Assembly: GCF_028868675.1 (NCBI RefSeq)
Contig: NZ_JAGWUA010000016.1
Coordinates: 1 to 44,812 of the forward strand
Length of the DNA stretch: 44,812 nt
Source: Bradyrhizobium sp.
GTDB taxonomy: Bacteria; Pseudomonadota; Alphaproteobacteria; Rhizobiales; Xanthobacteraceae
Direction of reading: 5' to 3'
Below the pieces are notes generated by a model. That model was not told the DNA's origin. It saw only the letters and a program-made list of their open reading frames with translations, and ran no database searches. Numbering within the stretch: position 1 is the first letter of the stretch; each line of letters begins with the position of its first letter. The position numbers were made by a program, and so were the translations under genes. Positions 1 to 44,812 of this stretch are shown here, piece after piece.

Positions 1-213
1 GCGGACCGCAAGGAGAAGGTCGGCTCCGGCGACCGCAGCGAGCGCATCCGCACCTACAATTTCCCGCAGGGCCGCGTCACCGATCACCGCATCAATTTGA
101 CGCTTTACAAGCTGCCGCAGGTCATATCCGGCGAGGCGCTGGGCGAGCTGATCGACGCGCTGACCACCGAGCACCAGGCCGCGCAGCTCGCGGCGCAAGG
201 CGCGGCGGCGTAG
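1..213 (+). CDS. prfA: Peptide chain release factor 1, C-terminal end (partial)
   Basis: The frame is open from the first base and ends at TAG 211-213, giving the last 70 residues of a class I release factor. The stretch [18 protein letters not shown] is the conserved segment that follows the GGQ domain in RF1, and the tail ILTLYKLP-like ([15 protein letters not shown]) also fits RF1. RF1 reads UAA and UAG in the ribosomal A site and triggers peptide release. The GGQ and PxT motifs lie outside the window. The usual partner prmC, which methylates the GGQ glutamine, lies about 6.8 kb downstream instead of directly after it. The gene ends 18 nt from the stop of the convergent MarR gene. Confidence 0.95.
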
Positions 214-231
214 GCAGTTCTTCAGCGTCCC

Positions 232-684
232 TCAACGTGTCCCCGATTGGATCGATCGCAAGGCCTTGCTCAACGCCGGGCTCGCGGCGCGCAGCTCCTC
301 GAGATGGATCTTCGACAACGAGCGCAGCTTCTGCTCGCCCTTCGCGGTCAGCTTGAGCCGGACGCGCCTGGCGTCCTCCGGATCGACGGTCCGGACGATC
401 AGCTTGAGCTTCGCCATCCTGCCCATCAGTTCGACGGCGGTGTGATGCCGGATCAAGAGAAACCGGGCGATGTCGCCGACGCTTGCGGCACTGGCAAGAC
501 CCTTGATGCCGAGCAACGCCTGATGCTGCTGTGGCGTCAGGCCCGCGCGTTGGGCCGCCGCTTCGCTGAACGCGAGGAAGGTCCGGACCTGGTAGCGGAA
601 CCGGGCCAGCGCTTCATAGTCCGCCTCGCGCATTGCCGCACGGCGCCTGCGCGTTGGCCTCGATGTCCGCTTCGACTGAATCAT
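232..684 (-). CDS. MarR-family transcriptional regulator
   Basis: A 150-residue protein with the winged-helix layout of MarR regulators: helices at about 20-60, then a DNA-recognition part containing VGDIARFLLIRHHTAVELMGRM and the wing VDPEDARRVRLKLTAKG (DxRxxxLxLTxxG pattern), and a C-terminal dimerisation helix. MarR proteins are dimers that usually repress a neighbouring operon and release DNA on binding a small aromatic or phenolic ligand. I start at ATG 684 because the frame upstream loses MarR character. It lies 137 nt downstream of the alpha-CTD-like gene on the same strand, so the two may be co-transcribed. The divergent ABC importer is the obvious target, through the palindrome at 1393-1407 (inference). 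Confidence 0.88.
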   Translation of the reverse strand: MIQSKRTSRPTRRRRAAMREADYEALARFRYQVRTFLAFSEAAAQRAGLTPQQHQALLGIKGLASAASVGDIARFLLIRHHTAVELMGRMAKLKLIVRTVDPEDARRVRLKLTAKGEQKLRSLSKIHLEELRAASPALSKALRSIQSGTR

Positions 685-821
685 CTCGTGGTCTCGACCG
701 CTCGCTTCGCGCCTCCGCAAAAATCGCGAAGAGAGTAGCAAGCGCGCGTTCCGGCGCTCAAACGCTCCCGGGACCGATGCACAGAAAATCGCCCGGTATC
801 CCGGTCCGCGACCGCGCGACG

Positions 822-1346
822 CTACTCGAAGCTCGAGAGCAGGGTCTTCACCAGGATGATCTGGAACGCGATGGGAATGCGCACGCTCTTGCGCCGGATC
901 GATTTCTCCAGTGCCGCGATCATCTCGGCGCTGGAGAGCGCCCCGGTCGACGCATTTGCGATCAGCCGCGCCCACATCTCCGACAGCGATCTGCCGGCCC
1001 GTAGCGACGGCGCGATCGTCACGCCGCAGCCTTGCGCCCATATGACGATCTCGCGCGCGGTCTGAGGACCGCAATTGCGCGCAGCCGCAAGGCGGTCCGC
1101 GGTCAATGCGAGAAGCAGCTCTCGGGAGGGAATCCAGCTTCCCTTCGGCGCCTGCTCGCCGGTGAGCTCGACCGCGAGCTCCTTGAGCACGTTCTGGGCG
1201 CGCACGCTCAGGGTCTTCGTCGGTCCGCGCATCGGTTTCGATCGGCCCGAGGACGCCGTCCGCCGGACGGAGCGGCCGGGAAACGGCTCTTCCCGCGTGC
1301 CGAATTGCCCTTTCCTGACGCTCGCCACTCTCGTTCGTCGGTCCAT
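822..1346 (-). CDS. RNA polymerase alpha-CTD-like helix-hairpin-helix protein
   Basis: A 174-residue protein whose centre (about 44-110) resembles the C-terminal domain of the RNA polymerase alpha subunit. LSVRAQNVLK matches the helix carrying E. coli R265, N268 and K271 (here R49, N52, K55), and RNCGPQTAREI matches the loop carrying G296 and E302 (here G93, E99). K298 and S299 are replaced by Gln and Thr. In alpha these residues contact UP-element DNA and activators. About 20 extra residues lie between the two helices. The N-terminal 40 residues are basic and low-complexity; the C-terminal 60 are helical with no family I recognise. ATG 1232 is an alternative start that would still keep the domain. 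A DNA-binding regulatory role is inference. Confidence 0.7.
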   Translation of the reverse strand: MDRRTRVASVRKGQFGTREEPFPGRSVRRTASSGRSKPMRGPTKTLSVRAQNVLKELAVELTGEQAPKGSWIPSRELLLALTADRLAAARNCGPQTAREIVIWAQGCGVTIAPSLRAGRSLSEMWARLIANASTGALSSAEMIAALEKSIRRKSVRIPIAFQIILVKTLLSSFE

Positions 1347-1367
1347 ATCGACTATCCATCCGGTGCA

Positions 1368-1407
1368 TTACGTAAGCAGAAAGGCTAATATCTATCGTAT
1401 TACGATA
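1368..1407. promoter_or_regulatory. Divergent promoter/operator with two palindromes
   Basis: This AT-rich island lies between the alpha-CTD-like gene (minus) and the ABC importer gene (plus). It holds the palindrome TTACGTAA (1368-1375) and the perfect inverted repeat TATCGTA-T-TACGATA (1393-1407). ATTACG recurs in both, 32 bp apart, about three helical turns. Inverted repeats of this size are typical MarR-dimer operators. TTGACA at 1450-1455 is a possible -35 for the importer. Binding by the MarR protein encoded at 232-684 is inferred from proximity only. Confidence 0.5.
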
Positions 1408-1584
1408 TGTTTTTGCGAGATAATTTTCGTCCTTCGACCAAAGGCGAAATTGACAGGCCGCCATCACAAGCAATGTTTGAGGCCAGAACCACACGCGGAT
1501 GTGACGCGATCCGACTGCCGAGTCGGACGAGAGCCCGAGACCTCGCATCTTCGCGCGGACAAAAAAACGTTTGGAGGATAGCTC

Positions 1585-2931
1585 ATGAAGGACAACCTGA
1601 TCGGCCGCGGCCTCAGCCTCGGTATCTCACGCCGCCGCTTGTTGCAGGGCAGCGCCGGACTCGTCGGCGGAACCCTCGTGCAGGGTCTGCCGGCCTTCGC
1701 AGCCGACAAGCCGGCGCTCGGCACCTATCCGGCGGGCGTGTCGGGTTCGACGGCCTTCATCGGCATCTCGGTGCCGCGCACCGGAACCTATGCGGTGCAG
1801 GGCGAGGACGAGCTCAAGGGTTACGAGCTCGCCGTCGAACACATCAACTCGGGCCACGAGCTGATCAAGAAGATCTCGCCGAAAACCACCAAGGGCGTGC
1901 TCGGCAAGGAGCTGAAATACGGCGTGGCGGATTCCGCGGCCAAGCCGAACGAGGCGGTGCAGGCACAGCAGCGCTTCATCAGTGAGAACAAGGCGATCAT
2001 GATCACCGGCGGCACATCGAGCGCGGTGGCGGTCGCGCTCAACAAGCTCGCCCAGCGCGAGCACGTGATCTTCGTCTGCGGCATTTCCGGCTCCAACGAC
2101 ACCACCGGAAAGGACTGCGTCCGCTACGGCTTCCGCCAGGACTTCTTCGGGCAGACCGCGGCGGCGGCGATCGGCCCCGTCATGGTCAAGACGTTCGGCA
2201 AGGGCAAGAAGGCCGCCTATCTGACGCCGGACTACACCTACGGCCACACCGTCACCAAGTCGATGCAGGACTATCTCGCGACCGCGGGCTGGACCACGGC
2301 GACCGACCAGGTCGCGCCGCTGGGCGCGCCCGACTACTCGTCCTATCTCCTCAACGTCGCCAACTCCGGCGCCGACGTCCTCATCAACGTCAACTGGGGA
2401 CATGACGCCGTGCTGTCGACCCAGCAGGCCAAGCAGTTCGGCGTGCTCGACAAGATGAAGCTGGTCGTCCCCTACCAGGTCCCGTTCATCGCCCCCGAAA
2501 CCAAGGGCCTGATGCAGGGCGTCTACGCCGCCACCGACTATTGGTGGACGCTGGAGGACAAGTTCCCGCTCGCCAAGATCTTCAACGAGACCTTCGAGAA
2601 GAAATACGGCTACAAGCCGGAATGGGGCGCGGAGAACGCCTATGTCAGCTTCGCGCACTGGGCCCGCATGGTCGAAGAGGCCGGCAGCTTCTATCCGCCC
2701 GACGTCATCAAGGCCTACGAGAAGGGCGAGACCATTCCCTCCCTCGTCGGCGACGTCCACTACCGCGCCGAGGACCATCAGTGCGTCCGTCCCGTCATCA
2801 TCGTCAGGGGCAAGATGGAAAAGGACATGAAGAGCAAGGACGACTATTGGGAGGTCGTCGAGATCGTCCCCGGCGAAGGCCTGATGCAGAAGCCGGACGC
2901 CTTCGGCTGCCACCTCGGCGAATACAGTTGA
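1585..2931 (+). CDS. Branched-chain amino acid-type ABC transporter substrate-binding protein
   Basis: A 448-residue type I periplasmic binding protein of the LivK/Peripla_BP_6 family. The N-terminus has SRRRLLQGSAG followed by a hydrophobic stretch and AFAAD, which fits a Tat-like signal peptide with cleavage near residue 41. Mature-domain hallmarks include GISVPRTGTYAVQGEDELKGYELAVEHIN and ITGGTSSAVAVALNKLAQ. A strong GGAGG lies 8 nt before the ATG. The protein delivers its ligand to the LivH/LivM/G/F machinery encoded just downstream. Family members bind amino acids, amides, urea or aromatic acids, so the substrate is unknown. The MarR neighbour hints at an aromatic or organic acid. A terminator-like hairpin follows the gene and probably lets it be expressed above the permease genes. 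Confidence 0.92.
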   Translation: MKDNLIGRGLSLGISRRRLLQGSAGLVGGTLVQGLPAFAADKPALGTYPAGVSGSTAFIGISVPRTGTYAVQGEDELKGYELAVEHINSGHELIKKISPKTTKGVLGKELKYGVADSAAKPNEAVQAQQRFISENKAIMITGGTSSAVAVALNKLAQREHVIFVCGISGSNDTTGKDCVRYGFRQDFFGQTAAAAIGPVMVKTFGKGKKAAYLTPDYTYGHTVTKSMQDYLATAGWTTATDQVAPLGAPDYSSYLLNVANSGADVLINVNWGHDAVLSTQQAKQFGVLDKMKLVVPYQVPFIAPETKGLMQGVYAATDYWWTLEDKFPLAKIFNETFEKKYGYKPEWGAENAYVSFAHWARMVEEAGSFYPPDVIKAYEKGETIPSLVGDVHYRAEDHQCVRPVIIVRGKMEKDMKSKDDYWEVVEIVPGEGLMQKPDAFGCHLGEYS

Positions 2932-2947
2932 GGCAAGCTTCATCAGC

Positions 2948-2991
2948 GACGCCGCAGGCGGTTGCGACGCCCTGCGGCGTCGGCCTTTTTT
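2948..2991 (+). terminator. Intrinsic terminator/attenuator between binding-protein and permease genes
   Basis: Perfect 11-bp stem GACGCCGCAGG (2948-2958) with CCTGCGGCGTC (2971-2981), a 12-nt loop, and six T at 2986-2991. It sits inside the importer operon, 48 nt before livH. A partial stop here would explain more binding protein than permease, as is common in such operons. Confidence 0.8.
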
Positions 2992-3039
2992 GCACGCGGA
3001 TTCACCCCGTTTGCGAGCCGGAAAACGTGACCGCGCTTC

Positions 3040-3915
3040 ATGATTAGTTGGCCCAATCTCGTCTCCCAGCTGTTCAACGGGCTGGCGCTCGGCGCCCTGC
3101 TCGCGCTGATCAGCTCCGGCCTGACCATCATCTACGGCACGCTCGGCGTGCTCAACCTCGCGCACGGCGCGATGTTCATGATCGGCGGCTATGCCGGCTA
3201 CGTCGCGTACCAGTACACCGAATCGTTCATCGCCGCGGTCGTGGCGGGCTCCCTGTTCGTGATGCTGCTCGGCGTGGCGATGGAGCGCCTCATCATCCGC
3301 CATTTCTATCATCGCCCGCACGAGGATCAGCTTCTCGTCACCTTCGGGCTCGGCATCTGCTTCGTCGAGATCGTCCGCCTGATCTTCTCGAGCCAGTCCC
3401 AGGTCGTGCCGCCCCCGCCGATGCTGCAGGGGATCACCAATCTCGGCTTCATGTTCTATCCGACCTATCGCCTCGCGGTGGTCGGGATCGTGGCGGTCGC
3501 GCTCGGCGCGCTGTTCCTCATCCTGTATCGCACGCGGCTCGGAATGATCGTGCGCGCCGGCATCGAGGACTCGGTGATGGTCGATTCGCTCGGCATCAAC
3601 GTCTACCGCGTCTTCATGGTCGTGTTCGGCATCGGCGCGATGGCCGCCGGCTTCGCCGGCATCGTCAACGCGCCGGTGGTGTCGCTGACGCCGGGCGTCG
3701 GCGACGACATCCTCGTCGAGACCTTCGTGGTGGTGGTGATCGGCGGCGTCGGGTCGTTTCCCGGCGCGATTCTCGGCGGCCTGATCGCCGGCGAGATCAT
3801 CAGCGTCACCTCGATGTTCAACCCCGGCTACGCCTACGTGATGCTGTTTGCGGCGATGACGCTCGTGCTCGTGGTGCGACCGCATGGCCTGCTCGGCGTG
3901 CAAGGCCGCGAATAG
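3040..3915 (+). CDS. livH: Branched-chain amino acid-type ABC transporter permease LivH
   Basis: A 291-residue inner-membrane permease of the LivH family with about eight hydrophobic segments. The N-terminal NGLALGALLALISSGLTIIYGTLGVLNLAHGAMFM stretch (LNLAHG at about residue 41-46) and the late GGVGSFPGAILGG loop, which couples to the ATPase, are diagnostic. It forms the translocation path together with the LivM half of the next gene. The ATG at 3040 has no clear Shine-Dalgarno sequence. The next gene follows after 26 nt, so the two are in one operon. Substrate cannot be read from the sequence. Confidence 0.93.
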   Translation: MISWPNLVSQLFNGLALGALLALISSGLTIIYGTLGVLNLAHGAMFMIGGYAGYVAYQYTESFIAAVVAGSLFVMLLGVAMERLIIRHFYHRPHEDQLLVTFGLGICFVEIVRLIFSSQSQVVPPPPMLQGITNLGFMFYPTYRLAVVGIVAVALGALFLILYRTRLGMIVRAGIEDSVMVDSLGINVYRVFMVVFGIGAMAAGFAGIVNAPVVSLTPGVGDDILVETFVVVVIGGVGSFPGAILGGLIAGEIISVTSMFNPGYAYVMLFAAMTLVLVVRPHGLLGVQGRE

Positions 3916-3941
3916 ATGCCGCGAATGAAAATGTTGGTCAG

Positions 3942-5794
3942 ATGCTCAAGCAACGCCCCTTCCTGATCGAGACGCTGACCGCCATCGGGCTGATCGTCGC
4001 TCCCTTCATCCTGCCCCATCTCGGCTTCGCGCCGAACACCGTGAACCGGATCCTGGTCTGGGGCCTGTTCGGCCTCGGCTTCGACATCCTGTTCGGCTTC
4101 ACCGGCCTCCTGTCGTTCGGCCAGTCCGCCTTCTACGGCACCGGGGGATTCGTCGCCGCCTATCTCCTGACCCGCGCAGGCTTCGGCAGCGTGCTGGGTG
4201 CGCTGGTCATCGGCATGATCGCCGCCGCCGCGACCGGCTATCTGATCGGCCTGATCGCGCTGCGCCGCACCGGCATCTACTTCGCGATGATCACGGTGGC
4301 GATCGCGGAAGTGTTCTACTTCGTCGAGTTCAATCCGCTGTCGGACTTCACCGGCGGCGAGAACGGCCTGCCCGGCGTACCGACGCCGAGCTTCAACCTC
4401 GGCTTCACCACGCTGCACTTCACCAACGGCTGGTCGCTCTACCAGTTCATCGCGCTGTGCTACTTCATCGGCGTCGTGATCGCGCTCAGGATCGTGCGCT
4501 CGCCGGTCGGCGCCATCTTCAGCGCGATCCGCGACAACCCGCTGCGCGCCACCGCCGTCGGGCACAACATCCACGGCTACAAGCTCACCGCCTTCGTGAT
4601 CGCCGCCGCCTATGCCGGCTTCGCCGGCGGCCTGCTCGGCGTGCTGCAGGCGTTCATGCCGCCCGACGCCTTCACCTTCGACACTTCGGGCCAGCTCGTG
4701 ATGCAGACCGCGATCGGCGGCCGTGCCACGCTGTTCGGGCCGCTGGTCGGCGCCGCGGTCTGGCTGTTCCTGCAGGACTTCCTCCAGGCCGCGATGGGGC
4801 TCGGCGCAGCCTGGAAGCTGGTGCTGGGCGTGGTCTTCGTGCTGCTGGTCTGCTTCCTCCGCGGCGGCATCGTCGGCGGGCTCGTCGACCTCTATCGCTG
4901 GCTCGCCGGCAAGCGCGCCGCAGCCGAACAGGCGCCGTCCGATCAACCCGTCACCGCGAATGGGCCGGTGTCGCTTGCGGCGCATTCCCCCCCCGCATCC
5001 GTGCCGACCCGGGCGGCGCGCACGAGCGCCTCCGGTCCGATCCTGCAAGCCACCGGCCTCACCAAGCGCTATGGCGGGCTGGTCGCCAACAGCGACATCG
5101 ACTTCACCGTCAATCACGGCGAGCTGCGTGGCATCATCGGCCCGAACGGCGCCGGCAAGTCGACCTTCTTCAAGATGCTGACCTGCGAGATCGCACCGAC
5201 CTCGGGCCGGATCACGTTCGACGGGCGCGACATCACCGGGCTGGGCGTCACCCATGTCTGCCAGCTCGGCCTCACCAAGAGCTATCAGGTCAACCAGCTG
5301 TTCGCGGGGCTGACGGTGCGCCAGAACCTCGTGATCGCGGCGCTCGCACAGTTGCGCGGCAAGTTCCGGCTCGACCTGTTCCGGAGCATCAACAGCGTCA
5401 AGGGACTGCCGGAGCAGGTCGACCGCACGCTCGAAATGGTCAACCTGACCGCGCGCGCCGATACGCCGGTGTCCGAGCTCGCCTATGGCGAGAAGCGCCG
5501 GCTGGAGATCGGGCTTGCGCTCGCCACCTCGCCGAGCCTGCTGCTACTCGACGAGCCGCTCGCCGGCATGAGCCCGCGCGAACGGGTCGAGACCGTCAAG
5601 CTGCTGAGGTCGATCGCGCGCGACCGCACCATGATCATCATCGACCACGACATGGATTCCCTGTTCGAGCTGGTCGAGCGGGTGACGGTGTTGCAGGAGG
5701 GGCGCGTGCTGCTGCACGGCACGCCCGACGAGATCAGGACCAGCCCCGCGGTGCAGGAGGCCTATCTCGGCGGCGTTCACGGAGAGATCGCGGC

Positions 5795-5798
<4 letters not shown>
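3942..5798 (+). CDS. Fused ABC permease LivM - ATPase LivG
   Basis: One 618-residue frame joins two proteins that are usually separate. Residues about 1-320 are a LivM permease (GFTGLLSFGQSAFYGTGGF; LRRTGIYFAMITVAIAE). A Pro/Ala-rich linker spans about 325-365. Residues about 366-618 are a LivG ATPase with Walker A GPNGAGKST near 401, signature LAYGEKRRLEIG, and Walker B LLLLDEPLAG near 533 followed by the switch His in IIDHDMD. The frame continues upstream across livH, but the permease begins at ATG 3942 after the livH stop. The fusion fixes permease:ATPase stoichiometry. The last codons overlap the start of livF by ATGA. Confidence 0.93.
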
Positions 5799-6493
<695 letters not shown>

Positions 6494-6501
6494 CGCCGCA
6501 A

Positions 6502-6927
6502 TCAGCCGCGCAGGGCCGCGATCATCCGCCCGGCATGGTCCGCGAGCACGGCTGGATCTTCCTTCCGGGTCTGCGCCGGCAAGAGGTCAACGCCCTGCTT
6601 CACCGGCATGACGTGCATGTGCAGGTGGAGCACCACCTGGCCGGAGGCCGGCTCGCTGAACTGCTGGATGATGATGCCGTCCGCGCCGAACGCCCGCATC
6701 GCCGCGATCGCGATCCGCTTCGAGGTTCGCGCGACTTCGGCAAAGTCGTCCTCGGCGATATCGAGGATGCCGCGCGCCGGCGCCTTGGGGATGACCAGCG
6801 TATGGCCGGGCGAACGCGGCATGATGTCGAGGAAAGCGAACGCGCGCTCGTTCTCGTAGATCTTGAAGCACGGAATCTCGCCGCGCAGGACTTTTGCGAA
6901 GACGTTCTGGTCGTCGTATGCCGTCAT
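6502..6927 (-). CDS. HIT-family nucleotide-binding protein
   Basis: A 141-residue histidine-triad protein. The triad H-L-H-M-H-V-M is at about residues 101-107, preceded by the SGQVVLH strand, and the N-terminal part (NVFAKVLRGEIPCFKIYENE, FLDIMPRSPGHTLVIPK) is classic for the Hint branch. Hint proteins hydrolyse purine nucleoside phosphoramidates and AMP-lysine conjugates in the cytosol. GAGG lies 8 nt before ATG 6927, so I prefer this over the GTG three codons upstream. It points toward the ABC importer and is divergent from prmC. No functional link to either is apparent. Confidence 0.9.
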   Translation of the reverse strand: MTAYDDQNVFAKVLRGEIPCFKIYENERAFAFLDIMPRSPGHTLVIPKAPARGILDIAEDDFAEVARTSKRIAIAAMRAFGADGIIIQQFSEPASGQVVLHLHMHVMPVKQGVDLLPAQTRKEDPAVLADHAGRMIAALRG

Positions 6928-7028
6928 GGCTTTCACCTCGTCAGCCCGTCCGCGATAAGATGCGAGCTGCGCCGTTGACGCAAGCCTTTCGCGCCGTCAT
7001 ATCGACGCCAGGCAGAACAGGCGGTTCA

Positions 7029-7907
7029 TTGACGGACAGCGGAACGACCATCGAGCGCGCGCGGCGCGAGCTTGCGACACGGCTGCAATCGGCCGGCATC
7101 GAGACGGCCGCGCTCGACGCGCGCCTTCTGGTCGGAGCAACCCTCGGTCTCGACCTGACCGGCATGATCGCGCAGGCCGCCCGAGCGCTGGCTCCGGCGG
7201 AGGCCGCGCAGCTCGAGCGATTCGCGCGGCGGCGGCTGGCGGGCGAGCCGGTCGCGCGCATCCTCGGCGTCAAGGAATTTTGGGGCCTGCCCCTCAAGCT
7301 CTCGGACGCCACGCTGGTGCCGCGGCCCGACACCGAGACCGTCGTCGAACTGGCGCTCGAGATTGCGCGCGAGCGGTCCCCTTCGGGCGGCGGCCTGCGG
7401 ATCCTCGACATCGGCACCGGGTCCGGCGCCATTTTGCTCGCGCTGCTGCACGAGCTTCCCGGCGCTTACGGCGTCGGCACCGACCTCAGCCTGACGACGC
7501 TGCGCGCCGCGAAGGGCAATGCCATCGACCTGGGTCTCGCCGACCGCGCCGCGTTCGTCGCCTGCCGCTATGCGGCGGCGCTCGCAGGCCCCTTCGACCT
7601 CATCGTTTCCAACCCGCCCTATATCCGGACCGCCGATATCGCGAGTCTGAGCCGCGAGGTCCGCGACCACGATCCGCATCTTGCGCTCGATGGCGGTCGC
7701 GACGGGTTCGAGGCCTACCGCGCCCTGATTCCACAGGCGGCGGGTCTTCTCGTGCCCGGCGGAGCGCTGATCGTCGAGGCCGGCCTCGGCCAGGCAGACG
7801 AGATTGAAACCTTGATGACGGCCGCGGCGTTATCGGTGGACAGGCCGCCCAGGGCCGACCTGGCTGGCGTTCCGAGGGCGGTTGCGGCCCGAAAAATGCC
7901 CCCATAA
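7029..7907 (+). CDS. prmC: Release-factor glutamine methyltransferase PrmC (HemK)
   Basis: A 292-residue protein from TTG 7029. The N-terminal helical PrmC domain (about 1-105) includes the conserved VPRPDTE stretch. The Rossmann SAM domain has DIGTGSG at 127-133 and the catalytic NPPY at 195-198. PrmC N5-methylates the GGQ glutamine of RF1 and RF2 in the cytosol. ATG 6960 would add 23 residues without family resemblance, and TTG gives the usual family length, so I prefer TTG. In many alphaproteobacteria prmC follows prfA directly. Here about 6.8 kb containing an ABC importer, two regulators and a HIT gene separate them. Confidence 0.92.
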   Translation: MTDSGTTIERARRELATRLQSAGIETAALDARLLVGATLGLDLTGMIAQAARALAPAEAAQLERFARRRLAGEPVARILGVKEFWGLPLKLSDATLVPRPDTETVVELALEIARERSPSGGGLRILDIGTGSGAILLALLHELPGAYGVGTDLSLTTLRAAKGNAIDLGLADRAAFVACRYAAALAGPFDLIVSNPPYIRTADIASLSREVRDHDPHLALDGGRDGFEAYRALIPQAAGLLVPGGALIVEAGLGQADEIETLMTAAALSVDRPPRADLAGVPRAVAARKMPP

Positions 7908-8359
7908 AAGCCCGATTGGGCTGCAAAAACCTCTTGGAATATGCCGTGGGAACGACTACGTTCCGCTCACAACACCGGTGCCGGCCCCGTAGACCTACGG
8001 GCGAAAGCCGGGCTCTCAGGGCGAGAGCTGCACTGGTCAAAGGTTCCAAGCCGCAGGTCCTGTTAAGCGCGATGGCCCGTGGAGCTGCGCTGCTTTCCGA
8101 CCGCAACGTGAACGAAAGCCTGTTATTGCGCTTGAATACTTACGCAAGAAACCAGGGCTTGTTTCGACAAGCGAGATGAACGGGTTCGCCGGCGATGGAT
8201 GCCGGCGGTGGGGAACGCGTGTTTATTGAACGCGACGGTCTACGACATCGGCAGGAACTTGATCCGCGTGGGCGAGCGTCGCACCACGGCCATCCGGATC
8301 TCTCTCAACATCAAGTCACGCGTTTAACTTTTCGATAGGGCTGGAATCAAAGGCAGGAC
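7908..8359 (+). ncRNA. 452-nt gap with a series of perfect hairpins: possible structured RNA or long leader
   Basis: I see no convincing gene here. What stands out is a string of perfect short hairpins: GGAACG-ACTA-CGTTCC (7949-7964), CCCGTA-GACC-TACGGG (7986-8001), GCTCTC-5-GAGAGC (8012-8028), GCTTGT-TTCG-ACAAGC with a UUCG tetraloop (8157-8172), CGCCGGC-7-GCCGGCG (8187-8207) and CGCGT-9-ACGCG (8216-8234). The spacing and tetraloops look like a folded RNA of about 290 nt, either free-standing or the 5' leader of the DUF4167 gene. I find no match to tmRNA, 6S RNA, RNase P RNA or SRP RNA landmarks. The last 120 nt hold only a GGCAGG-type ribosome-binding site. Confidence 0.4.
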
Positions 8360-9100
8360 ATGAGAAACGGTCAAAACAAGCAGCGGATGCGCAACCGGAA
8401 CAATAACAACAACAACCGGCGCGGCCAGAACCCGATGACCCGGGTCTACGAGTCCAACGGACCCGACATCAAGATCCGCGGCACCGCCTCGCATATCGCC
8501 GAGAAATACCTGCAGCTCGCGCGCGACGCGCGCTCCTCCGGCGACCCGGTCGCCGCCGAAAACTACTACCAGCACGCCGAACATTATTTCCGCCTGATCG
8601 CTGCCGCCCAGGAGCAATTCCGCCAGCAGCAGCAGCCGCGCGGCGAAGAGGCGGCCAGCGACGACGGCGAGGAGGAAGGGGAGAGCTTCTCCAACTTCGG
8701 CCAGGAGCCCGGCTTCGTCCCGCAGCAGCCGCAGCCCTTCATGCGCGACCGCGACGGCCAGCGCGATCATCAGCGTGACCACCACCGCGACAATCAACCC
8801 TATCAGCGCGACCAGCAGCAGCCGCGCGAGCATCGCGAGCGCGACCACCGTGCGCAGCCGCAATATCAGCCGCAACCGCAGCACCAGCCGCAGCCGGCGA
8901 TTGCCGATACCGGCAGCGTCGATCGCCTGCCCTCCTTCATCACCGGCGCCCAGCCGCAGGTCGGTGGCGGTCAGGGTCAGGGCGGCTTCGAAGGCGGCGG
9001 CGAGCGCTATCCGCGACGCCGGCGCCGCCCGCACGGCCCGCGCCCCGAGCGCGATACCGCTCCGGCCGGACAGAGCGACGACATGGCGCCCGGCGAGTAA
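8360..9100 (+). CDS. DUF4167 domain protein with disordered Q/R-rich tail
   Basis: A 246-residue basic protein. Residues about 1-25 are an Arg/Asn tract, and about 26-95 form the DUF4167 core (TRVYESNGPDIKIRGTAS, YLQLARDARSSGD, AENYYQHAEHYFRLI). From about 95 on it is low-complexity Gln/Arg/Asp/His/Pro with repeated QPQ units and a basic RRRRRPHGPRPE patch near the C-terminus. The family is almost confined to alphaproteobacteria and has no established function. The basic, disordered layout suggests RNA or nucleic-acid binding (inference). It lies downstream of prmC and of the hairpin-rich region, and is closed by a clean terminator. Confidence 0.9.
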   Translation: MRNGQNKQRMRNRNNNNNNRRGQNPMTRVYESNGPDIKIRGTASHIAEKYLQLARDARSSGDPVAAENYYQHAEHYFRLIAAAQEQFRQQQQPRGEEAASDDGEEEGESFSNFGQEPGFVPQQPQPFMRDRDGQRDHQRDHHRDNQPYQRDQQQPREHRERDHRAQPQYQPQPQHQPQPAIADTGSVDRLPSFITGAQPQVGGGQGQGGFEGGGERYPRRRRRPHGPRPERDTAPAGQSDDMAPGE

Positions 9101-9132
9101 GCCGCCGCCTTTACCGATTGAATTCGCGATGC

Positions 9133-9163
9133 ATCGTCCCGGCCTTGCCGGGACGATTTTTTT
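9133..9163 (+). terminator. Rho-independent terminator after the DUF4167 gene
   Basis: Perfect 10-bp stem ATCGTCCCGG (9133-9142) with CCGGGACGAT (9148-9157), a 5-nt loop, then a run of seven T (9157-9163). It abuts the stop codon of the convergent methyltransferase gene. Confidence 0.9.
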
Positions 9164-9904
9164 CTAGCCCCGTGTCACCGTCGAGGACGGCACCAGCACC
9201 GGCTTCAGCGACGGTATCAGCCGCGCCCGCTCGCGCTTGGCGGGGATGACGCGATAGACCTGCTTGGTCGCTTCCACGATATGCACGCCGGCAAAGGGCA
9301 GCGACAGCGCGGCGCCGGCGCGCTCCCACATCAGTGCCGATTTCAGGAACCAGCCGCCGGCATAGGGCGGCATGAACAACGCCTCGCCCCAGGCGGACGG
9401 CGTGAACCAGGTCTGGCGCAACAGGTCGGTGATCTGCGAGCGCGAATAGGGCCGGCCGTGACCGAACGGCGTCTTGTCGGTGCGGGTCCAGACGCCGCGC
9501 CGGTTCGGGATCACCGCGATGACGCGCCCGGACGGCGCCAGCACCCGCCACACCTCGCGCAACAGCGCGGCCGGGTCGTCGCACATCTCCAGCGCATGAA
9601 CGAGGAGGATACGGTCGATCGCGGCATCCGGCAGCGGCAGGGAGAACTCGTCGACCAGCGAGGCCAGCGCCGGCCGCCCGGTCGGCCATTTCAGCACCCC
9701 TTGCGCCGCCGGCATGAAGGCGATGCAGCGCTCGGCATCCTCGCGGAACAGACCGAGATAGGGGGTGGGGTAGCCGATGCCGAGCACCCGCTGGCCGTCG
9801 GCATTCGGCCAGCGCTCCCCGATGCCGCGGTTGATCAACTGCCGCGCCACGATCCCGAGGCGGCGCGAGTAGAATTCGCGGAGATCAACGACGTCGATGC
9901 TCAT
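9164..9904 (-). CDS. Class I SAM-dependent methyltransferase
   Basis: A 246-residue protein with a Methyltransf_11-like core. The SAM loop is divergent (VLGIGYPTPYLGLF, about 39-52, lacking the usual GxGxG). Motif IV is IDRILLVHALEMCDDPAALLREVWRVLAPSGRVIAVIPN (about 95-134). The C-terminal part contains a YSRSQITDLLRQTWF segment typical of this alphaproteobacterial group. Substrate is unknown. It is divergent from gloB, separated by 108 nt, an arrangement I recall as common in Rhizobiales. Its stop touches the terminator of the DUF4167 gene. Confidence 0.82.
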   Translation of the reverse strand: MSIDVVDLREFYSRRLGIVARQLINRGIGERWPNADGQRVLGIGYPTPYLGLFREDAERCIAFMPAAQGVLKWPTGRPALASLVDEFSLPLPDAAIDRILLVHALEMCDDPAALLREVWRVLAPSGRVIAVIPNRRGVWTRTDKTPFGHGRPYSRSQITDLLRQTWFTPSAWGEALFMPPYAGGWFLKSALMWERAGAALSLPFAGVHIVEATKQVYRVIPAKRERARLIPSLKPVLVPSSTVTRG

Positions 9905-10012
9905 GAGGCCAATGTACCATGCTCCCCGCGGCCGCGGCGCGCGGAATATTGCATTGCCTGCGCAACGTTAACGCCATATTTGTCGGGCGGGGCGAAGCGC
10001 GATGGAGATGTC

Positions 10013-10780
10013 ATGGCCGCCGAAATTCGCATTTTCACCTGCTTGAACGACAATTTCGGCTATCTGATCCACGACACGGACACCAAGGCGACCGCCTCGA
10101 TCGACGCGCCGGAAGCCGGCCCGATCGCCGCGGCGCTGGAGCGGGAAGGCTGGCGGCTGACCGACATCCTGATCACCCATCATCACGGCGACCACGTCGG
10201 CGGCGTCGCCGAGTTGAAGGCCAGGCATGGCTGCCGCGTCGTCGCCCCGCACGACAAGGCGGCAAAGATCGCCAACGTCGATCTGCGCGTCGCCAATGGC
10301 GACGTCGTCAAGATCGGCAACCTCCTGGGCCGCGTGCTGGAGACGCCGGGTCACACGCTCGACCATGTCTCCTACGTGTTCGATGCGGAGAAGACGGTAT
10401 TTGCCGCCGACACGCTGTTCTCGATCGGCTGCGGCCGCGTGTTCGAGGGCAACTATCCCATGATGTGGGATTCGCTCCTGAAGCTGCGCGCGCTGCCGGA
10501 CGATTTCCGCCTCTATTGCGGCCACGAATACACCGCCTCCAACGTCAAGTTCGCGCTCTCCGTCGACCCCGACAATCCGGTGCTGCAGGCGCGCGCCGCG
10601 GAAGTGACGAAGCTGCGCGCCGAGAACAAGCCGACCATTCCCTCGCTGCTCGGCGAGGAGAAGCGGGCCAACGTGTTCCTGCGCGCCGACGATCCCGACG
10701 TCGCCGCCCAGCTGCACATGAAGGGCGCCGAGCCGTCGGCGGTGTTCGGCGAATTGCGCGAACGCAAGAACAAGTCCTGA
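10013..10780 (+). CDS. gloB: Hydroxyacylglutathione hydrolase (glyoxalase II)
   Basis: A 255-residue metallo-beta-lactamase-fold enzyme. The binuclear metal motif THHHGDH is at 55-61 (H56, H58, D60, H61), followed by PGHTLDHVSY, DTLFSIGCGRVFEG and CGHEYTASN, plus the C-terminal HAGH domain (PTIPSLLGEEKRANVFLR). It hydrolyses S-lactoylglutathione to D-lactate and glutathione, the second step of methylglyoxal detoxification, in the cytosol. The frame continues far upstream, but the family N-terminus AAEIRIFTCLNDN fixes ATG 10013. A cupin gene follows after 2 nt and is probably co-transcribed. Confidence 0.96.
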   Translation: MAAEIRIFTCLNDNFGYLIHDTDTKATASIDAPEAGPIAAALEREGWRLTDILITHHHGDHVGGVAELKARHGCRVVAPHDKAAKIANVDLRVANGDVVKIGNLLGRVLETPGHTLDHVSYVFDAEKTVFAADTLFSIGCGRVFEGNYPMMWDSLLKLRALPDDFRLYCGHEYTASNVKFALSVDPDNPVLQARAAEVTKLRAENKPTIPSLLGEEKRANVFLRADDPDVAAQLHMKGAEPSAVFGELRERKNKS

Positions 10781-10782
10781 CG

Positions 10783-11211
10783 ATGCCGATGGCGACCGCG
10801 GCCGAGATCATCGCCCGCCTCGAGCTCAGGCGGCATCCCGAGGGCGGGCATTATCGCGAGACCTTTCGTGACCAGAACGTCGACGCCCAGGGGCGTGCGC
10901 GCTCGACCTCGATCTATTTCCTGCTCGCGTGCGGCGAGCGCTCGCACTGGCATCGCATCGATGCGGCCGAGATCTGGCACTACTACGCTGGAAGCCCGCT
11001 GACGCTGCGCATCGCGCATCAAGGCTGCACGGAGCATGTGGTGCGTCTCGGCACCGACCTTGCCGCCGGCGAGCGTCCGCAGGCGATCGTGCCGGCACAG
11101 GCCTGGCAGAGCGCCGAAAGCACCGGCGAGTGGACGCTGCTCGGCTGCACGGTGGCGCCGGCGTTCGAGTTCGCGAAATTCGAGCTCGCGCCGCAGGGCT
11201 GGAAGCCGTAA
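10783..11211 (+). CDS. DUF985 cupin-fold protein
   Basis: A 142-residue cupin of the DUF985 (Cupin_5) family. Visible hallmarks are LRRHPEGGHYRETFRD (about 14-29), STSIYFLLACGERSHWHRIDAAEIWHYYAGSPL (about 38-70) with the putative metal/ligand residues His and Glu, and VAPAFEFAKFELAP near the end. No reaction is firmly established for the family. It starts 2 nt after the gloB stop, so it shares that transcript. A role in sugar-derived or aldehyde metabolism would fit the neighbour but is not shown by sequence. Confidence 0.88.
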   Translation: MPMATAAEIIARLELRRHPEGGHYRETFRDQNVDAQGRARSTSIYFLLACGERSHWHRIDAAEIWHYYAGSPLTLRIAHQGCTEHVVRLGTDLAAGERPQAIVPAQAWQSAESTGEWTLLGCTVAPAFEFAKFELAPQGWKP

Positions 11212-11235
11212 GCGACCTGTCATTCCCAGAATGAC

Positions 11236-12105
11236 TTATCGACGCCGCAGCACCATGTCCTTCGCCGCGATCAGGCCGCCGCCGGCGATCAGGATCGCGG
11301 CGATGGCGATGTTGGCGCTGGCCTTGGCGAATCCGGCCGCGATCAGGAATCCGGTCGAGAGCAGCGGCGTCGCGTAAGAGGCTGCGCCCAGCACGCGGAT
11401 GTCGCCCCGCTTCATGCCGATGTCCCAGGCGTAGAAGGCCGCGCCGACCGGACCGATCCCGAGCGCGACCACGGCAAGCCATTGCAGCGCGGTCTGCGGC
11501 CACACCGTCGTCTCGACGAGGACGTGCGTCAGCGCGGCGAGCGCCGCGGTGGCGAGGCAGAATCCGGCGACCGCATCGGTCGGCACCGCCTTCAGCCGCC
11601 GTGACAGCACCGAATAGGTCGCCCAGACGAAAGCGGCGACGAAGGCCGCGACGAGACCGGGCACCTGGCCCGGCGCGAAGTCGCTCGTATTGCCGGCGAA
11701 CAGCAGCACCGTGCCGACGAGCCCGAGCAGCGCGCCGATGACGTGATGGACTGCGAGCCGCTCACCCGGAAGGAACGAGGAGAACAGCACGATCAGGAGC
11801 GGCCAGAGATAGTTGAGCAGACCCGCTTCGGCAGGAGGGGCGAAACGCAGCGCGAGAAAGTAGAGCGCGTGATAGCCGAACAGGCCGCCGATACCGACGA
11901 TCCAGACCACGCGCGGCTGGCGCAGGCTCCGCATCGCCTCGATTCGCCCGATCCAGGTGAGCAGGCCGACCAGGCCGCCGATCGCAAACGTCATCGCCGC
12001 GAGCTGGAACGCAGGGATGGTGCCGGTCGCCACCGTCATCACCGCGAGCAGCGACCACATCAGGATTGCGGTCAATCCGATCAGCGTCGCGGTGCGGGGA
12101 GTCAT
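11236..12105 (-). CDS. EamA/DMT-family membrane exporter
   Basis: A 289-residue protein with ten hydrophobic segments in two EamA repeats (about 5-140 and 150-285), as in drug/metabolite exporters of the RhaT/YdcZ kind. Hallmarks are a LLNYLWPLLIVLFSSFLPGER segment at the end of repeat one and VALGIGPVGAAFYAWDIGMKRGD in repeat two. I start at ATG 12105. An in-frame ATG at 12150 would add 15 residues encoded entirely by a palindromic repeat and is not credible. Exported substrate is unknown. The stop lies 24 nt from the end of the convergent cupin gene. Confidence 0.9.
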   Translation of the reverse strand: MTPRTATLIGLTAILMWSLLAVMTVATGTIPAFQLAAMTFAIGGLVGLLTWIGRIEAMRSLRQPRVVWIVGIGGLFGYHALYFLALRFAPPAEAGLLNYLWPLLIVLFSSFLPGERLAVHHVIGALLGLVGTVLLFAGNTSDFAPGQVPGLVAAFVAAFVWATYSVLSRRLKAVPTDAVAGFCLATAALAALTHVLVETTVWPQTALQWLAVVALGIGPVGAAFYAWDIGMKRGDIRVLGAASYATPLLSTGFLIAAGFAKASANIAIAAILIAGGGLIAAKDMVLRRR

Positions 12106-12118
12106 TGCTTCGATACTT

Positions 12119-12214
12119 TCGTCATGGCCGGGCTTGTCCCGGCCATCCACGTCCTTGCGGGGATTACATTCGTTGTAGGGACGTGAATGCCCGGCACAAG
12201 GCCGGGCATGACGA
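12119..12214. repeat. Palindromic intergenic repeat pair (Bradyrhizobium type)
   Basis: Two 36-nt arms in inverted orientation, 12119-12154 and 12179-12214. Each begins TCGTCATG from its outer end and contains a GCCGGGC/TTGTCCCGGC hairpin. It lies downstream of phaB and upstream of the DMT exporter. Such elements are frequent in Bradyrhizobium intergenic DNA and can protect transcript ends. Confidence 0.75.
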
Positions 12215-12248
12215 CTTTATCTGTATGACCGGATTTGATGCGCTCGCA

Positions 12249-12974
12249 TCACACCATGTATTGACCGCCGTTGACCGACAGGGTCGAGCCGGTGATGGCG
12301 CCGGCTTCGTCGGCAGCGAGGAACACCACCGCGCGCGCGATCTCCTCGGGTTCGCCGAGACGACCGATCGGGATCAGCGGCAGGATCGCCTTTTCCAGGA
12401 CGTCCTTCGGCACCGCCTGCACCATCTCGGTGTTGATGTAGCCCGGGCAGATCGCATTCACGGTGACGCCGGCCTTGGCGTTCTCCAGCGCCAGGGCCTT
12501 GGTGAAGCCGATCTCGCCGGCCTTCGCCGCGGAATAATTCACCTGGCCGAACTGGCCCTTCTGGCCGTTGATCGAGGAGATGTTGATGATGCGGCCGAAT
12601 TTGCGCCCGCGCATGCCCTCGATCACCTGGCGCGACATGTTGAACAGCGAGCCGAGATTGGTGCCGATCACGGCGTTCCATTGCTCCAGCGTCATCTTGT
12701 GGAAGGCACCGTCCTTGGTGATGCCGGCATTGTTGACGAGCACGTCGATCGGGCCGACCTCGGCCTCGACCTTCTTCACGCCGCTGGCGCAAGCGTCGAA
12801 CGAGCTGACGTCCCATTTGTAGACGGCGATGCCGGTCTCCGCCTTGAACTTCTCCGCCGCCGCGTCGTTGCCGGCGTAGCTCGCCGCAACCTTGTAGCCG
12901 GCAGCCTTCAGCGCCTTGCTGATCGCGGCACCAATGCCGCGCGTACCGCCCGTGACCAATGCAACTCGTGCCAT
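12249..12974 (-). CDS. phaB: Acetoacetyl-CoA reductase (NADPH)
   Basis: A 241-residue short-chain dehydrogenase. The cofactor loop is TGGTRGIG (8-15), the NNAG motif is at 81-84, and the catalytic residues are Ser134, Tyr147 and Lys151 (NYSAAKAGEIG). VTVNAICPGYINTEM and the end TLSVNGGQYMV are typical of PhaB. It reduces acetoacetyl-CoA to (R)-3-hydroxybutyryl-CoA, the precursor of polyhydroxybutyrate. AAGGGAAGG lies upstream of ATG 12974. The 169-nt gap to phaA contains a terminator followed by a perfect FNR/FixK box, so phaB probably has its own oxygen-responsive promoter as well as any read-through from phaA. Confidence 0.95.
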   Translation of the reverse strand: MARVALVTGGTRGIGAAISKALKAAGYKVAASYAGNDAAAEKFKAETGIAVYKWDVSSFDACASGVKKVEAEVGPIDVLVNNAGITKDGAFHKMTLEQWNAVIGTNLGSLFNMSRQVIEGMRGRKFGRIINISSINGQKGQFGQVNYSAAKAGEIGFTKALALENAKAGVTVNAICPGYINTEMVQAVPKDVLEKAILPLIPIGRLGEPEEIARAVVFLAADEAGAITGSTLSVNGGQYMV

Positions 12975-13048
12975 AATGTATTCCTTCCCTTCGACGTTCC
13001 CTAGGACACTTTCAGCGAGCGTTTTTAGCCATCGATTATGAGGCAGGT

Positions 13049-13062
13049 TTGACGGACATCAA
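13049..13062. promoter_or_regulatory. FNR/FixK-type box upstream of phaB
   Basis: TTGACGGACATCAA matches TTGA-N6-TCAA perfectly. It ends 74 nt before the phaB start. If the site is centred at -41.5, as in class II FNR/FixK promoters, the transcript would start near 13014, and TAAAAA at 13027-13022 (minus strand) falls where a -10 element would be. Regulation is inferred. Confidence 0.6.
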
Positions 13063-13067
13063 GAACA

Positions 13068-13094
13068 AAACGCCCGGCTCATCGCCGGGCGTTT
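13068..13094 (-). terminator. Terminator/attenuator between phaA and phaB
   Basis: On the minus strand AAACGCCCGG (13094-13085) pairs with CCGGGCGTTT (13077-13068) around a 7-nt loop, followed by a U-rich tail. It lies downstream of phaA and directly before the FixK-type box of phaB, which separates the two genes transcriptionally. Confidence 0.7.
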
Positions 13095-13143
13095 GTCTTT
13101 CGTCGAAGCTTACGCGGTTGCGAAATCGCGCGCTACGCGCTCT

Positions 13144-14322
<1,179 letters not shown>

Positions 14323-14638
14323 GGGCATCTCCTGGGGCTTGAGGTTGTTCTGAAAAGGGCGGGCGGACGTCGGGAAATCGGTCCACCCCTGTTAAGCGGC
14401 ATCCTGTTAACGTCGTTGAGGCATGTCAATCGGCCAAGGGGCGGATTCATGCCGCACCGCATTCAAAATAACGTTCTTGGCTGCTTCGCAAGCAAGTTTT
14501 TGCCCTGCAATTAACCGTGGCGCACAAAACGGTAGCGTGAGGTCTTTGAAAATGCTTATTTTGTTGCGTTGCGTACTCTTCCCGCCCTGCGGCAAGTCCG
14601 TCGGGTTCCCGTTCTCAGCGTTGCCTCAGTGAGAGCCC
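14323..14638. promoter_or_regulatory. Divergent phaA/phaR promoter region
   Basis: This 316-nt gap has no gene I can support. It carries the FixK-type box at 14416-14429. Toward phaR there are several TGC/GCA-rich small palindromes: TGCTT-CGC-AAGCA (14482-14494), TTGC-CCT-GCAA (14500-14510), and TTGTTGCGTTGCG about 75 nt before phaR. PhaR of Paracoccus is known to bind TGC-rich DNA, so these are candidate autoregulatory sites (inference). Confidence 0.45.
14416..14429. promoter_or_regulatory. FNR/FixK-type box upstream of phaA
   Basis: TTGAGGCATGTCAA is a perfect TTGA-N6-TCAA site, 93 nt before the phaA start codon. Centred at -41.5 it would place the phaA transcript start near 14381 with a leader of about 58 nt. 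It is about 210 nt from phaR, so phaA is the likelier target. Confidence 0.6.
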
Positions 14639-15220
14639 ATGGCGAAATCAGACCAACCCACCACCATCAAGAAATACGCGAACCGCCGGCTCTACAACAC
14701 CGGCACGAGCACCTATGTGACGCTCGAAGACCTCGCCACGATGGTGAAGGAAGGCGAGGATTTCCTGGTCTACGACGCCAAGACTGGCGACGACATCACC
14801 CGATCCGTACTCGCCCAGATCATCTTCGAGCAGGAGAACAAGGCGGGACAGAACCTGCTGCCGACCACCTTCCTGCGACAATTGATCCGCTTCTACGGCG
14901 ACAGCATGCAGATGGTGGTGCCGAAATATCTGGAGCAGTCGATCGCCACGCTGACCCAGGAGCAGGAGAAGTTCCGCAAGCAGCTCGCGGGCGCGCTGAG
15001 CGGCACCCCCTTCGCGCCGCTGGAGGAGCAGGTCCGCCGCAACATGGAGCTATTCCAGCAGACCTTCTCGATGTTCAAGCCGTTCGCCCCGCGCACGTCG
15101 TCCGAGCCCGAAGCAGGGCCGGAGCCGGAGCCCGCGAAGAACGACAACATCGACGAACTGCGCCAGCAGATGAAGGACATGCAGGAACGCCTCGACCGCA
15201 TGTCGAAGAAGGACGAGTAG
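14639..15220 (+). CDS. phaR: Polyhydroxyalkanoate synthesis repressor PhaR
   Basis: A 193-residue regulator. The N-terminal PHB/PHA accumulation DNA-binding domain (about 8-70: IKKYANRRLYNT, YVTLEDLATMVKEGEDF) is followed by the PHB_acc domain (about 75-120: ENKAGQNLLPTTFLRQLIRFYGDSMQMVVPKYLE). The tail is acidic/Pro-rich with a C-terminal helix. PhaR represses phasin and other PHB genes and leaves DNA when it binds nascent PHB granules. In Bradyrhizobium it also affects low-oxygen regulation. The gene is divergent from phaA and probably represses itself through TGC-rich sites upstream. A perfect AGGCGC-TTC-GCGCCT hairpin follows it at 15240-15254 without a T run. Confidence 0.95.
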   Translation: MAKSDQPTTIKKYANRRLYNTGTSTYVTLEDLATMVKEGEDFLVYDAKTGDDITRSVLAQIIFEQENKAGQNLLPTTFLRQLIRFYGDSMQMVVPKYLEQSIATLTQEQEKFRKQLAGALSGTPFAPLEEQVRRNMELFQQTFSMFKPFAPRTSSEPEAGPEPEPAKNDNIDELRQQMKDMQERLDRMSKKDE

Positions 15221-15259
15221 ACGAGAACCGGGCGCGCTCAGGCGCTTCGCGCCTCCGGG

Positions 15260-15273
15260 TTGACCTGCGTCAA
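15260..15273. promoter_or_regulatory. FNR/FixK-type box upstream of the copper-locus Spy-like gene
   Basis: TTGACCTGCGTCAA is a perfect TTGA-N6-TCAA site ending 63 nt before ATG 15337. Class II placement would give a transcript start near 15308 and a leader of about 29 nt holding the GAGGAGAAG ribosome-binding site. Confidence 0.6.
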
Positions 15274-15336
15274 GCATCATCCGGCCGAAATCGGCACTGA
15301 TCTGCGACGGCATCCAACTTCGTCGAGGAGAAGGCC

Positions 15337-16014
15337 ATGCGTGTTCCGACCTTTGCCGCAGCCAGCCTGCTCGCGGCCACAATCGCGATCTCCGGCCCGG
15401 CCGCCCGGGCACAATCCGCCACAGAGCACCAGGACCATCACGCCGAGCAGAACGCGCCGGCAGCGACGCCGAACGCCGCGCCGGCTCAGGCCGGCACGGC
15501 TCGGCCACAAGGCATGATGGGTGGCGGAATGATGATGGGCGGTGGAATGAGGGGAATGATGGGCAAGATGCCCATGATGCAGTCGATGGGCATGATGGGC
15601 GACCAGGGCTGCATGAGCGGCATGGAAACGATCGACCGTGTCGAAGGCCGGATCGCGTTCCTTCGCACCGAGCTGAAGATAACCGACGCGCAAGTCTCGG
15701 CCTGGAACGGCTTTGCCGATGCGCTGCGCGCCAACGCCAAGGCGCTCGGCGAACTCCGCACCTCGATGATGACGCAACAGGGTGCCGCGCAGAGCCTGAC
15801 CGACCGTCTGTCGGCGCAGGAGAAATGGCTGGCCGCCCGGCTCGACGGCACCCGCGCGATCCGCACGGCGCTGACCGCCCTCGCCGGCACCTTTTCGGAC
15901 GAGCAGAAGAAGGCGGCGGACGAACTGCTCGCGCCGCATCTCGGCATGATGGCGGGGATGCAGGGCGGCATGATGGGCCAGATGGGAATGGGACGGACGC
16001 AATCCGGCCGCTGA
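15337..16014 (+). CDS. Met-rich Spy/CpxP-like periplasmic protein
   Basis: A 225-residue exported protein. A signal peptide ends near ARA-Q (about residue 26). A His/Gln/Ala linker follows. Residues about 59-95 are extremely Met/Gly-rich (GMMGGGMMMGGGM). A helical region of about 97-205 resembles the LTxxQ/Spy fold (LRTELKITDAQVSAWNGFADALRANAKAL). A second Met/Gly/Gln cluster closes the protein. Spy-type proteins are periplasmic chaperones, and Met clusters bind Cu(I) or Ag(I). With CusB/CusA downstream, a periplasmic copper buffer or chaperone is likely (inference). GAGGAGAAG lies 6 nt before the ATG. A perfect FixK-type box upstream suggests low-oxygen induction. Confidence 0.85.
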   Translation: MRVPTFAAASLLAATIAISGPAARAQSATEHQDHHAEQNAPAATPNAAPAQAGTARPQGMMGGGMMMGGGMRGMMGKMPMMQSMGMMGDQGCMSGMETIDRVEGRIAFLRTELKITDAQVSAWNGFADALRANAKALGELRTSMMTQQGAAQSLTDRLSAQEKWLAARLDGTRAIRTALTALAGTFSDEQKKAADELLAPHLGMMAGMQGGMMGQMGMGRTQSGR

Positions 16015-16050
16015 GCCCGACCCTTGCGCGGCGGTAACCCGCGTCACATC

Positions 16051-16064
16051 TTGAGGCGGGTCAA
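16051..16064. promoter_or_regulatory. FNR/FixK-type box upstream of the Met/His/Cys-rich gene
   Basis: TTGAGGCGGGTCAA is a perfect TTGA-N6-TCAA site, 64 nt before ATG 16129, almost the same spacing as the box of the preceding gene (63 nt). It lies 37 nt after the stop of that gene, so the second gene appears to have its own promoter. Confidence 0.6.
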
Positions 16065-16128
16065 AGACGTCGGGTCCGCGCCCGGCCATGTTGTATTGCC
16101 TCGAGGAGAGGATAGACTGACAGGCACC

Positions 16129-16554
16129 ATGCGGTTCGTCCGTACCATTCTCGCACTCGCGATCGCGGCCTCGCTGGCATTGCTGCCGGTAAGCGCGGCG
16201 GCGACCGGCTTGGCCGGGGCGGCCGGCCATGGCGCCATGGGCGTGCAGGCCGATCCGTCGCGCGATATGGCGATGGACCACGCGACGATGATGCATCACA
16301 TGGCAATGGATCACATGGCGATGGATCAGATGGCGATGGACGATTGCTGTCCGGGCGCCAAGGCCAACCCCTGCCATCCCGACGGCGGCAAGTGCCCGCT
16401 CGGCTTCTGCGTCGCCCCCTTCGTCGCCGCCGGCGACATCTCCGCCCTGGCTTTCGACTTCCCCTCGCTTGGCCGCGACACGGTGCCGATCCCCGCGGAC
16501 CAGGTCGTCTCCCTCATCGGCGGCAGTCCTCCCTTCCGACCTCCTCGCGTCTGA
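16129..16554 (+). CDS. Small Met/His/Cys-rich exported protein, probable metal binder
   Basis: A 141-residue protein with a signal peptide (cleavage near AAA-TG, about residue 28). It has an imperfect repeat of the unit M-A-M-D-[HQ] (residues about 47-70, including HHMAMDHMAMDQMAMDD), then a Cys cluster CCPGAKANPCHPDGGKCPLGFC (five Cys within about 22 residues). The tail is hydrophobic with no motif. I recognise no named family. Met, His and Cys side chains in such density indicate Cu(I)/Cu(II) binding. The best purine-rich stretch (16103-16112) is about 17 nt before ATG 16129, so the start is not certain. Position between the Spy-like and efflux genes supports copper handling. Confidence 0.75.
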   Translation: MRFVRTILALAIAASLALLPVSAAATGLAGAAGHGAMGVQADPSRDMAMDHATMMHHMAMDHMAMDQMAMDDCCPGAKANPCHPDGGKCPLGFCVAPFVAAGDISALAFDFPSLGRDTVPIPADQVVSLIGGSPPFRPPRV

Positions 16555-16660
16555 TCTCTCCCGACATCGATCGCGCCGGGCGTTCCGCCCGCGCGCCATG
16601 ACGCCTGTCGTGCGCCGCCGAGAACCGGCGGCCGAGAACCAGACATTCGAGGACCACATC

Positions 16661-17056
16661 ATGATTGCGAACTTCGTGCGCGCTGCGGCTCTGGCCGCGT
16701 CGATCAGCCTTGCCGCATCGGCTGCGATGGCCGCCGCAGGCGACTATGCGTTCGAGCCGGTCACCGCGGAGATGAAGAAGGGCGACGACGTCACCGTCGC
16801 GATCCGCCTGACCAACAAGACCACGGGCCAACCGGTCTCCGACGCGGTGATCTTCAAGACCCGCGTCGACATGGCGCCAGACGGCATGGCCGAGATGGTG
16901 TCGGCGGTCGAGCCGCTGCCGTCGAAGGAGCCGGGCGTCTACCCCTTCAAGACCGATCTGCCGATGGCCGGACGCTACCAGATCACGCTGTCCGCCAAGA
17001 TCCAGGGCGAAGCGGAGACCGTCACCGGCAAGGTCATCGTCAAGGCGAGCAAGTGA
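16661..17056 (+). CDS. FixH/YtkA-like periplasmic protein
   Basis: A 131-residue exported protein with a signal peptide ending near AMA-AAG (about 23-25). A single immunoglobulin-like YtkA/FixH domain of about 27-130 contains DDVTVAIRLTNKTTGQPVSDAVIF, EPGVYPFKTDLPMAGRYQITLSAKIQGE and a C-terminal VIVKASK strand. Proteins of this fold often sit beside copper efflux genes and can act as copper carriers or accessory factors. Here it lies between the Met/His/Cys-rich protein and CusB, in the place where CusF often sits. I see no CusF-type Met/Trp copper motif, so an equivalent role is only a guess. Confidence 0.8.
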   Translation: MIANFVRAAALAASISLAASAAMAAAGDYAFEPVTAEMKKGDDVTVAIRLTNKTTGQPVSDAVIFKTRVDMAPDGMAEMVSAVEPLPSKEPGVYPFKTDLPMAGRYQITLSAKIQGEAETVTGKVIVKASK

Positions 17057-17119
17057 GCCGAACGGGGCTGTCGCACACCGCGGCGCCCCGTTCTCGCAAC
17101 CCTCCTTCAGGTATTCGCC

Positions 17120-18529
17120 ATGACCAAGCTGCGATATCTCGCGATGGCCACACTCGGCGCCGGTTTCCTTGCCGGCGCCCTCTGGTCGATCGAACGCGCG
17201 TCCACTCACCCGCATCTGACCGATGCCGCGGCGGCCACCGACAAGGTCCCGCTGTACTACCGCGATCCCGCCGGCGCGCCGCGGTGGTCCGCCGTCCCGA
17301 AGAAGGATGCGCAGGGGCGCGACTATCTGCCGGTCTATGACGACGGGGCAGCCGACCCGCCGAAGGCGTCGAGGCAAGCGCAGGGCCCGCGAAAAATCCT
17401 CTACTACCGCAATCCGATGGGACTGCCGGACACCTCCCCGGTGCCCAAGAAGGATTCGATGGGAATGGACTATGTCCCCGTCTACGAGGGCGAGGATGGC
17501 GACGACGGCACGGTCAGGCTGTCGCCGGGCAAGATCCAGCGCACCGGCGTGCAATCGGCACCCGTCGAACGCCGCGCCATCCGCCTCGCCGTGCGCGCGC
17601 CCGGCACGATCCAGCTCGACGAGCGCCGCGTCTCGGTGATCGCGATGCGCGCCGAGAGCTTCGTGCAGAAGGTCGCCGACGTGACCACCGGCACGCGCGT
17701 CAAGGCCGGACAGCCGCTGATGGAAATCTACAGCGCCGCCATTGCCTCGGCCGCTGCGGAATATCTCGCCACGATCAATTCGAAGACCACCGGGGGCAAC
17801 GAGGCCTATGGCCGGGGCTCGCGCCAGCGGCTGATCAACCTCGCGGTGCCGGAGCCGTTCATCGCCGCAATGGAGAGGAGCGGCGTCGCGCCGGTGACGG
17901 TGCAATGGTCGGCGCCGCGCGACGGCATCGTGCTCGAACGCAACGCCATCGAGGGCATGCGCGCCAACCCCGGCGACGTGCTGTTCAAGATCGCCGACAT
18001 CTCGCTGGTCTGGGCGCTCGTCGACGTCGCCGAGCGCGATCTCGGCGCCATCGCGGTGGGTCAGCCCGTCACGATCCGCGCCCGCAGCTTTCCGGCCCGC
18101 AGCTTTACCGGGACGATCGCCGTGATCTACCCACAGGTGAACCGCGAGACGCGGACGGCGCGGCTGCGGATCGAGCTCGCCAACCCGGATTCGGCGTTGC
18201 TGCCGGACATGTATGTCGACGCCGAGATCGACACCGCCGATTCCGCTCCGGTGCTGGCGGTGCCGGACAGCTCGGTGCTCGACACCGGCAGTCGGCAGGC
18301 GGTGCTGCTCGACAAAGGCGAGGGCCGTTACGAGCCGCGCGGGGTCAAGCTCGGCCGCCGCGGCGGCGGCTATGTCGAGGTGCGCGACGGCCTCGCCGAG
18401 GGTGACGCCGTGGTCACCTCCGCCAACTTCCTGATCGACGCCGAAAGCAACCTCAAGGCCGCACTGAAGAGCTTTGAGGGCGCAGGCGCGGCGGGCTCGC
18501 CGACCCCCGGAACGGGAGAGCTCAAATGA
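17120..18529 (+). CDS. cusB: CusB-type RND efflux periplasmic adaptor with two heavy-metal-binding repeats
   Basis: A 469-residue membrane-fusion protein. After an N-terminal anchor/signal (about 6-25) come two tandem heavy-metal-binding repeats: 45-74 (YYRDPAGAPRWSAVPKKD) and 94-123 (YYRNPMGLPDTSPVPKKD). The second keeps its Met residues (M100, M114, M116); the first has Ala and other residues at the same places. The adaptor body follows: ERRAIRLAVRAPGTIQLDER, VTTGTRVKAGQPLMEIYS (lipoyl-like), the hairpin, and beta-barrel GQPVTIRARSFPARSFTG. It links CusA to an outer-membrane channel and passes Cu(I)/Ag(I). No channel gene is in the window. Its stop overlaps the cusA start (ATGA at 18526-18529). 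Confidence 0.93.
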   Translation: MTKLRYLAMATLGAGFLAGALWSIERASTHPHLTDAAAATDKVPLYYRDPAGAPRWSAVPKKDAQGRDYLPVYDDGAADPPKASRQAQGPRKILYYRNPMGLPDTSPVPKKDSMGMDYVPVYEGEDGDDGTVRLSPGKIQRTGVQSAPVERRAIRLAVRAPGTIQLDERRVSVIAMRAESFVQKVADVTTGTRVKAGQPLMEIYSAAIASAAAEYLATINSKTTGGNEAYGRGSRQRLINLAVPEPFIAAMERSGVAPVTVQWSAPRDGIVLERNAIEGMRANPGDVLFKIADISLVWALVDVAERDLGAIAVGQPVTIRARSFPARSFTGTIAVIYPQVNRETRTARLRIELANPDSALLPDMYVDAEIDTADSAPVLAVPDSSVLDTGSRQAVLLDKGEGRYEPRGVKLGRRGGGYVEVRDGLAEGDAVVTSANFLIDAESNLKAALKSFEGAGAAGSPTPGTGELK

Positions 18530-21500
18530 TCGCCCGCCTGATCGCCTGGTCGGCCCGCAACCTGCTGCTGGTGCTGTTCGGCACCGGCTTCGCGGCCGCA
18601 GCCGGCCTCTATGCCCTCCTCCACCTTCCGCTCGACGCCATCCCCGACCTCTCCGACACCCAGGTGATCGTCTACACCGAATATCCCGGCCAGGCGCCGC
18701 AGGTGATCGAGGACCAGGTCACCTATCCCCTGACGACGGCAATGCTGACGGTGCCGAAGTCGAAGGTCGTGCGCGGCTTCTCGTTTTTCGGCGCGTCCTT
18801 CGTCTACGTCATCTTCGAGGACGGCACCGACATCTACTGGGCGCGCTCGCGCGTGATGGAATTCCTCAACGGCGCGGCTTCGCGACTGCCCTCCGGCGTC
18901 ACTCCGACCATCGGCCCCGATGCCACCGGCGTCGGCTGGGTCTACCAATATGCGGTGATCTCGAAGGAGCTGAACCTCGCCGACACGCGCACGCTGCAGG
19001 ACTGGACGCTGAAATTCGCCCTCGCCAGGGCCGAAGGCGTCGCCGAGGTCGCCAGCATCGGCGGCTTCGTCAAGCAGTACAACGTGATCCTCGACCCGCA
19101 GCGGATGCGCGACCGCGGCATCACCATGCAGAAGATCCGCGACGCGATCCGCGCCAGCAATGCCGACGTCGGCGGCCGCACGGTCGAGCTCTCGGAGTTC
19201 GAATACGTCATCCGCGGCAAGGGCTACATCAAGGACATCAACGACCTCGGCAACGTGGTGCTGAAGGCCGCCAATGGCACGCCGGTGCTGCTACGCGACG
19301 TCGCCCGGCTCGAGCTCGGCCCGGACGAGCGGCGCGGCATCGCCGAGCTGAACGGCGAGGGCGAGGTCGCAAGCGGCATCGTGCTGCAGCGGTTCGGCGT
19401 CAACGCGCTCGACGTCATCGACAACGTCAAGAAGCGCTTCAAGGAGATTGCCCGCGGCCTGCCGAAATCGGTCGAGATCGTTCCGGTCTACGACCGCTCC
19501 AACCTGATCCATGCCGCGATCGACACGCTGAAGCGCACGTTGACGGAAGAGAGCATCGTGGTGGCGCTGGTCTGCGTCGTGTTCCTGCTGCACGTGCGCA
19601 GCGCGCTGGTCGCGATCCTGATGCTGCCGGTCGGCGTTCTCATGGCCTTCGGCGCCATGAAGCTGCTCGGGCTGGGCTCCAACATCATGAGTCTGGGCGG
19701 CATCGCGATCGCGATCGGCGCCATGGTCGACGCGGCGATCGTCATGATCGAGAACGCGCACAAGCATCTCGAAAGGGCCGCTCCAGATCAGCCGCGCGTC
19801 AAGATCCTGATCGACGCAGCAGCCGAGGTCGGACCGGCGCTGTTCTTCAGCCTGCTGATCATCACCGTGTCGTTCATGCCGATCTTCACGCTGGAAGCGC
19901 AGGAGGGGCGGCTGTTCAGCCCGCTCGCTTTCACCAAGACCTTTGCCATGGCCGCCGCGGCCCTCTTGTCCGTGACGCTGGTGCCGGCGCTGATGGTGAT
20001 CTTCGTGCGCGGCAGGATCGTTCCCGAGCACAGGAACCCCATCAACCGCTTCCTGATCTGGATCTACCGGCCCGTCATCCGCGGCGTGCTGCGTGCGAAG
20101 ATCGCGGTGATCCTGCTCGCGCTCGCCGTGCTCGCGGTTTCGGTCTGGCCCGCGCGCCAGCTCGGCAGCGAATTCATGCCGGCGCTGAACGAGGGCACGC
20201 TGCTGTACATGCCGACCACGCTGCCGGGCATCTCCGTGACCAAGGCCGCCGAGCTGATGCAGACCCAGGACCGCATCATCCGCTCGTTTCCCGAGGTCGC
20301 ATCCGTCTACGGCAAGGCCGGGCGGGCGACCACCGCAACCGACCCGGCGCCGACCGAGATGTTCGAGACCATCGTCAATCTCAAGCCGAAGGACGAGTGG
20401 CGCGCCGGCGTGACGATCGACGGCCTGATCGCGGAGATGGACAAGGCGCTGCAGTTCCCCGGCGTCGCCAACGCCTGGACCATGCCGATCAAGGCCCGCA
20501 TCGACATGCTGTCGACCGGCATCCGCACGCCGGTCGGCGTCAAGGTGATGGGCACCGATCTCGCCGAGATCGACCGGCTGGCGCGGCAGATCGAGCGCGT
20601 GCTCAAGACCGTTCCCGGCACGTCCTCGGCCTATGCCGAGCGCGGCATAGGCGGCTACTATCTCGAGATCACGCCGGACCGCGAGGCGCTCGCCCGCTAC
20701 GGCCTTCTGATCCAGGACGTCCAGGACACCATCGCGGCCGCGCTCGGCGGCCAGACGGTGACGACCACCGTCGAAGGCCGGCAGCGCTTCACCGTCAACA
20801 TGCGCTATCCGCGCGACCTGCGCGACAATCCCAAGGCGATCGCCGGCGACATCCTGGTGCCGATGCCAGCGGGCGGCGCGGTGCCGCTCGGCGAGGTCGC
20901 GAAAGTCGAGCCGGCGCGCGGGCCGACGTCGATCCGCACCGAGAACGGGCAGCTTGCGACCTACATCTATGTCGACATCCGCGACCGCGACATCGGCGGC
21001 TACGTCGCCGACGCGCAGGCCGCAGTGAGCAAGGACGTGCCGTTTCCCGCCGGCAGCTATGTGGTCTGGAGCGGCCAGTACGAATATCTGCAGCGTGCCG
21101 CCGCGCGGCTGAAGGTCGTGGTGCCGGTCACGCTGACCATCATCTTCCTGCTGCTCTATCTGAACTTCAGATCGCTGACCGAGACCCTGATCGTGATGCT
21201 GTCGCTGCCCTTCGCCCTCGTCGGCGGGCTCTGGATGATGTGGTGGCTCGACTTCAATCTGTCGGTCGCTGTTGCGGTCGGCTTCATCGCGCTCGCGGGC
21301 GTGGCGGCGGAGACCGGCGTGGTGATGCTGATCTATCTCGACCACGCGCTGGTCGCGACGAGGGCAAAGTGCGGCGCCGAAGGCCGTCCGCTGACGCGCG
21401 CCGATCTCCATGGCGCCATCATGGAAGGCGCAGCCGAACGGGTGCGGCCGAAGATGATGACGGTCGTCGCCATCATGGCCGGCCTGCTGCCGATCATGTG

Positions 21501-21699
21501 GAGCACCGGTACGGGCTCGGAAATCATGCAGCGGATCGCCGTGCCGATGATCGGCGGCATGATCTCCTCGACCCTGCTGACGCTGATCGTGATCCCCGCA
21601 ATCTTCGGCCTGGTGCGGGGACGCGGGCTGGCGCGGAGCGATGGCGATGCGAGCAAGGTGACGGGCGGCCGCAGCGGCGATATCCCGGCTGCGGCGTGA
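18526..21699 (+). CDS. cusA: CusA-type Cu(I)/Ag(I) RND efflux pump
   Basis: A 1057-residue heavy-metal RND pump with twelve membrane segments and two large periplasmic loops. The three Met residues that bind Cu(I)/Ag(I) in E. coli CusA (573, 623, 672) are present as M562 (LLYMP), M612 (PAPTEM) and M661 (RIDML), with identical spacing of 50 and 49. This argues for monovalent copper or silver rather than Co/Zn/Cd. The proton-relay segment SLGGIAIAIGAMVDAAIVMIENAHKH is intact. The pump moves metal from periplasm and cytosol outward with CusB and a TolC-like channel. It is translationally coupled to cusB by ATGA overlap. Confidence 0.95.
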   Translation: MIARLIAWSARNLLLVLFGTGFAAAAGLYALLHLPLDAIPDLSDTQVIVYTEYPGQAPQVIEDQVTYPLTTAMLTVPKSKVVRGFSFFGASFVYVIFEDGTDIYWARSRVMEFLNGAASRLPSGVTPTIGPDATGVGWVYQYAVISKELNLADTRTLQDWTLKFALARAEGVAEVASIGGFVKQYNVILDPQRMRDRGITMQKIRDAIRASNADVGGRTVELSEFEYVIRGKGYIKDINDLGNVVLKAANGTPVLLRDVARLELGPDERRGIAELNGEGEVASGIVLQRFGVNALDVIDNVKKRFKEIARGLPKSVEIVPVYDRSNLIHAAIDTLKRTLTEESIVVALVCVVFLLHVRSALVAILMLPVGVLMAFGAMKLLGLGSNIMSLGGIAIAIGAMVDAAIVMIENAHKHLERAAPDQPRVKILIDAAAEVGPALFFSLLIITVSFMPIFTLEAQEGRLFSPLAFTKTFAMAAAALLSVTLVPALMVIFVRGRIVPEHRNPINRFLIWIYRPVIRGVLRAKIAVILLALAVLAVSVWPARQLGSEFMPALNEGTLLYMPTTLPGISVTKAAELMQTQDRIIRSFPEVASVYGKAGRATTATDPAPTEMFETIVNLKPKDEWRAGVTIDGLIAEMDKALQFPGVANAWTMPIKARIDMLSTGIRTPVGVKVMGTDLAEIDRLARQIERVLKTVPGTSSAYAERGIGGYYLEITPDREALARYGLLIQDVQDTIAAALGGQTVTTTVEGRQRFTVNMRYPRDLRDNPKAIAGDILVPMPAGGAVPLGEVAKVEPARGPTSIRTENGQLATYIYVDIRDRDIGGYVADAQAAVSKDVPFPAGSYVVWSGQYEYLQRAAARLKVVVPVTLTIIFLLLYLNFRSLTETLIVMLSLPFALVGGLWMMWWLDFNLSVAVAVGFIALAGVAAETGVVMLIYLDHALVATRAKCGAEGRPLTRADLHGAIMEGAAERVRPKMMTVVAIMAGLLPIMWSTGTGSEIMQRIAVPMIGGMISSTLLTLIVIPAIFGLVRGRGLARSDGDASKVTGGRSGDIPAAA

Positions 21700-21893
21700 T
21701 CGCCGGCCAGGCTGACGCCGCGCGCTGCATCGCAATCGGGACCTTCGCAGTCGCGAACAGCCGGTGACCGCTGCACAAGGCGCTGCCGGCGGAACTATTT
21801 TTCTTGTCAAACCGGGCGCGCCGGGAGCAGAGTTCCCCCACACCGTGCAAATTTCGGCCGGTTAAACCAGAACATAAAAATGGGGCGGAACGG

Positions 21894-23606
21894 ATGAATA
21901 GATCTTCGATCGGATACGCCGTGTTGCTCGGGCTGGCCTTCCTGACGCCAGCCGCCTCGTACGCACAGCAGGAAGTGAAACAGGATTCCATCGGTCCGGT
22001 GGGCCAGGCGAAGGTCACGCCGGTGACGCAGGCGATGCTCAACGCTGCCGACAAGAGTGCGACCAACTTTCTCCTGACCAATGGCAACTATGCCCAGACG
22101 CGGTTTCACCCCGCGAAGCAGATCAACCGCAACAACGTGAAGAACCTCCACGTCGCCTGGATTTTCCAGACCGACGTCAAGGAATCGCTGGAGACCTCGC
22201 CCATCGTGGTCGACGGCGTGATGTACGTGACGACGTCCTACAGCCACGTCTACGCGCTCGACGCCAAGACCGGCCGCGAGCTCTGGCACTACAATCACAA
22301 GATGGGGCCTATCACGACCTATTGCTGCGGTCCCAACAATCGCGGCGTCCAGGTCCTCAACGACATGGTCTATCTCGCCACGCTGGACGCCAAGCTGATC
22401 GCGCTGAGCGCCAAGACCGGCGACGTGGTCTGGAAGACCGACATCGCCGATCCCGAGCTCGGCTACAGCGAGACGATGGCCCCGACGGTGGTGAAGGACA
22501 AGGTCCTGATCGGTACCAATGGCGGCGAATACGGCATCCGCGGCTTCATGCGCGCCTATGACGCCAAGACCGGCAAGCAGCTCTGGAATTTCAGCACGAT
22601 TCCGGAAAACTCGGTCGGCGTGTGGGCGACCAAGGACGCCACCGGCCGCGACATGCATCGCGACATCGCGGCGGAAAAGGCCGTGCTCGCCAAGAATGGC
22701 GATCCCTTCGCCAAGCTCGGCGGCGGCGTCTGGCAAAACCCGGCCGTCGATCTCGCGACCAACCGGATCTATTTCGTGGTCGGCAATCCCTCGCCCGACC
22801 TCGACGGCTCGCTCCGTCCCGGCGACAACCTCTACACGGACTCGCTGGTGGCGCTCGACCTCGATACCGGCAAGTATGTCTGCCACTTCCAGTACATCGC
22901 CCATGACGTCTGGGATCTCGACGCCGTCAGCCCGCCGGTGCTGGTGAACGTCAAGGACAAGAGCGGCAAGACCATTCCGGGCGTGATCCACGCCGGCAAG
23001 ACCGGGCACATCTACGTGCACGATCGCAAGGACTGCAGCCTGATCCGCTTCTCCGACGCCATGGTGCCGCAGGAGAACATGTGGGTCCTGCCGACCAAGG
23101 AAGGCGCCCGCATGCTGCCCGGCGCGAACGGCGGCGTCGAATGGTCCCCGATCGCCACCGATCCCGGTCAGGAGCTCGCCTACGCCATCAACCTCCACCA
23201 GCCCATGCACTACCGGGTGGAAAGCTCGCCCTATCCGAACGGCAAGCTGTGGCTGGGCGGCGCCTTCACCGCGATCCCCGGCGAAAAGCAGTCCGGCAAC
23301 ATCACGGCCGTGAACTACAACACCGGCAAGATCAAATGGCAGGTGAAGACGCCGGAGCCGATGATCGGCGGCATCCTCGCCACGGCCGGCGGCCTGGTGT
23401 TCACCGGCGAGGGCAACGGCAAGTTCGCGGCCTATGATTCCGGCAGCGGCAAGGAGCTGTGGAGCTTCCGCGCCGGCGCCGGCGTCAACGCTCCGCCCTC
23501 CAGCTATATGCTGGGCGACAGGCAGTACATCGTGGTCGGCGCCGGGGGTAACACCCAGGTGAATTTCAGGCGCGGCAACAACATCATCGCCTTCTCGCTC
23601 GATTGA
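21894..23606 (+). CDS. PQQ-dependent alcohol dehydrogenase with lanthanide-type Asp
   Basis: A 570-residue periplasmic quinoprotein of the methanol/ethanol family. The signal peptide ends near SYA-QQ (about 24). Tryptophan-docking propeller repeats run throughout ([26 protein letters not shown]). The vicinal Cys144-Cys145 pair ([11 protein letters not shown]) that stacks on PQQ is present. The catalytic Asp341 is followed by Asp343 (VWDLDAV). That second Asp marks lanthanide-dependent XoxF/ExaF/PedH enzymes, whereas calcium MxaF has Ala there. It oxidises alcohols and passes electrons to a cytochrome c, probably the next gene's product. No PQQ synthesis genes are in the window. ATG 21894 fits the signal peptide. 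Confidence 0.9.
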
Positions 23607-23640
23607 GCGACGAGGCGTGATATTCGTCGAAGATGCTTGC

Positions 23641-23668
23641 GAAGCGGGGCCGGTCGCGGCCCCGCTTC
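23641..23668. other. Perfect 11-bp hairpin between dehydrogenase and cytochrome genes
   Basis: GAAGCGGGGCC (23641-23651) pairs with GGCCCCGCTTC (23658-23668) around a 6-nt loop, 26 nt before the cytochrome start. No T run follows, so it is more likely a transcript stabiliser or partial block than a full terminator. Confidence 0.55.
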
Positions 23669-23693
23669 CGTGTTGAGCCTCAGGGGTCATGGA

Positions 23694-24332
23694 ATGGGCG
23701 TTGGACCGAGCTGGATGATCTCGGGCGCAGTCGTCGTCGGGCTCGGCCTGGCATTGGGTTTGGGCATGAGTCCCGGTATGGCGCTTGCGCAGAGCAGGGA
23801 GGGCACGAGTCCGGCGCCAAGCGTTCCGAAGGCCCTTGCCGAAAAAGTCGAAATCTGCGCCGGCTGCCATGGCGCCGACGGCAAGCCCGTCGACAAGACC
23901 ATTCCGATCATCTGGGGGCAGCTTCCCGGCTACATCTACATCCAGCTTCGCGATTTCAAACGGGGCGATCGCAAGAACGAGACCATGCAGCCGATCGCGT
24001 CCGCGCTGGAGAAGGACGAGATGATGGCGATCGCCGAATATTTCTCGCAGAAGCCGTGGCCCGATATCGGTCAGCCCAGGGCGCCGAAGGCCGTCGCGCA
24101 GAAGGCAAGCGACGCCGAACATTCGGTCGGCTGCACCGGCTGCCACCTCGAGCAGTTTCAGGGCACCGGCATCATGCCGCGGCTGGCCGGGCAAAGCCGC
24201 GAATATCTGGCCAAGACCATCGCCGACTTCCGCACCCGCGCGCGCGGCAACAATCCCGGCATGTCCGACCTGATGATCGCCACGCCGGAAGACGACCTTG
24301 CGGCGCTGGCGGAGTATCTGGCGGGGCTTTGA
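23694..24332 (+). CDS. Dihaem cytochrome c (c4-like)
   Basis: A 212-residue exported protein with a hydrophobic signal ending near ALA-Q (about 32). It has two class I haem c domains: C55-A-G-C58-H59 and C147-T-G-C150-H151. Candidate axial methionines are M98 (ETMQPIASAL) and one in the GMSDLMIATP segment. The domain spacing resembles cytochrome c4. It is a soluble periplasmic electron carrier, most simply the electron acceptor of the PQQ dehydrogenase encoded 87 nt upstream. This is inferred from position, since classical XoxG is monohaem. AGGGG lies a few nt before ATG 23694, and the signal peptide supports that start. Confidence 0.9.
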   Translation: MGVGPSWMISGAVVVGLGLALGLGMSPGMALAQSREGTSPAPSVPKALAEKVEICAGCHGADGKPVDKTIPIIWGQLPGYIYIQLRDFKRGDRKNETMQPIASALEKDEMMAIAEYFSQKPWPDIGQPRAPKAVAQKASDAEHSVGCTGCHLEQFQGTGIMPRLAGQSREYLAKTIADFRTRARGNNPGMSDLMIATPEDDLAALAEYLAGL

Positions 24333-24335
24333 GCC

Positions 24336-25265
24336 TCAATGCGCGCTTAACCGTTCGCGCAGCGACGTCAGCACGGTGAGGTCGGCGGCACGCTTGCCGG
24401 CCTTGTCGCGGAGCGACGGATCGGCACCGCGCGCGAGCAGGACGGCCGCGACTTCCGCGCGACCGCCTTCCGCCGCGATCATCAGCGCGGTACGGCCGCG
24501 TGCGTCGCGATCATCGATGCGGGCACCGGCATCGAGCAGATGGCTGACGACCTTGACCGCCTCGGCGTCGGCGACCTTTTCGTCCGCGCCCGCCGCCCAC
24601 ATCAGGATGGTCAGATCGTTGGCGTAACGGGCGTTGACGTCGATGCCGCGCGCCAAGAGCCGCTTCACGACGTCGAGGCGGGCGGCCGCCGCGGCATAGA
24701 CGATCGGCGGCTTGCCGGTGGCATCCGGCAGCCGCTCGTCGGCACCGTGCGCGAGCAGCGCCTCGACGATCGCGTCGTTGCCGGCAAAGGCCGCGGCTGC
24801 GATCGGCGTGAGCCCGCTGCGCCCGGTGAGCTTGACGTCGGCGCCGCCCACGATCAGGCGATCGACCACCGCGGCGTGGCCACGTTCAGCGGCGAAATAG
24901 AGCGCGGTGGCACCGGACAGGTTGCGCGCGTCGATCGGGGCGCCCCGCGCCAGCAACAGCTCGACCATCTCGATGTGACCGAACCTTGCGGCATGGCTGA
25001 GTGGCTTCGCGCCGAACCGGTCGCGCGCATCGACCGAGGCGCCGAAATCGAGGAGCTCGGTCGCAAGCGCAACGCAATTCGCGTCCGCCGCCGAGAACAG
25101 CGCCAGCGACACCTCAACCGCCGTGATCTGCGGCCTCGTGCTCTCGAACCGACGCGCCAGCTCCTGACATCGCGCCGCGTCGGCCGCATGTGCCGTCGAT
25201 GCGGCACCAAGCACGGCGACGGCGATCCACCAGCAAGCGGCGATGCAACGTTGCAAGACGATCAT
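24336..25265 (-). CDS. Secreted ankyrin-repeat protein
   Basis: A 309-residue protein with a signal peptide (about 1-27, STAHA-AD) and six to seven ankyrin repeats of about 33 residues from about 55 to 295. Examples are DRFGAKPLSHAARFGHIEMVELLLARGA and DARGRTALMIAAEGGRAEVAAVLLARGA. Ankyrin repeats bind proteins; no catalytic domain is present. GGGGAG directly precedes ATG 25265. The gene is convergent with the dihaem cytochrome c gene, with stops 3 nt apart. Periplasmic ankyrin proteins near redox enzymes are known (for example beside catalase genes), so a role with the dehydrogenase is possible but unproven. Confidence 0.87.
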   Translation of the reverse strand: MIVLQRCIAACWWIAVAVLGAASTAHAADAARCQELARRFESTRPQITAVEVSLALFSAADANCVALATELLDFGASVDARDRFGAKPLSHAARFGHIEMVELLLARGAPIDARNLSGATALYFAAERGHAAVVDRLIVGGADVKLTGRSGLTPIAAAAFAGNDAIVEALLAHGADERLPDATGKPPIVYAAAAARLDVVKRLLARGIDVNARYANDLTILMWAAGADEKVADAEAVKVVSHLLDAGARIDDRDARGRTALMIAAEGGRAEVAAVLLARGADPSLRDKAGKRAADLTVLTSLRERLSAH

Positions 25266-25515
25266 CTCCCCGCGACCCATCCGGATGCGCGAGGGTGGCA
25301 CGCTCGGCCGGCTCTGCCAAGCGGGCACCGCTCGTTATCGCGGCCGATCGGCATGCTGCGGCGCATCACGGCCGAAATTGGTCATGGCGCGGCACGTGGC
25401 GGTCATGCTCCGTCAACTACGCCGTTTAAGGGAATTTTCCCGGATGGCCGCTAGGCTCGGTTCCCGAGTTACGTTGCGTTAAGTGTGTTGGCCCGCCCGT
25501 GAAGATCCTCCGCAG

Positions 25516-28383
25516 ATGACGACTTCCAGGAAACGACGCCGCGCGGGCGGCCCGCCGCGCACGCAAGGCCTGCTTGCACTGAGCCAGCTCGCGCTCGATC
25601 GCATGGAGCAAGGGGTCTGCGTCTACGATACGGACAACCGCATCGTGCTGCTCAACCGGCGCTATGTCGAGCTGTTCGACATGTCGGCCGAAATCGTCCG
25701 TCCGGGGACGAGCTATCGCGACGTGCTTGCACACAGCGCCTCGCTCGGCAATTTCCCGGTCGACCAGGCGGAGCCGCTCTACCGCACGCGCCTCGATCTG
25801 CTGGCGGCCGGAGAGCCGCTCCGGGTCGAGCAGCGGCTGTCGAACGGCAGGGTGCTGGCGCTGGACCTCAAGCCCCTGCCCGAGGGCGGCTGGATGACGA
25901 TCTGCGACGACGTCACTCGCCTCGACCGGCTCGAAGCCGAGCTGCGGGTTCAGACCGAGCGCAGCCAGCATGCGCTCGCCAACATGTCGCACGGCCTGTG
26001 CATGTACGACGCCGAGGGCCGCCTGATCGTCTGCAACCAGCAGTACCTGCGCCTCTACGATCTCGACCCCGAGGTCATCAAGCCGGGGGTGTCGCACCGC
26101 GAACTCACCGATCACTGGATCTCGCGCGGCAATCTGCCGGGCATGTCGGCGAACGAATTCCACGATAGCCGCATGAAGGAGGTCCACCGCCAGAGCCCGA
26201 ACAGGGTGCTGCTGACCCGCTTCGACGGGCGCGTCATGCAGGCCGTATCGCGCTTCATGCCCGACGGCGGCTGGGTGACCGCGCACGAGGATGTGCATGA
26301 CCGTCTGCAATACGAGGAGGCGCTGAAGCGACAGAACTTCCTGCTCGACGCCGCGCTCGAGAACATGGCGCACGGGCTGTGCTTCTACGACAGCGACATG
26401 CGACTCAAGATCTGCAACCGCCGCTATCGCGAGATCTATCGGCTGTCGGTAGAGGAAGCCGCGCCCGGCACCCACCTCGCCGACCTGATCGAGCGGTCGA
26501 TGGCGAACGGCGCCCTCCCCTTGGATCATACCCCGCGGCAGATCCTCGCGGCCGCGCGCGAGCGGATCGATGCCCGCGACGATTCCGCGATGCGCCGCCG
26601 CATGTCGGACGGGACCGTGGTCTCGGTGCGCTACTGCACGCTGCCGGAAGGAGGCTTCGTCGCGACCTACGAGGACATCACCGAGCGCGAGCGCGCGATC
26701 GAGGAATTGAGCGAGCAGTATCGCCGGTTCGACGCGGCGCTGAACAACATGAGCGAAGGCCTCTGCATGCTCGACGGCAGCCTGCGCGTCATCGTCTGCA
26801 ACAAGCGCTACATCGAGATTTTCGGCCTGTCGCCCGACATCGTGAAGCCCGGCGTCACCATGCGCGAGATCATGGAGCACAGCTGCGCGCTCGGCAACCA
26901 CCCGGGCACGACGGCGGCGCAGCTCTATGCCGGCTACGTCGAGCAGCTCCTCGAGGGCGAGCATACGCTGCATCGCCATCTCAGCGACGGCCGCATCATC
27001 GAACTCAACCACAACCGCATGGCGCATGGCGGCTGGGTCGTCACCTATGAGGACGTCACCGAGCGCCACAAGGCGCAGGCCCGCGTCGCACACATGGCAC
27101 GGCACGACTCGCTCACCAACCTGCCCAACCGCGTGCTGTTCCGCGAGAAGATGTGCGAGAGCCTCGATCAGGTCGCGACCGCCGGCGGCGAGATCGCGGT
27201 GCTGTGCCTCGACCTCGACAATTTCAAGACCGTCAACGACCGCCATGGCCACGCCGCCGGCGATCGGCTGCTGAGCTGGGTCGCCGCGCGCCTGAAGGAC
27301 CACGCCGGCGAGCACGACAGGGTCGCCCGCCTCGGCGGCGACGAGTTCGCGTTGCTGCAGCGCGGACCGCAGCCGGAATCGGCCGAGAAGCTCGCCCGCC
27401 GCCTCGTCGAGATCATCGGCCGTCCGCCGCCGATCGGGAACCAGTCGATCCATGTCGGCGTCAGCGTCGGCATCGCGGTGGCGCCCGATCACGGGCTCGA
27501 CCCGGACGAGCTGATGAAATGCGCCGACCTCGCACTCTATCAGGCCAAGGCGAGGGGCCGCGGCGGCTACCAGCTCTTCCAGCCCGCGATGGAGCAGCAG
27601 GCGCGCGCACGTCATGGCCTCGAGCGCGATCTGCGCTGCGCGCTGGAGGCCGGCGAGCTCCAGCTCGCGTTCCAGCCCCAGGTCCGCCTCGACAACTCGG
27701 CCCTGACCGGCTTCGAGGCGCTTCTGCGCTGGAAGCATCCCGAACGCGGCATGGTCTCGCCGGGCGAGTTCATTCCGATCGCGGAGGAAACCGGCCTCAT
27801 CATCCCGATCGGCGAATGGGCCCTGCGCGCAGCCTGCGCGACCGCTGCGGCCTGGCCCGATTCCATCACCATCGCGGTAAACCTGTCGCCGGTACAATTC
27901 CGCGCCCGTGGCCTGGTCGCGATGATCACCAGCGCGCTGGCCGAGGCCGGCCTGTCGCCGCAGCGGCTCGAACTCGAGGTCACCGAGACGGTCTTGCTCG
28001 ATGACAGCGAGACGACCATCGAGACCCTGCACCGGATTCGTGCGCTCGGCGTCCGCGTGAGCCTCGACGATTTCGGCGTCGGCTATTCCTCGCTGAGCTA
28101 TTTACGGAAGTTCCCATTCGACCGGATCAAGATCGACCGCTCCTTCGTCGGCTCGCTCGGCGAGAGCCACGAGAGCGCGGCCATCGTTCGCACCATCGCG
28201 AGCCTCGGCGCCGTGCTCGGCGTCGAGACCACCGCGGAGGGCGTCGAGACGGCCGAGCAACTCGACTTCGTGCGTGCATCCGGCTGCACCGCCGTGCAGG
28301 GCTATTACTTCGGCCGGCCGAGCCCGGCGTCTGAAGTTGCGCGCGTGATCGAGCGCCTCGGCGAGCTCCGCCGCGTGGCGTGA
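25516..28383 (+). CDS. Four-PAS GGDEF-EAL cyclic-di-GMP protein
   Basis: A 955-residue cytosolic signalling protein without membrane segments. Four PAS_7-type domains occupy about 25-515, each with the pattern M-x-x-G-[LV]-C-[VMF]-x-D and CN[KRQ]xYxxxxxL. GGDEF is intact at 607-611, but the upstream inhibitory I-site position reads GEHD instead of RxxD. The EAL domain is intact from EALLRWKHP at 734 through DDFGVGYSS and KIDRSF. It can therefore in principle both make and degrade c-di-GMP. The PAS domains probably sense a small molecule or redox state. ATG 25516 lacks a good ribosome-binding site, and GTG 25483 is an alternative start. Confidence 0.92.
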   Translation: MTTSRKRRRAGGPPRTQGLLALSQLALDRMEQGVCVYDTDNRIVLLNRRYVELFDMSAEIVRPGTSYRDVLAHSASLGNFPVDQAEPLYRTRLDLLAAGEPLRVEQRLSNGRVLALDLKPLPEGGWMTICDDVTRLDRLEAELRVQTERSQHALANMSHGLCMYDAEGRLIVCNQQYLRLYDLDPEVIKPGVSHRELTDHWISRGNLPGMSANEFHDSRMKEVHRQSPNRVLLTRFDGRVMQAVSRFMPDGGWVTAHEDVHDRLQYEEALKRQNFLLDAALENMAHGLCFYDSDMRLKICNRRYREIYRLSVEEAAPGTHLADLIERSMANGALPLDHTPRQILAAARERIDARDDSAMRRRMSDGTVVSVRYCTLPEGGFVATYEDITERERAIEELSEQYRRFDAALNNMSEGLCMLDGSLRVIVCNKRYIEIFGLSPDIVKPGVTMREIMEHSCALGNHPGTTAAQLYAGYVEQLLEGEHTLHRHLSDGRIIELNHNRMAHGGWVVTYEDVTERHKAQARVAHMARHDSLTNLPNRVLFREKMCESLDQVATAGGEIAVLCLDLDNFKTVNDRHGHAAGDRLLSWVAARLKDHAGEHDRVARLGGDEFALLQRGPQPESAEKLARRLVEIIGRPPPIGNQSIHVGVSVGIAVAPDHGLDPDELMKCADLALYQAKARGRGGYQLFQPAMEQQARARHGLERDLRCALEAGELQLAFQPQVRLDNSALTGFEALLRWKHPERGMVSPGEFIPIAEETGLIIPIGEWALRAACATAAAWPDSITIAVNLSPVQFRARGLVAMITSALAEAGLSPQRLELEVTETVLLDDSETTIETLHRIRALGVRVSLDDFGVGYSSLSYLRKFPFDRIKIDRSFVGSLGESHESAAIVRTIASLGAVLGVETTAEGVETAEQLDFVRASGCTAVQGYYFGRPSPASEVARVIERLGELRRVA

Positions 28384-28624
28384 ACTACCCTCTTCCCTCG
28401 TAAAGGGCGTCGAGCGAAGACCACGCACAATACTCGTTGAAATTCCGTACCTCGGGATGTGCGTGCATGACCAATTGTCGCACGTGGATTCCGTCGCTGA
28501 AATGGCGCGCCACGGCGCCGCCGCCGCGCTTTTCTTCTGCGGTGATTTCGACGACAATCGCACGACAACACGCAAGATAATGCGGTCTCGCGTGAAAGCG
28601 CCGGCCGCGAAGGGAGGAGTTGCG

Positions 28625-29605
28625 ATGTCGCGATGCCGAGTTGGAACGAGCGTACTCCGAGCCAGCGTACTTGCCGCGATCGGCGCGCTGCTGTCGGTGG
28701 CCGCCCAGGCCCAGGACTATCCCGCGAAACCGATCACGCTGATCGTGCCGTGGCCGGCCGGCGGCTCGACCGACATCTCGATGCGCGCGATCGCCGATTC
28801 GGCCGCGAAGGTGCTGGGCCAGCCGATCGTGATCGACAACAAGGCCGGCGGCGGCGGCACGGTCGGGCCGGCCACCATGGCCGCGGCCGCAAAACCCGAC
28901 GGCTACACCATCGCGCAGATCCCGATCACCGTATTCCGCCTGCCCTTGATGCAAGAGGTGTCGTGGGATCCGGCCAAGGACTTCACCTACATCGTCCATC
29001 TCACCGGCTACACCTTCGGCGTCACCACCAGCGCCGAAGGGCCGTTCAAGAGCTGGAAGGACGTGGTCGACTACGCCAAGCAGAATCCGGGCAAGGTGAC
29101 CTACGCGACGCCGGGCACCGGCACCTCGCTGCATATCGGCATGGAGCAGATCGCGGCGATGTCCGGCATCAAGTTGACGCAGGTGCCGTTCAAGGGCGGC
29201 GCGGAGACCAACGCCGCGGTGCTGGGACAGCACACCATGCTGCAGGCGGATTCGACCGGTTGGCGGCCACTGGTCGACGCCGGCAAGCTGCGGCTGCTGA
29301 TGGTGTGGACCGCGGCGCGGTCGCCGAACTATCCGGACGTGCCGACGCTGAAGGAGCTCGGCTATGCCATGGTCTACGATTCTCCGTTCGGCGTCGCCGG
29401 GCCGAAGGGCATGGATCCCAAGATCGTCGCCAAGCTGCATGACGCCTTCAAGAAGGCGATCGAGGATCCTGCCGTGATCACCACGCTCGCCAAATACGAC
29501 ATGGTGCCGAACTACAGGAACACCGAGGACTACAGGAAGTTCGTGGCCGAGACGACGGAATCCGAGCGCAAGGTCATCGACAGCCTCGGGCTCGCGAAGA
29601 AGTAG
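28625..29605 (+). CDS. tctC: TctC-type tripartite tricarboxylate transporter binding protein
   Basis: A 326-residue Bug/TctC periplasmic binding protein with a signal peptide ending near AQA-QDYP (about 29). Family hallmarks are YPAKPITLIVPWPAGGSTD, IDNKAGGGGTVG, VTYATPGTGTSLHIGMEQ and VPFKGGAETNAAVLG. It captures a carboxylate (citrate-like, dicarboxylate or aromatic acid) and delivers it to TctA/TctB. Ligand cannot be read from the sequence. GGAGG lies 6 nt before ATG 28625. The frame is open further upstream, but those residues show no family similarity. A 138-nt gap with palindromic repeats separates it from tctB. Confidence 0.93.
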   Translation: MSRCRVGTSVLRASVLAAIGALLSVAAQAQDYPAKPITLIVPWPAGGSTDISMRAIADSAAKVLGQPIVIDNKAGGGGTVGPATMAAAAKPDGYTIAQIPITVFRLPLMQEVSWDPAKDFTYIVHLTGYTFGVTTSAEGPFKSWKDVVDYAKQNPGKVTYATPGTGTSLHIGMEQIAAMSGIKLTQVPFKGGAETNAAVLGQHTMLQADSTGWRPLVDAGKLRLLMVWTAARSPNYPDVPTLKELGYAMVYDSPFGVAGPKGMDPKIVAKLHDAFKKAIEDPAVITTLAKYDMVPNYRNTEDYRKFVAETTESERKVIDSLGLAKK

Positions 29606-29613
29606 AGCACTCG

Positions 29614-29728
29614 TATCCCGGACGCGGCGCGGCATGAAATGACGCGACGCAGAGCCGGGATCTACACGCCGCCCGCCATGGGCCCCGGAACTGCAGCGCA
29701 GCACTTCGCGCTGCGCAGCATCCGGGGC
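29614..29728. repeat. Palindromic repeats in the tctC-tctB gap
   Basis: Two imperfect palindromes. The first, about 29615-29661, has outer arms ATCCCGG and CCGGGAT. The second, about 29681-29728, has outer arms GCCCCGGA and TCCGGGGC enclosing AGCGCAGC/GCGCTGCGC. Placed right after the binding-protein stop, they probably stabilise its mRNA, as REP elements do. The composition matches intergenic repeats common in Bradyrhizobium. Confidence 0.65.
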
Positions 29729-29743
29729 ACGAGAGAGACGCCA

Positions 29744-30229
29744 ATGGACAACCAAACCAACGTCAAGCTCCGTCTCTCCAACTCCGAGATCTGGGGCGGG
29801 CTGATCGGGCTCGCCCTGGGCTGCTTCGTGATCTGGTCGGGGGTGAGGCTGAAGCTCGGCACCATCAACGATCCCGGCTCCGGCTACGTGCTGTTCTATA
29901 CGGGCATCCTGATGTGCGCGTTCGCGGCCGCGATCATCGTGGCCGCGCTCACCGAGGGCGGGCCGACGCTCGCCTCGCGGTGGGCGGGCGCGCGCTGGAC
30001 CAAGCCGGCGCTGGTCATCGCCTGCCTCGCCGCGTTCTCGTTCGCGCTCGAGCCCTTCGGATTCCTGCTGGCGGCGATGCCCCTGATGCTGCTGCTCTTG
30101 CGGGTGATCGATCCCGTGCGCTGGCAGCTTGCCGTTCCGATCGCCGTGCTGGTCCCGCTTGGCATGTGGTGGATACTGAAGCGCCTGCTGCTGATTCAGC
30201 TGCCGTCGGGCATGTTCGGGATCGGCTGA
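29744..30229 (+). CDS. tctB: TctB-type small permease subunit
   Basis: A 161-residue protein with four membrane segments (about 17-35, 47-67, 87-105, 125-150). This is the size and layout of TctB, the small subunit that helps the large TctA subunit in tripartite tricarboxylate transport. Sequence conservation in this family is low, so the call depends on topology and on the tctC-tctB-tctA order. I start at ATG 29744; upstream codons are repeat-derived. tctA follows after 3 nt, so the two are translated from one message. Confidence 0.88.
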   Translation: MDNQTNVKLRLSNSEIWGGLIGLALGCFVIWSGVRLKLGTINDPGSGYVLFYTGILMCAFAAAIIVAALTEGGPTLASRWAGARWTKPALVIACLAAFSFALEPFGFLLAAMPLMLLLLRVIDPVRWQLAVPIAVLVPLGMWWILKRLLLIQLPSGMFGIG

Positions 30230-30232
30230 CCC

Positions 30233-31741
30233 ATGGACACCCTCGCCAACGTCGCACACGGGTTCAGCGTCGCGCTGCTGCCGATCAACCTGCTCTACTG
30301 CTTCATCGGAGTCTTCATCGGCACGCTGGTCGGCGTACTGCCCGGCATCGGGCCGATCTCGGCGATGTCGCTGCTCCTGCCGGTGACGTTGTCGGGCACG
30401 CCGGAGTCCGGCATCATCATGATGGCCGGCATCTACTACGGCTCGATGTATGGCGGCTCGACCACCTCGATCCTGGTCAACATTCCCGGAGAAGCCGCCT
30501 CCGTCGTCACCTGCATCGACGGCCATCAGATGGCCAAGCAGGGCCGCGCGGGACCGGCGCTCGGCATCTCCGCCTTCGGCTCCTTCATCGCCGGCACGTT
30601 TGCCCTCGTCGCCCTGATGCTGGTCGCGCCGAAGCTCGCGAGCATCGCCATCGCGTTCGGCCCGGCCGAGTATTTCAGCCTGATGGTGCTGGGCCTCGTG
30701 GTGTTGACTTTCCTCACCCAGGGCTCGATGCCGAAGGCGCTGTTGATGGCCTGCATCGGCGTCGTGCTCGGCCTGGTCGGGCTCGACAGCATCACCGCGC
30801 AGCCGCGCCTGACCTTCGGCCGCATGGAACTGATCGACGGCATCGGTCTCGTGCCCGTGGTGATGGGCCTTTTCGGCGTCGCCGAGGTGCTGCTCAACAC
30901 CGAGCACGCCATCAGGCGCGACATCATCAACGCCAGGATCACCCAGCTCCTGCCGAACAAGGCGGACTGGGAGGCGAGCGCGGGCCCGGTGGCGCGCGGC
31001 ACGCTGCTCGGCTTCCTGCTCGGCATCTTGCCGGGCGGCGGCGCGGTGGTGGCGTCGTTTGCGTCCTACGCGCTGGAGAAGCGGCTGTCGAAATCGCCGG
31101 AACGTTTCGGCCACGGCGCGATCGAGGGCGTCGCGGGACCGGAGTCGGCCAACAACGCCGCGGCCGGCGGCGCGTTCATTCCGCTGATGACGCTCGGCAT
31201 CCCGCCCAACGTCGTGATGGCGCTCCTGCTCGGCGCGTTCGTGATCCACGGCCTGCAGCCGGGGCCGCTCCTGATCACGCAGAACCCCGGCCTGTTCTGG
31301 GGCATCGTCGCCAGCATGTATATCGGCAACCTGATGCTCCTGGTGCTCAACCTGCCGATGATCGGCATGTGGGTGCAGCTTCTGAAGCTGCCCTACAACA
31401 TCCTGTTCCCGCTGATCATCCTGTTCACCATTCTCGGCGTCTACTGCTCCTCCAACAACGTCTTCGACGTCTACGTGATGATCGCGTTCGGCGTGATCGG
31501 CTATTTCATGCGCAAGCTCGGCTACGAACCCGCGCCGCTGGTGCTGGCCTTCGTGCTCGGGCCGATGCTGGAGAACAATTTGCGCAAGTCGCTGATCCTG
31601 TCGCAGGGCGACCTCATGACCTTCGTGCAGAGGCCGATCTCGGCGGCCTGCCTGCTGCTCGCGCTGCTGCTCCTGGTCGCTCCGCTGCTGCCGACGCTGC
31701 GCAAGAAGCGCGAGCTGGTCGCGCTGGACGAGGGGGCGTGA
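30233..31741 (+). CDS. tctA: TctA-type large permease subunit
   Basis: A 502-residue inner-membrane protein with about twelve segments. Family signatures are GVLPGIGPISAMSLLLPVT and GSMYGGSTTSILVNIPGEAASVVTCIDGHQMAKQGRAG in the first repeat. In the second they are GFLLGILPGGGAVVASFASYALEKRLSK and GVAGPESANNAAAGGAFIPLMTLGIPPN. These two GxLPG loops form the transport core. The protein imports the carboxylate supplied by TctC using the ion gradient. It is the last gene of the tct operon. The neighbouring GGDEF/EAL gene is convergent, with stops 46 nt apart. Confidence 0.95.
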   Translation: MDTLANVAHGFSVALLPINLLYCFIGVFIGTLVGVLPGIGPISAMSLLLPVTLSGTPESGIIMMAGIYYGSMYGGSTTSILVNIPGEAASVVTCIDGHQMAKQGRAGPALGISAFGSFIAGTFALVALMLVAPKLASIAIAFGPAEYFSLMVLGLVVLTFLTQGSMPKALLMACIGVVLGLVGLDSITAQPRLTFGRMELIDGIGLVPVVMGLFGVAEVLLNTEHAIRRDIINARITQLLPNKADWEASAGPVARGTLLGFLLGILPGGGAVVASFASYALEKRLSKSPERFGHGAIEGVAGPESANNAAAGGAFIPLMTLGIPPNVVMALLLGAFVIHGLQPGPLLITQNPGLFWGIVASMYIGNLMLLVLNLPMIGMWVQLLKLPYNILFPLIILFTILGVYCSSNNVFDVYVMIAFGVIGYFMRKLGYEPAPLVLAFVLGPMLENNLRKSLILSQGDLMTFVQRPISAACLLLALLLLVAPLLPTLRKKRELVALDEGA

Positions 31742-31787
31742 GGCCTGCGCAGGGTGGGGCAGCCCAACGATTTCGGAACTTGCGCCG

Positions 31788-33482
31788 CTACCCCGCCGCG
31801 GGCAGTGCCGCGTCCGGCGGCGCGCTCCAGGGGCGCTCCGCCGATGCGAGCCCGATCAGCCGGCCCTGGATGTAGTCGCAGCCCCAGTCGCGCAGCATGC
31901 CGGCGGCCTCCTCGTCCTGCACCCATTCGGCGACCGTCTCGATGTCGAGGCGGCGGGCGAGATCGATCAGCGTCTGCACGAAGGCGCGGTCGTCGGCGGA
32001 ACGGGTGATGTTCTGCACGAAGGCGCCGTCGATCTTCACGATGTCCACACCGAGCTTGCGCAGGTTGCGGAACGAGGTGTAGCCGGCGCCGAAATCGTCG
32101 ATCGCGATCCGGCTGCCGAACTGCTTCAGCCGGCCGACGAAGGCGCGGACGTCGTCGATGTCCTGGATCGCGACCGTCTCGGTGATCTCGACGATCAGCC
32201 GCCGGGCGACGCCGGGATGGGCGTGCATCAGCGATTCGATCGAGGCCCACCAGTCCGGATCCATGGTGGTGTCGGGCGAGATGTTGAGGCTGAGCCTGAC
32301 GTCGGGCGAGGCGGCGAGTTCCGCCACCACCAGCTCGAGCACGCGATGATCGACGAGGCGGATCAGGCCGAGCCGCTCGGCGACCGGCACGATGTCGGGG
32401 GCGAGCAAGGTGCGGCCATCGCCCTGCTCCATGCGCACCAGGCATTCGTAGAATGCGCCTTCGCGCGAGGACGCCGTCACCACCGGCTCGTAGGCGAGCA
32501 CGATGCGGCGCTCGTTCAGGGCGGTGACGATCTCGTCGGTGACGCGGATGTTGACGCGGCGCTGCGCGTCGCGCTCGGCATTCGGTCGCCAGGCGCCGAA
32601 GGAGCCGGCGCGGCGGCGCTTGGCGGCCTCCAGCGTCTCCTGGGCGCGATTGATCGCCTCGTCGGCGGTGCGCGCATAGCGCGGCACGCTGACTGCGCCG
32701 ATCGAGACGGTGACGGAGACCGGGCCGGACCTGGTCGGCACCACCTCGTCGCGCACGCCGGTGAGAAACCGCTCGGCGGCGACGTTCATGTCGTCGACGG
32801 TACAGTTCTTCAGGATCAGGCCGAACTTGTTGCCCGAGAAGCGGCCGAGCACGTCCCCGCCGCGCAGGCGCTCGCGGATGCGTTTGCCGACGTCGAGAAT
32901 CACGGCGTCCGCGACATCGAAGCCGAAGGCGTCGTTGACGCGGGCGAGACGGTCGATGCCGACCAGCATGAAGGCCGAGGAGGATCGGAAGCGCGCCGAC
33001 TCCTCGATCGTTTCCGCGAGCGCCGCAATCAGATGAGTGCGGTTGAGTTCGCCGGTCAGCGGATCGAGCTGGGCGAGCTTCGTCAGTTCCTCGTCGCGGG
33101 CGTGGCGCTCATTGTTGATGCGGACGATGCCCTGGGCGCGCATCGGCCGGCCGTCGGCGCCGGCGAACCAGCGCCCGGTCTCCTCGACCCAGACCACCGG
33201 CTCGGAGGCGCTCAGGCGCACGCCGTATTCCACCCGGTAGGGCGTGCCGTCGGCACCGTGCACCGGCGAGGTCAGCGCGAGCGCGGCACTTCGCAGCGTC
33301 TGCGACGGCTCGATCAGCTTTGCGAATTCGGCGCCGGTCGCGAGCTTGTCGGGCGGGATGCCGGCGAAGACCGTTGCTGCCTGCTCGCCCCACCGGATCG
33401 TGTCGCTGGCGATATCCCAGACGAACACGGCCTGTCCCAGGGCGGCCAGGATCTCGGAGGCTTGCGGCATGGCAGGGGTCAA
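31788..33482 (-). CDS. PAS-GGDEF-EAL protein with degenerate GGDEF motif
   Basis: A 564-residue cytosolic protein: a PAS-like region (about 10-125), a GGDEF-fold domain (about 135-290) whose signature reads SGNKF (216-220), and an EAL domain (about 310-550). The EAL catalytic set looks complete: E346 with L348/R350 (ECLVR in place of EALLR), N400, E432, D462-D463, K483 and E519. Loss of GGDEF predicts no cyclase activity, but this domain may still bind GTP and tune phosphodiesterase activity. I start at TTG 33482, which has GAGG 5 nt upstream; ATG 33470 is an alternative. It converges on tctA. Confidence 0.9.
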   Translation of the reverse strand: MTPAMPQASEILAALGQAVFVWDIASDTIRWGEQAATVFAGIPPDKLATGAEFAKLIEPSQTLRSAALALTSPVHGADGTPYRVEYGVRLSASEPVVWVEETGRWFAGADGRPMRAQGIVRINNERHARDEELTKLAQLDPLTGELNRTHLIAALAETIEESARFRSSSAFMLVGIDRLARVNDAFGFDVADAVILDVGKRIRERLRGGDVLGRFSGNKFGLILKNCTVDDMNVAAERFLTGVRDEVVPTRSGPVSVTVSIGAVSVPRYARTADEAINRAQETLEAAKRRRAGSFGAWRPNAERDAQRRVNIRVTDEIVTALNERRIVLAYEPVVTASSREGAFYECLVRMEQGDGRTLLAPDIVPVAERLGLIRLVDHRVLELVVAELAASPDVRLSLNISPDTTMDPDWWASIESLMHAHPGVARRLIVEITETVAIQDIDDVRAFVGRLKQFGSRIAIDDFGAGYTSFRNLRKLGVDIVKIDGAFVQNITRSADDRAFVQTLIDLARRLDIETVAEWVQDEEAAGMLRDWGCDYIQGRLIGLASAERPWSAPPDAALPAAG

Positions 33483-33700
33483 GATCGCCTCGTTTCGGGA
33501 CAGCGGGGGTGATCCGCGGGACTGAGGATAGAGCCAGATTCGCCCTCGACCCTAGGCAAAGTTCATAAACAATTTGGAAACCACGTTCGAAACGCGTCCC
33601 GGAACCAAACACCGCAAACCGGCATGGACCTTGCGATTCAGTTAATCGCGGAGGGCGTCGCGTCCCAAAACGCGACAGGTCAGCCGGATTTCGGTGTGCG

Positions 33701-33973
33701 ATGGCGAGTACTGAACGACGGGAACAGGCAGGCAACAGCGGCGCGGGTGCGACCGGCACCGCGCTCGTGCCCGTGACGGCGACCCTGCAATGGGTGCCGA
33801 AGGGGCCGCTGCCGCGCCCGGACCCGAGCTTCGTCACGCAACTGATCGCCAATGCCGAGCATCTGCCGCAAGCCAGCCGGCTCCGCCGCGCTTCGCCCGC
33901 GGATGCGCAGGCGGCCTATGGCGGCAAGCCGCCGGCAGGGCGCGTCGGCCCGCGGACCAGGCGGGTTGCCTAA
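33701..33973 (+). CDS. Small conserved-looking hypothetical protein
   Basis: A 90-residue protein with a low-complexity N-terminus, then PRPDPSFVTQLIANAEHLPQ and a basic SRLRRASPADAQAAYG segment. I recall short proteins with the same FVTQLIA...RRA...A..AY core in Bradyrhizobium genomes, but no function. There are no membrane segments or catalytic motifs. It ends 6 nt from the stop of the convergent membrane protein gene. The GC3 pattern is coding-like. The 218-nt gap upstream separates it from the divergent GGDEF/EAL gene and contains an AT-rich stretch (TTCATAAACAATTTGG) suited to a promoter. Confidence 0.6.
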   Translation: MASTERREQAGNSGAGATGTALVPVTATLQWVPKGPLPRPDPSFVTQLIANAEHLPQASRLRRASPADAQAAYGGKPPAGRVGPRTRRVA

Positions 33974-33979
33974 AGCAAA

Positions 33980-34621
33980 CTAGCGCGGCTGTTCGGACGA
34001 ACCGGGCGTCCCGTTGCCCGGCTGCAAATGCGGCGCGATTTCGGGCACGACCGGCGCCGGAGACTGCACCGGCTTTGGCGCGGGATGATCCATCAAAACG
34101 GATTCGGCGACCGATTGCGCCGACGCCGGTACAGACGGCGCGGGCTGCGGCTCCGCGGTCGGCTGCGGTGCCGGCGCGGGCTCCGGCGCGATGACGGGCT
34201 CTTCGACCCGGCCGCGCGCCTTGTGCGCGGCCGGTGCAGCCTCGGCCACGACGGCGCGGCGGCGCGTGCGCTGTGCGACGCCGCCGAGGAAATCGGCCAT
34301 CGCAAGCAGGGTCAGCAGGAAATAGGTGGAGTTGCCGAATTTCGGCCACATCACGAATTCGGCCGCGGCCGCGCCGAACACGATCAGCGACAGCAGATGG
34401 TCGGTGAGATATTTCGCGCCGGGCCGCGCGCCCTTCACGACTTCGAGCAGCAGCAGCACGATGCCGAGCGCGAGCAAGAGATCGCCCAGCGTCACCGACC
34501 ATGTCTCGCCCGTGATCATCGGCACCTTGAACAGAATCGCGTTCAGGGCGACCTCGGGCATCAGGAAGGCGATGATGTTGTAGACCGCGAGCGGGATGAG
34601 AAGCAGCGGGAAACCGACCAT
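33980..34621 (-). CDS. Four-segment membrane protein with Pro/Ala-rich tail
   Basis: A 213-residue protein. Hydrophobic segments lie at about 3-22, 44-61, 72-90 and 95-112, followed by a basic RTRRRAV stop-transfer and a cytosolic or periplasmic tail (about 125-213) made almost entirely of Ala, Pro, Glu and Gln. The core GARPGAKYLTDHLLSLIVFGAAAAEFVMWPKFGN is typical of a conserved alphaproteobacterial hypothetical family. Function is unknown. It is transcribed with the rpmF/mtgA strand but lies 139 nt beyond rpmF, past a strong hairpin. Confidence 0.75.
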   Translation of the reverse strand: MVGFPLLLIPLAVYNIIAFLMPEVALNAILFKVPMITGETWSVTLGDLLLALGIVLLLLEVVKGARPGAKYLTDHLLSLIVFGAAAAEFVMWPKFGNSTYFLLTLLAMADFLGGVAQRTRRRAVVAEAAPAAHKARGRVEEPVIAPEPAPAPQPTAEPQPAPSVPASAQSVAESVLMDHPAPKPVQSPAPVVPEIAPHLQPGNGTPGSSEQPR

Positions 34622-34663
34622 CGACTTTGGCCTTCTTGATCAGGACATCCGGACAGGACAATG

Positions 34664-34690
34664 CGGCGGCGAAGCATTCGCTCCGCCGCC
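34664..34690 (-). terminator. Strong hairpin downstream of rpmF
   Basis: On the minus strand GGCGGCGGAGC pairs with GCTTCGCCGCC (one G-U pair) around a short loop, about 70 nt after the rpmF stop. No clear U run follows, so it may act as a weak terminator or a processing/stability structure. Confidence 0.4.
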
Positions 34691-34760
34691 GTCACCGTCT
34701 TATCTCACTGAATGGCCGAATTCGGGCAGGCTGGGCCGCCGCGCTCGTGAACGCCGGCCT

Positions 34761-34943
34761 TCAGGACTCTTTCTTCTTCAGGACCTGCCGGCCCTTGTAC
34801 ATGCCGGTCTTGAGGTCGAGATGATGCGGGCGGCGGAGTTCGCCGGAGTCCTTGTCCTCGACATAGGTCGGCGTCTTCAGCGCGTCCGCCGAACGGCGCA
34901 TGCCGCGGCGCGACGGCGAGGTCTTTCTTCTCGGAACGGCCAT
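34761..34943 (-). CDS. rpmF: 50S ribosomal protein L32
   Basis: A 60-residue basic protein matching bacterial L32. The start [20 protein letters not shown] is diagnostic, and [20 protein letters not shown] matches the C-terminal part. This is the Cys-lacking alphaproteobacterial version: the zinc-ribbon cysteines of other L32 proteins are replaced (CGxxxxxHRVC-type positions read [11 protein letters not shown]). L32 sits near the peptidyl transferase region of the large subunit. AGAGGA lies about 8 nt before ATG 34943. mtgA lies upstream on the same strand, 163 nt away. Confidence 0.95.
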
Positions 34944-35106
34944 TATCGCTATCCTCTAGGGATTGGTGTTCGGTGGCATCGTCCGCGAGGGGACGGCTCA
35001 GCACCCGCAGATCGGGGCGAGCTGAATGCCGATCAAGGCCGGGCTTATAGAGGAAGGCTGGCTGCAAAGCTAGGGTTTTGGACCGGAAAAAACGGCCGAA
35101 ACCGGC

Positions 35107-35787
35107 TCAATATCCGCGATTTTCCCGCCAGCAGGTCTGTAACGACGACGCCTGCCCCCTCGCCATATAGGTCATGGCCAGCCGCCGGATGCCCGGACCG
35201 GGGCTGCGGGCGCTGCGCCGGACCGGATTGGGCAGGATCGAGGCCAACAGCGCCGCCTCCCGGGGCGAGAGGTTCGCGGCCGACTTGCCGAAGGCATAGG
35301 CCGACCCCGCCTCGACGCCGAACTGCCCCTGCGGGCCGAGTTCGGCGATGTTGAGATAGATCTCGAGGATCCGCGGCTTCGGCAGGACCAGATCGATCCA
35401 CAGTGCCAGCGGAAACTCCAGCACCTTGCGCACGGGGTCGCGGCCCTGCCACAGGAACAGGTTCTTCGCGACCTGCTGGGTGATGGTCGAGGCACCGCGG
35501 AAGGGCGTCCCGTCCTCCTGCGCGTCATCGATCGCCTCGCGCAGCGCACCCCAATCGATGCCGTGATGCTTGCAGAAATGGGCGTCCTCCGCCGCCACTA
35601 CGGAGCGGGGCAGATAGGGCGACATCGCGGAGAGGTCGATCCAGCGCCGCTGCATTGGCGCGCCACGCAAGGTCCGCCAGGCCATCAGCGTCGAGACCGG
35701 GTGGCCGGCACGGTAGAACGGCGCGATCAGATACGGCAGGAGAGCCGCGACCGCGAGCACCAGCAGCAGGGTCTTGACGAGGCGCAA
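35107..35787 (-). CDS. mtgA: Monofunctional biosynthetic peptidoglycan transglycosylase
   Basis: A 226-residue GT51 enzyme with one N-terminal membrane anchor (about 6-24). Catalytic motifs are [15 protein letters not shown] (first Glu), [41 protein letters not shown] (second Glu) and [11 protein letters not shown]. It polymerises lipid II into glycan strands at the periplasmic face. ATGs at 35835 and 35886 are in frame but lack ribosome-binding sites; TTG 35787 has GGAAAG 7 nt upstream and gives the usual MtgA N-terminus, so I prefer it. A short GCCG/CGGC hairpin with six T (35106-35087) follows the stop. Divergent from ispA. Confidence 0.9.
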
Positions 35788-35961
35788 GTCGCAGCTTTCC
35801 GGAAGAAAACGAAACTTTAACAACAGATCGTCCATTAAGTCTGTGATAATTCGGGCCTTTTCCAGCACTTTTAGGGCGTTCCACATGATTGACTGACGCC
35901 ACGGCATAAAGGATTGTCCCGGCGAATTCGTTCCTTCGACCGTTTCCTGGAGCCCTCCTTG

Positions 35962-36870
35962 ATGACCGACTTCGCCAAACGCCTGGACGAGACCGCGGAA
36001 GACACCGAGGCCCTGCTCGGCCGGCTGCTGTCGGACGACATCATGGCCGACGAGATCGCGCGGCCGAAGCGGCTGATGGACGCGATGCGCTATTCGAGCC
36101 TCGGCGGCGGCAAGCGACTGCGGCCGTTCCTGGTGGTCGAGAGCGCGGCGGTGTTCGGCGTGCCGCGCGCGGCCGCGCTGCTCGCGGGCGCCGCGCTGGA
36201 ATGCATTCACTGTTATTCGCTGATCCATGACGATCTGCCGGCGATGGACAATTCCGACCTGCGCCGCGGTCGCCCCACCCTGCACAAGAAGACCGACGAC
36301 GCCACCGCGATCCTCGCCGGCGACGGGCTGTTGACGCTCGCCTTCGACATCGTCACCCGCGACGAGATCCATCGCGACGCCAATGTGCGGCTCCTGCTGA
36401 CGCGCGCGCTGGCGCGCTGCGCCGGCATCGGCGGCATGGTCGGCGGCCAGATGCTCGATCTCGCCGGCGAAGGCCGCTTCGGCGACCGCGAGCCGGTCGA
36501 CGTCGCCCGCCTGCAGCAGATGAAGACCGGCGCGCTCTTGCGCTTCGGCTGCATCGCCGGCGCGATCCTGGGCCAGGCTTCCGCGAAGGAATATCAGGCG
36601 CTCGACGATTACGGCCGCGCGCTCGGCGAGGCCTTCCAGATCGCCGACGACCTGCTCGACGTCGAGGGCGATGCGGCAGCGCTCGGCAAGCCGTCGGGCC
36701 AGGATGCGGCGCTGGGCAAGACCACCTTCGTCACCCAGCTCGGCATCGAGGGCGCCAAACAGCGCGTGCGCGACCTCCTGGCACGCGCCGATTCCGCGCT
36801 GTCGATCTTCGGCGAGCGCGCCGCGGTGCTGCGCGCCGCCGCGCGCTTCGTTGCCGAGCGCAAGAACTAG
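35962..36870 (+). CDS. ispA: Short-chain polyprenyl diphosphate synthase (FPP synthase type)
   Basis: A 302-residue prenyltransferase. The first Asp-rich motif is DDLPAMD (90-96, the DDxxxxD form with a two-residue insertion typical of bacterial farnesyl diphosphate synthases) and the second is DDLLD (229-233). GGGKRLRP near 48-55 binds the diphosphate. It condenses IPP with DMAPP and GPP to C15 FPP, feeding undecaprenyl phosphate, quinones and hopanoids. I start at ATG 35962; the frame is open 16 codons further upstream. It is divergent from mtgA, which uses the undecaprenyl-linked product. A DUF1345 gene follows after 11 nt. Confidence 0.93.
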
Positions 36871-36881
36871 GCGTGCTGCCG

Positions 36882-37571
36882 ATGGCGGGCTTCGACAACG
36901 ACGATCCCGTCCTCGCCCGCTTCCGCCAGATGTCGCGGCCGATGCGGCTGCTCTATGCGCGGCCGCGTACCTTCATCTCGCTCGGTGTCGGCATTCTCGT
37001 CTGCCTGCTGCTGCCCGGCAGCCTGCGGCTCGTGACGCGGCTCCTGATCGGCTGGGACGCGCTGATCGCGGTCTATCTCGTACTGGTCTACGGCATGATG
37101 CTGAACAACGATCACCGCCATATCGGCCGCGCTGCGGCGATGCAGGACGACGGTCGCTTCGTGATCCTGCTGGTGACGGCGACAGGCGCGTTCGCCAGCA
37201 TCGCCGCGATCGTCGCCGAGCTCGGCACTCATCGCGGCGTGGCGGAGCTCACCATCGCCATCGCCACGATCGCATTGTCGTGGGCGGCGGTGCACACCAC
37301 CTTCGCGCTGCATTACGCCCATGATTATTATCGGGGGTCGAAGCCGGGCGGGCTGCAGTTCCCGAGCGGCGACACCAAGGACCACGCCGACTACTGGGAC
37401 TTCGTCTATTTCTCCTTCGTGATCGGCATGACCGCGCAGGTCTCCGACGTCGGCATCACCGACAAGACCATTCGCCGCACCGCCACCGCGCACGGCATCG
37501 TCTCGTTCATCTACAACACGGCGCTGCTGGCGCTGACGGTGAACATCGCGGCAAGCGCGATCGCGACGTAG
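36882..37571 (+). CDS. DUF1345 membrane protein
   Basis: A 229-residue integral membrane protein with about five to six hydrophobic segments. The DUF1345 signature is visible: [18 protein letters not shown] followed by [38 protein letters not shown] and [24 protein letters not shown]. Function is not established; conserved His and Asp residues in the membrane region suggest transport or a channel-like role. It starts 11 nt after ispA (GTG 36873 would leave 2 nt) and is probably co-transcribed with it. A palindromic repeat follows the gene. Confidence 0.88.
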
Positions 37572-37580
37572 GATTTCGTC

Positions 37581-37704
37581 CGTCATTGCGAGGAAGCGAC
37601 AGCGACGAAGCAATCCAGACTGCCTCAAAGGAAGGATTCTGGATTGCTTCGCGGAGCCTGTCATCGGGCCGCGCTTCGCGCGGACCCGTTGGCTCGCAAT
37701 GACG
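37581..37704. repeat. Nested palindromic intergenic repeat
   Basis: Outer arms CGTCATTGCGAG (37581-37592) and CTCGCAATGACG (37693-37704). Nested arms CGAAGCAATCCAGA (37606-37619) and TCTGGATTGCTTCG (37638-37651) are perfect complements. A third small palindrome, GGGCCGCGC/GCGCGGACCC, lies near 37667-37686. I recognise this as a dispersed repeat of Bradyrhizobium genomes. It separates the ispA operon from the convergent caspase-like gene. Confidence 0.8.
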
Positions 37705-37792
37705 GGGGGTGCACCGTCGCTCTACGACCGCTCCCTGGGGTTATGGGTCATGGCTTTCGCCAGGACGACCTTGGGGAGGCATTTCGCCCAGC

Positions 37793-39559
37793 TCAGTTGC
37801 AGACCTCGACATTGGCGTCGTTGCCGGGGCCGCCGCCGCCGCGATATTCGAGATGGCAGCCGCGCGAGATGGGACGGCAACCGGTGGATCCGCAGAAGAT
37901 CTGGCCGCCGCCCGACGCGCGGCCGGACGCGACACCTGCGGCAGCGCCATAACCGCCGGCAGCGCCCGCCTGCGCGCGCTGGCGCGCCGGCCGGTCCTGC
38001 TGCTGGCTATCATTGCCCTTGGCGGTATTGGCAGGCTTGCCGCGCTTCTTCTCGCATTCATTGTCGTTGTTCAGCACAAAACCGTCACCGCAGACGATCC
38101 TGGTACAGTTGTCACCGTCGGCCTTGTAGCCGTGCTGGCACACCAGCGGACACACGCGCGCCTGCTTGCTCTTGATCGAATCGAGCGCGTCGGTGCTTGC
38201 GACCTTCACGTCGAGATTGGTGCCGGCATAGCGGTTGAACTGCGACAGCGAGCGCTGCGACGCGGTGTTCCAGTTGCCGTCGGCGGAGCCGGAGAAGCAG
38301 CCGACGCGGTTCAGCTCCGTCTGCACCGACCGCGCCATATCCGCCTGCGAGGTCGCGGGCGTGAGCGCGGCGAGGGAGGTGCCCTTGTCGGTACTCTTGG
38401 CCTCGGTGGCCGGCGCGGTGCTGGCCGCGGCGGCGGCCTGCTGCTGCGCCTTCAGCTTGGCCTGTTCGGCCGCGGCGCGCGCCTGCTCGGCCGCTCGCGC
38501 GTCCGCGTCGGCCTTGGCCTGCACGTCCTTCTGCGCGCCGGCGGCCGCGAGACGCTCGCGTTCGGCTTCGGCCTGCTTCGCTTTCTCGATCGCCGCCGCG
38601 TGGGTCTGCTCGGCCGTGATCTTGTCGAGCTGCAGCTTGGCGAGGCTCGCATAGAAGCCGTCGGGATGCTGGGCCAGGAAAGCGTCCCAGGCCTGCTTGT
38701 TGCCGACCTGCAGCGCGAGCTCGTAGTCGCGCCGCACATCGGCCTGCGGATTGACGGGTGCGGAAGGTGCGGCCGCCACCGCCTTGACCGGCACCAGCGG
38801 CACGTCCTCGCCGCCGAGCGAGCCGTAGACGAACGGTTCCTGCTTGTTGCCGGTCGTCTTCAGCACGTCGTCGCGCACGAAGCCGAAGGCGCGGCGCACG
38901 TCGAGGCCGGGCGTCGTCAGGTGCTTCGACAGCGCGATCGTGAACGGGCTGTTGCTGCCGTCGCCGTCCTGCGCCGTGGAGCCGGCCTTCGCCGAATAGG
39001 CGATCAGCGTGTTGGGGCTGGTCGGCTCGACCTGGGCGAGCCCGCGCCCGATGCCGCGCGAGGCGATCGTGCGCTTCATGGTCTTGCCGAAGGGATTGTC
39101 GCGGCAGGCGTCCAGGATCACCAGGCGGAGCTGCTTGGCCGGCTCGATCGCGACCAGCACGCGGTCGAGCGAGAGCGCCTCGTCGTAGACGTCGGTGTCG
39201 CGCTCGAGCCGGGCGTCGACCGGGATCAGGTAATTGGCGCCATCCACCTCGATGCCGTGGCCGGCGTAATAGACCACGGCGATATCGGCGCCGCGGGCCG
39301 CGTCCGCGAAGTCGCGCAGCACCCGCCGTGTCTCCAGCGCCGGTAGGTCGTGGCGGGAATCCACCACGTCGAAGCCGGCGTCCTTGAGCGTGCGGGCGAT
39401 CACGGCGCCGTCATTGACGGGGTTCGGAAGCGACGGCGCGTTCTGGTAGGCCGAATTGGCCAGCACCAGCGCCACGCGCTTGCCGGCAAAGGCGGGCTCC
39501 GCCACCAGCAACAGCGTGAGGGCGAGGAGCAACGGGTAAAGTCTGAACAGGCTGCGCAC
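37793..39559 (-). CDS. Secreted caspase-like (peptidase C14) protein with Cys-rich tail
   Basis: A 588-residue exported protein starting at GTG 39559 (GGAAG about 8 nt upstream), with a signal peptide ending near AFA-GK (about 25). The caspase-like domain (about 26-245) has catalytic His101 (YYAGHGIEVDG) and Cys152 (LDACRDNPF). A WDAFLAQHPDGFYASLA helical repeat and an Ala/Gln/Lys coiled coil (about 310-390) follow. Then comes a peptidoglycan-binding-like stretch (VQTELNRVGCFSGSADGNW) and EGF-like Cys spacing (CPLVCQHGYKADGDNC, VCGDGFVLNNDNEC). It probably acts in the periplasm or on the envelope. Protein targets are unknown. Family members often cleave after Arg or Lys. Confidence 0.88.
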   Translation of the reverse strand: MRSLFRLYPLLLALTLLLVAEPAFAGKRVALVLANSAYQNAPSLPNPVNDGAVIARTLKDAGFDVVDSRHDLPALETRRVLRDFADAARGADIAVVYYAGHGIEVDGANYLIPVDARLERDTDVYDEALSLDRVLVAIEPAKQLRLVILDACRDNPFGKTMKRTIASRGIGRGLAQVEPTSPNTLIAYSAKAGSTAQDGDGSNSPFTIALSKHLTTPGLDVRRAFGFVRDDVLKTTGNKQEPFVYGSLGGEDVPLVPVKAVAAAPSAPVNPQADVRRDYELALQVGNKQAWDAFLAQHPDGFYASLAKLQLDKITAEQTHAAAIEKAKQAEAERERLAAAGAQKDVQAKADADARAAEQARAAAEQAKLKAQQQAAAAASTAPATEAKSTDKGTSLAALTPATSQADMARSVQTELNRVGCFSGSADGNWNTASQRSLSQFNRYAGTNLDVKVASTDALDSIKSKQARVCPLVCQHGYKADGDNCTRIVCGDGFVLNNDNECEKKRGKPANTAKGNDSQQQDRPARQRAQAGAAGGYGAAAGVASGRASGGGQIFCGSTGCRPISRGCHLEYRGGGGPGNDANVEVCN

Positions 39560-39775
39560 GGCGAGGCTTCCAATTCGACGGGAGAATTCGACACCCTTTG
39601 GGGCCAGCCTAGCAAGAGCCGCATCGGTTGGTTGTGACCGACATCACGAAGCGTGCGGCCGGAGCCTGCCGGGGAACCCTTTTCATTAGTCTCGCCAGCA
39701 CGATGGCGGTTCGCTACTTGCCGATTGCGTTTTTCCCGTCATGATCGAGAACCGGGCCGAGAGGGAGAAACCAGG

Positions 39776-40150
39776 ATGGGTTATGACCGTTCGAGTGTGG
39801 AAGCGGTGGTGCAGGGCTATTTCGACGCGCTCTACGAGGGGGATGCCGACAAGCTGGGGGCGGTGTTCCACCCCTCCGCCGATCTGCGCTGGGTCGAGAA
39901 GGGCGAGCTGAAGGTTTTGACCGTGCCGGACTGGCTCGCCTGGGTGCGCAAGCGCACTTCTGCCAAGGCCGAGGGCAAGACGCGCGAGGACTTCATCGTC
40001 ACCATCGACCGCTCCGACGACAAGACCGCCTTCATCAAGGTGCGCTGCCAGCTGCCGCCGCGCTATTTCACCGACTATCTGGTGGCGATGAAACTCGCGG
40101 ACGGCTGGCAGATCGTGTCGAAGTCGTACCGCTACGACCTCAGGGAATGA
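39776..40150 (+). CDS. NTF2-like (SnoaL/lumazine-binding type) protein
   Basis: A 124-residue protein with the alpha-plus-beta cone fold of NTF2-like proteins: VEAVVQGYFDALYEGDADKLGAVFHPSADLRWV at the N-terminus and YFTDYLVAMKLADGWQIVSKSYRYDL at the C-terminus. This matches the putative lumazine-binding / SnoaL-like_2 group. These domains form small-molecule pockets; some are enzymes, many are not. No catalytic residues can be assigned. The antiporter gene starts 36 nt downstream on the same strand. The 216-nt region upstream, divergent from the caspase-like gene, presumably holds both promoters; I see no clear operator. Confidence 0.85.
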   Translation: MGYDRSSVEAVVQGYFDALYEGDADKLGAVFHPSADLRWVEKGELKVLTVPDWLAWVRKRTSAKAEGKTREDFIVTIDRSDDKTAFIKVRCQLPPRYFTDYLVAMKLADGWQIVSKSYRYDLRE

Positions 40151-40186
40151 GGACCCGGCCGCGCTTCCGGGCCAAGTGACGCCAGC

Positions 40187-41794
40187 ATGGAAACGCGATT
40201 TCAGACCTTCCTCATCCTGCTCGGCGTGCTCGCGGGAACCGCGCTGGTGGCGCGGCGCCTCAACGTCGCGCCGGCCATTCTCCTGATGCTGGCCGGTGTG
40301 GGGCTCGCTTTCGTGCCGGGCATGCCGCCGGTCGAACTGCCGCCGGAACTGGTGCTGCTGCTGGTGCTGCCGCCGCTGATCTATTCGGCGAGCGTCGCCA
40401 TGAGCTGGCGCGAGTTCAGGAACAATCTGCGCCCGATCGTGCTGCTCGCGGTCGGCTGCGTGATCTTCACCGCGGCCATGGTGGCGGCCACCACGCACTA
40501 TCTGATCGGCATGCCCTGGACCGTCGGCTTCCTGCTGGGCGCCATCGTTGCGCCGCCCGACGTGGTGGCGCCGCTGGCGATCGCGCGCAAGCTGCACATG
40601 CCGCGCCGCATCCTCGTCGTGCTCGAGGGCGAAGGCCTCGCCAACGACGCCACTGCGCTGATCCTCTACCGCTTCGCGCTGGCCGCGATCATGACCGGCA
40701 GCTTCTCGCTGCCGATGGCCGCCGGCGAATTCCTGGCCATCATCGCCGGCGAGATCGCCTTCGGCATCGGCGTCGGCTGGATCAGCCTGCGCGGGCGCAA
40801 ATGGGCGCGCGACCCGCAGGTCGAGATCACGCTGTCGCTGATCACGCCCTATATCGCCTACTGGCTGCCCGAGCATTTTGGCGGCTCCGGCGTGATCGCC
40901 ACCGTCGCCTGCGGACTCTATGTGAGCTGGAACGGGCCCTTGTGGATCTCGTCGGCGACGCGCCTGCAGGGCATGTTCTTCTGGGACCTCGTCATCTACA
41001 TGATCGAGGGCATCCTGTTCCTGCTCACCGGCTTCCAGATGCGGGCGCTGTACGAGAAATCGAAGGCATTTCCGCTCGACGACATCCTGATTGCGACCGG
41101 CGTCGTGGTGGCGATCGTCGTCATCGCCCGTTTCGCCTGGCTCTATCCCGCGACCTACCTGCCGCGCGTGTTCAGCAAGAGCCTGCGCGAGCGCGATCCC
41201 TCGCCGCCCTGGCAATGGGTGTTCACGCTCGCCTTCACCGGGGTACGCGGCGCGGTGTCGCTCGCGACGGCGCTGGCGCTGCCCTTCGCGCTGCAGGGCG
41301 GCGAGAGCTTCCCCTATCGCGACCTGATCCTGTTCGTCTCCTTCGGCGTCATCTTCATCACGCTCGTCGGCGTCGGCCTCGGCCTGCCCACGGTGGTGCG
41401 CTGGCTCGGCGTGGCGGACGCCGGCCGCCACGAGCACGTCGCCGAGCACGCGGCGGAGATTCTTGCACGCCGCCAGGCGCTCGATGCGGCGCTGAGATCG
41501 CTCGACGCGATCGTCGAGACCGAGGACGTCTCGGACGAGGTGGTCGGCCTGCTACGGGCGCGGCACGAGATCCGCACCAATCAATTGCCCGATTCGCTCG
41601 ACCCTGCCAGGCACGACGTCTCCGCCATGGGCACGACGCTGACGCGCGAATTGATCGCGGCCGAGCGCAAGTTCATCCACGCACTGCTGCGCGACGGCCA
41701 GATCACCGACGAGACCCGCCGCCGGATCGAGCGCGATCTCGACCTCGAGGAAGCCAGTCTCGCCAACCGCGAGTACCGCAGCGTGCCGCTGTGA
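40187..41794 (+). CDS. CPA1-family Na+/H+ antiporter
   Basis: A 535-residue protein. The first about 405 residues contain about twelve membrane segments. The ion-binding EGLANDATALILYRFAL (Asn-Asp motif near residue 150) and WVFTLAFTGVRGAVSLATALALPF segments are typical of bacterial CPA1/NhaP-YjcE antiporters. A hydrophilic helical tail (about 415-535) is rich in Arg and Glu (LRSLDAIVETEDVSDEVVGLLRAR). It exchanges cytosolic Na+ or K+ for protons at the inner membrane for pH and salt homeostasis. It follows the NTF2-like gene by 36 nt. An intergenic palindromic repeat lies immediately downstream. Confidence 0.93.
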   Translation: METRFQTFLILLGVLAGTALVARRLNVAPAILLMLAGVGLAFVPGMPPVELPPELVLLLVLPPLIYSASVAMSWREFRNNLRPIVLLAVGCVIFTAAMVAATTHYLIGMPWTVGFLLGAIVAPPDVVAPLAIARKLHMPRRILVVLEGEGLANDATALILYRFALAAIMTGSFSLPMAAGEFLAIIAGEIAFGIGVGWISLRGRKWARDPQVEITLSLITPYIAYWLPEHFGGSGVIATVACGLYVSWNGPLWISSATRLQGMFFWDLVIYMIEGILFLLTGFQMRALYEKSKAFPLDDILIATGVVVAIVVIARFAWLYPATYLPRVFSKSLRERDPSPPWQWVFTLAFTGVRGAVSLATALALPFALQGGESFPYRDLILFVSFGVIFITLVGVGLGLPTVVRWLGVADAGRHEHVAEHAAEILARRQALDAALRSLDAIVETEDVSDEVVGLLRARHEIRTNQLPDSLDPARHDVSAMGTTLTRELIAAERKFIHALLRDGQITDETRRRIERDLDLEEASLANREYRSVPL

Positions 41795-41800
41795 AGATTG

Positions 41801-41930
41801 TCGTCCCGGGCAAGCGAAGCGCGCCCCGGGACCCACAACCACAGGAAGTTGTTGTTACGAACGCTGGAACGACGAGTCATCGCAACAACGAAAGCCTGTG
41901 GTTATAGGTCCCCGCGGTCGCGGGGACGAC
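41801..41930. repeat. Imperfect palindromic intergenic repeat
   Basis: Outer arms TCGTCCC (41801 on) and GGGGACGA (ending 41929-41930). Longer imperfect arms include GGGACCCACAACCACAGG on the left and its near-complement CCTGTGGTTATAGGTCCCC on the right. It lies between the antiporter and the Rieske gene, which converge. It is of the same general kind as the other dispersed repeats. Confidence 0.65.
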
Positions 41931-41952
41931 GGCGGTGGATGTGGCGGCCGCC

Positions 41953-43290
41953 CTACTCCGCCGCCGCAATCCGCGGTCGTCCGACGAAGCCCGCGACGTC
42001 GCCAAAGCGCTCCAGCATCACGGCGGGCAGATCCTTGGCCTTGTGGGTGACGCAGGCACCTGAGCGCACGGCATAGCGGTCCTGGCGAGCGACGTGCGGC
42101 GGCGCCTCGCCCTGCTGCAGCGCGCGGGCCAACTCCATCACGGTTTTCCGGAAGTGCATGATGCCGAGATCGGTCGGCCCGAGATGCTCTCGGGTGCGGT
42201 CGGCGATCGGGCCCTGGCTGTCCTGCACGGCCGCGTCCTGCTCGGAGACGCCCTTGATGCCGGTGTAGCTCTTCGTCTTCTGCAGCTTGCGGTCGATCAG
42301 GTAATCATTGCCCTTGTGGCGCAGCGGCACGTAATTGTCGTCGACCTCCGCGATCACGCCGTTGCCGCGATCGAAGGCGTCGCGCTCGGCCTGCGTCAGC
42401 GGCCGCTCCGGATTCCAGGCATAGGTGTAGATCCAGCAATTGATGTCGGTGACCGGCACAAAAGTCTGGCCAAAGATGTTCTCGCCGGGCATCGCGCTTG
42501 GCGCATAGGCGTGGAACGGCATCAGGAATTGCGCGATGCGCCAATAGATGCTGTCGCTGCCGGTGAGCCGGCCGCCGGCGATCGTCAGCCCGGCGTCGTG
42601 TGGATTGATTCTGATCACCGGACGCGGGTCCTCCGCGATCCAGCGCATGTGATCGGTCGACATCCGCGCAAGCGGATTCACGAAGTGCTTCTTGATGTCG
42701 AGGATCTCGTTCTCATCCTTCTCGAAGGCGAGATGGGCAAAGGTGAAATGCGCGGTGTCGATCGAGCCCTCCAGCGCCTGCACCCAGTTGCAGTCCTGCC
42801 ATTTCTTGCTGACGTAGCGATGCGAGGCCGGCAGCAGCGCCATCTCGAGATCGGGCAGTTCCGGCATCGCGTCGGCCGGACCCATATAGGCCCAGATCAT
42901 CTCGCCCCATTCGCGCGCGGGATAGGCCTTGATGCGGACGTGGTCCTTGGCGCAGAGGTCAGGATAGGAGGTCGGCATGTCGACGCAGGCGCCGTCGGTG
43001 TCGAACTTCCAGCCGTGATAGACGCAGCGGATGCCGCATTCCTCGTTGCGCCCGAGCCAGAGATTGGCGCCGCGGTGCGGGCAGTACTGATCGATGATTC
43101 CGACCACGCCACGGGTGTCGCGAAAGGCGAGCAGCTGCTCGCCGAGCACGGTGATCTTCTTCGGCTCGCCGTCGGGCTCGGGCAGCTCTTCCGAGAGAAG
43201 CACGGGTATCCAGAACCGGCGCAGCAGCTCGCCCATTCCCGTTCCCGCACCCGACTCGGTCAGGAACTCGTTGTCCTCGGCGCGGAGCAT
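41953..43290 (-). CDS. Rieske aromatic-ring-hydroxylating oxygenase, alpha subunit
   Basis: A 445-residue non-haem iron oxygenase. The Rieske [2Fe-2S] ligands are C70-P-H72 (CPHRGAN) and C89-V-Y-H92 (CVYHGWKF). The mononuclear iron site is D178, H181 and H186 (EGSIDTAHFTFAH). The length and the start MLRAEDNEFLTESGAGTGMGELLRRFWIPVLLS match the phthalate 4,5-dioxygenase / ring-hydroxylating group. It needs a separate reductase, and none is encoded here. Likely reaction: hydroxylation or O-demethylation of an aromatic acid (substrate unassigned). It is monocistronic in the window, with no nearby regulator. Confidence 0.93.
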   Translation of the reverse strand: MLRAEDNEFLTESGAGTGMGELLRRFWIPVLLSEELPEPDGEPKKITVLGEQLLAFRDTRGVVGIIDQYCPHRGANLWLGRNEECGIRCVYHGWKFDTDGACVDMPTSYPDLCAKDHVRIKAYPAREWGEMIWAYMGPADAMPELPDLEMALLPASHRYVSKKWQDCNWVQALEGSIDTAHFTFAHLAFEKDENEILDIKKHFVNPLARMSTDHMRWIAEDPRPVIRINPHDAGLTIAGGRLTGSDSIYWRIAQFLMPFHAYAPSAMPGENIFGQTFVPVTDINCWIYTYAWNPERPLTQAERDAFDRGNGVIAEVDDNYVPLRHKGNDYLIDRKLQKTKSYTGIKGVSEQDAAVQDSQGPIADRTREHLGPTDLGIMHFRKTVMELARALQQGEAPPHVARQDRYAVRSGACVTHKAKDLPAVMLERFGDVAGFVGRPRIAAAE

Positions 43291-43407
43291 GGATAGGTCC
43301 TCCCGATAGTGCTTTTCGGGAAAGATTGGCGCGGGCGGGAGAGGACGTCAACGCTGGTAGGGAACGAAGGCGCAATCCGGGATCGGTTCGTCAGCTGACG
43401 AGAAAAC

Positions 43408-43432
43408 CTGGGTTTCGCTGCGCTCCGCCCGG
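43408..43432. repeat. Short palindromic repeat fragment
   Basis: An imperfect hairpin with CTGGGTTTCGC on one side and GCTCCGCCCGG on the other, between ispG (ends 43442, minus) and the Rieske gene. The sequence resembles the CCGGGTTTCGC...CCCGG unit of dispersed Bradyrhizobium repeats. Confidence 0.5.
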
Positions 43433-43441
43433 ACGACAAGA

Positions 43442-44680
43442 CTACTCTGCCGCCGGTGCTTTCGCGCCCCGGCCGTAGCGCTGGTCGATGTAGTCGATCA
43501 CCAGCGCCTTGAAGTCCGCGGCGATCGTCGGCCCGCGCAGCGTGCGGAATTTCTTGCCGTCGACGAACACCGGCGCGGCCGGCGCTTCGCCGGTGCCCGG
43601 CAGGGAGATACCGATATTGGCGTGCTTGGATTCGCCGGGCCCGTTGACGATGCAGCCCATCACCGCGACGTTGAGCGCCTCGACGCCGGGATATTTCGTT
43701 TTCCAGGTCGGCATCTCCTCGCGGATGAAATCCTGGATCGAGCGCGCCAGTTCCTGGAACGTGGTCGAGGTGGTGCGGCCGCAGCCGGGGCAGGCCGCGA
43801 CCAGCGGCACGAAGGTGCGGAAGCCCATGGTCTGCAAGAGCTCCTGGCCGACCTGCACCTCGCGGGTGCGGTCACCGCCGGGCTCGGGCGTCAGCGAGAT
43901 GCGGATGGTGTCGCCGATGCCCTGCTGCAAGAGGATTCCGAGCGCGGCGCTGGAGGCGACGATGCCCTTCGAGCCCATGCCGGCTTCGGTCAGGCCCAGA
44001 TGCAGCGGATAGTCACAGCGACCGGCGAGATCGCGATATACGGCAATCAGATCCTGCACGCTCGAGACTTTGCACGAGAGCACGATGCGATCGCCTGGTA
44101 AGCCGAGTTGTTCGGCCAATGCCGCTGACTCTAAGGCAGAGAGAATCAATGCCTCGCGCATGACATCGCTGGCTGAGCCCGGATCGGCTTTCTGGGCGTT
44201 GTCATCCATCACGCGTGCCAGCACCGATTGATCCAGGCTGCCCCAGTTAACGCCAATGCGCACCGGCTTGTTGTAGCGGATCGCCAACTCGATCATCTGC
44301 GAGAACTGTTCATCCTTCTTCTTGCCGAAACCCACGTTACCCGGATTGATGCGGAACTTGGCTAGCGCTTCTGCGCAGGCCGGATAGTCGCTCAGCAGAC
44401 GATGGCCGTTGTAATGAAAGTCACCGATCAAGGGCACATCGCAATTCATACGATCAAGTTGCGCCCGAATCTCCGGAACAGCCGCAGCCGCTTCCGGCGT
44501 ATTGACCGTAATACGCACCAACTCTGCGCCGGCACGGGCAAGCTCCGCCACCTGAATGGCGGTCTTCAGCGCATCCGCCGTGTCGGTGTTGGTCATGGCC
44601 TGCACCACAATCGGCGCACCGCCGCCCATCGCAATATTGCCGACGGCTACGCTGCGGGTCAGGTGTCGCTGCAGAGTCAT
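43442..44680 (-). CDS. ispG: 4-hydroxy-3-methylbut-2-enyl diphosphate synthase, mosaic gene
   Basis: A 412-residue IspG (GcpE), the penultimate enzyme of the MEP isoprenoid pathway. It converts MEcPP to HMBPP with a [4Fe-4S] cluster held by Cys in ACPGCGR and [11 protein letters not shown]. The frame is intact. However, residues from about 217 on are Bradyrhizobium-like at about 68% GC, whereas residues 1 to about 215 are encoded at about 59% GC (hand count), contain TTA and CTA codons, and have beta/gamma-like wording ([46 protein letters not shown]). The N-terminus also lacks the longer extension I recall for Bradyrhizobium IspG. The switch falls around the highly conserved [12 protein letters not shown]. 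It is either a recombinant gene or an assembly chimera. Confidence 0.9.
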
Positions 44681-44693
44681 TTTATGACCAGTC

Positions 44694-44812
44694 TTAGCGC
44701 AGGGTCTGGCGGGCGACGTCGTCGCCGCTCAGCTTGTCGAGTTTGAGGGGCTCGTCACGCCAGCGCGCCTGCACCTGCTTGGCATTGCCGATCATGACGT
44801 CGAGCGGCGCGG
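44694..44812 (-). CDS. rodZ: RodZ-like protein, C-terminal end (partial)
   Basis: On the minus strand the last 38 codons read [17 protein letters not shown], then [20 protein letters not shown], and stop at TAA 44696-44694, 13 nt before the ispG start. The I-G-N-A...V...G/D-D-V-A-R-x-T-L pattern is the end of the RodZ C-terminal DUF4115 beta domain. RodZ is an inner-membrane protein that ties MreB to the elongation machinery. rodZ directly upstream of ispG is the standard order in gamma- and betaproteobacteria. Only this fragment is in the window, so the call depends on a short stretch plus context. Confidence 0.6.

Follow-up and report, generated by a model that had tools for sequence, protein, structure and literature searches.

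Is the ispG gene at the right-hand end of a contig, taken to be from Bradyrhizobium, a natural hybrid, or was it put together during sequencing? The window analysed here (44,812 nucleotides) is the whole of contig C311 of a draft genome (G000; 375 contigs totalling 5,043,413 bases, with a stated completeness of 99.96% and contamination of 0.69%), and the end of the window is the end of the contig. The gene (43442-44680, minus strand, 412 amino acids) consists of a 5' half of betaproteobacterial type, preceded by the tail of RodZ, and a 3' half of the type of its own genus. If real, it would be a cross-class recombinant within one enzyme.

Two lineages within one gene

The GC content was computed as 67.8% in 43501-44040 versus 58.8% in 44041-44640, in agreement with the fall from about 68 to about 59% across 44040/44041 in the original prediction. 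Codons 1-232 contain TTA twice and CTA once, as had been counted for the 5' half, and have a GC3 of 0.69; the remaining 181 codons (stop codon counted) contain neither and have a GC3 of 0.92.

The halves were compared separately with 29 loci of the same genus and with 80 loci obtained by scanning genome contigs (the best 80 of at least 594 relatives), which are mostly betaproteobacterial and in some cases gammaproteobacterial by title. Residues 1-221 are 65-75% identical (median 70.5%) to these best 80 of at least 594 loci versus 62-67% to the same-genus loci. For residues 239-412 the identity is 91-98% with the 29 same-genus loci and 62-78% with the other set (best 80 of at least 594). The closest relatives of the halves therefore differ, and both the beta/gamma-like character claimed for the 5' half and the Bradyrhizobium-like character of the 3' half were recovered. 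The same full-length gene, which was looked for in relatives, was not found: in the 5' half none of the 29 same-genus loci is closer than 67%. On these identities and the GC3 value, 43997-44680 (minus strand) was assigned as a foreign 5' part of betaproteobacterial type.

The mosaic protein belongs to IspG by its scores against TIGR00612 (395.4 bits, cut-off 280.25), PRK00366 (465.6, cut-off 345) and PF04551 (375, cut-off 32); it is matched below their cut-offs by two more IspG models, PRK00694 and PRK02048. The ispG copy on contig C291 of the same genome also matches TIGR00612 and PF04551. Both copies resemble the IspG/GcpE family [(E)-4-hydroxy-3-methylbut-2-enyl-diphosphate synthase]; the mosaic is unlike the family generally in that two classes of Proteobacteria have each supplied one of its parts.

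When identity is followed in steps of 40 bases, the lead passes from the 80 loci (best 80 of at least 594) to the 29 same-genus loci between 44001-44040 and 43921-43960. Site by site, the base at 43997 occurs in none of the 29 same-genus loci and in 57% of the best 80 of at least 594, and that at 43991 in 24% and 76%, respectively; both sites lean towards the beta type. Firmly genus-type sites begin at 43940. Since the base at 43951, between 43991 and 43940, is of beta type (absent from all 29 same-genus loci, present in 82% of the best 80 of at least 594), the junction is placed only to about 43941-43996 (minus strand), which comprises a conserved segment of 11 protein letters and the residues after it. 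The switch had been predicted in this conserved segment, given there as 12 protein letters, and falls there; the reading frame is preserved across it. Single sites past 44000 (for example 44000 and 44036) bear the commoner same-genus base, so that the class assignment rests on the whole stretch and not on each site.

The 132 bases beyond the ispG start codon hold the C-terminal tail of RodZ, in line with the rodZ noted upstream by the original prediction. A 38-residue frame at 44697-44812 (minus strand), cut by the contig end, matched RodZ_C (PF13464, E 2e-05, score 24.9, cut-off 23.9) and was assigned as the foreign 3' end of a betaproteobacterial-type rodZ. Its best matches among the 80 loci (best 80 of at least 594) lie upstream of betaproteobacterial ispG genes, at 35-46% identity. 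The rodZ-ispG order fits that of a betaproteobacterial locus from Propionivibrio (L053), in which a RodZ-like frame, ispG and a frame that we take, by recognition, to be HisS-like stand in succession. The foreign piece makes up the last 0.82-0.87 kb of C311 and runs off its end, with no return to same-genus sequence before the contig stops.

A close donor of the 5' half was not found by protein search, in which the top identity among the best 80 of at least 594 relatives was 75%. In 398 genomes of the phylum, 12 matches at E <= 1e-95 were obtained, including that in the genome itself, and the best other among the matches listed was 73% identical; in 399 genomes of the order of genome G384 there were five at E <= 1e-104, the best of those listed at 75%. 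Dechloromonas, Azonexus, Propionivibrio and similar records head the candidate donors among the matches listed. The best-scoring DNA match to the 5' part among the 80 loci (best 80 of at least 594) was again the Propionivibrio locus (74.7% over 592 columns). A plasmid search with 44041-44812 gave seven records, all alphaproteobacterial by name, at 68-71%.

Broad contamination of the draft genome by the donor was considered and rejected on the two genes checked: Propionivibrio RodZ matched the C311 tail alone (E 0.4), and HisS gave distant matches at 30-39%. With one query each, RodZ or HisS of betaproteobacterial kind was not found elsewhere in the genome.

The native ispG locus and its contig ends

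Sequence of ispG stands at two places in the genome: in the mosaic of C311, and on C291, where the gene is cut by the end of the contig. The C291 gene has a 5' part of the native kind, with 360 residues before the contig ends, a GC3 of 0.92 and neither TTA nor CTA; C291 is, region by region, at least 87% identical in DNA to relatives. The terminal 111 bases of C291 are exactly those of C311 at 43640-43750 (minus strand). Among 31 sequences (465 pairs), this stretch is free of differences in one pair, that of C291 and C311. Beyond it, 43442-43639 (minus strand) holds the native 3' end of ispG that is absent from C291 (DNA identity 88-92% in the best same-genus matches). Joined at the overlap, the two contigs give a complete IspG of 425 amino acids that is 87.2-94.3% identical (median 92.4%) to the 29 relatives; the mosaic is 76.0-80.0% identical to the same relatives.

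In all eight same-genus regions compared (19-20 kb each), a single ispG separates 5.6-11.6 kb of C291 from the antiporter and other genes that C311 carries. The antiporter gene, of the Na+/H+ type (40187-41794, plus strand; TIGR00831, 339.8 bits, cut-off 279.6), belongs to the native neighbourhood downstream of ispG and stands on the same side of it in 8/8 relatives. From the overlap and this joint neighbourhood, C291 and C311 are taken to be neighbouring contigs of one locus. When the genome itself was searched, no other ispG 3' end was obtained, and no further contig with a second C291-like or C311-like ispG region was found in the genome. A single ispG match was present in 33 of 35 same-genus genomes (one being a fragment of 108 residues and one lacking the first 39 residues); of the other two, one has two copies of equal score and one (80% complete) has none. 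The two equal-score copies lie on contig C16 of genome G011 at 516640-517860 and 942339-943559, about 425 kb apart on opposite strands, as a duplication or an assembly fault.

Between the overlap and the junction, C311 43751-43940 (minus strand) is of genus type; over its 190 bases it carries 15 differences from the native copy (11287-11476 of locus L003, on C291), none of which alters the protein. Seven further differences from C291 lie in 43941-43985; of these, one is non-synonymous (Ser for Thr). In the 406 pairs with at least 15 differences in this middle stretch, the median in the adjoining 111 bases was ten; the nearest relatives of the C311 middle differ from it at 12-15 of 235 bases. 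The 15 differences mean that C311 does not simply track the native sequence up to the junction, so that a single two-piece join is insufficient. They suggest that DNA of a second, related strain was present, or that there is a further false join. Judged from these comparisons, a three-part composite (native 3' end, middle of a related strain, betaproteobacterial 5' end) would be the most economical reading.

The other end of C311 was compared likewise: bases 1-83 are exactly bases 1-83 of contig C260. Joining the two gives one open frame across the overlap, the C260 part of which matches release factor 1 (PRK00591, 452 bits, cut-off 400; TIGR00019, 430 bits, cut-off 423); on this evidence C260 and C311 are neighbours, apparently split inside the release factor 1 gene. 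An exact overlap at the start of C291 was not found. A single fixed assembler k as the cause of the 111-base overlap was rejected, the overlaps being of 111 and 83 bases and the C291 start having none.

Origin of the composite gene

Because the native front half is found elsewhere in this draft genome, on C291, the mosaic is judged to be, very probably, a false join (an assembly or library-preparation chimera) at the end of C311 and not a natural hybrid; we base this on contig structure and comparison. As in an assembly chimera, the native continuation lies on another contig with an overlap, and the genes of both contigs flank one gene in relatives. Further points in favour are the exact overlap of adjoining contig ends that recurs between C311 and C260, the higher identity of the joined IspG to relatives, the single ispG match in 33 of 35 same-genus genomes and the failure of the one RodZ and one HisS query to reveal betaproteobacterial genes elsewhere in the genome. 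A recombinant allele in place of the native one is not what is found, since the native 5' half and its neighbours are on C291. The organism almost certainly has one ordinary ispG, its 5' half at the end of C291 and its 3' half on C311. Of the two causes that the original prediction had offered, the false join is thus favoured by the native 5' half and the 111-base overlap, and recombination is not supported.

In such a join, C311 would have been extended past the 111-base overlap by attachment of pieces of other ispG genes. The first would apparently be the middle of a related strain's gene, from a presumed second strain, and the last, attached through the short, highly conserved region of 11 protein letters, the ispG 5' half and rodZ tail of an unsampled betaproteobacterium. 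The joining step may have been an assembler path, a chimeric read or an amplification chimera, and presumably no molecule bearing the junction exists in the cell. Counted against a false join were the 15 differences in 190 bases, the unequal overlaps (111 and 83), the lack of a donor match above 75% among the matches listed and the reported contamination of 0.69. A further point is that the mosaic has an open frame and scores above the Pfam GcpE cut-off and those of two NCBIfam IspG models.

Natural mosaic genes formed by homologous recombination switch lineage inside a conserved segment and keep the frame. The C311 gene is like them in both respects, its product is accepted by the IspG models and the related-strain middle could belong to a recombination tract, all of which would suit a real event, in the strain or part of its population, by which a betaproteobacterial rodZ tail and ispG 5' half replaced the native 5' half to give a working hybrid. 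It is unlike them in that this assembly also contains the native 5' half and its neighbours, which lead to the one ispG 3' end found, and in that the foreign stretch, inside which the contig stops, shows no switch back to the genus type; moreover, the arrangement is seen in 0 of 29 same-genus loci. We consider such recombination very unlikely. In a narrower form, which would be highly unlikely, cross-class recombination in the conserved segment, by way of an intermediate from the same genus, gave a functional hybrid IspG in part of the population, and both alleles were sequenced.

The 15 differences adjoining the overlap could be read as a sign of two real genes: C311 would carry an acquired mosaic, and C291 the native gene, for which the assembly gave no separate 3' end. 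The genes on the ispG side of C311, however, flank the single native ispG of all eight relatives, opposite those of C291; the 111 bases are free of differences in this pair only, as expected of one sequence; and the own-genome search gave no second 3' end. Two ispG genes are thus extremely improbable. The same differences, all silent, match in number those between genomes of the genus (compare the 12-15 of 235 in the nearest relatives), and C291 and C311 might accordingly come from two related strains binned together, C311's alone being relevant and the mosaic a false join or real recombinant there; the 111-base match would then be a chance identity. Against this stand the identity over those 111 bases, found in 1 of 465 pairs, the low contamination figure and the single C291-like and C311-like ispG regions, and we give a mixture of this kind hardly any probability.

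The favoured false join resembles the interspecies chimeric contigs of draft and metagenome assemblies. A review states that k-mers common to several genomes can yield chimeric contigs (PMC7299287). As in such contigs, sequences of two organisms meet here within conserved sequence that both share, near the end of a contig, and the native gene continues on a different one. The present case is unlike them in that the joined genes come from different classes, so that the shared stretch is short, and in that the two seem to be separated by a third piece, of the same genus. No article on such a mosaic was found among the titles and opening lines of abstracts listed. A false ispG of this kind is an annotation hazard and not biology: with its open frame and scores over the cut-offs of the Pfam GcpE and two NCBIfam IspG models it passes ordinary annotation, and it could be taken for cross-class recombination in an isoprenoid-pathway gene or upset a core-gene tree. 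Such cases can be settled quickly by seeking the native half on another contig, exact overlaps of contig ends and the neighbourhood in relatives.

The remainder of the contig

Scanning the window for Rfam families and tRNAs gave no match. A plasmid search with 20000-43300 gave Bradyrhizobium records as the best matches (84.9-85.8% over 7% of the query, in one heavy-metal efflux gene), which is the named support for the presumed genus; Pseudosulfitobacter is the name with the largest number of the 119 records. A CusA/CzcA-type heavy metal efflux pump is encoded at 18526-21699 (TIGR00914, 1221 bits), the last 1.6 kb of which is 84.9-85.8% identical to pumps on Bradyrhizobium plasmids.

Adjoining ispG at 41953-43290 is a Rieske oxygenase-like gene (PF00355; LigXa_C, PF19301), which has a DNA match beside ispG in two of the eight relatives' regions (L040 and L042), no such match being seen in the other six. 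Repeats of about 120-140 bases with 71-76% similarity to one another are scattered between genes, at 29601-29737 and 41799-41935 of the window and at 5549-5686 of L003 (C291), and also in the ispG regions L035, L036, L037, L040 and L041 of relatives; some of them match in both orientations and are therefore palindromic.
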